DNA of 64,000 bases from Closterium sp. NIES-65 (taxonomy: Eukaryota; Streptophyta; Zygnematophyceae; Desmidiales; Closteriaceae). A program made the position numbers and the translations under genes. Positions 1-64,000 of the stretch are shown here, in pieces (the stretch's first letter is position 1; each line of letters begins with the position of its first letter). Location: assembly GCA_948144175.1 (NCBI GenBank), contig CANXME010002275.1:2856001-2920000 (forward strand), in the 5' to 3' direction. The notes under the pieces are model-generated. The model made no database searches, was not told the origin of the DNA, and was given only the letters and a program-made list of their open reading frames with translations.

Positions 1-1836
1 CGCCACCCTGACCGCCACTCGGGGACGCGGGTCCTTGGCGCGCGCGACAGCGACCGGGCACGGCGGAGTCCGGGGTGGAGGCAAGGCGAGGCGAGGAAGG
101 CGACGCCGCGGACGAGGTCTCTCCGTTATTCACGCTAGCAGACCGGCAAGAGGCGAGTGGAGAACGAGGCGTGGCATGGCGGTTGGATGCTGCGCGACTC
201 GGAGCGTTTGTGTCGCGCGCAGAGGGAGAGGGTGCGAGCTCGCGGAAGCGAGGAGAGCATTGCTGCGGGGGTGGCTGGTGGGAGAAAGCCGGGAGGTCTA
301 GCGGCGGCGGCGCAATTAGGCGAGAGATGGAGCTCGCCCGTCGCTGCGTGTCTGTCGCCATGAATTGGGAACGTGTTGCACGCTCAGTTCAGGCTCGCTC
401 TAATTCGGCATCACTACTCGTGTAGTAGATACACATGCGCGTCATTCCTAGTCACGATCTCGTCTGGAGTGCAAATTTAGAGTGATCAAAATTGTGCTCA
501 CCATCAACCCTACGTGACTGTCTTGAGTTCCACTCACCTTCGCTGTCTCCATCCAAACAGAGGCAGCAAACAGTGGCAGCAAACAGTGGTCGAGGACAAT
601 GCTCCTTGGCCTGATTAGCTGTGGGGGGAAGGAGGAGAGGGGGCAGCATTGACTGGAAAAGAAGCAGAGACGATCCGACGGCTGTGGTTCGTTAAGAAGC
701 AGCGCACGTCAGATCCAACCACACTGGATGCACTGCAGTGTCGCCATTGGCCTAAGTGTGGGGTGGAAGAGGGAGGGAGTGGGTGGTGTGTGTGTTTGGG
801 TTCGAGAAGCCACAGTGAGGGAAACGGATGGAAAAGGCGAACAGAGATGGATGGAGCTGGCTGACTGAACTGAACTGACATTCGCTGGTTCGCCTCAAGT
901 CCGTGGTGGTTGGTGGTTACAGCTTGAAGTCGTCGAATCGCATCCACATCTTACGTACCTTGTCTCACAGAGCGACCAGAGCTAATCCACTTGGAAGAGC
1001 AAAATACTGCAAGTTCGTTGAGATTCAGGGTGTTTTAAACGAATTATTAGGGCGTCAACATGTCAGAACTGGGTGGAAACACGGGATGTAACACAGCAGC
1101 AAATATATGCACTGGGTAATGCTGAGTTTCTAATCAGCAAACTGGGTAATTGCACCTCAACGCCAAATGTTTTCGTTCAGCATGCCTTCTAGTCGCCGTT
1201 CCATTGCCAGCTGGCTCTCTGTTGGACTCGAAGCCGACATGGCTCCAACAAAACAGCACCATCACCATGTTCATGGCACAGAAACGTGCCGTTACAAGTA
1301 CTAGGCCGTACAGAGCTTAGTTCGGAAACCACACTACACAGGATGCAACTATGAGCTTCTATTCCATGTACGTATGTATAATACTCACCAACCCCAAGTT
1401 CTCATCCGGAGTCTCGAGTTCCCCCAAATTGCCTCATCCATCCTACCTTTGTTTAGGTGTCACCAAGTCGAGAGCTACCTTAGCTATTGCACGGCCTTGT
1501 TCGGCTGGCACATCAGCCCGCACGGATACAGGAAAACGACCACCATCTAACCTTCCTTGATAAGCGGATGGCTGCCGAAACTAACTGGTTCTGGAGGGCA
1601 ACCAAACAGCCTTAATGGCCCCCGTGCATTTTATTTATTTTATTTTGTTATTATATATATATATATATACGGGCGAGCGTTCCAAGAAACGCCAACTCCT
1701 GGCAATCGGGCGCTTCACTCATGCGGCGCAGTGCATGTGGTTGGGTGAAGATGCGGTGCATTCTGTTGCGATCAGAAAATTCATCGTCCCTAGGATCACC
1801 TCGGGTAGGTTGTCGGAGAATGCGTAGTAGTGTTGG
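1..1836. other. Unassigned sequence, no supported gene
   Basis: The first 430 bases are GC-rich and the rest is of mixed composition. Only short open frames overlapping in several frames are present, with no recognisable domain and no convincing splice pattern. A (TA)n microsatellite sits near 1650-1669. I see no transposon termini here apart from one arm of a short inverted repeat at 1127-1154. This could be intergenic DNA or very old decayed repeats. Confidence 0.5.
1127..1154. repeat. Left arm of an inverted repeat (partner 3544-3587)
   Basis: The 28 bases here are the reverse complement of 3544-3587, except that the right arm holds one extra 16-bp internal unit built on the words CTGATTACCCA and TTTGCTG. 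The arms flank the short LTR element at 1837-3404. They could be terminal repeats of an old DNA element into which the LTR element jumped, or a chance local duplication. No target-site duplication was identified. Confidence 0.45.
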
Positions 1837-3404
1837 TGTCAGAATGTTATTCTCTAGCCTGTAGTGGGGTGCTCTATAGCGAGTACAACCCATCTAGGGT
1901 TTGCTATCCTCATTGCTGCTAGTAAAATCCTCCTTCTTTGCCTAAACTTTCACTTGCCTACCTAGGACTTACCTAGCTGTGGCTCCTCACTATAACTACT
2001 ACTCTCACATGGTTTCAGAGCACTCACGCTCCCGGCCTGTGGGCCCTACTGCTGCTTCCGCTGCCCTACTCTGTGTTGCGCGCCTCGTGGCGCGCGACCT
2101 CCAATTTTTCATCCCGCCGCGCGCTCGGGGCGCGCGGCGGTTTTCTGCCCGACGTGCGCCCCGAGGCGCGCGGCGGTTTCCTACCGTGGGGGAGCCCGCG
2201 CGCGCCTCGCCTGTCGGTCGCGGCGCCCTAAGGAGCCCGCGAGCGCCCCGCCCGTCCGTCGCGACGCACTAGGGAGCCCGCGAGCGCCCCGCCCGTTCGT
2301 CGCGACGTCCTAAGGAGCCCACGCGCGCCCCGTCAGTTCGTCGCGGCGCCCTCGGGAGCCTGCGCATGCCCCGTCAGGCCGTCGCGGCGCCCTGGAGAGC
2401 CGCGCGCGCGTCCCCTTCGCCCGTCCGTCGCGGCGCCCTGGGGAGCAGCGCGCGCCACCCCCCTCCACCCGCCCAGCCCGTCCGTTCTGGCGCCCTGGGG
2501 GTCTCGCGTTGTCCCCCTCTCACCATCCCCCGCGCTCCTGCCCCTATCCCACCCGTTTTAGGGTTTTGGGGGTGAGGAGTGTGGGGGTGATGGTTGTGGG
2601 GGTGTCGGTTGTGCGCGCCGTCCCCTTCTCCTCCTCCTCCTTCGTCTCCCAGTACTGCAGCTGTCGCTGAGGGGGGTGGATGTGTGGGAGTATGGGGTTT
2701 AGGGTTTAAGGGGGGTGCTGTGGGAGTGGAGCTAGGGTTTGAGCAGGGGGTGTGTGAGAGGGGCGTTGGGCAGCTGGGGGAGGTTGAGAAGAGGCAGCAG
2801 TCTTGTCGCCAGCAGCACCAGCAGTCCGGAGGCTACAATCTCCGGTAGTCGCCAGTCGCCTGTGGGTCAGTTGCTCCGGTCTGGAGGCTGCAATCTTCGC
2901 GGAGCCAGCTACTCCTGTAGTCCGGGCTTTGTTTCGGTAGCCACTGAGCCAGCAGCTCCTGTGTGTCTGCAGCTTCAGCAGTCGCCTCCCATCTTCTCTT
3001 GTGAAAGTTTTAGAAGAAAGAAGAGGGGTTGCACTAGCAAGAATGAGGATACAAATAGCAAACCCTAGAAGGGTTGTACTCGCTATAGAGTACCCCACTA
3101 CATGCTAGAGCATAATATTCTGACATCTCTCCCCCACAGTCTCTCCTCCTCCTCACTTGCCCTCTGTGATTAGCTCTAGCTTTGCTTACCTTTGTGAACT
3201 CCTGCTCTATACCTACTTGCTCATTGTACTGATTACACCCCACTTTGGCTATGGGGGTGTGTTAGAATGTTATTCTCTAGCCTGTAGTGGGGAGCTCTAT
3301 AGCGAGTACAACCCATCTAGGGTTTGCTATATGTATCCTCATTGCTGCTAGTGAATTCCTCCTTCTTTGCCTTGTGGCTCCTCACTATAACTACTACTCT
3401 CACA
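1837..3404 (+). mobile_element. Short non-autonomous LTR element (TRIM/LARD-like), copy 1
   Basis: Two LTRs (1837-2009 and 3260-3404) both begin TGT and end CA. The 5-bp TSD gttgg is present at 1832-1836 and 3405-3409. A primer-binding site resembling the initiator-Met tRNA complement (TGGTTTCAGAGC) starts at 2010, directly after the left LTR. A purine tract ATGGGGGTG precedes the right LTR. The interior is GC-rich with degenerate repeats of about 60 bp near 2200-2470 and no gag or pol, so it depends on enzymes made elsewhere. The LTRs differ by substitutions and a length change, suggesting an older copy. It shares its leader and 3' interior with the elements at 13438-14692 and 34189-35839. 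Confidence 0.88.
3000..3125 (-). mobile_element. Solo LTR nested in the short LTR element
   Basis: Read on the minus strand this 126-bp segment begins TGTCAGAATA and ends TTTCACA. It closely resembles the LTR of the element at 34189-35839, including the core word GTACAACCC. It is flanked on both sides by tctct (2995-2999 and 3126-3130), the expected 5-bp duplication. It therefore looks like an independent insertion that later collapsed to a single LTR. Confidence 0.82.
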
Positions 3405-3543
3405 GTTGGGCCCTTTGCCTCTAATAACAGCGAATGTAAAATAACTAAGATGATTAAAATATGCAAATACAATCGTATAAATAAGAGTACAGGGGAATGT
3501 GAAACGACCCAGCTAGCAATGTACCTTAGGGGGGTACCCAGTT

Positions 3544-3587
3544 TGCAATTACCCAGTTTGCTGATTACCCAATTTGCTGATTAGAAA
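3544..3587. repeat. Right arm of an inverted repeat (partner 1127-1154)
   Basis: Reverse complement of 1127-1154 with one extra internal 16-bp unit. It lies between the short LTR element and the left LTR of the gypsy element. The sequence from 3405 to 3543 is AT-rich and holds nothing I recognise. Confidence 0.45.
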
Positions 3588-3628
3588 CATTAACTTATTA
3601 CAACGAAATCAAATTGTGCGACTCCAGA

Positions 3629-3955
3629 TGTTACGGGTGCAATCAATCGAAGTAGCGAGAATTGCACTAAGGTGTCAAACGAGTACAAAATGTGAGCGAA
3701 GGAATGACCGAACATTTATACGCGAAACATGCAAACGCTAACGCGGTGCGTGCGAGCTAGCTAGTGCTATGCTGGAAGGAAGGCTCGGGCTAGTCCCGAA
3801 GCGTAGGTCGACACGGCCAGGCCAGCCGTGCGAGGTTTGGTGAAACAATACGCGCGAAGTCGGCGAAGCCCCGCTAGCAGTTCCGGGCGAACAACGGCTG
3901 CTGCTGTACGCGATGTTGCGGGGTGCGCCAAGGAATATCGAGAAAATTCCTTGCA
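3629..3955 (-). repeat. Downstream (3') LTR of the gypsy element
   Basis: Alignable over its full 327 bp with 17162-17488. Both ends carry the TG..CA dinucleotides. The adjoining run of about 20 C on the plus strand at 3960-3980 is the polypurine tract of the minus-strand element. Confidence 0.92.
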
Positions 3956-3995
3956 CTACCCCCCCCCCCCCCCCCCCCTTAAGAAGCCCCCTCCG

Positions 3996-6900
3996 CTACG
4001 CGAGTGCGTGTATATCGCGGAAGCCCCGGCTCCTCAGGTACACTTGCAGGGCAGGGTGGTTTTCGATGTTGGCCAGGGGCACCCAACTATCCTTAGTTGG
4101 CGTGCGATCCTTCCAGCGAACGAGGAATTCAATCCTCCTGATTCCCGTGGGGTGTCGAATTCGATGGCTCAGGATTTTTTCGGGCTCGATGATCGGCTCC
4201 GATGATTGGCTTGTGGTTGGGATGTATGGGCGAAGCAGGCTGACGTGGAATGAAGGGCTGATGTACTTGTCCGTCGGCAATAGTAGGTGAGCTGTGACTG
4301 GGGTTATCATGTGGCTGATTTGGAATGGTCCACAGTAGCGGGGTCCTAATTTCAGTACGACGGGCAGTCTTAAGTTCTCTGTGTCGAGCAGTACGTAATC
4401 TCCTGACTGGTACGTGACTTGGCGGCGGTGGCGGTCAGTTTTGCGCTTAGCAATGACGTTGGCTTTTTTAATTGCTTCTGCGGCTCTGGTGCGGGCAGCT
4501 TGCAGAATTTCGGCGAATTGCTGTGCACGTGGTGTTGGGTAGTCCGGACTGGGCGTCATGGGCACTGCAGGGTTTTGCCCGTTATTCAGGTAGAAAAGGG
4601 ACTGCTGTGCCGTCGCTGACGTGGCGTTGTTATACGCGAACTCGATCAGCGGCAACTGCTGCTCCCAAGTGGTCGGGTCGTCGCACGTGGCGCGAATCAA
4701 CTGCTCCATCGTCTGATTCGTCCGCTCCGTTTGACCATCGGTCTCGGGGTGGTACGACGAGCTGAATTGTAGGCTTGTCCCGAACTGCTCCCAGAGGTTC
4801 TTCCAGAAGTTGCTGGTGAACTTCGTGTCGCGGTCGCTGATTATCGTGGCTGGTATCCCGTGTAGTCGAACGACGGCTGCGATGAACAGGTGAGCGGTTT
4901 CTTCGGCTGAGATCGATTTCTTGCACGCAGCTAAGTGTGCCATCTTTGTCAACCTGTCAACGACGACCATAACTTCGTCGTTACCCCCAGGGTTCGAAGG
5001 TAACCCTGTGACGAAATCCATGGTAACCTGCTGCCAGGTGCGCTCAGGCGGTGGGATCGGCTGCAACTGACCCGCCTTTCTTTTTTGTGAGCTCTCCATC
5101 ACCTGACACGTAGGACACGATCCCACGTGGTGCTGTACGCCGGTCAACAGCTCCGGCCAGTAGTAATACCGCTGCAGTAGCTGTCGCGTTTTTTCTACCC
5201 CGAAATGTCCCGAGGTAGTCCCTTCGTGTGCCTCCTGCAGTAACAGTTCCCTCAGTAGTGAGTACGCGGGTACCCAGATGCGGTTGGTGCCTGTTTTTAC
5301 GTAATAGACTCCTCTGGCCTTTGCCAGTTGCCGTGAATTTCCGGTCGTGAAAAATGGGTCGGTATTGTATCCGTGGGTGAATAGGCCTGTTAACAATGGG
5401 TTGGTTTGGGCGAGTAGGATGGCGTGGAGTTGGGCGGTGGGGCGTGTGAGTGCGTCGGCGATGTTGGATGCGCCTTTTTTATACGTTACCGTGTAGTGGA
5501 AGTTGGACTCCAGATAGTCCAACCAGCGAATCTGTCGTGGGTTGAGATTCGGTTGGGCGCGAAGGTACTGTAGGGATCGGTGGTCTGTCCGTACTGTCAC
5601 GTCTGCTCCCGTGAGGTAACATCGCCACACCTTGAACGCGTGCACGATCGCCAACACTTCGCGGTCGTGTATTGGGTAGTTGCGTTCGGGCGGGTGAAGC
5701 TTGCGGGACTCGTACCCGATTGGCTGAAGGCCGTTCCCGAAGTCCTGCAACAGTACTGCTCCCACAGGGATGTCGCTAGCGTCGGTGACGAGCTCGAACG
5801 GACGGTGTGGGTCTGCGATATGAAGTACGGGCAGTGAGCACAAAATATTTTTGAGGGCCGAGAAGGCAGCTTGCTCTTTCTCCCCCCACGTGTACTCAAC
5901 CCCCTTCCTCAGCAGGTCGGTCAACGGGGCAGTCAGCTTCGCCATGTCGGGGACGAACCGGCGCACGTAGTTGACGAACCCCAAAAAACTGTGCAGCTCA
6001 GTCAAGTTGGTCGGCGCGTGCCATGCTTGAATTGTCGCATTTTTTTTCGGGTCTATTTCCACTCCTGCAGCTGAAATGACGCGTCCCGAAAACTCCAGTC
6101 GGTCCTGTAAAAACTCTTACTTGACGCTTTTGTCAGTAGGCGGTTCTCACTCAGTATCTTAAAAACTGCTTCGATGTCCTGTAAGTGCTGTGCTCTGTCG
6201 GGGCTGTAAATCAGTATATCGTCCAGGTATACGATGACGCACTTATCTAAAAGCGGGCGGAAGGCTTCGTTCATGGTCATTTGAAAAGTAGCGGTGGCGT
6301 TGGTAAGTCCGAAGGGCATGACGGTGAATTCGAAGGATCCGTATTGTGTTCGGACGACTGTCTTGGGGCAGTCGGGTGGGTTGACGCGAATCTGGTGGTA
6401 ACCCCCTCGAAGGTCAATTTTCGAGAAAACCCGGGCTGTGCGCAGTTGGTCGATCAGTTCATCGGCTCGCGGGATGGGGTAACGGGATTTGATGGTAACC
6501 CTGTTCAGTGCTCTGTAATCTAAGCACATGCGAAATCCCCCGTCTTTTTTCGGCGTGAACAGTATTGGTGCTGCGAAGGGCGACGAACTAGGGCGAATGA
6601 ACTCCTTCTCTAGCAGGTAATCCAGCTGCTTCCTCAGTTCATCCAGTTCGGGTTGGGTCAGTCGGAACTGTTGCTGTACTGTCGGCTGTGCCCCCGGTTC
6701 TAGTTCTATCCTGTGGTCGTGCGGTCGCTGAGGTGGCAGTCCCGTCGGTAGGTCGTCCGGGAAAATGTCTCTGTACAGTTTCAACAGTGCTGCCAGATCA
6801 CTCGGTACGTCGGCTAGGAGTTTCTGTAAATCCCCTCCTTTGTCTGCTGCCTCGGCTTTCCGAATGTCAACCGCGTACACGTCAGCTCCTGCCGCTACGG

Positions 6901-7387
6901 CGCGTTTCATCGTGATCGCATTGACACGCACCGACGATGACTCAGGCGAGCCCCAGTGAGGTAAGGCGATGTTGTTACCGTTCACTCGCACAGTGCAGTC
7001 ACCCGTCGTCCAGTCGATTCGTGGATTGTGTCGTCGCAGCCAATCACGCCCGAGTAAAATGTCAATTCCGTCAAGGGTCGTTGTGAGCATTTCCTGGCTA
7101 AACGTGAAGTTACCCCCACATTGAATCCGAACTCGGTCCACACGTTCCCGTATCGCGAGTGGCGTGCCGTCGACCAGTCTTGCGTCGATCTCAGGTAAGC
7201 ATCTGTCCAGTGGCAGTTGCAGTTTTCGTGCTGTAGCAATGTTGATGAGGCTGTGGCTGGCTCCCCCGTCTACGAATATTTTAACTAAGCCAGTCCCAAT
7301 TTTCCCATTAAGTAGTATAGGGCTGTCTACCATAGTACCCTCCTTATTCGGCCGGGTGTGGTCGATTGCGTGAACCAGCACAATCAC
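3996..7387 (-). other. Gypsy pol region: protease, RT, RNase H, integrase, chromodomain (fossil)
   Basis: Recognisable parts in minus-strand order are as follows. A retropepsin-type site with FVDGGASHSLI lies near 7290. Reverse transcriptase has the YLDDILIYS box near 6220. RNase H includes LVTDAS near 5800. The HHCC integrase zinc module ends in CPTCQ near 5110, and the integrase core has DFVTGLP near 5010. A C-terminal chromodomain with FLVRWKDRTP and SWVPLANI lies near 4080-4180. The chromodomain places this in the chromovirus clade, whose members use it to target chromatin. The coding region is broken, with about one or a few breaks. Confidence 0.9.
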
Positions 7388-7446
7388 TCGGTGAGGGTCG
7401 GTTGGGTCGGGCGAGCGGCGTGACCTGTCAGTAGAGGGCCCGTCTA

Positions 7447-8211
7447 CTACTGACTCCCAGCATTTCCCTGCTGCTTGGTCTGTTTCTGCTGCTCAGCTTC
7501 CCCCTTTCCCTTAGCATTTTCCGGGCATTCGCTCTTACGGTGTCCCGGTCGATTGCACGCAAAGCAGCGCCCTTTGAATGGTGCGACAGTGGCATTTGCG
7601 GCGACGGCACCTATCGTAGCGCCCTCGTTCGTCCCACGAGGCCGATGTCCCCAATTGCTGCTTCTGTAGGACCCCGGTCTCGGTCGGCGGAAGAAATCGA
7701 GTTTCCCCGCCATGGCGAGAATCTCCTGAAAATCGGTGATGCCGCGAAGCTGGATTTACTGAGCGATGTCCTGCTTCAGGCCGCCGATGTAGCAGTCGAT
7801 GCGTTCGCTCTCGTGCATGTATCCGACCTGCTTGCATAGCGCTAGAAACCCGCTCATGTAGTCTTGGACGGAACCGAGTTGGCGCCAAGTGCGGAGCCTC
7901 TGTCGCGCCGCAATCAAAGCCGCAATTGGCTCGAAGCGAGCGCGCAGACCTGCGCACCACGTATCCCACTTGCGATACTGGGGCACCTCCACAAAATATG
8001 ACGGTGCCTAGGGTCCGGTTTGTCCTTCCCGTGTCAGTAGAGTCGCGTAGTCCACCGGCTTCGTGTCGATGACACGCCACCAGTCCATGGCGGGTCCTCG
8101 CAGCAACGACACGGCGTATCGGATCTTCGCCGTATCCTCCAAGACGTAGTTCGCATTGAAGAAAACGTTCAACGTGAAAAGCCACGCCTGAACGGTAGGA
8201 CCACCCCGCTC
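7447..8211 (-). other. Gypsy gag, distal part with CCHC zinc knuckle (fossil)
   Basis: A CCHC zinc knuckle (CFACNRPGHRKSEC) is visible near 7530-7575, the usual C-terminal RNA-binding motif of gypsy Gag. Upstream of it, a capsid-like stretch with the words VQDYMSGFLALCKQVGY lies near 7800-7870. The region runs up to the TSD of Copia-A at 8212-8216. It is broken, and the nested element separates it from its first part at about 16.6-17.0 kb. Confidence 0.8.
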
Positions 8212-8216
8212 ACTTG

Positions 8217-8352
8217 TGTCAGAACATATATGTAGCTTATGCTGTTGTGTAGGCTACAGTGGGGTATACCATAGGGGGTACAACCCAATTAGGGTTTTGC
8301 TATTTGTACTCACTTCACTCATAGTTCATTCATTCTCGTTCTATTTTCCACA
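8217..8352 (+). repeat. 5' LTR of Copia-A
   Basis: 136 bp, TG..CA ends, about two differences from the 3' LTR at 16446-16581. It contains the core GTACAACCCAATTAGGG shared in variant form by most LTRs in this window. Confidence 0.93.
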
Positions 8353-8469
8353 TGGTATCGAGCAGGTTCCCCCGTGGGAACTGTGCTTAGGGCCCACCAC
8401 TTTTAAACCTTTTTTTTCTGCCCGGAGCGCGCTCCGGGCCCTCGCTCTCACTCTTTCGGCCTGCCCTGC

Positions 8470-9550
8470 GGCCCCCTAGCTGCCCGCGCGCGCCCGTTCC
8501 GGCCCCTAGCCGCTCGCGCGCCGCCCGTTCCGGCCCTTAGCCGCCCGCGCGCCGCACGTCCCGGCCCCTAGCCGCTCGCGCGCCGCCCGTTCAGGCCCCT
8601 AGCCGCCCGCGCGCCGCCCGTCCCGGCCCCTAGCCGCTCGCGCGCCGCCCGTTCCGGCCCTTAGCCGCCCGCGCGCCGCCTGTCCCGGCCCCTAGCCGCT
8701 CGTGCGCCGCCCGTTCAGGCCCCTAGCCGCCCGCGCGCCGCACGTCCCGGCCCCTAGCCGCTCGCGCGCCGCCCGTTCAGGCCCCTAGCCGCCCGCACGC
8801 CGCCCGTCCCGGCCCTTAGCCGCCCGCGCGCCGCCCGTCCCGGCCCATAGCCGCTCGCGCGCCGCCCGTTCAGGCCCCTAGCCACCCGCGCGCGCCCGTC
8901 CCGGCCCCTAGCCACCCGCGCGCGCCCGTCTCGGCCCCTCGGCGCCAGGACGCCGCCCGTCCTGGCCCCTCACCCGTCCCGGCCTCACACCGCCCGTGCG
9001 CCGCCCGTCCCTGCTGCACGCCGCCGTCCTGGCCCCCCACGCCGCCCGTTAGCCGCCGTGCAGCCTGAGCCACCCGAGCCGTCTGCGCAGCTGAGGAGCC
9101 GAGCCGCCCGAGCCGCCTGTGCCGCTGACTGCCCGAGCTGCCCGAGCCGCCTGAGCCGCCAGAGCCGCCCGAGCCGCCTCCCCTCCCCCCCCCCCCCCCC
9201 CCCCCCCTTTTCCCGTCGCCCGTCGCGGCTCCTTCGGGGGCCGCCAGCTGAGGGGTGGCAGGTGTGTGGTCTCCCCTCCTTCTCCTCCTCCTTCGTCTCG
9301 AGCCGCCCTGCAGCCGAGCCGCCTCGCCGCCGAGCCGCTCTACACCCGAGCCTCCCAGCAGCCGAGCCGCCCTGCAGCCGAGCCGCTCTACACCCGAGCC
9401 TCCCAGCAGCCGAGCCGCCCTACAGCCGCACCGCCGGGTCGCCGAGCTGCCGAGCTGCAATTGCTGCCAAGCCGCTCTGCCGCCGAGCCGCCCGAGTCGC
9501 CCGAGCCGCAGAGCCGCCGTGCTGCCGAGCCGCTGAGTCGCCGAGCCTAC
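8470..9550. repeat. GC-rich tandem repeats in the Copia-A leader
   Basis: From about 8480 to 8930 a unit of roughly 30-35 bp built on the words CCCGTCCCGGCCCCTAGCCG and GCTCGCGCGCCGCC recurs with slight variation. From 9300 to 9430 a unit of about 50 bp containing CTCTACACCCGAGCCTCC is duplicated. A poly-C run of about 24 lies near 9186-9207. Long frames on both strands here are composition artefacts. The role of such leaders is unknown; they occupy the space between the primer-binding site and the coding region. Confidence 0.75.
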
Positions 9551-9628
9551 TCTACCCACCACTGGTGAGCCCCTGCCCTGCTAGCACGCTGCGCGTCGCC
9601 TGCTTGCCTGCCTGCCTCCCTTTTTGGC

Positions 9629-12600
9629 TTGCCTGGCTGCCTGCCTTACTGCTGCTACTCCTGCTCCTGCCTCTACTGGTGGAGCCAGATGCAGCCCCAT
9701 CGACGTCTGCGTGAGTCCCTCACGCCCCAGCAGCTGCGTGAGTGGTACGCTGGTTGGGGCTGTAGGGGTGGTGGCGCTACTACTGCTACCACTCCTGCTG
9801 CTTCTACTACTGGTGGCGGCCAGATGCAGCTCCCGCGACCCCCCTGCGCGTCTCTCACGCCTCAGCAGCTTCGTGAGTGGTACGCTCAGAGTAGAGGGTC
9901 TCTCAGTTCTGTTCGCTGCTCTTACGTGATTCTCACTGGTGCTCGGACTGGTCAGCCTTGTGGGACACCTAGTCATACACCGTCCCGCTGCTTCGCCCGT
10001 CTGAGCGACGCCTGGCGTACCGTGTTTGGCGACGAGGCTGAGCTCCCCGACTGGGTGGAGTTGCTTAGGCAGAGGGTAGATATATTTGCTCTTGACTATG
10101 ATGCTATTCTCACTGCCATGTATGCATTGCCTACTAGCGCTGACCGTGCCGGTCACCTGGGCGTACCGCCTGACCCGGGTATAGGACCTGCTGCTCTAGC
10201 TACTGGTGAGGCTGCTGCTGCTCTGGGTGCTAGTGAGTCTCCTGCTCCAGGTCCAGGTGCGGCTGCTGCTCTAGGTGCTAGTGAGTCTGCTTCCTCAGGT
10301 GCGGGTGAGGCTGCGCTCTCAGGTACCACGTTGGCTTCGGCCTCCCTCACCTTTACACTTGACTCTGGGGCTTCTCGCTCCTTCTTTCGGGACCGCACCA
10401 CACTCACGCCGCTTGGTCGGCCTGTTGCAGTCTCCCTGGCTGACCCCTCTGGGGGTCCTGTCCTAGCTCACTTTTCCACTGTCCTCCCGTGTCCGGCTGC
10501 CCCCTCGGGCACCCTGTCTGGCCTGTACCTCCCCTCGTTCTTGACGAACTTGGTGAGTGGTGCAGACCTGCAGGATGCGGGGGTTCACCAGTTCACTCCT
10601 GCGAGTCAGCGGGTGACCCACTGCACGGACGCACGCACAGGCCGGCACCTGGCCACGTTCTCGCGTCGGCCGGGGTCGAGCCTCTACACCCTGACCACTG
10701 AGTCTCCTCCTGTCCCTGCGTCCGGTCAGGTAGCTGCGTCAGGTCAGGTGTTTGCTGCTGCGTCCAGGTCTGGTCCTGAGTCTGCCCCCTGTTCGTGTCG
10801 CCTCCTGTCTCACGAGACTCTCCTGTGGCACCATCGTCTCGGCCACCCCTCCTTGCCCCGTCTTCGGGGCATGGCTTCCTGTGTCCTTGTCTCTGGTCTT
10901 TCCCAGTCTCTCCCTCCCCTTCCTTCGGGACCAGGACCTTCCTGTGTCCCCTGTGTCGAGGGGCGCCTCAGGGCTGCTCCTCACTCCTCCCAGTTTCCCC
11001 CGACAGAGGCTCCTCTGCAGACACTTCACATGGACGTGTGGGGCCCGGCCTCAGTCCGTGGGCAGGGTCATGAGCGCTACTTCCTGTTGGTGGTTGACGA
11101 CTACTCGCGTTACACCACAGTCTTCCCCTTGCGCAGCAAGGGTGCTGTCACTGAGGTGCTGATCGACTGGATCCGCGAGGCTCGTCTCCAGCTCAGGAGG
11201 AGCTTCGGCTCGGACTTTCCTGTTCTGCGTCTGCACTCTGACCGAGGTGGGGAGTTCTCCTCTCGCCTTCTGCGAGACTACTGCCGTGCACAGGGGATCC
11301 GCCAAACCTTTACGCTTCTGGACTCTCCACAGCAAAATGGGATTGCTGAGCGCGGCATTGGCATGGTCATGGATGTCGCTCGTACGTCCATGATGCATGC
11401 GGCTGCCCCCCATTTTCTGTGGCCGTTTGCGGTTCGGTACGCGGCGCATCAGCTCAACCTTCACCCCAGGGTCTCTCGGCCCGCGATGTCCCCAGTGTTA
11501 CTGTGGACGGGGAAGGTCGGCGATGCGTCTGCGTTCCGTGTCTGGGGATCTCGGGCGTTTGTCCGCGACATGTCTGCGGACAAGCTGTCCCCCCGTGCTG
11601 CTCCCTGTGTCTTCCTTGGCTTCCCCCCTGACGCTCCAGGGTGGCAGTTCTACCACCCCTCCTCTCGTCGTGTTCTGTCCTCCCAGGACGTCACGTTCGA
11701 CGAGTCAGTCCCCTTCTACCGCCTCTTCCCCTACCGTACTCCTTCCCTCCCCCCCCCACCGGACTTCCTGGTGCCAGTTCCCCCCCCGGTAGACCCCCTC
11801 CCCCCTCAGGTTCCTGCCCCTTCAGGTGTGTCCCAGGTAGACACAGTCGAGCCAGTCGAGGTTGCTGCTGAGTCTGGTCCTGCTGCGGGTGCAGAGTCTG
11901 GGGGTGCTACGCCTGCGGGTGCTGAGCTTGGGGGTGCTGCTGCTGGGGGTGCTGAGCCTGGGGGTGCGAGGCTGGGGGGTGCTGAGCTTGGGGGTGCTGC
12001 TGCTGGGGGTGCTGAGCCGGGAGGTGCTACGTCAGGAGCTGCTGAGCCTGGGGGTGTTGGGCCTGGAGGTGCGGAGCCTGCGACTGCTGGACCTGGGGGC
12101 TCTCCGGTTGCTCCGTCTCGGCGGGAGCCGCTCTCTCCACATGAGCTGCGCGAGTGGTTTGCTCGCCGCTGGAGGCGTGCTGCTGGAGCTGGAGCTCCTT
12201 CGACTGCTGAGGGTGCTGTTGCTGCCGGTCCCGGAGCTGCTGGGCCTGCGGGTCCTACTGGAGCTGGAGCTGCTGAGCCTGGGGGTGCTGAGTCTGGAGC
12301 TGCTGAGCCTGGGGGTGCTGAGTCTGGAGCTGCTGAGCCTGGGGGTGCTGAGTCTGGAGCTGCTGAGCCTGGGGGTGCTACGTCTGGAGCCGCTGAGCCT
12401 GGGGTTTCTCCTGGTGCTGCGCCTCGGCGGGAGCCCCTCTCTCCGCAGGAGCTGCGCGAGTGGTTTGCTCGCCGCTGGAGGCGTACTGCTGGAGCTGGAG
12501 CTTCTTCGACCGTCGAGGGTACTGGTGCCGCCGGTCCCGGAGGTGCTACGCCTGCGGGTCCTACTGGAGCTGGGGCTGCTGAGGGCGTTGGTGCTGAGTC

Positions 12601-13465
12601 TGCTGCTGTCTGTCCTGCCGGTGGTTCTGCTGCTGGTGCTGCTGGAGGTCCTGCCGCTGGAGGTGTTGGTGGCGCTGGTGCTGCCGCTGAGGGTGCTGGT
12701 GCTGTCCGTGCTGAGTCTGGAGCTGCCGCGCGGCCTCGGCCGTACTTCGTTCCGCTTCTGCAGCAGGTTCTTGGTCTTTCTCCTCCGGTAGAGTGTCCAC
12801 AGCCTGTCCACTCGCAGTCACTGTTGGAGCCTACCTCCCCACTGCCTGCTCCCTCTCCTTACACTGGTCCTACTGGAGGTCTTGCTGAGCGTCGTGAGCC
12901 TGCGTCTTGTCCCGCGTTGCCTGTTCGTGCTGCCCGCGCTAGTGGTCGTGGTTCGCGTCCGCGTCCTGCTCCTGTCCCTGGCACGCACCGGATGTCTCTG
13001 CGTCCGTCCACTGCTCCTCTGCGTGCCCTTTTGCCTTCTCCTCCTGAGTCCTCCCTTCCTGTGCTTACCGACCCAGAGTCGGACTCCCTTCGTGCTGCCA
13101 GTCCTACTATCACGCGTCTGCTTGCTACTGTCGTCTCTGACCCCTCTTTTGAGTCCGCTGCTGCGTCTGCTCTTGTCGCTGAGCTCGTCGACTTTGCTGC
13201 TCGCTACCGTCTAGACTACGCTGCTAGTCTTGTTGCTGAGTCTGCGTCTGTCTGTCCTCCGTCCGTCGGGGGTGAGTGTGCTCTTGGCACGGACGTCCTA
13301 GAGGACAGGCAGGAGGAGTTCCAGTGTCTGGCTGCTGCTACACCTCATCTCGCGTCTGTACTGCTTGCTCCTGAGGGAGACCCGGATGCACTAGACATCC
13401 CGACTCCGCGCTCTTACGCGGAAGCCGTAGAGGGTCCTGTCGAAATATTTTGTCATGTTTTATAA
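9629..13465 (+). CDS. Copia-A polyprotein, first part: Cys/His domain, protease, integrase, hinge
   Basis: A 1278-residue open frame belonging to the element. Two short modules with SLTPQQLREWYA open it. A Cys/His-bearing segment at about residues 92-165 (RCSYVILTG, CGTPSHT, RCFARLSDAWR) stands where Gag would be expected. The protease motif LDSGASRSFF is near residue 245. The pre-integrase motif LLWHHRLGHPS is near residue 400. The integrase core has HMDVWG, VVDDYSR, LHSDRGGEF and QQNGIAER at about residues 455-570. A hinge made largely of Gly/Ala/Glu/Pro repeats follows. No classical UBN2 Gag was seen. The frame runs to the nested element at 13438. Confidence 0.88.
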   Translation: MPGCLPYCCYSCSCLYWWSQMQPHRRLRESLTPQQLREWYAGWGCRGGGATTATTPAASTTGGGQMQLPRPPCASLTPQQLREWYAQSRGSLSSVRCSYVILTGARTGQPCGTPSHTPSRCFARLSDAWRTVFGDEAELPDWVELLRQRVDIFALDYDAILTAMYALPTSADRAGHLGVPPDPGIGPAALATGEAAAALGASESPAPGPGAAAALGASESASSGAGEAALSGTTLASASLTFTLDSGASRSFFRDRTTLTPLGRPVAVSLADPSGGPVLAHFSTVLPCPAAPSGTLSGLYLPSFLTNLVSGADLQDAGVHQFTPASQRVTHCTDARTGRHLATFSRRPGSSLYTLTTESPPVPASGQVAASGQVFAAASRSGPESAPCSCRLLSHETLLWHHRLGHPSLPRLRGMASCVLVSGLSQSLPPLPSGPGPSCVPCVEGRLRAAPHSSQFPPTEAPLQTLHMDVWGPASVRGQGHERYFLLVVDDYSRYTTVFPLRSKGAVTEVLIDWIREARLQLRRSFGSDFPVLRLHSDRGGEFSSRLLRDYCRAQGIRQTFTLLDSPQQNGIAERGIGMVMDVARTSMMHAAAPHFLWPFAVRYAAHQLNLHPRVSRPAMSPVLLWTGKVGDASAFRVWGSRAFVRDMSADKLSPRAAPCVFLGFPPDAPGWQFYHPSSRRVLSSQDVTFDESVPFYRLFPYRTPSLPPPPDFLVPVPPPVDPLPPQVPAPSGVSQVDTVEPVEVAAESGPAAGAESGGATPAGAELGGAAAGGAEPGGARLGGAELGGAAAGGAEPGGATSGAAEPGGVGPGGAEPATAGPGGSPVAPSRREPLSPHELREWFARRWRRAAGAGAPSTAEGAVAAGPGAAGPAGPTGAGAAEPGGAESGAAEPGGAESGAAEPGGAESGAAEPGGATSGAAEPGVSPGAAPRREPLSPQELREWFARRWRRTAGAGASSTVEGTGAAGPGGATPAGPTGAGAAEGVGAESAAVCPAGGSAAGAAGGPAAGGVGGAGAAAEGAGAVRAESGAAARPRPYFVPLLQQVLGLSPPVECPQPVHSQSLLEPTSPLPAPSPYTGPTGGLAERREPASCPALPVRAARASGRGSRPRPAPVPGTHRMSLRPSTAPLRALLPSPPESSLPVLTDPESDSLRAASPTITRLLATVVSDPSFESAAASALVAELVDFAARYRLDYAASLVAESASVCPPSVGGECALGTDVLEDRQEEFQCLAAATPHLASVLLAPEGDPDALDIPTPRSYAEAVEGPVEIFCHVL
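12260..12410 (+). repeat. In-frame repeat in the Copia-A hinge
   Basis: A 30-bp unit (words GAGCTGCTGAGCCTGGGGG and TGCTGAGTCTG) is repeated about four times in tandem, encoding variations of G-A-E-P-G. Looser copies extend from 11900 to 12700. The repeat lies between the integrase and reverse transcriptase parts, a stretch that is normally low in conserved structure in copia elements. Confidence 0.75.
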
Positions 13466-14692
13466 GTGCTTGTAGTTGTAGATAGTGTAGTTATGTAAAC
13501 TTTTGTTGGTGGTGTACCTTATTTTGTTTCTATGCTATATGTACCCCTGAACCTATAGTGAAACCACCTTTTTCACCAATTTCCCTCTCAACTCACTCGA
13601 CATTGCTCCTAGGGGAAAACCCGCTCGATACCTAAGTTAGGGCCTAGGCTACTAAGCCTAGGCCCCCGTTTCTACTCTTAATTTACTTAGACATTCGACA
13701 TGGTATCAGAGCCGAGTGTTCGTCCTGGCCTGTGGGCCCACTTTACTTCCGCTGCTAAGATTTTACTGTCGCGCGCCTAGGGCGCGTGACGGTTTTATTT
13801 TTACCTTGTCCCGCCCACGGGCGTGTGACTCCTTCCCTGCCCGTCGCGCGCCCCGTGGCACGCGACGGTGCCCTTCTACTGCCCATCGTGCGCCCCGTGG
13901 CACACGATGGTGCCCTGCTCGTCGTGTGCCCCGAGGCACACGATCGGGCCCTTTTATGCTACCCGTCGTGCGCCCCGTGGCACTGGCCCGCGACGGGCCT
14001 TTCCGCCCCTGCACTCCCTGCTGCCGCCCCTGACCCATCTGCACCGACGCCTCTTCGCCGCTCTGCGGCTTTCTTCTTTCCCACCCCCCCCTTTCTCTTG
14101 TCTCCCTGCAGCCGTGGGGAGGAGGGTATGGGGGTGGAGGGTGTTGGAGCGTGGGGTCAACTCTCTCCCTTTCCCTCCTCCTTCTTTCAGTCCCACCGCT
14201 GCAGCTGCCGCTGGGGGAGGAGGGTGTGAGGATGTGGGTGAGGAGGGGGAGTGGTACCGGGGTGGCGGGTGTGAGGCAACAAGCAGCCGTCCCTCCACCT
14301 CTCCTCTCTTCCCCCTTTCTCTGCTGCTTCTGCAGCAGTGTGGGGGAGGGGAAGGAGGAGGGTGAGGAGATGGTAGGGGTACCTGCTGTTGCTGTAACTA
14401 CATACCTACCTACAAGCATTATGGGGGCGTGTCGAAATATTTTGTCATGTTTTATAATTGCTTGTAGTTGTAGTTAGTGTAGTTATGTAAACTTTTGTTG
14501 GTGGTGCACCTTATTTTGTTTCTATGCTATATGTACCCCTGAACCTATAGTGAAACCACCCTTTTCACCAATTTCCCTCTCAACTCACTCGACATTGCTC
14601 CTAGGGGAAAACCCGCTCGATACCTAAGTTAGGGCCTAGGCTACTAAGCCTAGGCCCCCGTTTCTACTCTTAATTTACTTAGACATTCGACA
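13438..14692 (+). mobile_element. Short non-autonomous LTR element nested in Copia-A
   Basis: LTRs of 263 bp at 13438-13700 and 14430-14692 differ at about four positions. The TSD ggtcc is at 13433-13437 and 14693-14697. A perfect primer-binding site TGGTATCAGAGC starts at 13701, and the purine tract ATGGGGGCG precedes the right LTR. The roughly 730-bp interior has no gag or pol. Its leader (GGCCTGTGGGCCC, then CGCGCG-type repeats) matches the elements at 1837-3404 and 34189-35839, although its LTRs are unrelated to theirs. It is the youngest layer of the nest and splits the Copia-A coding region. Confidence 0.92.
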
Positions 14693-14722
14693 GGTCCCTA
14701 CTCCTCTCAGTGGCAGGCACCT

Positions 14723-16237
14723 ATGGATGCAGAGATGGCTTCCTGGAAGTCCACAGGCACCTACGTTGACGCGGTTCCCCCTCCTGGGGCGAACATCGTC
14801 AGTGGCATGTGGATCTTCAGGGTGAAGCGGCCGCCGGGCTCTCCACCTGTCTTCAAGGCGCGGTACGTCGCTCGTGGCTTCAGTCAGCGGCAGGGAGTTG
14901 ACTACTTTCAGACCTTCTCTCCCACCCCGAAGATGACCACTCTTCGGGTGCTGCTGCACATAGCCGCTCAGCGCGACTACGAGCTTCACTCTCTCGACTT
15001 CAGTACTGCGTTCTTGCAGGGGAGCCTGCACGAGGAGATCTGGCTGCGCCGTCCACCTGGCTTCACTGGGACTTTCCCTCCTAGCACCCAGTGGAGCCTC
15101 CGACGGCCAGTCTACGGTCTCCGCCAGGCACCACGTGAGTGGCACGACACACTGAGGACTACGCTTGCGGCCCTTGGGTTTGCTCCTTCTACTGCTGACC
15201 CGTCGCTGTTTCTGCGCACCGACACTTCACTGCCGCCGTTCTACATCCTCGTGTACGTCGACGACTTGGTCTTTGCCACAGCGGACACTGCTGGACTCGC
15301 CTACGTGAAGTCCGAGCTGCTGAAGAGACACACGTGCACAGACCTGGGTGAACTGCGCAGCTACCTTGGCTTGCAGATCACTCGGGACAGAGCACGCCGC
15401 ACCATTACCTTGACTCAGTCACACATGGTGCAGCAGGTCCTTCAGCGCTTCGGCTTCACGTACTCCTCGCCTCAGGCCACTCCTCTGTCTACTCGTCACT
15501 CGCTCTCAGCTCTGCCTTCGGATGAGTCCGTAGAGTCGAGTGGCCCGTACCCAGAGCTTGTTAGCTGCCTCATGTACCTGATGACCTGCACACGACCTGA
15601 CCTTGCATACCCTCTTAGCATTCTTGCACGCTATGTTGCTCCTGGGAGACACCGACCAGAGCACATGGCTGCAGCGAAGAGGGTATTGCGCTACCTGTGC
15701 AGTACGTCGGGCATGGGGCTAGTGCTTAGAGGGCGGAGTCCAGTGGTACTTACAGGTCACGCGGACGCTTCTTGGGCTGACGACCAGGCTACGCAGCGGT
15801 CGTCACAGGGTTACACCTTCAGCCTTGGCTCCGGCTCTGTCTCGTGGCGGGCTACTCGCTCGTCTTCGGTTCTCAGCTCGAGTTGTGAGGCTGAGATCTA
15901 CGCAGGGGCCATGGCTGCACAGGAGCTCCGCTGGCTCACCTACCTGCTGACTGACCTTGGAGAGCCGCCTTGTTCTCCTCCAGTGCTGTACGTAGACAAC
16001 AAGGCCATGCTGGCCTTGTGTCGAGAGCAGCGTCTGGAGCACAGAACGAAGCACATTGCTCTTCGCTACTTCCTTGCTCGTGAGCTACAGCAGCGTGGAC
16101 AGTTGCGGCTTGCGTACGTGGCCTCTGAGGCCAACACTGCTGATGTGTTCACCAAGGCACTCGCGCCTTGTGACCATCAGCGCTTCTGCACCCAGCTGGG
16201 TCTTGTGCCTGTCTTGCCTCACTTGCTCTCCTCTTGA
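14723..16237 (+). CDS. Copia-A polyprotein, second part: reverse transcriptase and RNase H
   Basis: A 504-residue open frame of RVT_2 type. It begins inside the RT domain with WIFRVKRPPGSPPVFKARYV, and VYVDDLVFAT holds the catalytic Asp pair near residue 178. Copia RNase H follows with TGHADASWADD, SSSCEAEIYAGA, LYVDNKAML and RTKHIALRYF, ending in ANTADVFTKAL. It is complete at its C-terminus and is followed by a conserved untranslated tail and the 3' LTR. The 13438-14692 element separates it from the upstream part. Confidence 0.92.
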   Translation: MDAEMASWKSTGTYVDAVPPPGANIVSGMWIFRVKRPPGSPPVFKARYVARGFSQRQGVDYFQTFSPTPKMTTLRVLLHIAAQRDYELHSLDFSTAFLQGSLHEEIWLRRPPGFTGTFPPSTQWSLRRPVYGLRQAPREWHDTLRTTLAALGFAPSTADPSLFLRTDTSLPPFYILVYVDDLVFATADTAGLAYVKSELLKRHTCTDLGELRSYLGLQITRDRARRTITLTQSHMVQQVLQRFGFTYSSPQATPLSTRHSLSALPSDESVESSGPYPELVSCLMYLMTCTRPDLAYPLSILARYVAPGRHRPEHMAAAKRVLRYLCSTSGMGLVLRGRSPVVLTGHADASWADDQATQRSSQGYTFSLGSGSVSWRATRSSSVLSSSCEAEIYAGAMAAQELRWLTYLLTDLGEPPCSPPVLYVDNKAMLALCREQRLEHRTKHIALRYFLARELQQRGQLRLAYVASEANTADVFTKALAPCDHQRFCTQLGLVPVLPHLLSS

Positions 16238-16319
16238 CTTTACTTGTACTGTCACATATATATACCTGCTCTTGCTTTTCTAGCTTTATATATATATGTG
16301 TGTACTCCTGCATGTGAAC

Positions 16320-16445
16320 TGGCCTTGTGGCCTTGCTCTTGTGCTCGGACTGTGTGGTGACTTTGTGATCCACCCTGAGCTTTGCTTTGCTTTGCTTGAC
16401 TGGTCTTGTGACCCCTTGTTCTCCCCCACTTTGCCTATGGAGGTG
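16320..16445 (+). promoter_or_regulatory. Conserved copia 3' untranslated block and polypurine tract
   Basis: This block contains GTGCTCGGACTGTGTGGTGA followed by GTGATCCACCCTGAG and GACTGGTCTTGTGACC, then TATGGAGGTG just before the LTR as the likely polypurine tract. Variants of the same block occupy the equivalent position in Copia-C (20290-20480, minus), Copia-D (45259-45407) and the short element at 34320-34420 (minus). Conservation outside coding sequence across families suggests a cis-acting role, for instance in plus-strand priming or packaging; that role is inference. Confidence 0.6.
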
Positions 16446-16581
16446 TGTCAGAACATATACGTAGCTTATGCTGTTGTGTAGGCTACAGTGGGGTATACCA
16501 TAGGGGGTACAACCCAATTAGGGTTTTGCTAGTTGTACTCACTTCACTCATAGTTCATTCATTCTCGTTCTATTTTCCACA
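16446..16581 (+). repeat. 3' LTR of Copia-A
   Basis: 136 bp, matching 8217-8352 with about two differences. It is followed directly by the TSD acttg and the resumption of the gypsy element. Confidence 0.93.
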
Positions 16582-16586
16582 ACTTG

Positions 16587-17161
16587 GATTGAAACATGGC
16601 GGGCGCTGCGGCTTCAGCGGCATCGGCGACGGTAGGGTTGATTCGCCGGCCGGCACAGAGATCGTGACTCGAGGTTGATTCCCGGCCGCATTCGTCGAGT
16701 CGGGGTGTGTCGTGCCGTGGTCGTCGTCTCCGTCATGGCGGACGACGCCATCACTTGCGGCGCTCGTGGGTTGCCCCACACTTCCGTGCTGTGATGCCTA
16801 TGGTGCGGGCTGAATCGGAGTGCCAGGTGCTTGGGATTGTGTTCGTGCCAGGTCGTTTTGCAGGGACGTGCGTTCTGGCGTCAGCGCCACGATTTTTTTA
16901 GAGCTTTCGCGAATCTGCCGCAGCAGTTCGTTCAAGTGCTCCTGCGTGAGAGTCATGACATTGATATGCTCAGCCATTTTGAAGGGCGTCGGCTCGTCTT
17001 AGTCTAGGTGCAGTCGTGGCTGCACGCGTTTACGAGAGAACGCGAGGACAGCGGCTCCTAGGGGCTAAGGTGCGTAAGTCCCTTCGAGTGTAAAATCAAA
17101 AGTTGATTTCCTGAGGTGCGGAGATGCGCGGTCCGAAAGGAAAGAGGCTCTGAATACCAAG
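16587..17161 (-). other. Gypsy gag, proximal part and untranslated leader (fossil)
   Basis: On the minus strand this follows the upstream LTR and its primer-binding site (17147-17159). It carries a leader, then a short coding stretch beginning MAEHINVMTLTQEHL near 16979 with a helical, charged composition typical of Gag N-termini. It ends at the Copia-A insertion. It is part of a broken element. Confidence 0.65.
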
Positions 17162-17488
17162 TGTTACGGGTGCAATGGAACGAAGTAGCGAGAATTGCAC
17201 TAAGGTGTCAAACGAGTACAAAATGTGAGCGAAGGTATGAGCGAACATTTATACGCGAAACATGCAAACGGTAACGCGGTGCGTGCGAGCTAGCTAGTGC
17301 TATGCTGGAAGCGAGGCTCGGGCTAGTCCCGAAGCGTAGGTCGAGACGGCCAGGCCAGTAGTGCGAGGTTTGGTGAAACAGTGCGCGCGAAGTCGGCAAA
17401 GCCCCGTTAGCAGTAACGGGCGAACAATGGCTGTTGCTGTACGCGGTGTTGCAGTGTGCGCTAAGGAATATCGAGAAAATTCCTTACA
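17162..17488 (-). repeat. Upstream (5') LTR of the gypsy element
   Basis: 327 bp, about 92% identical by eye to 3629-3955. The flanking ccaga at 17489-17493 completes the target-site duplication. Confidence 0.92.
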
Positions 17489-17493
17489 CCAGA

Positions 17494-18240
17494 CTCTTAC
17501 GAACTGCTCGGGCAGAGTCCTCACCACTGCCTTATATTGTCTACTCAGACGGTCCAGATGCTTCGTAACCGTGCTCGACGTCATTTTGCCCCTTCGTATT
17601 CAGCCTCGGTACTGCGTGCTTCGTTTGCTGCTGTCAGGAGTGCACAGTATCTTTTCCCAATTTACTTCTTGCAACACCCCCCTTCACTCCTGACCGTAGC
17701 GGGTCTTGACCAGGGCCTGTGCTAGGATTTAGGGCACCGTGAGCCCTCAGGGCAACTTTTGAAAACTTTCCGAAATGACCTGATTTTTAAGGGCAAAATT
17801 CCCTGGCCATCCTGAAATTTCAGGGCACCAGCATTAATTCATCTGGATGTTTCAAGGCAAAAAAATACAAGACACTAGAGTGGAAGGGAAGGTACGAAAG
17901 GAGCAGGTTCATCAGTGGTTTCACTTCTACTGACTGAGCATAATCTTTGGAGGGGGAGGGGTGGGGACAAAACTAGCACACACACCCTCCAGCCTCCTTC
18001 CTCCCTCTCCCCCTCTCCCCCCTCCACCCCTTCTCCCCTTCCCACGAGTCAGGGCATCCCTGTACATTCACCCTAACGCTTCAGGGCGAAATTTCACTGC
18101 CAATCCGAAATTCGAGGGCAAAACACATGAATCATCCTGATGTCACAGGGTAAATTTCAGCGTCATTCTGAAATTCCAGGGCAAACTTAAAACACCATCC
18201 TGGAATCAGGGTAATTAGGATGTTTTGTCATGATATCGTG
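17494..18240. other. Non-coding stretch with degenerate palindromic repeats
   Basis: From about 17720 to 18200 the words CAGGGCAAAATTTC and CCTGAAATTTCAGGG recur with variation at intervals of roughly 35-60 bp. The clearest palindrome is at 17811-17825. The stretch 17718-18240 is bracketed by a near-perfect 19-bp inverted repeat (17699-17717 and 18241-18259). No protein was recognised. It may be a decayed foldback element. A similar palindromic word occurs at 35,900-36,200. Confidence 0.5.
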
Positions 18241-20160
18241 GGCCCTGGTCTTGACCCGCTTGACTACCCCACTATATTTGTAGCAGTGTTGGTACTGCTG
18301 ACGTGACAGTCGCTTCGTCAGGCAGTAGGTCATATCAACCTTGCCCTTGTCAACTTCGTCTTTGTCGAAGAAGTACCGCAGCGCAATGTGTTTGGTGCGG
18401 TTGACAAACCCAGGCTTGTTCGCGATCTTAATCGCGCTTTGGTTGTCGCTGTGCACGCAAAAAGTGGGCGAAGTTGGGATTTTCACCTCTTGCAAGAACC
18501 CCTCACGAACAACGACCGCTGTCGCGGCAATGAACCCAGCCTCCGCCGATGACAGAGCAACCAGTTCTGCTTCTTCGAATTCCAAGTGATGGGTCCTGTT
18601 GGCTCAAGGTGAAATAAGAACCCAGTCCAGGACTGTCGATTGTCCGGGTCAGCGGCGTGATCGGCGTCCATGTAACCGATGAGGTTGAAGCACGGGGTGG
18701 TGATAGTGGAGTAGCAGAGCCCAATGTTGGGCGTGGAGATGAAGAACGGTAGAGCGCGCTGAAAATCTTGAAGATTCTCAGCCGTTAGTTTTGGGAAGTA
18801 CTGAGCCAGTCGCCTCGCGATGTACGAGAGATCGGGCCTGTAGGTAACAGAGGCGATGAGCAGGAAACCTAGCTGCTGCTGGTAAGTCTAGAGTTCAGAG
18901 GGGGACAGGGCTTTGTTGTCGGGCTTGTGGTTTGGTCCAGGAGTACGGAAAGGAGTGGAGAGCGGTGCAGGCACGATGTTGAAGCGTTTACCAAGTTTTT
19001 CTGCATAATTGGCTACTGAGAGGTAAATGGCTTCTGGCGAGTAGGAGATGTTGAGGTCGAGAAACTGCTTCACGTCATGGTTGCAGGTGATGTTGACCCG
19101 CCCCGCCAAGTTATTTCGAATTGTTCAAGTAGCTCGTTGCTTGACCCTGTATAGGGTAGATCGTCGACGTAGACCGTGAGGAGTATGTAGTCCCTGCGGA
19201 AATTTCGGTGGTACATTTCAAGATCGTGAAACAATTGTTTGAAGCCTATCTCGAGCAGAATGTTGTGCAGGTATTACTGCCAAAGCCTAGGCACCCGTTT
19301 GATTCCGTCAAGGGATTTCCGCAGCTGGCATACACGTGAGTCGCCTTCGCTGGATGTGTGCGGCTGTTCCACGTAGATCGCGACATCAACTAACGAAAAG
19401 AGGAAAGCGCTCTCTACATCAATTTGTTGGAGCGGTAGGTGTCTTGCAGCAGCGATAGCGAGCAGAATCCTGACAGAGGTGTGACGGCTGACCGGCGCAA
19501 ACATCTGGTCGAAGTCGATGCCATGCCTTTCGTCGTAGCTGCGCACGACCCAGCGCGCTTTGAAGTGCTCAATCGTTCTGTCTGCCGCGGTCTTCACTCG
19601 GAAGACTCATTTTTCAGAAAGGATCCTTCTTCCTTTGATTGCGGCGCGATCAACGACCACCCAGGTGTCTCGAAATTCAAGCGCTCGGATCTCTTGATTC
19701 ATTGCCTTGCGCCACTCCTTGCTATGGGAACCCGTCGGCGCTTGTCGCGGGTTCTTGGGCTCGTTGACGCATAGAGCTATTGACGTGGCGGTGTGAAGTC
19801 CTAGCAGCTGCAGCCTGAGAGGGTGCTGTCGTAGCGGTGCTGGGAAATGACCTCCTGCACGTCATCGTTGTCACTCTCTTGCTCAGGTGGCGGTGGCTGT
19901 GTTGCTCCTCTGCTGCTTCCTCCTACTCCGCCGACTCCTCCTCCTAAGGGGTCTTCATCGTCATTGTCGCTGGTGTGACGTCCACCTCCTATGAATTTGC
20001 CTCTGGTGTCCTGCTCCAGGAAGTTTGCGGCGGCGTACACACGATTTGCGTTCGTCTGCTCGTCTTCGCGGAACTCGGCGAGGTTGAGCCGTTCGTAGAA
20101 GATGACGCCGTGCGCGTTTGTGATTTTCAGGCTGAGTAGGTCCACGATGATTCACGCCTT
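18240..20160 (-). other. Copia-B hinge, reverse transcriptase and RNase H (fossil)
   Basis: Minus-strand RNase H words include ELVALSSAEAGFIAA and CVHSDNQSAIKIA, then RTKHIALRYFF near 18380. RT words include ARWVVRSYDERHGIDF and QMFAPVSRHTSVRILLAIAA near 19440-19560. The hinge before RT has FYERLNLAEF near 20070-20100. The sequence is clearly a different copia lineage from Copia-A, C and D, because it lacks their Gly/Ala hinge. Several breaks are present. Confidence 0.85.
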
Positions 20161-20165
20161 GTATT

Positions 20166-23100
20166 TGTCACAAAGGTAGCTATGGAATGAATGGCCGAGA
20201 AACAAGCAGTACAAGGATGGATAACTCACCTAGAATAGCACACATAAACTATAACAAATAAAGTTTTACACACCCCCATAGTCTAGATGACAATAGTCAT
20301 GTGGAAAGCAACACACAACCCATGAGCAAGGGTCACATGACCAGTCAGCAAGAGGGAGCAACGGTCACAAGACCAGTTCACAAGAACAAAGCAACTTTCG
20401 GGGTGGATCTCAAGATCACCACACAGTCCGAGAACAAGCAAGGGGCCACAAGGCCAGTCCACATGCAAGTATATAGCAGATATAAGCAATGCAAGAGTAC
20501 AAGACATGCATGATAAGCATCTCTACAGAAGCAAGAGGCGACAAGGCCTGTCCACAAGCACAAATACAAAATATATAGCGAGATGCAAGAGTACAAGACA
20601 AAGCATCTCTACGCAAGCAAGTGAGGGCCTGTAGATACAAGACCTAGCTGGTTGCAGAAACGTTGGTGGTCACAAGGCGGCAACGCCTTGGTGAAGATAT
20701 CTGCAGTGTTGGCCTCAGAGACCACACGTCACACGAGTGCCTGGTCACGCTGCTGCAACTCTTACAAAAGGAAGTAACGAAGCTGGATGTGCTTCGCCTT
20801 CCCAACCAGTCGGGGCTCCTCGCACAACAGGATAGCAGACCTGTTTACGGCGAACAAGACTGGGGGAGAGTGAGGCCGCTCACCAAGGTCGGTGAGGAGG
20901 AAAGATTGCTAGCGAAGCTCCTGGGCGGCCATGGCCGCAACATACAGCTCTGCCTCACAGCTGAAACGGGAGACGGACGACGCCCAAGTCGACCTCCATG
21001 AAACAGCTCCGGTCCCAAGGCTAAATTAGTAACCCTGTGTAGACCGCAATGACTCAGCGTTGTCAACCCACGACGAGTCCGAGAAACCTGTAAGTGTAAC
21101 TGGCTGCTTCCCTCCAAGGACAAGTCCCATGCCTGATGTACCCGACACATATTTTGCCACCCTCTTAGCAGTGTACCAGTGGGAAGGTCGGTGTCACCCA
21201 GGCTCAACAAAGTGCGCAAGGACGCTAATAGGGTAAGCTAGGTCTGGGCAAGTACGGGTCATCAGGTACATGAGACAACCCACCAGCTCAAGATATCGAC
21301 CGCTAGACTCAAATGGCTCTTCCAAAGGTGGAGCCGTGAGCCCATGATCCACAACAAGACGGGTGAGCTGTACCTTGGAGAACGGGAAGCGGAACCGCGT
21401 GAGGGTCTGCTCAACCATATGCGACTGCGTCAGTGTAATGGTGCGAGTTGCCCTGTCCCTAGTGATTTGCAGGCCAAGGTAGCGCTGCAACTCACCAAGG
21501 TCAGTGCAAGTGTGTCTCCTCTACAATTCCTCCTTCACGGAGGCCAGTGCGCGTCGGTCCGGAGTGGCGAAGACCAGGTCGTCAACGTAAACCAAAACAA
21601 AGAAGGGGGTCGAGCCGCGGCGGACGAACAACGACGGGTCGGCAGACGTCGGGAAAAAGTCAAGCGCTGGAAGAGTCGAACGTAGCGTGTCGTGCCACTC
21701 GCGGGGAGCCTGGCGCAGGCCGTGTACTGGTCGACACAACTGCCACTGGGTCCCGGGAGGAAAAGAGCAGTGAAGCCAGGCGGTTGACGTAGCCAGATCT
21801 GCTCGTGCAAGCTCCCCTGTAGGAACGCTGTGGAGAAGTCTAAGAAGTGTAACTCGTAGTCGCGCTGAGCTGCAAAGTGCAGCAACACCCAAAGAGTGGT
21901 CATCTTCGGGATGGAAGCAAAGGTTTGAAAGAAATCTACCCACTCGCGCTGACTGAAGCCTCTTGCCACATAGCGCGCCTTGAACACTGGTGGTGATCCA
22001 GGCGGCCGCTTCACCTTGTAGAGCGACATGCCAGTGACGACGATCGTCCCAGGTGGTGGGACGGCGTCGACGTAGGTGCTGGTGGACCTATAAGATGCCA
22101 TCTCTGCCTCCTCAGGTGCTATCTAGTACGAAGCCCAGGGTCCCGAGACCGCCTTTGCGTGAGTGCGCGGAATCAAGATGTCAAGGGCGTCTAGATCCCC
22201 CTCAGGGGCAAGCAACATGGCGCAGAGATGAGGGACAGCGAATGGAAGGAAACCAAGCTCGAACTACCTGTCCTCCAGGACCTCCAGGGGCAAAACAAGA
22301 ACACCCCCAGTGGACGGAGTACGAGTAGTGCCGCTCACAAGGTGGGAGGCGTAGTCAAGACGGTGGGACGAGGCAAAGCCAGCGACAGTGGTTACAAGGG
22401 CTGAGACATACGACATAGGGGCAGTCGGGTGAGTGACCAACGCGGACAGAACACGGGAGACGACAGGACGGGAGCCACGGAGGTAGTCGGACAATGGGTC
22501 GTGAAGCACAGTGAGGGACGACTCATGAGACTGTGGAAGGACTAGAGGAGGTGGAACACGAGAGTGGAGTACAAGGTGAAACGGGCCGTCAGCACAGTAA
22601 AAAGACAGACGGGGCTCCAAAGACACAGCACGGCTAAGGGGAGAACGACGAGTCCACTGGGACAAGGAAAAGGAATGAACGGGGGGAACAGGAGGGGATG
22701 TTAGGGGACCACAAACCAAGCGCGCAGGTGCTGGACCTTTTGTGGCTGCATCTGCTCCTGCTGCTGCAATCGTGACCCCTCCTCTGCTGTCTCTTGCTAC
22801 TGCTGTGACTCCTCCTCTACTCTCTCCTACTGCTACGATTGAGACTGCTGCTGCTGCTGCTTCTGTGCCCTCTCAAACCGCTCATGCTCCTCCCTCTCCA
22901 ACTGGAGGAGACGCTACTCACGGATCAGGAAACATACAGTGCGCGGTGTAGGCGCCACAGTGCCTGTGCCTCCAGCTCCAGCACCCCCAGAACCAGCACC
23001 TCCACCACGGACACCCTTGGGGCCTCCAGTACCTCTCGCAGGAACACCCCCAGGCTCCGCAGCAACTGGTCGCAACAAAGAACGAGGATGGAACTGCGGG

Positions 23101-26100
23101 ACGGACGGGAAGCCAGGGGGTGACGCGGGGCGAGGCCGCTGAATCGAGGCTGCCATGTCCTCCACGGGAGTGACCTCCACGCCCATACCCCCTGCACTCA
23201 CAGAGCCGACACCATTAGCTCATGCAGCCCCTGTACCCTCACCCTCTGTAACTGCACCTCCCGCACCCCCAGACACGATAGGGACTGGACGCTGCAGGGG
23301 GGGACGACTGCGGAGTGACGTGTGAACCTGAGCTAGAGAACCCCAGACGCGGAAGTCAGCTGCTACGCCCGGAGAACCTATCCAAAGGGAGACCGGCGTC
23401 ACCTGTGGCCGTGCGTCACTGGGCCAAAGGTTCAGCTGGTGCGTGGCGTAGCCGACTGCTTGAGGCCACAAGAACTGGGGGGCATCAGCATGGCAGATGG
23501 AGGTCCGGGCAACCTCCATGACCAGGCTGATGCGTCACTCGGCTACCTCCTGCTGCGGCGAGTATGGTAGCGTGTAAGACTGGATGATCCCCCGACCCTC
23601 ACAAAACCTCTCCAGGCGAGTGGAAGAAAACTCACCACCACGGTCCGAGTGTAGGCAAAGCCCACACAGGCCCTAGACGCCACCCCACGCTAGTAGCCAT
23701 GGCTCGAGGAAGGTAGGCACGTCGTCCTTCCGTCGCAGGGAGAAAACCGTGGTGTAGCGGGAGTTGTTGTCCACCACAATCAGGAAGTAGCGCTCCTGAC
23801 GTGGGCTAAGGACCGGGGAGGGGCCCCAGACGTCCAAGTGCAAGGTTTGGAAAGGAGCCGTGGTGGGGGGGAACGAGGAGGAGTGAGGGGCAGCGTGTTG
23901 CCAACCCTCGACGCAAGGAGTGCACGGCAGCGCAGGTGAGCGAGGAAGCAGGGCAAGCGACGCTGGGAGACCTGAGGCCAGACGGTGAGGTACCATCCTA
24001 CTGAGACGTGGGAACGACGGGTGACCTAGACGGTGGTGGCAGAGGACCGACGGGTGGGGGAGTGACCGATAGTCACACGACACAGCAGCTACCTGACCTG
24101 ACCTGACTCAGTGTGGTGGGACCCAGTGTGTAGTGAGTACGGACCAGAGCTTGGCTCTCTGTGGAAACTGGCCAGAGGCGCCCAAGTGGCACCGACTGTG
24201 CAGGTGGCAACAGGCTTGTCTAGTGAGAAAGTAGTGACTACACCAAGGTCGTGAAAGTGACTAATACCCATCAGGTTCCTAGAGAACGAGGGGGTGTAGT
24301 AACCTGTGAGAAACCCAGAGGGAGCCGCCGGACATGGGAGAGTGGTGGTGCTGCGGGCAACTACAGGTACCACAAAGGGGTCAGCCAAGGCGACAGTGAC
24401 TGGAGAGCGCAGTGGTGTGAGGTCAGTACAGTCTCAAAAGAAACAGCTGGTCGCTCCAGAGTCTAAGGTGAAGGAAAAGCTGTGCAGTCTGTGAGGTCGC
24501 ACCCGAGCCAGCGACAAAGGCTGGTGCTAGACTAGTGGTAGCTGCAGCTCCTACATAAAGACCCTTAGAGGCGCCTGGACTGGAAACAACACACGCACCA
24601 AGACTGGAAACACATGTCTCTACTCGTGCAGCCAAAGAAGGTCCTAGGCAAGGTAGGTGAGACTCAACTGGTGCAGCAGTGCGCGGACGAAGAAGCGAGG
24701 GCTAGTGCGGTGTAATAGCGCGAGGACTAAAACGCTCACGGTAAAGGTCGTCGAGTCGAAGGTAGCAGCTAGACGCAGAGTGGTCAGGACTCGAGAAACT
24801 AGTGCCAGCACCAGGGCCTCACAATGCCCAGTACCCGAAGGGGGCGACGTCTTGCCTACTGCTAGATGAGCCACTGCTGGGGGCGCCACACTTTGGACCC
24901 GCATGTCCCCACTGCCGGGAGTGGTGCGGCTGGCCCTGCTGGTGTAGAACTCTAGTACACGCCATCAGAGGAGCTAGAAACGGGGGGGTGCGCTGGTGGT
25001 AGCTTAAGTTGCTGTAGGTGCGCTGGGGGCAGCATGTGCTGCTGTTGGTTCTGCTGAGGGCAGCCTACGCTGCTGCTGGTTCTGCTGGTGGCAGCCTAAG
25101 CTGCTGCTCGTCTTGCTGGGGGTAGCCTATGCTGCTGCTGGTTCAACTTGGGGCAGCCTATGCTGCTGCTGGTGCGCCTGGCGGCAGTCTAGGCTACTGC
25201 TGGTTCAACTGGGGGCAACCTATGCTGCTGCTAGTGCTCTGGCGACAGCCTATGCTGCTGCTGGTTCAACTAGGGGTAGCCTATGCTACTGCTGGTGCTC
25301 TGGCGGCAGCCTATGCTGCTGCTGGTTCAACTCGGGGCAGCCTATGCTGCTGCTGGTGCTCCTGGCGGTAGTCTAGGCTGTTGCTGGTTCAACTGGGGGC
25401 AGCCTAAACTGCTGCTGATGCTGCTGGCGGCAGTCTATGCTGCAGCTGGTGCGCTGGCGCTGGCGTAGGCTACTGGCGCTTGCTGGCGGCGGCCTATGCT
25501 GGTACTGGCGGCGGGCTACGGGCGGACCGCAGTCAGTATGGGGTGGAGGGCAGCGGGAGGTGAATGGGAGTCGACGGGGAAGGGGGTGGGACGTGGGGGC
25601 GACAGGAGGCGGTTGAAAGGGGGACGGGGAGGCGATGGGATGGGGGGGGGACGGGTGGCGACGAGAGGCGACGAAGGGGCGACGGAAAGGGGGGGGGCGG
25701 GGGAGGCAACCAGAGGCGACGCGGAGGCGACGAGAAGGGGGGGAACAGGGAGACGACGGGGGGGGCGACGTGGAGGCGACGGGAAGGGGGGGACGGGGAA
25801 GCGACGAGAGGCGACGTAGAGGCGATGGAAAGGGGGGGACGGGGAGGCAACGGGAGGCGACACGGAGGCGATGGAAAGGGGGGGACGAGGAGGCGATGGG
25901 AGGCAATACAAGGCGACGGGAAGGGGGGGGACGGGGAGGCGACTGGGGGCCGACGTGGAGGCGACGGGAAGGGGGGAATGGGGAAGCGACAAGAGGCAAC
26001 GGGAAGGGAGGGACGGGGAGGCGACGGGAGCGACGCGGAGACGACGGGAAGGCGACGGGGAGGCAACGGGGAGGCGACGGAAAGGGGACGGGGAGGCAAC

Positions 26101-26421
26101 AGAAAGGGGACGGGGGGGCGACGGGAAGGGGATAGGGCCGCGACGGGGAGGGGACGGGGGCGCGAGCTACACGGGCGCTACGGGTAGAGGCGCTTCGGGC
26201 TACGGGGCGCTTCGGGCTACGGGGCGCTTCGGGGTACAAGGCGCTTCGGGTTATGGGGCGGTGGGCCCAACAGATCGATCTAGCTCTATACCATGTCACA
26301 AAGGTAACTATTGGATGAATGGTAAAAAAAGAAGCAGTACAAGGAAACCCTAACTAAACCTAGGGCAAAGTGTAACATCCCTAGACTAACCCTCATAAAC
26401 TATAGAAAAAATAGTTTGACA
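20166..26421 (-). mobile_element. Copia-C: Copia-A-like element nested in Copia-B
   Basis: LTRs at 20166-20270 and 26294-26421 share their ends and much of their sequence but differ in length (105 and 128 bp). The TSD gtatt is at 20161-20165 and 26422-26426. A primer-binding site reading TGGTATAGAGCTAG on the minus strand adjoins the right LTR. Parts from right to left are leader repeats (25,000-26,290), protease near 24,350, integrase 23,220-24,080 with WGPSPV, VVDNNSRYTTVF and HADAPQFLWP, hinge about 22,300-23,200, RT 21,200-22,100 with FKARYVARGFSQR and a VYVDDLVFAT box, and a degenerate RNase H. It is broken, with more than ten breaks by impression. Confidence 0.88.
25020..26270. repeat. 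Two tandem-repeat blocks in the Copia-C leader
   Basis: At 25,030-25,470 a unit of about 60 bp (words GCCTATGCTGCTGCTGGT and TCAACTGGGGGCA) recurs about eight times. At 25,560-26,270 shorter units of the type GGCGACGGGAAGGGGGGACG recur. As in Copia-A, this low-complexity leader lies between the primer-binding site and the coding region. Long frames on both strands over it are artefacts. Confidence 0.75.
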
Positions 26422-26426
26422 GTATT

Positions 26427-26580
26427 CGCGGCTGATGTTGAGGTGAATTCTCCAGTGCGCGCGGCTTGCGAACTTGCCGATGGTTGATGTCAGCGGGCGA
26501 TATTGCACCATGCACCCCCAAACACAGAGCATTGAGGTGTCGCCTTTCGTGTCTGTCAATTTTAGGTGTGGGGAGGGTGG
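26427..26580 (-). other. Copia-B integrase C-terminal fragment (fossil)
   Basis: Translated on the minus strand this reads through MLCVWGCMVQY and STIGKFASRAHW. That is the segment after the integrase core of copia elements, where the chain normally continues to a hydrophobic block and the hinge. It sits directly against the TSD of Copia-C, showing that Copia-C landed in Copia-B. Confidence 0.7.
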
Positions 26581-26639
26581 TGACTGGTGCAGACCCTCTA
26601 CCTAGGACTCAAACTATATCGGGTGGCCGTCGGCGTCAA

Positions 26640-28490
26640 AGGCGAGTACAATGGGAGTCGCCATAGCGGCAGTAATGGTAGTAAGGGAGTAGCAAAGGCG
26701 GCTCGGCAGGGCGGCTCAGCTGGGCCAGCAGTAGCACAGGCAGCTGCAGCCCAGCAGCAACAGCAGCAGCAGCTTAGCAGCTGAGCAGCAGTACGTAGGG
26801 CAGGGCAGGGCAGGGCAAGGCAGGCGCAGTGCAGCCGGCAGCTTAGCAGCAGCAGCAGAGCAGCAGCAGCAGCAGCAATTGAACAGCAGCAGCATGAGCA
26901 TAGGCGGCAACAGCAGCACTGGCGGCAGCAGTATCGCTGGCGGCAGCAGCAACTTAGGTGGGAGCAGCAGCGCATGTGGGAGGAGCAGCTTAATAGCAGT
27001 AGCCTCAGCATAGCAGCAGCAGCTTGGCAACAACAGGAGCAGCAGCAGCTTAGCAGCAGCGGCTTGGCAACAGCAGCAGTAGCAGCCTAGCAGCTCAGCA
27101 ACAGCACGTAGGGCAGGGCAAGGCAGTGGGCGCAGGGCAGCCAACAGCTTAGCAGAGGCGGCGACCGGTAGGCAGCAGCTGCAGCTTGGCGGGGCAGCGC
27201 TGGGCAGCGTGCAGGGCAGCGCTGGTGGCGGCCAGGCAGGGCAGGGAAGCGCTGGGTAGCGTGTAGGGCAGTGTTGGCGGCGGCCAAGCATGGCAGGGCA
27301 GCGCTGGGTAGCGTGCAGGGCAGCGCTAGCGGTGGCCAGGCAGGGTAGGGCAGCGCTGGGCAGCGTGCAGGGCAGTGCTGGCGGCAGCTAGGCAGGACAG
27401 GGCAGCGCTGGGGCGGGCAGTGCAGGGCGCTGGCGCGGAAAAGGGTGCTGGCGCGGGCAGGGCGCTGGCGTGGGCAGGGCAGGGCGCTGGCGTGGGCAGG
27501 GCAGGGCACTAGCGCGAGCAGGGCAGGGCGCTAGCGCATGGTGCAGGCAGGGTAGGGCGCGTGGTGCACTGCGCAGGCTGAACGGGGTAGGGGTGCAGTA
27601 GCGCAAGCAGCGGTAGCAGCGCTGAGCGACAACGAGGTAGGGCAGCAGCTCAGGCGGCAGCAGCGCCGCAGCGCAGCAGCAGTAGTACAGGCAGCAGCAG
27701 CAGCTTAGGCGGCAGCGCAAGGCACTGTGGGCAGGGCAGCGCAATAGCGCTGGGCAGGGCAAGGCACGCTCGAGGCAAGCGACTGGAGCAGCTTAGCAGC
27801 AGTTGGAATGCATGCAAGGAACGGGCAGCAAGGCATGCGGGGCACGCAGGCAGCAGGGCGCGCACGGGGCACGCAGGGCAGCAGGGCATGCATGGGTGCT
27901 AGGGACCGGGGCACGCGCGAGCGCTAGGCAGTGGGGCGCGCACGGGCGCTGGGCAGCAGGGCACGCGCAATTACGGGGCAGTAGGGCGCGCACGACCGCT
28001 GGGCAGCGGGGCACGTATTGGCACTGGGCAGCGAGGCGCGCGCGGGCAAGGGGCAGCGGGGCACACGCAGGTACGGGGCAGCAGTGTGCGCACAGCAGCA
28101 AGGCGTGCACCGGCGTTGGGCAGCAAGGCGTGCGCGGGCGCTGGGCAGTGGGGAACGCTGGCGCGCTGGGCAGCGGGGCGCGCTGGCGTACTGGGCAACG
28201 GGACGTGCTGGCGCGCTGGGCAGCGGGGCACGCTGGCGCGCTGGGCAGCGGGGCGCGCTGGCACGTAGGGCAGCACGGCGCGCGCTAGCGGGCAAGAGCG
28301 GAACCAATCGGTAAGCCCTTGAAAAAAAGCGTCAATCCTAAGGATCGACCTGCTCTGATACCATGTCGAAGGCTAAGGAACAAGAATGATGAGACTAGCA
28401 AGTAAGGGTGATACAATTGTGGAACCCTAATGGGTTGTACCCCCTAATGAGTATCCCAATATAGCCTACAGTGATATATAATGTTTGACA
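26640..28490 (-). mobile_element. LTR and leader of a further copia-type element, incomplete
   Basis: A 127-bp LTR at 28364-28490 (TGTCAAACAT..CTTCGACA on the minus strand) is followed inward by a perfect primer-binding site TGGTATCAGAGC. After that comes about 1.7 kb of low-complexity leader built on CAGCAGCAG and GGGCAGCG-type repeats. It lies inside Copia-B gag. The leader resembles that of Copia-D at 36,430-36,840. No coding domain and no second LTR were found, so it is a truncated copy or a non-autonomous one whose far end was lost. Confidence 0.7.
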
Positions 28491-29100
28491 AGAGAGCCAT
28501 GTAGCACTTGATCTTCTCTAGGTAGTCCACACCAATAGTAGAAAGCTTCACATAGAGGTCCCGGAGTTGATCGAACGCTCCTTGTACGTCATCACCCTCG
28601 TTAATCTTCACCGCATCGAGTTGTCGCTCAAGCACCACCGCCATCGCTTCGCTGCTGGGGGCATGGTTATCCTTCAATATCTTCCATACCTTGGGACCAC
28701 ACTGGATATCTTTGATGAGATGCTTAATGTGGTGCAGCTGGTTGGATGAGAGGCATTGGGAGAGAAGGAAAAATCCATCCTTGGATCGACGATCCCATTC
28801 CTTGGTCGCTCCTTCGCTCGCATGCCTTATCAATTCTCCAGCCCATAAATGGTTTGAGAGGAGCTCCTCCCGAAGCTCCATGATGCCCAATCCTCCCCAT
28901 AGAACTTCTCTAGGTTGAATGCCTTCACATCATCCTTAGCTGGTGTTGAAACAGACGCTATTGGTGTAGATCCGCCTGCAACTCCTCTTCCTGCTTCCCC
29001 AGCGCCTCTCACACCACCACTGCCACTTGGACCAGCTGGATCAGAACCTTTGGCCTCTATATCGACCCAAGAACAGAATAAAAACCCCTCTGATACCACT
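28491..29100 (-). other. Copia-B Gag, UBN2 type (fossil)
   Basis: The minus-strand sequence has FNLEKFYGEDWASWSF, WDRRSKDGFFLLSQCLSS, GPKVWKILKDNHAP and VVLERQLDAVKINEG followed by a helical segment. This is the UBN2 gag-polypeptide family of plant copia elements. It is cut on its 3' side by the LTR ending at 28490. A proline/glycine-rich linker lies near the start. Confidence 0.8.
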
Positions 29101-29761
29101 TGATATAGTCTAGAGTCCACTTAGGGGTCGCGGATGCCCATGAAACCGCCTAACCAGATTCTGACGACTTGGAACCGCCACTGTTCAAACCGCCGTCGTC
29201 ATCAGCTCCAAGCAAGTTAAGTTCTGAGCTTTAGACAGCTAATAGCCACAGGTGTCCAATTACGAACAGTATCTTGCTTGTCTCAATCAGAGATGTGAGC
29301 GCTACATAGTGATAAAAAACGTAACCACGTCTGAAAACATTCAGTCTGATTGATGCAAGGAACAGGTGACTACAACATCGCCTAGGGGGGGCAGGAATCA
29401 TCCTGGAAACTCAGAGAAGGCTGAGTCATAGGGGAGAAAAGCTAGAGAAGGATGGGAAACGTCCTAGCTAGGTTAGAAAAGCCAACAACACTTGGATGTT
29501 CAGTGCTGTACTCAAGGCTACCAATAGTAAGTCAAGCCAACCATGGATCAGCTTGTCTTTCCACTTGCACCCTCTTGCAAGCTGCTTTCAAGAAGACCAC
29601 ACTTCTCAAAAAGAGGGTGGTCAAGTTCCACTTGACCACCTATACTTCTTGTCTCGTTCTCTTTTGTTGCACCATTGGCATGACAACAATGAAAGGGTGG
29701 CAAGGGAAATGCTGCCAACAGTTCACCATGACAACTGAAAAGTAACTTTCAGAAGTTGTCA
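29101..29761 (-). repeat. Probable upstream LTR of Copia-B
   Basis: About 660 bp with TGACAACTTC at its minus-strand start and CTATATCA at its end, two bases before the primer-binding site. It is much longer than the 105-140 bp LTRs of the other copia elements here. This assignment rests on termini and position only, because no second copy was found in the window. Confidence 0.6.
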
Positions 29762-30147
29762 CGTGCTGCTCCAATGCTGGGTTACATGAGAGGTAGCAGG
29801 AAGGGCGGCACAAGACACACGAACCCGATGCTCTGTCAGGGAGACGAGCAACGGGGAGTATCGAGCAGGAGCAGGCATAGGGGAGTCAGGCGGCAACAGT
29901 GGCCGAGACAGGTCAGGCGGCGGAAACAAAAGAGGAGTAGTACCAGTGGGCGTCGGCTCAGATAGTGACAATGACGGGTGCTCCAAGAAGATAGGCCGCC
30001 GCGGCAGCGACTGCACCTCACCCCCAGACCCAGCACCTCCGGTACCAGTACCTCCAAGTCCACCAACAAGAGGACTTTTAGCACTCCCAGAGTCTGCACC
30101 CCCATTTTGCAGTTTCTAAACCCACATGCCTTTTACCTTTAGGAACA
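29762..30147. other. Short unassigned segment with copia-hinge-like composition
   Basis: One frame is rich in Gly, Ser, Pro and Val (for example CTSPPDPAPPVPVPP) and resembles the hinge of Copia-A-type elements, read on the minus strand. No conserved domain is present. It is probably a scrap of another copia element lying between Copia-B and the pogo-like fragment. Confidence 0.4.
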
Positions 30148-31216
30148 TCACACTTCGACACATTCTTCATCTTCGACCACCCCTACGGGTGCAGCTTCTC
30201 CCCTGATGCTATGCAGGCAAGCATGACAATGAGCCTCGTCATCTCGTAGCTTGCTGAGTGGATTGGGACAGATCATGCGCCACGGTGGTCGATTGTCCTC
30301 TCGGGGCATCTCGATGAAGAGCGGGGATTGGTCCGCGTTGATGATGCATGAGAGGTCGATGGTGTGTCGAGCACGGTTGATCCGCACGAACTGCCAACAG
30401 GCCTTACAAGCATTTGCACACTCTGCCATGTGAAAAAACACAAGAGAAGACGAGGGTTTAGAACCTGAGAAGGCACTTACCGACTAAGAAGAGAGAGGTG
30501 ATTATAGAGCACGATCCCCGGCAAATTCAGTGTTTTAGAACTCACCCTAAGACAACCTTTGCCCAACCTTAGTCTTCATGCGCATTACCAGGTTCCACCG
30601 GTCCCGAAATCGTTGACTCCAGTGGGACGATACGTTCAAGTTCTTGTCGGGGTGGTGCTTCTTCGTCCCCTTGCGGCTCCAACGTTGCTTGTCCTTCACC
30701 GATATAGCCACCCACTTTGATCGCTCCAGGCAGACGTGCCGGTTAAGAGCTGTCTCCATGTTGGGGTGGTATGCATGGCGGCCATCAACGTGTAGACGCT
30801 TGCGGCAGTTAGCGGCACCCCGAAACACGCCCAAATCTTCCTGGCCCATTCAGCGTCAAATGCACGCAATGGAGACAGATGATTTCCGTGAAGTATTCTT
30901 CAAGGAGACGAGCTCCTTGTAGCGAAGCACCCAATTCACCTTTTCACATATGCTCTAGCTTCTCTGCGACTTTGTGTAACCGCGATTGTGTGGGGATTGA
31001 GACCGAGAATCTAAAATAGCGAGGGTGGGGTCCTTCGGTTTAGGCGCTGCGGGGAACTTGGGGATGGGTTCGACGGCGTCAGTGTACTCTTCATCCGAAC
31101 CTCCAGCCTTGTGGACGACGATGTCATCATTTCTTGCGGTCGTGGGTTGCCTCGACTTCTTCTATTTCTTTCCTTTTTGGGTTGCAAAGCAACCTAATAC
31201 AATCGATCTGGACGGA
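30148..31216 (-). pseudogene. Pogo/Tigger-like DNA transposase, truncated copy
   Basis: Minus-strand parts in order: an acidic N-terminal stretch (AGGSDEEYTDAVEPIP); a CENP-B/pogo-type DNA-binding region (RKRLHVDGRHAYHPNMETAL, KWVAISVKDKQRW, RFRDRWNLVMRMKTKVGQRL); and the start of the DDE domain (CIINADQSPLFIEMP, first catalytic Asp). The second and third catalytic Asp and the C-terminal half are missing. A non-coding gap of about 100-130 bp falls between the DNA-binding part and the DDE part, at the same place as intron 1 of the better-preserved relative at 42428-44262, so it is likely the same intron. Several frames are used; it cannot encode an active transposase. Confidence 0.82.
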
Positions 31217-34188
31217 TGAGTCTCCCTTGCTTTCCCATATCTCTGGGGCCGTTGATGTTAAGGCACGCACAAGTAAGGATGTTTTTCTTGTTACTCATTT
31301 ATCCACTGACTAGCAACTCTTTCGCATCCATAGGTTGAAAAGGCAATGAAAGTGACCACACTGACTACAACACAAACTCTAGCCGCTGTCTCCAGTCTAC
31401 TGTTCAGATCCCGAGTCTTTCTTGATGGCAGCAAGGTTCGTCTTCTCGAGAGACCTCTTGGTTGAGGTGCCGAGCTTCTCCTGGCAGATGAGGTGCGCCG
31501 CAGATGCAACATGATCCGATGCTTTCGTGAAACACTTCCCGTGAGCCTTCTTGCACCCAGCCTGGGTGCATAACCACTCCTCCCTCTTGCTTCCTGTGGA
31601 GATGAGCACCAGAGCAGGCTCTTGGAGGATAGGGAGGAGGAGCATGGTGGCTTTCAAGTACACAGCTGAAGGAGTCAACCAGATCGCTAGTAAGAAGCAA
31701 GATTGGAAGAAAACGGCCAGTTGAAAAGGGTGAGACTGGACCACTATTACCGTTAAGCCTGTGAGCTTTCCCCAGCGTCAGATTCCACTTCCCTACATTA
31801 TTATGACGCTCTACCGTGAATAGGTTATGATACTTATCATAATGATGCCCCTCGCAGAGTGTGCAGGATAATGAAGAATAGTGGATTAGCAGCTTCTTCG
31901 AGCAATCCGCCGGGTCGAGCACAACGTGGATCCAGCGCCCGTTGTCGCTAGGGTGCGGGTAGACAAGGCCCTTGACGATGTCAGTATCAGCACCTTTCGG
32001 TGGGTGAAAGACACGATGGAAAGCGGAGCAGTGGAGGAAAGCCGGCCGCTGACTCTTCTGCATCTTATAAGTCGAGAGCCGATCAGTCAGCATGTCAATT
32101 TCTACAGTCGCCGAAACACCGCGGAAGATAACCTCCTCTGTCGTTGGATTTAGCGACCGCTCTTGCACGAATGAAGTGCTGTCAATATGCTGCCAATGCA
32201 GCTTCACCAGCTTGCCATTCAGCCTATGATAAACCACCTCCTTTGTTGTGCAGATTTCCGCATCACGCTCCAGAAGGAGAGTTGCAGATGGTAATATCAC
32301 AGTTTTGCAATGTACACCGCTTGCAGCTCTTGGAACTTCGTTATCGACTAGGCATGAACGCAGAGCTCTGCATTCCACCCACGCTTCATCAGCATCTTGA
32401 CAGTATCCATGACACAGACAAACCTCTTGAGCGAGCACAAGCAGAATGACAGTAGTACTGAAATGCATCGCTGCTTCCTTGTCATGATCCACTTCCATTT
32501 CATCGTCGGAGTTGTCGTCATCAAGCAAAACCTCCTCGACCACAGCACCGATTGCCGTTCCATCATTTTAAATTCAGATCCACGAGCAGATCCATTATGG
32601 GAAGGAGTCGGCGTAGTCACGTTGACGGTTTTGTTGTTCTCTTCACCCGATGTGAGATCTGTGGCAAGCTTGTCGGTGTCAACAGCAGGAGGATCACCAG
32701 GAGCAGCAGGATTGTCAATGACAACCTTAGAGCAGGGACCCTTGGCAGGAGCCATAGTGCAATGATGAAAGAAAAGCAGACAGTGGCTTTGCCGAGTGCA
32801 AAAGCCGATTGCAATGTGGTCTGCCAGAAAGCTGAGCACAGAATGGTTAAGTAGTATTGAGGGACCCGCTGGAACCATTCTTTCTTGAAGATGATGATGC
32901 AAAACTGAGGTAGAAGCCTCGGGATCGTAGCTTGTGATAAGCTTGATAATAGAACAGTAGTTGATAGCCTTAGGCTTGCAGGATAACAGACCGAGCACTA
33001 GCGTTCTCGAGAATGCTTGGGAAAATCCATGATAGGTTGCTTTGTAACACGGTGAGCCAATGTCAGCATAAATGATAGGTCTCCCGACAGCTGAGTTATG
33101 GACGAACCCAAAGGTATAAAAGGAAGTTAGATCAGAGCACTCTAGCGGTTGCGTGGCTCGAGGTCGGTGAAATCCATGGCGGTCGTAAGGCGCGGAGCAT
33201 TGTCATTGTAGAAAGGAGGCTGATGAGTGTTGCAGAAAGGAGCCATACGAGTCTTGGTTCATCCTTTGAACCTCGGGATTTTGAACACGGAAACCGCCAC
33301 CTTCTTCTGTTTCCTTCGTGATTTACCCTTTGCAGGAGCCTCATCCACCTTGGCCTTGTCCTCTGGTGAAGCGGCGCGACAGATTCTCCTTGCTTGAAAC
33401 GTCCGAGACCAAAATCGTGCGGCGCTTCCTCGTGACCTTGTGAAAAATCTGCATCTTCAGCAGCGGAACCTTGTTGTCCGCGAGGCGCTACGGATTGTCG
33501 CCGTCCACTCTGTAAAAGAAGACCGCATAGGTTGCTCCGGACGCATCCAATACTCTTGTCGCATCCGTTACCCTTGCAGCAACCGCATCCTCCACATCCA
33601 CAACCGCTTCCACCACATCCGCCGCATCCTCATCCGCCGCATCTGCATCGTCGTCTCCTGTGCGCCACACCTCTTCCTCGTTGCCGTCACAAATCGGTCT
33701 CGTCCATCATTCGTCGTCATCAACTCCTGCTGCAGGTGTGGCCGTCGGAGAATTGCTGCCATCATGCCTATTCTCGGGCCAGTCTTTGTCATCCGCCGCA
33801 TCCGCACATCGTCTTGTTGCGGTGCGCCGCAGCTCGCACGAGAGCCTCCCACCATGGATGCAGGTTCTTGAGGCTCGCTACCGGTCATTTCTAAGCCAAT
33901 ATTGTTTCCTAGTGAGTTCATTCGGACATTGTTCGTGAGGTGTAAGTTGGGATGAGGGAAGGAAGAAGAGAGACCTGTCTTCCTACCCATGTTTCAGCCA
34001 GCCGTGAGGTGAAGTTGAGGAGGATAATGAGATTAATGAGCATCCAAGCTAACTACCAACCCTCCCCCTCCCCCCCCCTCTCTCACCGTCTCCCTATGCC
34101 AGGCCGCTCCTCTACGAGTAAAGGCCTCGTGGAGGACCTCTTGACAGCTCTCAATTGCTGCTAAGCTGTCCTCCCCAGGCCCATAGAT
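31217..34188 (-). other. Decayed coding-like region of unknown family
   Basis: Several minus-strand stretches look protein-coding. One open frame at 31404-32543 (about 380 residues) has an acidic start (DDDNSDDEMEVDHDKE) and Cys/His-bearing segments (HYSSLSCTLCEGHHYDKYH). An overlapping frame near 31540-31640 has CTQAGCKKAHGKC. An acidic, Ala/Asp-rich stretch (DADAADEDAADVVEAVVD) lies near 33590-33660, and a lysine-rich one (AKGKSRRKQKKVAVSVFKIP) near 33260-33340. Frames change and stops occur, so it is broken in more than one place. I recognise no family; it may be cargo of a transposon or an old host gene. Confidence 0.4.
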
Positions 34189-35154
34189 TGTGAAGAATGA
34201 GGAATGAAAAGGAGGAGGTTCACTAGCAAACATTGGGATACATATAGCAAACCCTAAAAGGGTTGTACTCACTATAGAGTACCCCACTGCAGACTAGAGA
34301 AACATTATATTGTGACACACCCCCATAGTCAAAGTGGGGTGTAATCAGCACAACAAGCAAAGCAGAACAAGCTCAGGGTGGATCACAATGTCACCACACA
34401 TTCCGAGCACAAGTACAAGAAGCAACAGTTTAAAGTTCACAAATGTAAGCAAAGCTAGAGGCTATCGCAGAGGGCAAGTGTGGAGGAGGAGGGACTATGA
34501 GAGGAGAGGAGGTAGTGGGCGGCAGCTGAAGCTGCTGGCATACGGCGCAACTGGAGCAACTGGCACACGGGCAACTGGAGCAACTGGCACACTGGCAACT
34601 GGAGCAACTGGCACACGGGCTACTGGAGTTATTGGCTCCGCGGCTAACTCTGAGCGGCAGGAGCAACGGACTCTCGGGCGACTGGAGCAGCGGGCTCACG
34701 GGCGACTGGCGCAATGGGCTCACGGGCGACTGGCGCAACGGTCTCGCGGGCGATTGGAGCTGCGGGCTTCACGGCGGCCACCCCCTTCAAACTCCCCTAA
34801 CTATCCCACCCCCATTTCACACACCCCCTACTATACCCCTAGGTTCACTCACACCCCACCCCCTAGCACCACTCCGTCGACTCCCACACACCCACCCCCC
34901 TCAGTGGCAGCTGCAGCAGTGGGAGACAGAGGAGGAGGAGGAGCAGGGGAGACCACACACCCGCCACCCCCCACTCGCCACCCCCAGACTCTAACACAGG
35001 GCAGGGCGGGACGGCGGGTAGGGAGGTTACGGGGGGGGGGGGGGGGGGGGCGACGCGCGGCCTCCCAGGGCACCAAAACAGGCGGTAGAAGGGGCGGCGC
35101 TTGCCCCCCCCCCCTGGTCGCGCGGCCTCCTCAGGTCGCCTCGACAGGCGACGG

Positions 35155-35187
<33 letters not shown>

Positions 35188-35839
35188 GGTGGAGCACGGG
35201 TCCCCGGTGCGCCGCGCCAGGCGACGAAGCATGGCCGGGGCGGGGCCGGGGCAGGGCCGGGGCAGGGCCTCGATAGGGGCGGCGACGGGGCCGCAAAGGG
35301 TGGCGACGGGGCTGGTAGAGGCGGTGACGGGGCCGCTAAGGGCGACGGGGCCGCTAGAGGCGGTGACAAGGCCGCGAAGAGCGGCGACGGGGCCGCTAGG
35401 GGCGGCGACGGGGCCACGAAGGGCGGCAACGTGGCCGCGAAAGGCGGCGACGGGGCCGCGAAGGGCGGCGACGAGGCCGTTAGGGGCGGCGACGGGACTG
35501 CTAGGGGCAGCGACGGGACTGCTAGGGGCGGCGACAGGGCCGCGAAGGGGCCGCGAGGGGCCGCGAAGGGGCCGCGAGGGGCCTAGAAGGGCGGCGACGG
35601 GGCCGCGAAGAGTAGCGGGAGGGGCACGCCACGGGGCGTGCAGTACACAGAGTAGCAGCGGAAGCAGTTGGGTGGGCCCACAGGCCAGGAGCGTAGATGC
35701 TCTGATAGCATGTGAAGAATGAGGAATGAAAAGGAGGAGGTTCACTAGCAAACATTAGGATACATATAGCAAACCCTAAAAGGGTTGTACTCATTATAGA
35801 GTACCCTACTGCAAACTAGAGAAACATAATATTATGATA
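34189..35839 (-). mobile_element. Short non-autonomous LTR element, copy 2
   Basis: LTRs of 129 bp at 34189-34317 and 35711-35839 differ at about eight positions. The TSD tagat is at 34184-34188 and 35840-35844. On the minus strand a primer-binding site reading TGCTATCAGAGC adjoins the right LTR, and a purine tract CTATGGGGGTG adjoins the left one. The interior has the shared leader (GGCCTGTGGGCCCACC), degenerate GGGCGGCGACGGGGCCGC repeats at 35,280-35,590, two poly-G runs (35,030-35,050 and 35,160-35,190) and a copy of the copia 3' untranslated block (34,320-34,420). No gag or pol is present. Confidence 0.9.
35280..35600. repeat. GC-rich degenerate tandem repeat in the short LTR element
   Basis: A unit of roughly 21-24 bp on the theme GGCGGCGACGGGGCCGCGAA recurs about a dozen times. 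Long reading frames over it on both strands are artefacts of composition. Confidence 0.7.
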
Positions 35840-36298
35840 TAGATATCAACATAAAACATACTGATTAGGCTGATTTTGTAGCTGTGATTTTCGTTTTCCC
35901 TGAAATTTCAGTATCTTCTTTATGTTTGCACTGGTTTTTCAGTTTACACTATATGACTGCCTTGACGAATTTGTGTTTAGGTGTATCAATAACATTAAGC
36001 ATCACCGATTCACACTGATGACTCGTGAAGTCTGAATCACCAGTCAAGAAGGCGTTTGTATTCAGAATGATCGGAGTACACTCCTGGAAAACTCTGAAAT
36101 TTCAGAGTTAGCATTTAAAAAATTCTGAAAATTACAGAGTTGAGGCCCAAGAAAATCGGATATAATCAGAGCACACTGGAAAAAAAATCTGAAATATCAG
36201 AGTTCTTGGTGCAAATCAGAGAAATCTCTCCGACTTCTGGGGGCCTGATTAGTGGATGCACCAACGTTTCTACATGATTCCGTAGTGTTACAGAAAAA
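35840..36298. other. AT-rich non-coding gap with TCTGAAATTTCAGA palindromes
   Basis: No gene is visible. The perfect palindrome CTCTGAAATTTCAGAG lies near 36092-36108. Imperfect copies lie near 35899-35911, 36121-36141 and 36187-36202. The same core word is repeated at 17,720-18,200. The gap lies between the TSD of the short LTR element and the left LTR of Copia-D. Confidence 0.55.
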
Positions 36299-37534
36299 TG
36301 TCAAACATATGCGTATGTGTATGTTATTCTACTAGGCTATGTTATTCCTTTCGGGTTTCCTTCTTGTACCCCCCTTCCTTGCTAATCTCGATATCCTTAT
36401 TTCTACATTCTAACATGGCATAAGAGTAGGTACGTTTCTTAGGTCCCACCGAACGTTCCGCCCTGCCCGTACTTGTTTTTTTTCTTTTCCTGCCCTACTA
36501 CCTAGTGCCAGCTCTGCCCTGCCCTGCCTGGCCGCCGCTAGCACTGCCTTGCCACTGCTGCCAGTCACTGCCGCTGTTGCTGCCGGCCGCCACCGCTACT
36601 GCAGCCGCCCGCTGCCCAGTGCCTGCGCGCACCCCAGCTGCCCAACGCCAGCGTGTGCCTTGCATCCCTGCTAGCTACATGCGCGCACATGTCTTGCCCT
36701 GCCCTGCACTACAAACACCGCCAGCCCTGCCCCACAAGCGACCTGCACTAGAGCACCCCGTTACTCGCGCTCTTCCCTAGTTGCTCCTTCGTTGCTGCTA
36801 CTAGCTGCCACTGACTGCCATGGCCACTACCGCTATCCTACGTCAGTGGCAGCCAAGTGTGCAGGAGTCTCTCTCGCCGCTACAGCTTCGCGAGTGGTCT
36901 ATCTAGTGGGGCGGCCCCGGCGGCGGAGGTAGCCGTGTTTGTCGGCGGAAGCCGCTTACGCCACAGCAGCGTCGTGAGTTGGCTGTCCGATGGGGTGCTA
37001 CTACTGGAGGTACCTGTGAGTCTACTCCTGCTGGTAGTGCCGCTAGTAGATCTAGAAGTTATGGGGGTGGACAGCAGCAGCAGCAGCGTCCGCTGGAGAC
37101 TCTCTCCCCGCAGCAGCTTCGTGAGTGGGCTATCCGGTGGGGCAGCCCCGGTGGCAGAGGGCTTCGGGGTACTCGTACTGGGGGTGTAGAGGCACCTGGT
37201 GGCGTAGAGGCTACTAGTCTTATTGCGTGTGCCTTAGCTAGCGCAGGGGCAAAGCTTGAGGAGGACTTGCACAATTACCCTAGACTCAGGCGCGTCTCGC
37301 TGCTTCTTCCGCGATAGCACCACAGTCACACCGCTCACAGCCCCTGTCCCTGTCACACTGGGCGACCCCTCTAGGGGCCCGATAGTTGTGCGTGGCGCTA
37401 CTGTTCTCCCCTGTCCGGCAGCCCCTTCCAGCCTCCTCACATACCTCCACCTCCCCTTGTTCGCTAAGAACTTGGTGGATACCTCTGTCCTCCAGGACCA
37501 GTAGGTCACTGTCACCCAGCCTGGAGGCGAGCTC

Positions 37535-38434
37535 GTGGCAATCTGCACGGATTCGCGGACTGGTGGCAACCTTGCTACATTGACTCGGAGGCCTGGGTAT
37601 GGCATGTATACACTGACCACTGAGTCTGCATTGGTAGCTGAGTCAGGTCAAGTAGCTGCGTCGGTTGAGGTCACTACGTCTTGCTCGTGTTGTCTCCTCA
37701 CGCACCAGACTCTCCTCTGGCACCACCGTCTTGGCCACCCCTCCTTGCCACGCCTTCGTGGCATGCACTCCCGAGTCGTTGTCTCTGGGCTTCCCAGGTC
37801 CCTACCCCCGCTCCCAAGGTTACTTGCGCCGCCGCGCCTTCCCTGCATCGAGGGGCGGCAGCGCGCCGCTCCTCACTCCTCGTTTCCTCCGACCACAGCT
37901 CCTCTGCAAACCCTCCACATGGATGTGTGGGGTCCAGCCCGAGTCCCTGGGCAGGGCCGAGAGCGCTACTTCTTGCTGGTTGTAGAAGACTATACGCGCT
38001 ACACCAAGGTCTTCCCCTTGCAGAGCAAGGCGGAGGTCCGCAGAGTCCTAATCCGCTGGATCCGTGCTGTCCGTCGCCAGCTCAGCTCTCGGTTTCAGCA
38101 CGAACTCCCGGTCATGCGACTGCACTCTGACCGAGGTGGTGAGTTTTCCTCCGGCCTCCTCAAGGACTTCTGTGGTGCTGAGGGCATCTACCAGACGTTC
38201 ACGCTTCCGGCCTCTCCGCAGCAGAATGGGGTTGCAGAGCGCCGCTTTGGCTTGGTGATTGAGGTTGCTCGCACCTCCAACATCCATGCGGCTGCTCCCC
38301 ATTTCCTGTGGCCGTTTGCAATCCGATACGCTGCTGAGCAACTCAACCTCTGGCCCCGTATCTCCCACCCGGAGACCTCTCCCACTCTGTGGTGGACGGG
38401 TGAGGTTGGTGATGCGTCGGCGTTTCGGGTCTGA
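37535..38434 (+). other. Copia-D pre-integrase and integrase segment (fossil)
   Basis: A 299-residue stretch with LLWHHRLGHPSLPRLRG, TLHMDVWGPARVPGQGRE, LLVVEDYTRYTKVFPLQ, LHSDRGGEFSSG and SPQQNGVAERRFG, closely matching the corresponding part of Copia-A. It belongs to a broken element. Confidence 0.85.
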
Positions 38435-38699
38435 GGTGTCCTTTCGCTTGTTCGCGACCCCCCGGCGGGGAAGCTCTCTCCCCGCACTCTTTGCTGCTTC
38501 TTCCTTGGCTTCCCTACCGACGCCCGGGGTTGGCAGTTTTACCACCCTGGTTCTCGTCATGTCCCCTCCTCCCAGGACGTCAATTTTGACCAGTCTGTCT
38601 ACTTCTACCGTCTTCACCCCCGCCGCGGTTCCACCGTGCCCCTCCCGCCTCTCGCACTGGTCTCCAACCACCCCCCCCCCCGGGTAGCCCCACTCCCCT

Positions 38700-39900
38700 G
38701 CAGGATCCTGCTCCCTTAGGTGTATCTCAGGTTGACTCGTCCCCCTTGGTTGAGCCAGCCGAGGTCTCCTTTGACACCTCTAGTCCAGGTGAGGGGGGTG
38801 ACCCGACTCCTGCTGTCACCGTGACCCCTCGCCGCTCCACGCGCTTGGCGGTCCCTCCTTGGTTTCCGCCTCGACCGACTTCACCGCCGTTGCAGCTTGT
38901 CGCTGTGGACTCTGGGGTTGCAGGCGGTGGTGCCACTAGGGGTGCGGACTCTGGGGGTGCTAGGCCTGGGGGTGCTGAGTGTCCTCTTGGTACAAGAGGT
39001 ACTGGAGGTGCTAGTGCTGGTGGTCCTGGTACGAGTTGGCGGGAGGCTCTCTCGCCGGAGAGGCTTCGCGAGTGGGCTGTCCAGTGGGGCAGCCCGTGTG
39101 GTGGAGCTAGCCGTCTTCGAGCGGGAGGTACTGGGACTGTTGGAGCTGGAGGTTCTGGGACTGCTGGAGCTGGAGATTCTGCTACTGGTGGTACTGGGGC
39201 TGCTAGTGCTGGTAGCAGTGGTGCATGGCGGCAGGAGACTCTCTCGCTGGAGCGGCTTCGCGAGTGCGTTGTACAGTGGGGCGGGCCTGGTGGTGGAGCT
39301 AGCCGTGCTCGCACAGCTAGAGCTGGAGGTGCTGGGACTACTGGTGCAACTGGAGGTACTGGAGGTGCGGCTGCTGTGGGTGTTGCTGTGGGCAGTCCTG
39401 GTGGTGGCGCTGGACGTGCTGGAGCTGCATGTTTTGGAGGTGATGGCCCGGGAGTTACTAGTGCTGGTGTTCCTGGAGTTGGCCGTGCTGGAGGTACTGG
39501 TACTGGAGGCACAGGTGCTACTGGAGGTTCTGGAGGTGCTGTCCCTGGAGGTGCTAGTGCTGATGTTCTTGGAGTTGGCCGTGTTGGAGGTACTAGTACT
39601 GGAGGCACAGATGCTGGAACTGGAGGTGCTACTGGAGGTACCGGAGTTGGTGGTGCTAGTCGACAGGAGTCGTTCTCGCCGCAGCAGCTTCGCGAGTGGG
39701 CTGTCCGTTGAGGCAGTCCCCATGGTGGAGTTGGAGGCACTGGTTCTGGGGTGCTGTTGCTACCGAAGCTGGAGGATCTGAGGGTGCGACTACGCAGCCG
39801 CTGTAGTCTGTGCTTCATCACCTTCTCAGTCTCTCGCCTGCCGCTACTGAGTTCCCGGTTGCTGGTTCTACTCCTCCGCTACTGTTCCCACCGACTGTCT
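38700..39900 (+). repeat. Gly/Ala/Thr-rich hinge of Copia-D
   Basis: Degenerate short repeats coding for G-G-T-G-A-type runs, with interspersed copies of the module LSPERLREWAVQWG. Long open frames occur in all three plus frames and on the minus strand because of the biased composition. The equivalent hinge is in Copia-A at 11,850-12,750. Confidence 0.7.
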
Positions 39901-40489
39901 AGTCTTAGCCACAGCTACTACCGGGCTCCCAACTGCCTGCTCGTGCTCCTCACACTGGGGTGACAGAGTCCTTCACTGAGCGTAGAGAGCCTGCGTTGCG
40001 TCCTGTCATGCCTGACTTTTCTTGCCGTGCTGTGCGTCCTCGTCCTCCACCTGTCCCTGGCACACACATCATGGCACTTCGTCCTTCCTATGTTCCACAG
40101 CGTGTTGTCCTGCCGTCTCCTCCTACGTCTTCTCTTCCACCGTGAGTCAGACCTTGTCCGTACTGCCAGTCCGATTGTTACTCGTCTCCTTGCCACGGTT
40201 GTGACTGACCTTTCCTTCGAGTCCGCTGCTGAGTCTGCCTTAGTTGCTGAGCTTGTTGACTTAGCTGCTTTGTGCCGCCTTGACTACGCTGCGAGTCTTG
40301 TTTTTACTCTTCCTGTCATCCGTCCGTCACGGGTGAGCTTGCCCTTGGCTGTGATATTCTTGAGGACAGGCAGTTTGAGCTGTAGTGCGTAGCGGCCGCT
40401 GCACCTCATCTCGCGTCCACGCTACTTTGCCCTGAGGGAGCCCCGGATGCACTGGACATCTCGACCCCGCGCACTTACGCAAAGGCGAT

Positions 40490-42034
40490 CACGGGTCCGT
40501 ACACCTCTCAGTCGCACATAGCCATGGACGCATAGATGGCTTCTTGGAAGTACACAGGCACCTACGTCGACGAGGTTCCTCCACCTGAGGCGAACATAGT
40601 CGATGGTATGTGGATTTTCAGGGTGAAGCGGCCGCTGGGTTCTCCGCCTGCCTTCAAGGCGCGTTACGTTGCACGAGGCTTCAGTCAGCGTGAGGGGGTT
40701 GACTTTTTCTAGACCTTCTCCCCCACCCCGAAGATGACCACTCTTCGGGTGCTACTGCACGTTGCAGCACAGTGCGACTACGAGCTGCACTCTCTCGACT
40801 TCTCGATGGCCTTTCTGCAGGGCAGCCTTTATGAGGCTATCTGGTTGCGCCGCCCATGTGGCTTCATTTGGTCGTTTCCTAAGGGTACCCAGTGAAGTCT
40901 ACAGCGAACAGCCTACGACCTATGACGGCGCCCCGTGAGTGGCACGAGACACTAAGGACAACACTTGCGGCTCTTGTCTTCGCTCCCTCGTCTGCTAACC
41001 CTTCGCTGATTCTACGCACCGACAATTCTTTGCCGCCATTCTACGTTCTCGTATACGTTCACAAGTTGGATTTTGCTAATGCTGACATTGAGGCTCTGGC
41101 CTCAGTGAAGGCGGAGCTGCAAGAGATATACATCTGCACTGACCTGGGTGAATTGCGGAGCTACCTTGGCTTGCAGATCACCCGGGACAGAGCACGCCGC
41201 ACCATCACCCTCACTCAGTCACACATAGTGGAGTAGGTCCTTCAGCGCTTCGGCTTCTCGTGGTCCTCGCCACAGCCCACTCCTCTGTCTAACGGCCACT
41301 CGCTCTCAGCTCCACCTTCGAACGAGTCCGTAGAGCTGAGTGGTCCGTACCCAGAGCTTGTGGGTTGCCTCATGTACCTAATGATGTGCAGACGACCTGA
41401 CCTCGCATACCCTCTCGGTCTCTTGGCTGGCTACGTGGCTCCCGGTAGACACCGAAAGGTGCACTAGGAAGTTGCGAAGAGGGTATTGCGTTACTTGTGC
41501 AGTACATCGGGCATGGGGCTTGTGCTTGGAGGACGGGGTTCAGTTGTTCTCACCGGTCACGCAGACGCTTCTTGGGCTGACGACCAGACGACTCGCCGGT
41601 CGACACAGGGGTACAGTTTCAGCCTCGGCATTGGTTCTGTCTCGTGGAGGTCCACTCGCTCTTCTTCTGTACTTAGTTCTTGCTGTGAGGTCGAGATCTA
41701 CGCTGGGGCTATGGCTGCACAGGAGCTCCGTTGGCTGACCTACCTGCAAATCTACTTGGGTGAGCGGCCTTGTTCTCCACCAGTTCTATACGTCGACAAC
41801 AAGGCCATGATTGCCTTGTATCAGGATTAGAGACTGGAGCATAGAACGAAGCACATTGCTTTCTGTTACTTCCTCACGCAAGAGCTGCAGTAGCATGTCA
41901 GCTTCGTCTTGCTTACGTGGCCACACAGGCCAACACTGCTGATGTCTTCACCAAGGTCCTTGGGTCTAGTGATCATCAGCGTTTCTGCACTGCTCTTGGG
42001 CTTGTGCCCACTCTGCCTCACCTGGTTGTCTCTT
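40490..42034 (+). other. Copia-D reverse transcriptase and RNase H (fossil)
   Basis: Matches Copia-A 14,690-16,237 throughout, including GMWIFR-like and FKARYVARGFSQ words, the RNase H words LTGHADASWADDQ and LYVDNKAM, and a terminal NTADVFTKVLG. Many breaks are present. The untranslated tail starts after 42,034. Confidence 0.85.
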
Positions 42035-42427
42035 GATCTTATTTTGTACTTTGATATTTAAACCTAAATGCTTCACGTTGCTAGGTTGTAATCATCGTAC
42101 TACCGTATTCTCCCGGATATAGGACCCTCCTGAAAAGAAGACCCCCGGGACTTTTGAACGGTACTGGGACTCTTAATATGTAGCATATGTGAGAGGACCC
42201 CCCCTAAGCCTATAAACAGTATAAGACCCCCCCCCCCCTTCCCCTAGGGGAGGGGATTCTGTTAAAGAAACAATTGCCCAACACTTTAGAATTAATAGTG
42301 CACTTGGATCCACACTAGACACGATGTGAAGGCATGGAACGAGTCAATACTCCTGTACATCAAGCAACACACTTATACAAATCTACAGTCTAGCTTAGCT
42401 AACCTTTCTCTTGCACCCCCCTATTCC

Positions 42428-44262
42428 CTACTCCACCTCGTCCTCCTCCACGTCTCCCCACTCTGCCTCCCCCTCGATCTCCTCCTCCTCCTCCTCCGCC
42501 TCCATCTCGGCCTCCTCCTCCTCCTCCTCCTCCTTCTCCTCCTTCTCCTCCTCCTCCTCCTCCTCCTCCTCCTCCTCCTCCTCCTCCTCCTCCTCCTCCT
42601 CCTCCTCCTCCTCCTCCTCCGCCTCCTCCGCGGGCATGTCCCCACAGTCCTCGTTGTCCGCCTCCCAGGCAGCTTCCTCGTCATCAGCAGTTGTGGTGTA
42701 AAGGGGGTTGACCCACTCATCCACCAAGGGGGAGGAGTGGACGTCCTCTCCCACCTCGACCTGACCAGCATCCCGCATGTGCGCCAGGACGAGGTGATCC
42801 TGGCTGTTGTCAACGGCGTTGCTGATGCCGGTGGTCATGAACGCCTTGACGATGATGTGCTCCAGCACGTCGCTCCATGACTGGGCGATCCACTTCAGCA
42901 CCGTCTCAGCGGGGGGGCTCTTCAGGTTCCCTACAAGGTCGACCAACGCACACAGATTTGAGTGAGTGTGTTTATTGTGTCAACATGTGCTCTCACTTTG
43001 TTACGGTTTAGAGCCCTTAAGGTAGACGCACCTGCGGGGGTGAAGCTGTTCACCCCTTCATCGGCGAACCAGCCGTTGTAGAACGTGCGCAGTCCCGCCT
43101 TGAAGGAGCGGTTGATGCTCACGTCAAGGGGCTGCAGTAGGGGCGTGCACCCCCCCGGGATGATGGCGGGGATCACACGGTGCCACCTGAGCTTCGCAAG
43201 AACGCCGTCCGTGATGCGTCCATGGTAGGAGTCCAAGACCAGGAGGGTCTTGGACCGAAGGATGCCACGAGGCGGCTTGATGAAGGGGAGAAGGACATTG
43301 TTAACCCAGTCGTCGACGAGTTTGCCGTCCATCCACCCCTTCTCATGAGCGCGGATGATGACACCTGCATACGAGAAACACGCAAGTGTACGGGGAGATT
43401 GTTAAACGTACTAAGGTATCACCCACCGCGGCTTCAGGGCCAATACAAAAATTACCTGGCGGCACGCGCATCTTAGGGATGGTCTTGCACTTGAAAATGA
43501 CCATCGCTGGAAGCTTGCGTCCGTCCGCCGTGACGCCCAGCATCACGGTCACTCGTTGCTTCTTGTACCCCGCGCTGCGAACGTGCACAGACTTCTCGCC
43601 GCGGTGGTGAAGAGTCCGGTCGCATGGCATCTCCAAGAACACAGGGGTCTGGTCCGCGTTTATGACGTTCCACGTGTCGATGCTCCACTTGACGACGTTC
43701 TGCCGTACGAACTCCCAGAAAGATTCGCATTTGGGCTTGCAATCTGCAAACGAAATTAAAAAAACCCGGTAAACGAAGTGACTCACCCAGGTAAACAGTG
43801 GGAGGCGGCTTATACACTAACACGGAGGGTCAATGAGTCGCGAAGCAAATTATATATACCCTTCGCGAGGCGCTGCTCGATCTTCGTCTTCACACGGATG
43901 GCGAGGCCCCACCGTGCACGGAAGCGAAACGTCCAGCGCGCGGAGGCCATCCAAGCGACGTCCGGGTGGTGGTGCTTCATGAACGTCCTGCTCCACTGCT
44001 TGATGAGCTTGATCGAGACCGCTAACCCCCTGCCGCGGAAGTTCAAGAGCTTCTTGTACACAGCCTGCTCCATGTCGGGGTATTTCGCCCGCCGACCGCC
44101 ACCCTTCAGCCGACGCCTGCACGGTGCAGCCTTTTCGATCTCCTGCGCGATCCTCAGCCAACGGCGGACGCTGATTGGCTGAACCCCTGCAAGACGGGCC
44201 GTGTGACGAATTGACAGATTCTCGTCTTTCATCCGCAGAAGCCACTGCCACTTCTCACCCAT
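42428..44262 (-). CDS. Pogo/Tigger-like DDE transposase, four exons
   Basis: Minus-strand exons: 44262-43860, 43743-43456, 43364-43032 and 42930-42428. The introns (116, 91 and 101 nt) all have GT..AG ends and keep the frame. Exon 1 has a helix-turn-helix DNA-binding region (HTARLAGVQPISVRRWL, then RARWGLAIRVKTKIEQRLAK). Exons 2-3 hold the DDE_1 domain: VINADQTPVFLEMP (first Asp), KTLLVLDSYHGRITDGV (second) and TPLLQPLDVSINRSFK (third). Exon 4 ends in a run of about 40 Glu coded by a GAG microsatellite. An ATG at 44262 is the simplest start; an acidic, Pro-rich frame at 44255-44677 lies in a different frame just upstream and may be a lost or alternatively joined N-terminus. The catalytic part looks intact. 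Confidence 0.85.
42480..42625. repeat. CTC/GAG microsatellite coding the poly-Glu tail
   Basis: About 130 bp of CTC trinucleotides on the plus strand with a few interruptions. On the minus strand it encodes the acidic C-terminus of the transposase. Such a tract is expected to vary in length between copies. Confidence 0.85.
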
Positions 44263-44689
44263 GGTGCGCGCCGTGCGACGGTGCGTACTCTTGCGAGGAA
44301 CGCGGACTTGCAGGTGCGGCGTCCTTCGTTGCCTCGGGACCACCTTCATCGTGGACGAGGTCTTCGGGAAAGGTGGGGATGGGGAAGTCGCCAACACCGT
44401 CGGCCGCCTCGTCGGTCTCATCGCGGTTTTCGCTGACGTCTTCTGGCGCGGGAAAGCCCTCCTCGTCCGGGGGCTCGAAGAGAGGCCGGTCCTGGTGGGA
44501 AACAAAACCCGTGAGAAACACGGATGGCGCAGGCGGCGCCGGTGGAGCAGGCGGGGCAGGTGGTGCGAGAGGCGCAGGTGGTGCTGGCGGACGCGGGCTA
44601 GTAATCAGAAAGATGGCCCGCCGCGATGAAGTCGGCGAGGCACGGCGCGTACGCCAAGGGATTTCGAAAGCCGACATGGTGGAACTCTA

Positions 44690-45257
44690 TTGCTAAACTA
44701 TCGTACTTGGGGCGCATGACGACCTACTGGCGCCATGAGCCGTTCTTTGTAGTGCGGCTGAGCTAACGAAGTGATTCAGAAGCAATAGACACAGCGCTGG
44801 GGTACGATGTGACAAGCTCGACTGCCTGCTGGAGTTGTGAGGGATCCGTTCCGCACCACGTCCAGAGCCTGTCTCTCGCTCTGTCGCTAAAGGAACAGAC
44901 GTGATGCAAAGAGGGGGGGGGGGGGGTGTTTGGATGTGGGCACCTGAGGGAACCGCGCAGTCAAGATGCTGTGCGATTCGCCTCGAATGGTGTGATTTCC
45001 GCCGTCGTGCCTAGTTGGATGATGCGTGTCACATGCGATATGAGGTTCGGAGTGCTGTAAGCGGTGGATTTGGACATGCAAAATAAAAGTCCCCCCCCCC
45101 CCCCCCCCCCCAAAACGAATGGTACACCCTAAATCGCATAACTGTACTTGATTAATAAGTGTACCCGGGTCTTATACAACTCGTTCCGATTAAATGTTCA
45201 CCCTAACCAATTTGCCTCTATTTTAGGAAAGTCACCCGGGTCTTGTGTTATTATAAA
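44690..45257. other. Non-coding end of the pogo-like transposon
   Basis: No gene is seen. Contains poly-G (44912-44925) and poly-C (45092-45112) runs and the subterminal inverted repeats described for the element. The promoter of the minus-strand transposase should lie in this stretch, but no clear TATA box was identified. Confidence 0.5.
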
Positions 45258-45258
45258 A

Positions 45259-45407
45259 CTGCATGTGAAATGGCCTTGTGACCGCTTGCTTGTGCTCAGA
45301 ATGTGTGGTGATCTTGAGATCCACCCTGAGGTTTGCGTTGAAGTGCTTCTCTTGACTGGTCTTGTGACCTTTTGTTGGTCTTGCTATCCCCCAAGCCTAT
45401 GGGGGTG
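45259..45407 (+). promoter_or_regulatory. Conserved copia 3' untranslated block of Copia-D
   Basis: Contains CTGCATGTGAAATGGCCTTG, GTGATCTTGAGATCCACCCT and GACTGGTCTTGTGACC, then the purine tract CTATGGGGGTG next to the right LTR. It matches the block at 16320-16445 and equivalents in Copia-C and the short LTR element. Confidence 0.6.
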
Positions 45408-45687
45408 TGTCAAACATATGTGTATGTGTATGTTATTCTTCTAGGCTATAGTGATGCTAGCTTTCGGGGGTACAACCCTTCTAGGTTTCCTTCTTGTACT
45501 CCCTCTCCTTGCTAATTTCGACATTCCTGTTTCCACATTTTAACAAAAAAGACACCATAAACCTTCCATTTACTATCCGGCCGATGACAGTACCAAGTTA
45601 TCAACACATTTACTTTTTCTTACCTCAACAGGAATTTGTTCTCAACAAGCAACCTGATCAGCTCCTCAACATGAGCCTCAATTGCAC

Positions 45688-45693
45688 TTTATT
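45688..45693 (-). terminator. Polyadenylation signal of the CHD-like gene
   Basis: AATAAA on the minus strand, overlapping TGTAA in GCTGTAATAAAG, about 57 nt downstream of the stop codon at 45750. TGTAA is the usual signal in many green algae and AATAAA in plants and animals, so either reading supports a genuine transcript end. Copia-D lies only about 140 nt further downstream. Confidence 0.6.
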
Positions 45694-45749
45694 ACAGCCC
45701 AGTCCAGCACTCCCAGGAGAACCAACACAAACAAGGCACAAGGCACCAT

Positions 45750-46532
45750 CTAGTCCTCTATTTCCTCATCCAAGTCCATGTTTAAGTCCAGCCCACCCAT
45801 ACCTCCACCCATGCCCAAGCCTAGACCCCCACCCACTATTCTGGCAGAATTTCCAACCAAAGCAACACCAGCGCCAGCAGAAGCAGCAGGATGAACACCT
45901 CGTGCTCCCACCCCACCCACTCCCCCAGCACCCGCGCCCCTCTCCAATGTGAACTCCAGGCTCACTCCTCCCCCGCCTCCTCCAACATCCCCCCCACCTC
46001 CAGCCCTGTGTGGATCTCCCACCAGCCAACCAGCGGACGCCATGTGTCCATGCACACGCTGCTGCCCTGCATCCACATCATCAGAAGCAGCAGCACCGAC
46101 ACTACTGACAGTGCCAGCAGCAGGCTTGGCATCAACGCAGGGAGCAGCGGAACCACCAGCAGCTGCAGCGGCGGCGGCGGCGGCGGCAGCAGCAGCCTTG
46201 GCAGCGGCGGACATGCGCTTGCGGGGACCAGAGCTGTCGCGCTTGATGAGCTGCCGCTTGAGCATCTTCTCCAGGTACTTCACCCTCCGCACCACCACCT
46301 TCGCCTTCGGTGCCCCCTCCCCTGCCGCTCCCCCGCCTGCCCCGTCCTCGTCCGCCTGCTCGCTGCCGCCTCTCCCTCCCTCGCCGGCGCCACTGCCGTC
46401 CGCCTCTGCCGCGGCCTTGCGGGGCCCTGCCTTGCCCTTGGCGGCCTTGCTGGGCGCTATGAGCGCCGCAAAGGGCAGCTCCGCGTCCTTCATGATGGCC
46501 GCCCACGACCCGTACCCGTGCAAGAATATGCC
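45750..46532 (-). CDS. CHD-like gene terminal exon 10
   Basis: 260 codons and a TAG stop. It begins GIFLHGYGSWAAIMKDAELP directly after the acceptor CGTTAG, completing the second module. Then come a lysine/alanine and Gly/Glu linker, the helix VVVRRVKYLEKMLKRQLIKR, a poly-Ala run, Gly-rich sequence and an acidic end LDLNMDLDEEIED. A polyadenylation signal follows about 57 nt later. Confidence 0.66.
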   Translation of the reverse strand, partial: GIFLHGYGSWAAIMKDAELPFAALIAPSKAAKGKAGPRKAAAEADGSGAGEGGRGGSEQADEDGAGGGAAGEGAPKAKVVVRRVKYLEKMLKRQLIKRDSSGPRKRMSAAAKAAAAAAAAAAAAAGGSAAPCVDAKPAAGTVSSVGAAASDDVDAGQQRVHGHMASAGWLVGDPHRAGGGGDVGGGGGGVSLEFTLERGAGAGGVGGVGARGVHPAASAGAGVALVGNSARIVGGGLGLGMGGGMGGLDLNMDLDEEIED

Positions 46533-49500
46533 CTAACGAGGGGGAAGAGGGGTCGACGGGGGAGGGGAGTGGGGGCACAGAGATGAAAGCTGGGCTGGGG
46601 GGGTGGAGGCCAGCATGAACGATGGCCACGCAGGAGGAGGGTGAGCAGTGGAGATATCGAGATGGACAGCAGCCGGTAAGCAACCATGCATCCAATGAAT
46701 GCATAGCAAGCTGCCACACACCTTGACGAGCCCCTTGTCGTGGATGCCACACACCTTGATGAGCCCCTTGTCGTGGATGCCACACACCTTGACGAGGCCC
46801 TTGTCGTGGATGCCACACACCTTGACGAGCCCCTTGTCGTGGATGCCACACACCTTGACGAGCCCCTTGTCGTGGATGCCACACACCTTGACGAGCCCCT
46901 TGGCTTGGATGCCACACACCTTGACGAGCCCCTTGGCGTGGATGCCACACACCTTGACGAGCCCGTTGTCGTGGATGCCACACACCTTGACGAGCCCCTT
47001 GTCGTGGATGCCACACACCTTGACGAGCCCCTTGTCGTGGATGCCACACACCTTGACGAGCCCCTTGTCATGGATGCCACACACCTTGACGAGCCCCTTG
47101 TCGTGGATGCCACACACCTTGACGAGCCCCTTGTCGTGGATGCCACACACCTTGACGAGCCCCTTGGGGTGCATGCCACACACCTTGACGAGCCCCTTGT
47201 TGTGGATGCCACACACCTTGACGAGCCCCTTGTCGTGGATGCCACACACCTTGACGAGCCCCTTGTCCTGGATGCCACACACCTTGACGAGCCCCTTGTC
47301 GTGGATGCCACACACCCTGACGAGCCCCTTGTCGTGGATGCCACACACCTTGACGAGCCCCTTGTCGTGGATGCCACACACCTTGACGAGCCCCTTGGCG
47401 TGGATGCCACACACCTTGACGAGCCCCTTGGCGTGGATGCCACACACCTTGACGAGCCCCTTGTCGTGGATGCCACACACCTTGACGAGCCCCTTGTCGT
47501 GGATGCCACACACCTTGACGAGCCCCTTGGCGTGGATGCCACACACCTTGACGAGCCCCTTGTCGTGGATGCCACACACCTTGACGAGCCCCTTGTCGTG
47601 GATGCCACACACCTTGACAAGCCCCTTGTCGTGGATGCCACACACCTTGACGAGCCCCTTGTCGTGGATGCCACACACCTTGACGAGCCCCTTGTCGTGG
47701 ATGCCACACACCTTGACGAGCCCCTTGTCATGGATGCCACACACCTTGACGAGCCCCTTGTCGTGGATGCCACACACCTTGACGAGCCCCTTGTCGTGGA
47801 TGCCACACACCTTGACGAGCACCTTGTCGTGGATGCCACACACCTTGACGAGCCCCTTTGTTAGAAGAGAGAGAATTGATACATTGAATAATGAGCCAAG
47901 AGGCTCTTTAGTACAAACAATGAGCAAGAGAGAGATGGGAGGGAAGCTTACCCTATTGGCCAATAAGTTGGCCAATGGGTGAGCTTGCTTGTGACCCAAG
48001 CAACCACAAATGTGTGTTGGTTGGGATTGGTTGAGCTAAGGACCAATCCCAACCAACCACAAAATGTGGTTGGAGGGTACACTAAGCAACCCCCCAATTT
48101 ATAAATGTGCTACACTTCTAGCCTATGTATGTTGTATGAAATATGAAATTACAACACCCTTGTCGTGGATGCCACACACCTTGACGAGCCCCTTGGCGTG
48201 GATGCCACACCCCTTGACGAGCCCCTTGTCGTGGATGCCACACACCTTGACGAGCCCCTTGTCGTGGATGCCACACACCTTGACGAGCCCCTTGTCGTGG
48301 ATGCCACACACCTTGACGAGCCCCTTGTCGTGGATGCCACACACCTTGACGAGCCCCTTGGCGTGGATGCCACACACCTTGACGAGCCCCTTGTCGTGGA
48401 TGCCACACACCTTGACGAGCCCCTTGTCGTGGATGCCACACACCTTGACAAGCCCCTTGTCGTGGATGCCACACACCTTGACGAGCCCCTTGTCGTGGAT
48501 GCCACACACCTTGACGAGCCCCTTGTCGTGGATGCCACACACCTTGACGAGCCCCTTGGCGTGGATGCCACACACCTTGACGAGCCCCTTGTCGTGGATG
48601 CCACACACCTTGACGAGCCCCTTGTCGTGGATGCCACACACCTTGACGAGCCCGTTGTCGTGGATGCCACACACCTTGACGAGCCCCTTGTCGTGGATGC
48701 CACACACCTTGACGAGCCCCTTGGCGTGGATGCCACACCCCTTGACGAGCCCCTTGGCGTGGATGCCACACACCTTGACGAGCCCCTTGTCGTGGATGCC
48801 ACACACCTTGACGAGCCCCTTGGCGTGGATGCCACACACCTTGACGAGCCCCTTGTCGTGGATGCCACACACCTTGACGAGCCCCTTGTCGTGGATGCCA
48901 CACACCTTGACGAGCCCCTTGTCCTGGATGCCACACACCTTGACGAGCCCCTTGTCGTGGATGCCACACACCTTGACGAACCCCTTGTCGTGGATGCCAC
49001 ACACCTTGACGAGCCCCTTGTCGTGGATGCCACACACCTTGACGAACCCCTTGTCGTGGATGCCACACACCTTGACGAGCCCCTTGGCGTGGATGCCACA
49101 CACCTTGACGAGCCCCTTGTTGTGGATGCCACACACCTTGACGAGCCCCTTGTCGTGGATGCCACACCCCTTGACGAGCCCCTTGTCGTGGATGCCACAC
49201 CCCTTGACGAGCCCCTTGGCGTTGATGCCACACACCTTGACGAGCCCCTTGTCGTGGATGCCACACACCTTGACGAGCCCCTTGGCGTGGATGCCACGCA
49301 CCTTGACGAGCCCCTTGTCGTGGATGCCACACACCTTGACGAGCCCCTTGTCGTGGATGCCAGCGCGCCACCAGGCGGGCAGGTCGTGCGACTTGTACGT
49401 GGACAGGCCCAGCCGGAACCAGTCCCCGCCAAACACCACCACCGCCCTGCGCAGCACCTCCACCGCCTCCAACCGCTCTAGCAGCCTCTCCTGGTGACGC

Positions 49501-52500
49501 GGGCGGACATGCATGCGGTCCCGCGGTGGGATAAAGGGAAGAAGGAAAATAGAAGGGGCCGCAAAAATGGAGCGGTTGGAGTAAGGGAAGAAGGAAAATA
49601 GAAGGATCTTTCATGGATTACATGGCATCAGTATTAGGGTCTAACGGTCATCAACCCACTGCTGTCTTGGCATCAACTGACCGCTGTCTTGGCATCAACT
49701 GACCGCTGTCTTGGCATCAACTGACCGCTGTCTTGGCATTGAGCACAGAGTCTTCTGGAGTGAGCAGCACGCTCTCCCCATCCCCCTCCGCCCCACCTTC
49801 TTCCCCCACTCTCGGTTGCCCCCTGCGCTGCCTCCTCGCCTTCGATGCCTCTCGCTCCCCACACAGCAGACACTGCGAAGGCCAGCAGGGACGAGACAGG
49901 GGGCAGTGCGGGGCAGAGAGGGGGAGAGGGTAAAGAGTGGAGGTGGTGGCATGTGTGCATGAGGCGAACCGTGAAAGGCCATATGAGAGGAGCAGAGGGA
50001 TGCGGACATGGCAGGTGACAGGCATGTTACCGGACAGCAGGCAGGGTGGCCTTCTCCCAGCGCAAACGTCCTCTTGCCCGCCGCGCCACCGCCACCTGCC
50101 TCCCTTCCATTCCCTTCCCCTCCGTCCCCCACTTCCTCTCCTTCCTCTCCTGCTGCAGCAGCAGCCAAAGCAGCATTGGAAGCAGCATTGGAAGCAGCAT
50201 TGGAAGCAGCATTGGAAGCAGCGGAGGCAGGCGAGGAGGCAGGCAGGCCCTGCAGGCGGCGCTGCATCTCAGCGATGACGTCATCGAAGCACCCCGCCAC
50301 GGAGGCTGTTGACCTGGCGAGCACGGATGGCAGGTGCGAGTGGTCCCGCAGCTGCTGCCAGCTCACAGTGCTGCCGCCGCTGCTGCTGTTGCTGCCCTGC
50401 TGCTGCTCCTGTTGGTGTGAGGGGAAGCATGTTGGTGTGAGGGGAAGCATGTTGGTGTGAGGGGAAGCACGTTGGTGTGAGGGGAAGCACGTTGGTGTGA
50501 GGGGAAGCACGTTGGTGTGAGGGGAAGCACGTTGGTGTGAGGGGAAGCACGTTGGTGTGAGGGGAAGCACGTTGGTGTGAGGGGAAGCATGTTGGTGTGA
50601 GGGGAAGCACGTTGGTGTGAGGGGAAGCACGTTGGTGTGAGGGGAAGCACGTTGGTGTGAGGGGAAGCACGTTGGTGTGAGGGGAAGCACGTTGGTGTGA
50701 GGGGAAGCACGTTGGTGTGAGGGGAAGCACGTTGGTGTGAGGGGAAGCACGTTGGTGTGAGGGGAAGCACGTTGGTGTGAGGGGAAGCATGTTGGTGTGA
50801 GGGGAAGCATGTTGGTGTGAGGGGAAGCACGTTGGTGTGAGGGGAAGCACGTTGGTGTGAGGGGAAGCACGTTGGTGTGAGGGGAAGCACGTTGGTGTGA
50901 GGGGAAGCACGTTGGTGTGAGGGGAAGCACGTTGGTGTGAGGGGAAGCACGTTGGTGTGAGGGGAAGCACGTTGGTGTGAGGGGAAGCATGTTGGTGTGA
51001 GGGGAAGCATGTTGGTGTGAGGGGAAGCATGTTGGTGTGAGGGGAAGCATGTTGGTGTGAGGGGAAGCATGTTGGTGTGAGGGGAAGCATGTTGGTGTGA
51101 GGGGAAGCATGTTGGTGTGAGGGGAAGCACGTTGGTGTGAGGGGAAGCATGTTGGTGTGAGGGGAAGCACGTTGGTGTGAGGGGAAGCATGTTGGTGTGA
51201 GGGGAAGCACGTTGGTGTGAGGGGAAGCACGTTGGTGTGAGGGGAAGCACGTTGGTGTGAGGGGAAGCATGTTGGTGTGAGGGGAAGCACGTTGGTGTGA
51301 GGGGAAGCACGTTGGTGTGAGGGGAAGCATGTTGGTGTGAGGGGAAGCACGTTGGTGTGAGGGGAAGCACGTTGGTGTGAGGGGAAGCACGTTGGTGTGA
51401 GGGGAAGCATGTTGGTGTGAGGGGAAGCACGTTGGTGTGAGGGGAAGCACGTTGGTGTGAGGGGAAGCACGTTGGTGTGAGGGGAAGCACGTTGGTGTGA
51501 GGGGAAGCACGTTGGTGTGAGGGGAAGCACGTTGGTGTGAGGGGAAGCACGTTGGTGTGAGGGGAAGCACGTTGGTGTGAGGGGAAGCACGTTGGTGTGA
51601 GGGGAAGCACGTTGGTGTGAGGGGAAGCATGTTGGTGTGAGGGGAAGCACGTTGGTGTGAGGGGAAGCACGTTGGTGTGAGGGGAAGCACGTTGGTGTGA
51701 GGGGAAGCACGTTGGTGTGAGGGGAAGCACGTTGGTGTGAGGGGAAGCACGTTGGTGTGAGGGGAAGCACGTTGGTGTGAGGGGAAGCACGTTGGTGTGA
51801 GGGGAAGCACGTTGGTGTGAGGGGAAGCACGTTGGTGTGAGGGGAAGCACGTTGGTGTGAGGGGAAGCACGTTGGTGTGAGGGGAAGCACGTTGGTGTGA
51901 GGGGAAGCACGTTGGTGTGAGGGGAAGCACGTTGGTGTGAGGGGAAGCACGTTGGTGTGAGGGGAAGCACGTTGGTGTGAGGGGAAGCACGTTGGTGTGA
52001 GGGGAAGCACGTTGGTGTGAGGGGAAGCACGTTGGTGTGAGGGGAAGCACGTTGGTGTGAGGGGAAGCATGTTGGTGTGAGGGGAAGCACGTTGGTGTGA
52101 GGGGAAGCACGTTGGTGTGAGGGGAAGCACGTTGGTGTGAGGGGAAGCACGTTGGTGTGAGGGGAAGCACGTTGGTGTGAGGGGAAGCACGTTGGTGTGA
52201 GGGGAAGCACGTTGGTGTGAGGGGAAGCACGTTGGTGTGAGGGGAAGCATGTTGGTGTGAGGGGAAGCACGTTGGTGTGAGGGGAAGCACGTTGGTGTGA
52301 GGGGAAGCACGTTGGTGTGAGGGGAAGCACGTTGGTGTGAGGGGAAGCACGTTGGTGTGAGGGGAAGCACGTTGGTGTGAGGGGAAGCACGTTGGTGTGA
52401 GGGGAAGCACGTTGGTGTGAGGGGAAGCACGTTGGTGTGAGGGGAAGCATGTTGGTGTGAGGGGAAGCACGTTGGTGTGAGGGGAAGCACGTTGGTGTGA

Positions 52501-55500
52501 GGGGAAGCACGTTGGTGTGAGGGGAAGCACGTTGGTGTGAGGGGAAGCACGTTGGTGTGAGGGGAAGCACGTTGGTGTGAGGGGAAGCACGTTGGTGTGA
52601 GGGGAAGCACGTTGGTGTGAGGGGAAGCACGTTGGTGTGAGGGGAAGCACGTTGGTGTGAGGGGAAGCACGTTGGTGTGAGGGGAAGCACGTTGGTGTGA
52701 GGGGAAGCACGTTGGTGTGAGGGGAAGCACGTTGGTGTGAGGGGAAGCACGTTGGTGTGAGGGGAAGCACGTTGGTGTGAGGGGAAGCACGTTGGTGTGA
52801 GGGGAAGCACGTTGGTGTGAGGGGAAGCACGTTGGTGTGAGGGGAAGCACGTTGGTGTGAGGGGAAGCACGTTGGTGTGAGGGGAAGCACGTTGGTGTGA
52901 GGGGAAGCACGTTGGTGTGAGGGGAAGCACGTTGGTGTGAGGGGAAGCACGTTGGTGTGAGGGGAAGCACGTTGGTGTGAGGGGAAGCACGTTGGTGTGA
53001 GGGGAAGCACGTTGGTGTGAGGGGAAGCACGTTGGTGTGAGGGGAAGCACGTTGGTGTGAGGGGAAGCACGTTGGTGTGAGGGGAAGCACGTTGGTGTGA
53101 GGGGAAGCACGTTGGTGTGAGGGGAAGCACGTTGGTGTGAGGGGAAGCACGTTGGTGTGAGGGGAAGCACGTTGGTGTGAGGGGAAGCACGTTGGTGTGA
53201 GGGGAAGCACGTTGGTGTGAGGGGAAGCATGTTGGTGTGAGGGGAAGCACGTTGGTGTGAGGGGAAGCATGTTGGTGTGAGGGGAAGCATGTTGGTGTGA
53301 GGGGAAGCATGTTGGTGTGAGGGGAAGCACGGGACAGGATGGTTGGGTTGAGCAGGGGCAGAGCAGGTTGAAGCACATGATAGGCGCACTGTCTCTCAAC
53401 ATCCATCCTTCACAACCACCCCTCACCTCACACGGCTCGTCCTGCTGCCGCCATGCCGCTGCTCCCGAGGGGTGCGAGGGGAAGAACGGGATGGGGAAGA
53501 CCTCATGGGGTGAGCGTGCTCAGTTGCTATACAAGACAAATGCAGTGCACGCGCACAGCATTACGGTGTGTTGTAGCAGTGCAGCACGGCACAGCACGTT
53601 AATGTTTCAGGCACTTGTACGGGCATGGGCGTGAATGCACCCCCAAATCAAACAAGCCACGACTCACAGCGGGCAGCCCCCACAGCATGAGCCACTCACA
53701 GCGGGCAGCCCCCACAGCATGAGCCACTCACAGCGGGCAGCCCCCACAGCATGAGCCACTCACAGCGGGCAGCCCCCACAGCATGAGCCACTCACAGCGG
53801 GCAGCCCCCACAGCATGAGCAGGCGCAGCAGCTCCAGCTTCTCCTTGCGGCTCCACGCCGTGTCCGCCCCTCCCTGTGCCGCCCCTCCCTGTGCCGCCCC
53901 TCCCTGTGCCGCCCCTCCCTGTGCCGCCCCTCCCTGTGCCGCCCCTCCCTGTGCCGCCCCTCCCTGTGCCGCCCCTCCCTGTGCCGCCCCTCCCTGTGCC
54001 GCCCCTTCCCCTTCCCCATGCGCCCCCCCTGCCCCGTGTGCACGCCAGCGGCCGCCACCCTGCGCGCCCTCCGCGTCCCCCTCCCGTTCCTCCGCCTGTG
54101 CCTCCCACTCCATCTCCTCCCCCACGCCACCACCCATCTCCACCGCTCCTGCACCTCGTCCGCCCCCCCTCGTGCCCCCACGCCCCCGCCCTCTTCTCCC
54201 CCTCCCCCGCCCCCCCCCTACCGCTCGCGTCAGCAGCACCAGTTTCTCCTCCACCTGCTGCCCCGCCCCTCCCTCCTCCCCGCCCTCTGCCTCGCCCCCT
54301 GCCCCGCCCCCTCGCCCCTCCCCCTCTCTCCACACCGCCTAGTCCGCCCTCCCCTCGCCCCCCACCTCGCCTCACAGGGGCATCCTCGTTCCACTCCTCC
54401 CCCGCGCCCTCATCCCCCTCTTCCCCCCTTTCCCCTGCCCCATCCCCCTCCTCCCCATACTCTTCCCCGTGCTCCCCATGCTCCCCCCGCCCTCCCCACT
54501 GCTCCTCCTCCTCCTCCTCCCCCCCGTACTCCTCATAAGCCCCTCCTGCGTTCCCCACTCTTTCTCTCCCTCCCCTTCCTCCTGCTCCTCCCCCATCAGC
54601 TAACCCCCATCCTCCTCTCCCCTCTCTTCCCACTCCCCTTCCCCTGCCTACCCTCCCTCTCCCCCCAACGCCCCCTCTTCCGCCGATGTCCCCACCCCTC
54701 CCGCCACCACCACCAGCAGCAACGGAAGCAGCGGCGGGGGCAGCAGCAGCAGCAGCGGCAGCGGCAGCAGCAGCAGCAGCGGGGGCAGCCCAGGCATCGG
54801 AGGCGGGGGGAAGGGCGCGCTTGAAGTGCGCGGGGGTGAAGGCGGGGGGAGGACCCGTCAGCGTGGGCGCAGGCTGAGGCTTCTTCGCCAGCTGTGGGGA
54901 GGAAGCGGGGGGTAGGAGTGGGGAGAGGAGAGGGAAAAGGACGGGGGAGAGGAGGCGGAAGAGAAGGCGGTAGAGGAAGGGGGATAGGAGGGGAGAGAGT
55001 GTGAGAAAACGTGAAGAACCAGCACTTTGATTCCATTGAAACAGGCAAGGGAATGCATGGTTGGATGGGACGCGGGGGTTGTTGGGTTCTTGTCTGCCAT
55101 CATTCCCACAATTACTGGATCTCCAACATTCTCCACCCTTTAGCTAAGGATGCACTCACACTAGACTTGGGTGCCTACGTCTACCCAAGCGATGAAGGAT
55201 ATATGCAGGACACAGTACACTGGTATTCTAACAGAGAGGAGGGGAAAGAGAAGAGAGGGGACAGAGGAGAGGGGATAGAGAAGAGGGGCAAGAGGAGAGG
55301 GGACAGGATGGGAGGTAGGAGGGGGGACAGGAGGGGAGAGAGGAGGGGAGAGAGGAGGGGAGAGAGGGGGGGAGAGAGAGGGGGAGAGAAGGGAGTGACT
55401 CCATTGCTATGTGAGTGGGCACATGCATCCCTCATTTCTTGGCCTCACTACTGCACCTGTAAACTGCTCTGAAACGTTGTATGCGCATGCAAACGTGTAG

Positions 55501-58500
55501 CATGGTAGCACAGACACTTTGAATGCCATCAGATAGCGAGGCAAAGAGGTGGCGAGGCAGAGAGAGGACGGCGAGCAGGCAATATGGGGAGGAGCAGAGA
55601 GCAGGGAGCAGAGAGCAGAGAGCAGGGAGCAGAGAGCAGAGAGCAGAGAGCAGGGAGCAGAGAGCAGAGAGCAGAGAGCAGGGAGCAGAGAGCAGAGAGC
55701 AGAGAGCAGGGAGCAGAGAGCAGGGAGCAGGGAGCAGAGAGCAGAGAGCAGGGAGCAGAGAGCGGGGAGCAGAGAGAGGGAGTCGGGGCGCACGGATCGC
55801 TTGATGCGCACGAGGTGCTCAATGAGTCGCTTCAGCCGCCGCGTCAGCGTGTACGCGTCCAACCACCCCTCCTCCTCGCCCCCCGCCCCTCCCTCCTCCC
55901 CAACCTTCTCACCCTTCTCCTCCCCTTTCTCCCCACGCGCCCCCCTGTCCCTCTGGGGCTTGCGGAGGTGCGGCCCGAGGGCAGAGTCGCCATACACGGC
56001 CTCGTACGCGCCGTACCCGTGCAGAGCCACGCCCAGCAGCAGCGCCAGGTCAGCGTCGCGCGCCCACCAATGCGCGGGCAGCGTGGCGTCGGTGAGCGCC
56101 GCCACGTGGTGGCATGCGAGGGCGAATCCCGTGCTGCGCGCCATGAAGCCCAGCACCTCGTGCTGATGGGGGGGGAGACGAATGGAGGGAGACAGGCACG
56201 GGGGTCAGGAAGAAAAGGGGGTGGCTTGTCAGTGTAACGGCAGCTGATGCTGAGCGGGGAGAGAGGAAGGGAGAGAGAGGAGATGGGTGAGAGATGGTGA
56301 TGGTGAGACATCAGAACGATTATACAACCAAGTCACTCGCCCCAGATACCGCGTGCACCACACACCCGTCTCCCTCGCCCCCCTCCCGCCCACACACCCG
56401 TCTCCCTCGCCCCCCTCCCGCCCACACACCCGTCTCCCTTGCTCCCCTCCCGCCCACACACCCGTCTCCCTCGCCCCCCTCCCGCCCACACACGCACGAG
56501 CTGCTCCAGCAGGCGCAGGCGGCGCAGCCACGTGCGCGCACAGCTCGCCACCGGCACCCGCTCCCACCACCCCACCCGCCGAGCTATCCCATCCCCCTCC
56601 CCTCCCCCTCCACCTCCCTCTCGCCCTCCCTCTCCCTCGCCATCACCCCCCTCGCCACCGTCCCCCGGGGCGCCCAAGGGGACGTTGGCGAGGGAGGCGA
56701 GGTGGGAGAGGCGGCGCTGCGCCCAGGCGAGGTCACGCGGGTCGAGGGCATCGGGGGGCTGCAGCGTTGAACATGCACGCAGGAAGTGGCACGTGGCGTC
56801 CACCACGTCCCCCGCCCCGTGCCGCTCGCTCCTCATGCTCGCCCGCATGCTGCCCAGCACCTGACCGCGTCACGGGCACACAGAAGGGCAGGGCAGGGGG
56901 AGGTGGGGGGGATATGTGGGGAGGGAGGGACGGGGCGAGGAGTGGAGCGGAGTGCAGAGCTGTATGGAATGGTGGTGGCGTTGGAGGCTGGGCTGTAGGC
57001 TGCGGCACAGCATGGAGGCGGACACGAGGCACACAGGGCGTATGAGAGAGAGCAGAGAGGAGAGGGTGGAGGCGGAGGGTGTTGCAGCAAGAGCGGTGGC
57101 GGAAGGGCGGGGCGGGGCGGGGCGGTGACTGGCACCAACCACTCACTGCACCAACCACTCACTGCACCAACCACTCACTGCACCAACCACTCACTGCACC
57201 AACCACTCACTGCACCAACCACTCACTGCACCAACCACTCACTGCACCAACCACTCACTGCACCAACCACTCACTGCACCAACCACTCACTGCACCAACC
57301 ACTCACTGCACCAACCACTCACTGCACCAACCACTCACTGCACCAACCACTCACTGCACCAACCACTCACTGCACCAACCACTCACTGCACCAACCACTC
57401 ACTGCACCAACCACTCACTGCACCAACCACTCACTGCACCAACCACTCACTGCACCAACCACTCACTGCACCAACCACTCACTGCACCAACCACTCACTG
57501 CACCAACCACTCACTGCACCAACCACTCACTGCACCAACCACTCACTGCACCAACCACTCACTGCACCAACCACTCACTGCACCAACCACTCACTGCACC
57601 AACCACTCACTGCACCAACCACTCACTGCACCAACCACTCACTGCACCAACCACTCACTGCACCAACCACTCACTGCACCAACCACTCACTGCACCAACC
57701 ACTCACTGCACCAACCACTCACTGCACCAACCACTCACTGCACCAACCACTCACTGCACCAACCACTCACTGCACCAACCACTCACTGCACCTACCACTC
57801 ACTGCACCAACCACTCACTGCACCAACCACTCACTGCACCAACCACTCACTGCACCAACCACTCACTGCACCAACCACTCACTGCACCAACCACTCACTG
57901 CACCAACCACTCACTGCACCAACCACTCACTGCACCAACCACTCACTGCACCAACCACTCACTGCACCAACCACTCACTGCACCAACCACTCACTGCACC
58001 AACCACTCACTGCACCAACCACTCACTGCACCAACCACTCACTGCACCAACCACTCACTGCACCAACCACTCACTGCACCAACCACTCACTGCACCAACC
58101 ACTCACTGCACCAACCACTCACTGCACCAACCACTCACTGCACCAACCACTCACTGCACCTACCACTCACTGCACCAACCACTCACTGCACCAACCACTC
58201 ACTGCACCAACCACTCACTGCACCAACCACTCACTGCACCAACCACTCACTGCACCAACCACTCACTGCACCAACCACTCACTGCACCAACCACTCACTG
58301 CACCAACCACTCACTGCACCAACCACTCACTGCACCCACCACTCACTGCACCGACCACTCACTGCACCAACCACTCACTGCACCAACCACTCACTGCACC
58401 AACCACTCACTGCACCAACCACTCACTGCACCAACCACTCACTGCACCAACCACTCACTGCACCAACCACTCACTGCACCAACCACTCACTGCACCAACC

Positions 58501-61500
58501 ACTCACTGCACCACCAACCACTCACTGCACCAACCACTCACTGCACCAACCACTCACTGCACCAACCACTCACTGCACCAACCACTCACTGCACCAACCA
58601 CTCACTGCACCAACCACTCACTGCACCAACCACTCACTGCACCAACCACTCACTGCACCAACCACTCACTGTACCAACCACTGCACTGCACCAACCACTC
58701 ACTGCACCAACCACTCACTGCACCAACCACTCACTGCACCAACCACTCACTGCACCAACCACTCACTGCACCAACCACTCACTGCACCAACCACTCACTG
58801 CACCAACCACTCACTGCACCAACCACTCACTGCACCAACCACTCACTGCACCAACCACTCACTGCACCAACCACTCACTGCACCAACCACTCACTGCACC
58901 AACCACTCACTGCACCAACCACTCACTGCACCAACCACTCACTGCACCAACCACTCACTGCACCAACCACTCACTGCACCAACCACTCACTGCACCAACC
59001 ACTCACTGCACCAACCACTCACTGCACCAACCACTCACTGCACCAACCACTCACTGCACCAACCACTCACTGCACCAACCACTCACTGCACCAACCACTC
59101 ACTGCACCAACCACTCACTGCACCCACCACTCACTGCACCAACCACTCACTGCACCAACCACTCACTGCACCAACCACTCACTGCACCAACCACTCACTG
59201 CACCCACCACTCACTGCACCGACCACTCACTGCACCAACCACTCACTGCACCAACCACTCACTGCACCAACCACTCACTGCACCAACCACTCCCTGCACC
59301 ACTGCACTGCACCCACAAGCCTCTCATTCCCCCCCACCGCCACCGCGCTCACCATGGGCGGTAGGGTGAGCCCAAATGCGGGCACGGCTGCACGGCCTTC
59401 CGCAGCGCCTCGCCCCAGCCAGCCACCGCAACCACCAGCCCCCACGCGCACCTGCACCCATGCACCCATGCAGCCGCTCCCCCTCCCCACCAGTTACTCT
59501 CGCAAGCCCCCACTCCCTTCTTCCCCCGCATCCTCGTCGCTCACCATGGACGGTCGGGTGAGCCCAAACGCGAGCAGGGCCTTCCTCAGCGCCTCGCGCT
59601 CATTCGCCCGCCACACCAGCAGCCGCCGAACCATCTGCTTCGGCCGACCCACCACGGGAACGCTGCCCTGCAGCCCCTGCGCGCCCCCCACCTGCCCCAG
59701 ATGCCTCTTCATCCCCCCCTGCTGCTGCTGCCTTCGCAACGGTGCATCCTCCTCCCACTCCGCCCCAGCCGCCTCTTGTTTCAACCGTAAACCTGCCGCC
59801 ACCGCCCCACCTTCAGCTGACTCGCCACCAGCACACACGGCAGCGGACGACTCAGCATCCCAGCCCGCCGGCTTCATTCCCCTCCCTCCCCTCCCTCTCC
59901 CTCGCCCTCCTCTGCCCCGTCCTCCCCGCCCCCCTGCACTGCCCGCCCCCACATCCGCCTCCGCCTTCCCCTTCACTCCCCTCCCACCAGCAGCAGCTGT
60001 TGCCCCAGCAGCAGCTTGCATGGCGGGTGGGAGGAGCGGGAGGAGCGAGTCAAAGTGGAGGTGAGGGAGGGCAGGCGGGCTGACGGGGTCTGTGGAGACG
60101 AACGGGAGGGGGCATGCATGATGGGTCACACGGGAAGGGGAGGTTGGTTAGATGACGTGCATTCATGGAATGGAGAACTTGGTGTGGGGACGCAACGCGA
60201 GCAACGGCAAGGGAGCGAAGCGCATGCAGGGTGCAACCACCAAGGAGTAGCAGGGGGAGGGGAGGCGGGCACGGCACGCACCGAGGAGGTCCAGTGGCGG
60301 CACGATGGGGAAGAGCTTGACGGGCGGCAGGGGCTTTCCCGCATCCACTATGTCCTGCCCGCATGGGGGGAGGGGTGGGCCACGCGCAGAGCGGGAGAGG
60401 GAAGAGAGCGGTTATAGGCCAGGCAGAACGTGAGCAGGCTTCAGAGTGGCGTGGCGCCCTTGTGGAGCAGCGAGTCCGAGTTGATGGAGGTTTGGAGCAG
60501 GGAACGGGGCGAGCAAGCAGGGAGCAGAGAAAAAGACGCGCTCCCAACCAGAGCACACATATTGCACTCTGCACCAACCCCTCCCCATCGCCACCCACAT
60601 CCATCCCACGTCCCACCTGCCCTCACCCCGTCTCGCCCCGACCCCAGCACACCCTTCCACGCCTCCCCCACCCTCATCCACCCCCACACACCTCATGCCA
60701 CAGGCGCTTCCCTCCCCACACCTGCTGCCATCCCTCCCCCCATCCACCCCCCTACCCCACCGGGTGCCAGAGGCACTCCAGGTGCCAGAGGTGCTACGGT
60801 ACCAGCTGTCCCCCCCATTCCCACCTCTATCCCACCTCTCCCCCTCGTTACCTGCTGCCAGAGGCACTACTCCCCCTTCTTTCCCCCCCACCTGGTGCTA
60901 GAGGCGCTGGTGCTAGAGGCGTTGTGTCTCCCACCTGGAGCCAGAGGCGTTGTCTCTCCCACCTGGAGCCAGAGGCGTTGTCTCTCCCACCTGGAGCCAG
61001 AGGCGTTGTCTCTCCCACCTGGAGCCAGAGGCGTTGTCTCTCCCACCTGGAGCCAGAGGCGTTGTCTCTCCCACCTGGAGCCAGAGGCGTTGTCTCTCCC
61101 ACCTGGTGCCAGAGGCGTTGTCTCTCCCACCTGGAGCCAGAGGCGTTGTCTCTCCCACCTGGAGCCAGAGGCGTTGTCTCTCCCACCTGGTGCCAGAGGC
61201 GTTGTCTCTCCCACCTGGTGCCAGAGGCGTTGTCTCTCCCACCTCCCCCTCCCCCTCCCTCACCCCCTCACCCTCCCCACCTGGTGCCAGAGGCGCTTCC
61301 CCCCTCTCCCCCCTTGTCCCACCTGGTGCCAGAGGCGCTTCCCCCCTCTCCCCCCTTGTCCCACCTGGTGCCAGAGGCGCTTCCCCCCTCTCCCCCCTTG
61401 TCCCACCTGGTGCCAGAGGCGTTGGCGCACGATGAGGTCGCGGCACAGCTGCACACACTCGTCCATGCACTGCGACTCCAGCCGTCGAATCCTCTCCTCG

Positions 61501-63209
61501 CGATCAACGGTCGAGATCCTGTCCAGGCTGGTCTGATCCCACACGCGTGGAGCAGGCAGAGCAGCAGCAATGGCAGCTGCCTCCTCCGCCAGCGACCCCT
61601 CCCCAGCAGCCGCGGCTCTCATGGCTGCAGCAAACCGGACAGCCACACTCGCACCCGTATCTGATGCCCCCTTGCCCTGCTTCTCATCCTGCCCCTCCTG
61701 CTCCCCCTCTTCCTGCCGCTGCTGCTGCTGCAGAGTGTGCCCACTGCCTGTGCCTGCCTCTGCTCTGCCACCCTCTGCTGCCGACCGTGCTGCCGACCGT
61801 GCTGCAGCCGTGGCAGCAGGCGGGGTGGGGGGCGGGGGGAGCAGGGGGAAGGGCGAGTGCGCCTCCTCAGTGAGCCGCAGCCGCCCTGGCACCGCCTCTC
61901 TCTCCGCCGCTGCTGCCTCGTTATACCGCCCACCCCCATACCTACTGCCCACGTACGCGTCCTCCCCTGCACGCCCATACCCCTCGCCCTCCTCCCACTC
62001 ACTGCCCGCCCCTGCCTCCTCCTCACTTGCCTCTCTCCCTGCAACGCTCCCTCCCCTTCCTCTTCCCCCTCCCCTTCCCCGTCCCCTCCCCCTGCCTCTC
62101 CCCCTACCCCGCCCAGGGGACAGAACATCACCCCCACCAAGCACATCACCCCCACCAAGCACATCACCCCCACCAAGCACATCACCCCCACCAAGCACAT
62201 CACCTCCCCCACCATCTCCTGCCTGTCCTCCCCTTCCTGTGCCTTCCGCTTCCCCCCCTTCCAATCCCCTTCCCCCAAGCCTGCCTCTCCCCCTGCCCCT
62301 GCCCCGCCCCCGCCCTCGCCCCAGCGCCTTCCCCGGGCTGCCAGAGTGCCTTTCATGGGCGCTTTCACTCGCTATAGAGTCATCTCCGTGCACTCCATCT
62401 CCGTTATAAGCATCCTCGTGCTCTTGCAGCCCCTGCTGCTGGCGCACGGATGGGTGTGGTAAGGGAGGCAGAGGGCCACTGGATTTGCGCTTCAGGGGAG
62501 CAACAGCCCCGCCTCCCCTTCCCCCCACCCCTCCTCCTCCCCCTCCTCTTCCTCTCCCCCGCCCCCTCCCGCGCCCAGCGCCCCCTCTTGGAGCAGGCAC
62601 TCCTCCCGCTGCGCCTCTGCCCCCCAGCGCCCCCCCCTCGCCCCCATCCGCGCTGTGCTGCGCGCTCCCCCTGCGCTGGTTGAGCGGAACATCCTCCTCG
62701 GACTCGTCCCCCCCTTCCCCCTCCGCCTCTTCGCTCCCCTCGTCGCCCTCCTCGAAATACTCTGGCTGCTGCTGCCGCTCTTGCTGCAGGTGAAACGGGT
62801 TGTAGCGTCTCTGCTGATGCTCCCCCTCCCAATCACCCGCCAAGCCTCCCCCCACGTCAACGGCTCTCCCGCCCATCCTGCCCTCCCCTCTCCTTTCCCC
62901 CTCGCCCCCCAACCCGCTTACCCCCCCTAGGCCACCCCTATACTCGTCCATTCCCCCAACCCTAATTTTATCAGGATTGCTGGCAGCATGGCCGGCAGGA
63001 TGGCCGGCAGCATGGCCGGCAGCATGGCCGGCAGGATGGCCGGCCCTGGCATGGGCAGTTGGGGCGCGTTGGCCTGAGTGGCCTGTGCTGCCGGAACCAG
63101 CGGGCGGACGGGAGAACGGCGATTCCCCCTGAAGCGGATTCGGCGGAATAGCGGGAAGCATTCCGCGGAATCTACCTTGCCCGCGCGCGCCGTCCATAGG
63201 TATGATCAA
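45750..63209 (-). CDS. CHD-type chromatin remodeller, C-terminal half (subfamily III-like)
   Basis: My exon model (minus strand): E1 about 63000-61407, E2 60354-60282, E3 59996-59545, E4 56860-56498, E5 56162-55794, E6 54891-54376, E7 53873-53796, E8 50408-50031, E9 49490-49335, E10 46532-45750. All junctions are GT..AG with compatible phase (only E2/E3 is phase 1). Motif order matches the region after the helicase in CHD6-9/Kismet: a SANT-like helix (EREALRKALLAFGL, E3), DVVDATCHFLRACS (E4), PAHWWARDADLALLLGVALH then GYGAYEAV and TRRLKRLIEHLVRIKR (E5), WSRKEKLELLRLLMLWGL (E7), SWQQLRDHS (E8), LPAWWRAGIHDKGLVK (E9) joined to GIFLHGYGSWAAIMKDAEL (E10). RGG and acidic low-complexity linkers are abundant. 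The SNF2 motor and chromodomains are not here and should lie beyond 64,000. Family members slide nucleosomes with ATP; that this one does is inference. The model needs transcripts for proof. Confidence 0.68.
46713..49361 (-). repeat. 33-bp minisatellite made of the exon 9 donor junction, about 71 copies
   Basis: The unit on the minus strand is 27 bp identical to the end of exon 9 (GGCATCCACGACAAG then GGGCTCGTCAAG) plus the donor GTGTGT. About 35 copies lie at 46713-47858 and about 36 at 48157-49361, divided by a solo LTR. The unit is 11 codons long (GIHDKGLVKVC), so the array stays open in frame with the exon. Single-base variants (GTC/GCC at the Asp codon, occasional others) are scattered. 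Every copy keeps AAG|GTGTGT. The array makes up most of intron 9. Confidence 0.93.
47859..48156 (-). mobile_element. Solo LTR inside the 33-bp minisatellite
   Basis: 298 bp reading TGTTGTAATTTC..CTTCTAACA on the minus strand. It is flanked by ccctt on both sides (47854-47858 and 48157-48161), and this word is part of the minisatellite unit, which resumes in register afterwards. It holds no coding sequence, primer-binding site or second LTR. It therefore inserted after the array had formed. Confidence 0.83.
49335..49490 (-). CDS. CHD-like gene exon 9, start of the second WW-HGYG module
   Basis: 52 codons, phase 0: ERLLERLEAVEVLRRAVVVF, GGDWFRLGLSTYKSH, DLPAWWRAGIHDKGLVK, then the donor AAG|GTGTGT. 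In CHD7-9 the same place reads LPEWWxCGKHDRDLLIGAAK. The last 27 bases plus the donor are the unit of the 71-copy array that follows. Confidence 0.68.
49663..49738. repeat. 22-bp tandem repeat, about 3.5 copies
   Basis: Unit ACTGACCGCTGTCTTGGCAT plus two bases, in the intron between exons 8 and 9. No splice-junction relationship was seen for this small array. Confidence 0.85.
50031..50408 (-). CDS. CHD-like gene exon 8
   Basis: 126 codons, phase 0. The acceptor AACAG at 50409 terminates the 146-copy array. After a Ser/Gln/Gly start come SWQQLRDHSHLPSVLARSTA, VAGCFDDVIAEMQRRLQGL, a tandem SNAA repeat (12-bp unit) and an acidic tail. The donor CCG|GTAACA at 50030 is my choice; an earlier GCAG|GTGGCG is possible. 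It corresponds to the W(T/E)xFRxxxRL and helical block that follows the exon 7 motif in CHD6-9. Confidence 0.58.
50411..53330 (-). repeat. 20-bp minisatellite of the exon 8 acceptor tract, 146 copies
   Basis: Exactly 146 units of GTTGGTGTGAGGGGAAGCAC (plus strand). On the minus strand each unit reads as a pyrimidine tract (CTTCCCCTCACACCAAC), and the last unit runs straight into AG, forming the acceptor of exon 8. Variation is almost confined to the last base of the unit, C or T, which turns a CpG at the unit boundary into TpG. No unit except the last ends in AG. The long frames over this array (over 1000 codons in all three minus frames) come from the repeat alone. Confidence 0.95.
53662..53820 (-). 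repeat. 32-bp array of the exon 7 end and donor, 5 copies
   Basis: On the minus strand each unit contains CTCATGCTGTGGGGGCTGCC, CGCT and GTGAGT, meaning the last 26 bases of exon 7 with its donor. The first copy is the exon itself (donor at 53795) and four more follow in the intron. Confidence 0.92.
53796..53873 (-). CDS. CHD-like gene exon 7, short helix exon
   Basis: 26 codons (GGADTAWSRKEKLELLRLLM, then LWGLPA), phase 0, between acceptor GGCACAG and donor CCCGCT|GTGAGT. It matches the WxRREEADFYRxVSTFGV motif of CHD6-9. It is bracketed by a 15-bp array ending at its acceptor and a 32-bp array starting at its donor. Confidence 0.62.
53871..54005 (-). repeat. 15-bp array at the exon 7 acceptor, 9 copies
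   Basis: Minus-strand unit GGCACAGGGAGGGGC. Each copy contains the acceptor-like CACAG|GG, and the last one is the acceptor I chose for exon 7. The unit is five codons, so an in-frame coding reading (QGGAA) is also possible if an upstream acceptor is used. Confidence 0.88.
54376..54891 (-). CDS. CHD-like gene exon 6, low-complexity linker
   Basis: 172 codons if the donor is CCCCT|GTGAGG at 54375. Starts LAKKPQPAPTLTGPPPAF and TPAHFKRALPPASDAW, then an Ala run coded by a GCA/GCT microsatellite, an RGG segment and a Glu-rich segment ending EEWNEDAP. The EDAP motif recurs in exons 1 and 3. The 3' end is less certain than the 5' end because the sequence stays GC-rich and open beyond it. Confidence 0.5.
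55250..55390. repeat. GA-rich imperfect repeat
   Basis: Plus strand GAGGGGAGAGAG-type repeats, a pyrimidine-rich tract on the coding strand, inside intron 5. No junction relationship is evident. Confidence 0.6.
55595..55770 (-). repeat. 7-bp array next to the exon 5 donor, about 25 copies
   Basis: Minus-strand units CTCTGCT and CCCTGCT alternate right after the exon 5 donor region (55793). The array is pyrimidine-rich on the coding strand. Units do not obviously contain the donor, so the relation to the junction is positional only. Confidence 0.85.
55794..56162 (-). CDS. CHD-like gene exon 5, first WW-HGYG module
   Basis: 123 codons, phase 0 at both ends (acceptor CATCAG, donor TCC|GTGCGC). 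HEVLGFMARSTG leads to LPAHWWARDADLALLLGVAL and HGYGAYEAVYGDSALG, the module written LPTWWDxEADKSLLIGVFKH in vertebrate CHD7. A charged linker and DAYTLTRRLKRLIEHLVRIK follow, matching the later TARLRRLVTAYQ-type helix. This is the most diagnostic exon. Confidence 0.7.
56363..56490 (-). repeat. 32-bp array next to the exon 4 donor, 4 copies
   Basis: Minus-strand unit containing GTGTGTGGGCGGGAGG and CGAGGGAGACGG. It begins within a few bases of the exon 4 donor (GTGCGTGTGTGGGCGG), so each unit copies the first intron bases. Confidence 0.88.
56498..56860 (-). CDS. CHD-like gene exon 4
   Basis: 121 codons, phase 0 at both ends (acceptor GGTCAG, donor CTC|GTGCGT). Contains VLGSMRASM, DVVDATCHFLRACSTLQPP, WAQRRLSHLASLANVPLG, a Gly/Glu linker and RTWLRRLRLLEQL. 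The last helix corresponds to the RVRMLYYL-type motif that precedes the first WW-HGY module in CHD6-9. Confidence 0.62.
57131..59306 (-). repeat. 16-bp minisatellite with a GTGAGT in every unit, about 136 copies
   Basis: Plus-strand unit ACCAACCACTCACTGC, minus strand GCAGTGAGTGGTTGGT, which contains the consensus donor GTGAGT. It fills most of intron 3, between a duplicated exon 3 end (59350-59413) and exon 4. Variants are very few (CCTACC, CCCACC, CCGACC and one or two length changes near 58512 and 58682), indicating recent homogenisation. Confidence 0.95.
59350..59413 (-). repeat. Diverged duplicate of the exon 3 end and its donor
   Basis: Minus strand GAGGCGCTGCGGAAGGCC, then TTTGGGCTCACCC, then CCCATGGTGAGCG. 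This parallels the exon 3 end (GCGCTGAGGAAGGCC.. TTTGGGCTCACCC.. TCCATG|GTGAGCG) about 190 bp upstream in the gene. It shows that junction duplication also happens as a single dispersed event. Confidence 0.8.
59545..59996 (-). CDS. CHD-like gene exon 3, SANT-like helix
   Basis: About 150 codons: a basic RGG segment, AEWEEDAPLRRQQQQ, VGRPKQMVRRLLVWRANE and REALRKALLAFGLTRPSM, ending at the donor ATG|GTGAGC. The last helix corresponds to the short SANT-like motif before the acidic and WW-type modules in CHD6-9. A second acceptor at 60014 would keep the same frame. Confidence 0.6.
60282..60354 (-). CDS. CHD-like gene exon 2
   Basis: 73 nt encoding DIVDAGKPLPPVKLFPIVPP and then LDLLG, between acceptor GGGCAG and donor G|GTGCGT. 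It begins in phase 0 and ends in phase 1, which agrees with the phase needed by exon 3. Confidence 0.55.
60930..61407 (-). repeat. 28-bp and 42-bp arrays of the exon 1 end and donor
   Basis: Three 42-bp units at 61281-61407 encode RLWHQVGQGGRGGK and each contain CACCAG|GTGGGA, the end of exon 1 with its donor. About eleven 28-bp units at 60930-61240 keep CGCCTCTGG, CTCCAG or CACCAG, and GTGGGAGAGACAA. More degraded copies reach about 60,770. The 42-bp units are in frame; the 28-bp units are not. Confidence 0.92.
61407..63209 (-). CDS. CHD-like gene exon 1 of the window (5' limit uncertain)
   Basis: Open for about 600 codons. It has RRYNPFHLQQERQQQPEYF, an acidic patch leading to SEEDVPLNQRRG, long RGRGRGRG runs, a GGGDVL repeat, Ala-rich and Gln-rich tracts, then DREERIRRLESQCMDECVQL and CRDLIVRQRLWHQ. 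It ends at the donor CACCAG|GTGGGA. The true 5' end may be an acceptor near 63,000, because the first 70 codons contain a GHAAGHPA repeat made by a 12-bp tandem array. The start at 63209 is only the limit of the open frame. Confidence 0.55.
62120..62212 (-). repeat. 18-bp in-frame coding repeat (GGGDVL), 5 copies
   Basis: Unit AAGCACATCACCCCCACC on the plus strand, coding for GGGDVL on the minus strand within exon 1. Because the unit is six codons long, copy-number change would not disturb the frame. Confidence 0.88.
62980..63050 (-). repeat. 12-bp tandem repeat at the 5' limit of exon 1
   Basis: Plus-strand units GCCGGCAGGATG and GCCGGCAGCATG, about six copies, directly before the first clearly gene-like sequence. 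By analogy with the other introns this may mark an acceptor junction. Confidence 0.8.
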
Positions 63210-63395
63210 ATGACCCGACCCGACCCGACCCGACCCGACTTTGGCGGGCCAGCCGGGTTCCGGGTCGGGTCGGGTCGGGTCGGAACTTTTGAGATCTCTG
63301 GCCCGACCCGGGTATCGGGTGCCGGGTCAGGCTTGACCCGCCCCCGGGTCGGGTCGGGTCGGGGCCGGGTCGGGTCGGGTCGGGCCGACTCCCAT
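63208..63395. repeat. ACCCG/GGGTC pentamer cluster, inverted halves
   Basis: ACCCG runs on the left half face GGGTC runs on the right half, so the cluster can fold back on itself. The GGGTCGGGTCGGG runs also satisfy the simple pattern for a G-quadruplex (four or more G3 runs with two-base loops). Confidence 0.85.
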
Positions 63396-63765
63396 AGGCA
63401 GGGTTAGAGGTTCTCCTTAATAATGTGTAGGGGCGCGGGTCTAGCGACCTGCGCCTGCACGGCGCGCCGAGATGCCCTAAAACGCGGGCCTGCAATGCGC
63501 GCGCCTAGGGTGGGAGCGCGACCTGTAAATTTCGGATTTAAAAGAAACCCTAAGATGGATGGCGCGAAGTGCGAAGTGCGATTGGCTGAGTACTAACTAA
63601 ACATTATCGTGGGTTCTAGGGTAGATTAGTACGCCAATGTTGCTTGGTGGGTGGCTGCTGGCGTCACTAGCTAGTTAACCTAACTTAATCCAGATCGAAA
63701 TGCTAGTTGCTGGGAAAACAAGCAAGCGCGATTGCGATCTGGATAACATTGTCGAGAGGAAACCC
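63396..63765. other. Unique spacer between two pentamer clusters
   Basis: About 370 bp of unremarkable sequence with no recognisable gene. It could be an intron or the upstream region of the CHD-like gene. Confidence 0.4.
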
Positions 63766-64000
63766 TCGGGTCGGGCCAGATCCCAACCCGAGATAGGGCG
63801 CGGTACCCGAAACCGGGTCGAGTCCATAATCGGGTCAAAACCCGACCCGACCCGACCCGACCCGGAATCGGGTCACGGGTCAACCCGACCCGGCCGGGTA
63901 TACCCGACCCGACCCGGCCGGGTCAGTGGTTCAGAACTCCTGACCCGACCCGGGTCAAAACCCGGGTCGGGTCGGGTCGACCCGACCCGCCGGGTCCCTA
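63766..64000. repeat. Second ACCCG/GGGTC pentamer cluster, continues past the window
   Basis: Mixed-orientation GGGTC and ACCCG runs with CCGGCCGGGT at their turning points, continuing to the last base of the window. Confidence 0.85.

Follow-up and report, generated by a model that had tools for sequence, protein, structure and literature searches.

The window (the whole 64-kb stretch of Closterium sp. NIES-65 DNA analysed) contains a gene whose product is a CHD1-like HTH protein, as indicated by homologous proteins and a family profile. Spliced exons 9 and 10 scored 30.5 bits to HTH_CHD1_Hrp3 (PF23588), above the curated cut-off of 27 bits, and slightly less (29.7 and 29.4 bits) with one or two array units included. 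The frames of exon 10 alone (22.5 bits) and exon 5 (18.3 bits) were both below the cut-off, as was a shortened version spanning exons 7-10 (21.6 bits). The gene model was checked against homologous proteins, which agreed with the inferred exon junctions (Table 1). These homologues were found with the spliced protein as query; exon 5 alone retrieved none. What the initial annotation had taken as intron 8 contains an overlooked exon, designated 8b, whose donor sits in a 22-bp array that was also missing from that account.

Table 1. Exons and repeats of the host gene, in window coordinates and in the order of transcription. Copies are given for the window and, after the slash, for the second genomic copy of the gene.
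Feature	Position	Strand	Copies	Remarks
Host gene	45750..63326	-		open frame of exon 1 (5' limit) to exon 10 stop; start codon not fixed
Exon 1 (open frame)	61407..63326	-		ends ...RQRLWHQ; Marchantia and Physcomitrium LQRQWK matched by eye
42-bp array, intron 1	61276..61421	-	3.5 / 2.5	covers exon 1 donor (CAG then GTGGGA) and 15 exon bases
28-bp array, intron 1	60907..61244	-	12.1 / 8.1	units are exon-1 end plus donor
15-bp units and decayed solitary exon-1-end copies, intron 1	60690..60921	-	2.0 / 3.0 (15-bp units)	1-4 mismatches per 18
Exon 2	60282..60354	-		
Exon 3	59545..60089	-		ends FGLTRPSM, then GTGAGC; homologue-checked
Exon-3-end copy, intron 3 (+102 to +199)	59346..59443	-		donor ATG then GTGAGCG; single decayed tandem copy, 74.5%
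16-bp array, intron 3	57132..59301	-	135 / 240	GTGAGT in unit; unit not exon-derived
Exon 4	56498..56860	-		homologue-checked
32-bp array, intron 4	56358..56493	-	4.2 / equal length	begins at intron 4 +5
Exon 5	55794..56162	-		HTH-like segment, below family cut-off; homologue-checked
14/21-bp array, intron 5	55592..55782	-		begins at intron 5 +12; no exon copy
15-bp array upstream of exon 7 end	53864..54006	-		probably coding (GAAQG)n
32-bp array, intron 7	53662..53820	-	5 / 6	100% matches; exon-7 end plus GTGAGT; donor at 53796
20-bp pyrimidine-rich array, intron 7	50411..53331	-	146 / about 367	consensus unit without AG
Exon 8	50031..50408	-		homologue-checked
Exon 8b	49726..49872	-		ends ...ESVLLTPEDSVLNAKTA, then donor; homologue-supported
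22-bp array, intron 8b	49649..49739	-	4.1 / equal length	14 nt of exon-8b end plus GTCAGTTG; covers donor 49726
Exon 9	49335..49490	-		ends HDKGLVK, then GTGTGT; homologue-checked
33-bp array, intron 9	46712..49362	-	about 70-71	unit is 27 nt of exon-9 end plus GTGTGT
Solo-LTR-like insert, within 33-bp array	47858..48156	.		about 300 bp; TG...CA, CCCTT on both sides; read from sequence
Exon 10	45750..46532	-		begins GIFLHGYGSW; homologue-checked

Repeat units at exon ends

All arrays named in the initial annotation were present where it had placed them. Four of them or their newly found counterparts (introns 1, 7, 8b and 9) cover a donor, each taking up 14-28 nt of exon together with the first intron bases. 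In these introns every unit appears to carry a 5' splice site and the array lies at an exon end, as in a splice-donor minisatellite. The 32-bp array of intron 7 covers 25 exon bases plus GTGAGT, and the 33-bp array of intron 9 covers 28 exon bases at the donor; the TRF figure of 80.2 copies for the latter includes the ~300-bp insert and exceeds the real number (Table 1). The 42-, 28- and 15-bp units of intron 1 all contain the 3'-terminal 15 nt of exon 1, and the copies form a decay gradient: they are exact close to the exon, and the last four have 2-3 mismatches per 18 nt. No such gradient was seen when copies along intron 9 were compared with the exon end.

The unit had been thought to copy the exon end or donor in intron 4 as well as in introns 1, 7 and 9. 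This is correct for the latter three introns; in intron 4 the homology-supported donor (CTC then GTGCG) lies just outside the array. For intron 3, the reported duplication of the donor region was found as a single decayed copy and the 16-bp array contains 136 spaced GT(A/G)AGT pairs, but its unit is not an exon copy. Exon-end copies were likewise absent from the arrays of introns 4 and 5 and from the 20-bp array of intron 7. As originally described, this 20-bp array lies on the acceptor side of exon 8, and its last base adjoins the acceptor AG. The 15-bp array before exon 7, in contrast to the earlier placement of the exon 7 acceptor within it, is purine-rich and runs in frame into the exon, which makes a coding role (GAAQG) more plausible than an acceptor function; the acceptor assignment was set aside rather than disproved.

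Overall, exon-end copies were found on the donor side in five of the nine located introns (1, 3, 7, 8b and 9), compared with only two weak, short exon-start copies on the acceptor side across all nine. The suggestion that duplication is nucleated or tolerated at splice junctions is thus supported for the donors of this gene, with little sign of it at its acceptors. In the neighbouring BTB/NPH3 gene, decayed copies occur at the acceptor side instead of the donor side.

Tandem donors across the genome and chance overlap

Consistent with repeat birth at donors, tandem consensus donors were also in excess genome-wide: paired donors gave 32,396 matches, whereas a control with GT and TG swapped gave 325 and the motif in reversed form gave 1,495. 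Counted by matches this is a 22- to 100-fold excess over the controls, and counted by clusters it is nearer ten-fold. The GT/TG swap is the more reliable of these controls, because the reversed motifs are themselves partly donor-like (TGARTGGAM can be read as a donor with GGA after it, and TGARGTGAM includes AGGTGA) and may lead to an underestimate of the excess. The pattern counts motif pairs only, without flanking sequence. In its strict form it matched neither the window nor the second gene copy, because the donors of this gene depart from the consensus, and the genome-wide count therefore measures a related, stricter class.

It is rather unlikely that this excess stems from transposons or dispersed satellites that lie outside gene introns and carry a donor-like motif by chance. 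Some units do recur: one 31-bp unit, possibly a dispersed repeat, was present in several variants on C45 as well as C55, and one 19-bp unit occurred at two places on C62. However, the 16 clusters at the places listed comprise about 13 different units, as counted by eye, and 210 kb of downstream, mostly retroelement DNA contained one lone donor pair and no array. Among the 92 open frames listed for these 210 kb, 82 were scanned; apart from BTB and NPH3 frames (L012), the matches were to retroelement domains, and hence no further control gene was available there.

Ordinary intronic VNTRs of a repeat-rich genome that in one gene happened to overlap donors, a coincidence noticed afterwards, are an unlikely explanation. 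Several arrays disregard exon borders, and the introns are short, which makes overlap fairly likely (0.54-0.65 donors expected). Yet four donors are covered: 4 of 9 arrays against 0.54 expected (P = 0.001), or against 0.65 expected (P = 0.0025) when two weaker arrays were added (54906-54999 and 56259-56308, which belong to this second test only), both P values being post hoc for a gene picked for its pattern. The asymmetry between donors and acceptors and the genome-wide excess also argue against coincidence.

Splicing outcome, intron origin and a second gene copy

The repeats had been proposed to buffer splicing against mutation or to create length-variable isoforms. In introns 1, 7 and 9 the later donors are identical in sequence to the first and would therefore pair with U1 in the same way, and about 36 units of intron 9 remain open in frame. 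This functional view is nevertheless mostly contradicted and appears improbable, since most later donors are frame-shifted or downstream of a stop. The first in-frame stop past the first donor is at +33 in intron 7, +48 in intron 3, +144 in intron 1 and +1209 in intron 9, and the third codon past the exon 8b donor is a stop (VS*). Introns 3, 7 and 8b thus meet a stop or frame shift, and the only later donors that would yield longer in-frame products are three copies in intron 1 and about 36 in intron 9. Although the 33-, 42- and 15-bp units had been noted as in frame, unit length is a multiple of three in only 4 of the 11 main intronic arrays (a list that omits overlapping and weak TRF rows, the two weaker arrays included), which is near the chance proportion. 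In addition, the predicted protein of Closterium NIES-67 has no repeat across the exon 9/10 join (HDKGLVKGIF). The automatic NIES-65 model P0005 does continue exon 1 into array units, yet it is a prediction that also passes the exon 3 donor and reads on to a stop.

Another possibility, which we regard as even less probable, is that some of the introns themselves originated when an exonic AGGT segment was duplicated in tandem (Rogers model), and that repeats did not enter introns already present. The units do consist of exon end plus donor, and the parts of the literature consulted describe fission yeast (Schizosaccharomyces) introns with multi-copy 24-nt units (PMC3629103) and intron gain by tandem duplication in potato RdRp (PMC4974935). 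These cases, as far as those parts describe them, resemble the Closterium arrays in the tandem duplication of exon sequence near an intron; there the repeat creates a new intron, whereas here an intron is lengthened and the acceptor lies outside the array. Acceptors were located 159 to 3254 nt past the last unit of the donor arrays, and the unit therefore fails to supply both the 5' and the 3' splice site.

The second genomic copy of the gene has near-identical exons (exons 2-5 and 9 are identical), and most of its arrays differ. Copy number varies between the two gene copies in introns 1, 7 and 9 and is constant in 8b. The 15-bp array before exon 7 has 9 and 11 exact units in the two copies, the whole stretch differing by 28 bases because a further 2-base difference lies upstream. 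At the LTR-like insert, the gap between 33-bp units is 336 in both. False expansion of repeats by PacBio/Canu, with the second copy a redundant contig, is hardly credible: this copy does stop at a contig end about 65 bases past the gene and differs by small indels, with a single base affected in exon 10 and some units of its 33-bp array measuring 32 or 34 bp, but identity in the flanking blocks is 95.5-99.1% and C1648 includes about 13 kb for which the matching place has no equivalent, so the two gene copies are distinct, and array units show point differences among themselves.

Proposed origin of the arrays

We consider it probable that these are donor-anchored minisatellites, in which donor-spanning duplications were tolerated because the additional copies land within the intron, and were then expanded as VNTRs. 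A short tandem duplication across the exon/intron border at the 5' splice site would keep the first donor in place, and the duplicate exon end and donor would end up in the intron. If the spliceosome keeps to the first donor, perhaps owing to its earlier transcription and U1 binding, the duplication would be silent and would therefore persist, change length freely and lengthen the intron. The exon end, which is under selection, may serve as a constant copy able to seed new units repeatedly, and older units would drift deeper into the intron and decay. At the DNA level, slippage or unequal exchange may be responsible.

The earlier statement that no named system of this kind is known went too far. 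A minisatellite containing several splice donors has reportedly been described in a human gene, which we take to be 6-16/IFI6; the title of that publication points to donor use in the transcript. Its units, like those described here, carry splice donors. The human case is a single-gene precedent with one array, and its donors are reportedly used in the transcript; the Closterium arrays, as known here from sequence, involve four donors within a single gene and perhaps a class found throughout the genome. Intronic VNTRs and minisatellites in general have GC-rich units of 14-42 bp and vary in length between copies, and the same is true of the Closterium arrays; what sets the Closterium unit apart is its anchoring at the donor and its exon portion.

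More tentatively, the 5' splice sites of Closterium might be a genome-wide birthplace of minisatellites, with thousands of arrays, in which a master copy at the exon edge feeds the intron and remains silent in mRNA as the first donor wins; the genome-wide matches would then presumably be located at real exon borders. If true, splice donors would be hot or permissive sites of repeat birth, and introns could grow by copying their own start, a self-seeding route. The rows of identical donors would also provide many natural experiments for testing spliceosome choice, and the failure of P0005 at this locus would be explained.

Splice-donor arrays in the host gene

The host gene is encoded on the minus strand, and a second copy is present on contig C1648. 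We placed exons 1, 2, 3, 4, 5, 6 (start), 7 (end), 8, 8b (absent from the initial annotation), 9 and 10; nine introns were counted as placed, with the exon 6/7 border left out. In introns 1, 7, 8b and 9, the donor lies inside a minisatellite array together with 15, 25, 14 and 28 exon bases, respectively. When nine arrays with the observed unit lengths were placed randomly on the collapsed introns of this gene, whose P values are descriptive only because it was picked for showing the pattern, 0.54 covered donors were expected compared to the four observed (P = 0.001), and 0.68 donors within 5 nt of an array compared to five observed (P = 0.0002). Inclusion of two weaker arrays changed these expectations to 0.65 (P = 0.0025) and 0.82 (P = 0.0006).

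Copies of the exon end were detected further down the intron in five of the nine introns (1, 3, 7, 8b and 9; E ≤ 0.01). A search of the nine introns for copies of the next exon start yielded two weak matches only, of 16 nt (intron 2) and 23 nt (intron 7). Intron 1 had 21 exon-end copies across 715 nt, the exon itself included, compared to a mean of 0.1 matches in shuffled intron 1. The first six copies were exact, the following ones mostly had one mismatch and the final four had 2–3 mismatches in 18 positions. No decay gradient of this type was seen among the intron 9 copies.

Coordinates of the features discussed
Feature	Coordinates	Description
Window	C1977:2856001-2920000	874-Mb assembly
Part with retroelement matches	window 1-45000	rich in internal minisatellites
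Solo-LTR-like insert	window 47858-48156	inside 33-bp array; TG...CA ends, CCCTT on either side
Array units entered by P0005	window 61260-61407	continuation from exon 1
Pentanucleotide repeats	window 63200-64000	CGGGT/ACCCG, 5' of host gene
BTB/NPH3 gene	L012:3700-4820 (C1977:2923700-2924820)	DNA downstream of the window

The junctions were supported by comparison with proteins, mostly predicted ones, rather than with transcripts. Homologs included a NIES-67 protein (83% identity across 25% of the query), an ENA protein (30% over 31%) and proteins of Marchantia (29% over 93%) and Physcomitrium (28% over 97%), the last two carrying PF05964, PF05965 and PF23588. PF05964 and PF05965 (FYRN and FYRC) had no match in the frames scanned. 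In protein alignments, the exon 3|4 junction FGLTRPSM|VLGSM aligned gap-free with FGLGRADKVRDVM, exon 4|5 (LRLLEQL|HEVL) fitted LRLLDSLQEVI, and LLMLWGLPA at exon 7|8 paired with LLMRWGAPL. Exon 8b|9 (SVLNAKTA|ERLLERL) matched SILNAKTAERLLERL of NIES-67, which also has HDKGLVKGIF at exon 9|10 (HDKGLVK|GIF). Exon 1|2 (RQRLWHQ versus LQRQWK) was matched by eye only and left unplaced by the aligner. A search with 91 aa encoded by exons 9 and 10 retrieved the two copies of the host gene and nothing else. P0005, the automatic protein model deposited for this gene in NIES-65, looks truncated; it continues past exon 1 into units of the array and ends 16 residues beyond the exon 3 donor. One of the four Closterium assemblies described in PMC10407611 has a size of 876 Mb.

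Variation between the two gene copies

Flanking blocks of the two copies were 95.5–99.1% alike and about 13 kb was unique to C1648, so the second copy is a true duplicate. No difference was seen in exons 2–5 and 9, over the initial 300 nt of exon 6 or over the final 60 nt of exon 7. The compared part of exon 1 (last 700 nt) had two base differences and a 12-base gap, and 12 bases differed in exon 8. Exon 10 of the C1648 copy (L011) had one extra base near the contig end, either an assembly error or a real frameshift, with an open frame of 150 aa versus 260.

Compared to the window, intron length in the C1648 copy changed by −139 (intron 1), +1672 (3), +4462 (7) and +73 (9), with no change in introns 2, 4, 5 and the intron 8 of the initial annotation; the exon 6-to-7 stretch was longer by 28. 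TRF copy numbers (window/C1648) in intron 1 were 3.5/2.5 (42-bp unit), 12.1/8.1 (28-bp) and 2/3 (15-bp). They were 135/240 for the 16-bp array of intron 3, and in intron 7 5/6 for the 32-bp donor array and 146/about 367 (two loci summed) for the 20-bp array. The 33-bp array of intron 9 had 80.2/82.2 units with its insert counted as units, or about 71 in the window without it. Arrays of introns 4, 5 and 8b did not differ in copy number. Some 32- and 34-bp units within the C1648 33-bp array are either real or assembly errors. Both copies had a 336-nt gap between 33-bp units at the LTR-like insert.

Possible consequences of additional donors

The initial annotation proposed that the arrays would provide equivalent splice sites and could give length-variable isoforms. 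In introns 1, 7 and 9, the array donor sequence equals that of the real donor and would therefore pair equally with U1, which agrees with the first proposal on the donor side. The 20-bp acceptor-side consensus unit of intron 7 lacks AG, so this array supplies no acceptor copies. In-frame isoforms are conceivable for introns 1 (three copies) and 9 (about 36), the only ones whose copies keep the frame open; elsewhere, a frame shift or stop follows from use of a later donor. The main intronic arrays, 11 in number, have units of 42, 28, 15, 16, 32, 14, 12, 32, 20, 22 and 33 bp, of which four are divisible by three.

We infer that the first donor is the one used by the spliceosome. A donor-spanning duplication would be silent, as the first donor would retain its exon context and be transcribed first; an acceptor-spanning duplication would be more likely to put extra sequence into the mRNA. 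Known relatives are a human minisatellite reported to carry multiple donors and the gain of introns through tandem duplication. The matches listed from open-licence literature included no report of donor arrays from an alga or as a class spread across a genome.

Tandem donors in the genome and neighboring sequence

Pairs of MAGGTRAGT consensus donors 5–35 bases apart had 32,396 matches in the genome (reversed pattern, 1,495), compared to 325 for a GT-to-TG swap control (2,217 reversed). By eye, the donor matches listed formed 16 clusters on contigs C10 to C64 with about 13 distinct units, some clusters being a lone pair, and the swap matches listed formed 33 clusters, the first on C84 and reaching C1385. 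Counted by clusters, the donor excess is nearer ten-fold, a rough value that does not allow for contig sizes. The strict pair pattern matched neither the window nor the 56 kb of C1648; because donors of the host gene depart from the consensus, the genome-wide count represents a related, stricter class. In a partly duplicate, mostly transposon 330-kb sample (the window, 210 kb downstream and the 56 kb of C1648), the single motif occurred 10 times, compared to 16 for the swap and 3 for the reversed motif; thus, this sample is not rich in the donor motif, which will be denser in genes.

The BTB/NPH3 gene has an intron with decayed tandem copies (73–85%) of the acceptor and exon start, which support junction-linked duplication as a habit of this genome but disfavor a strict donor-only rule. 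Its 22-bp array has 21 copies, and the C1648 counterpart is much longer (>2 kb). Of 10 large open frames scanned in window 1-45000, 8 matched domains of copia or gypsy retroelements or of Tc5/DDE_1 transposases; the other two had no domain match.
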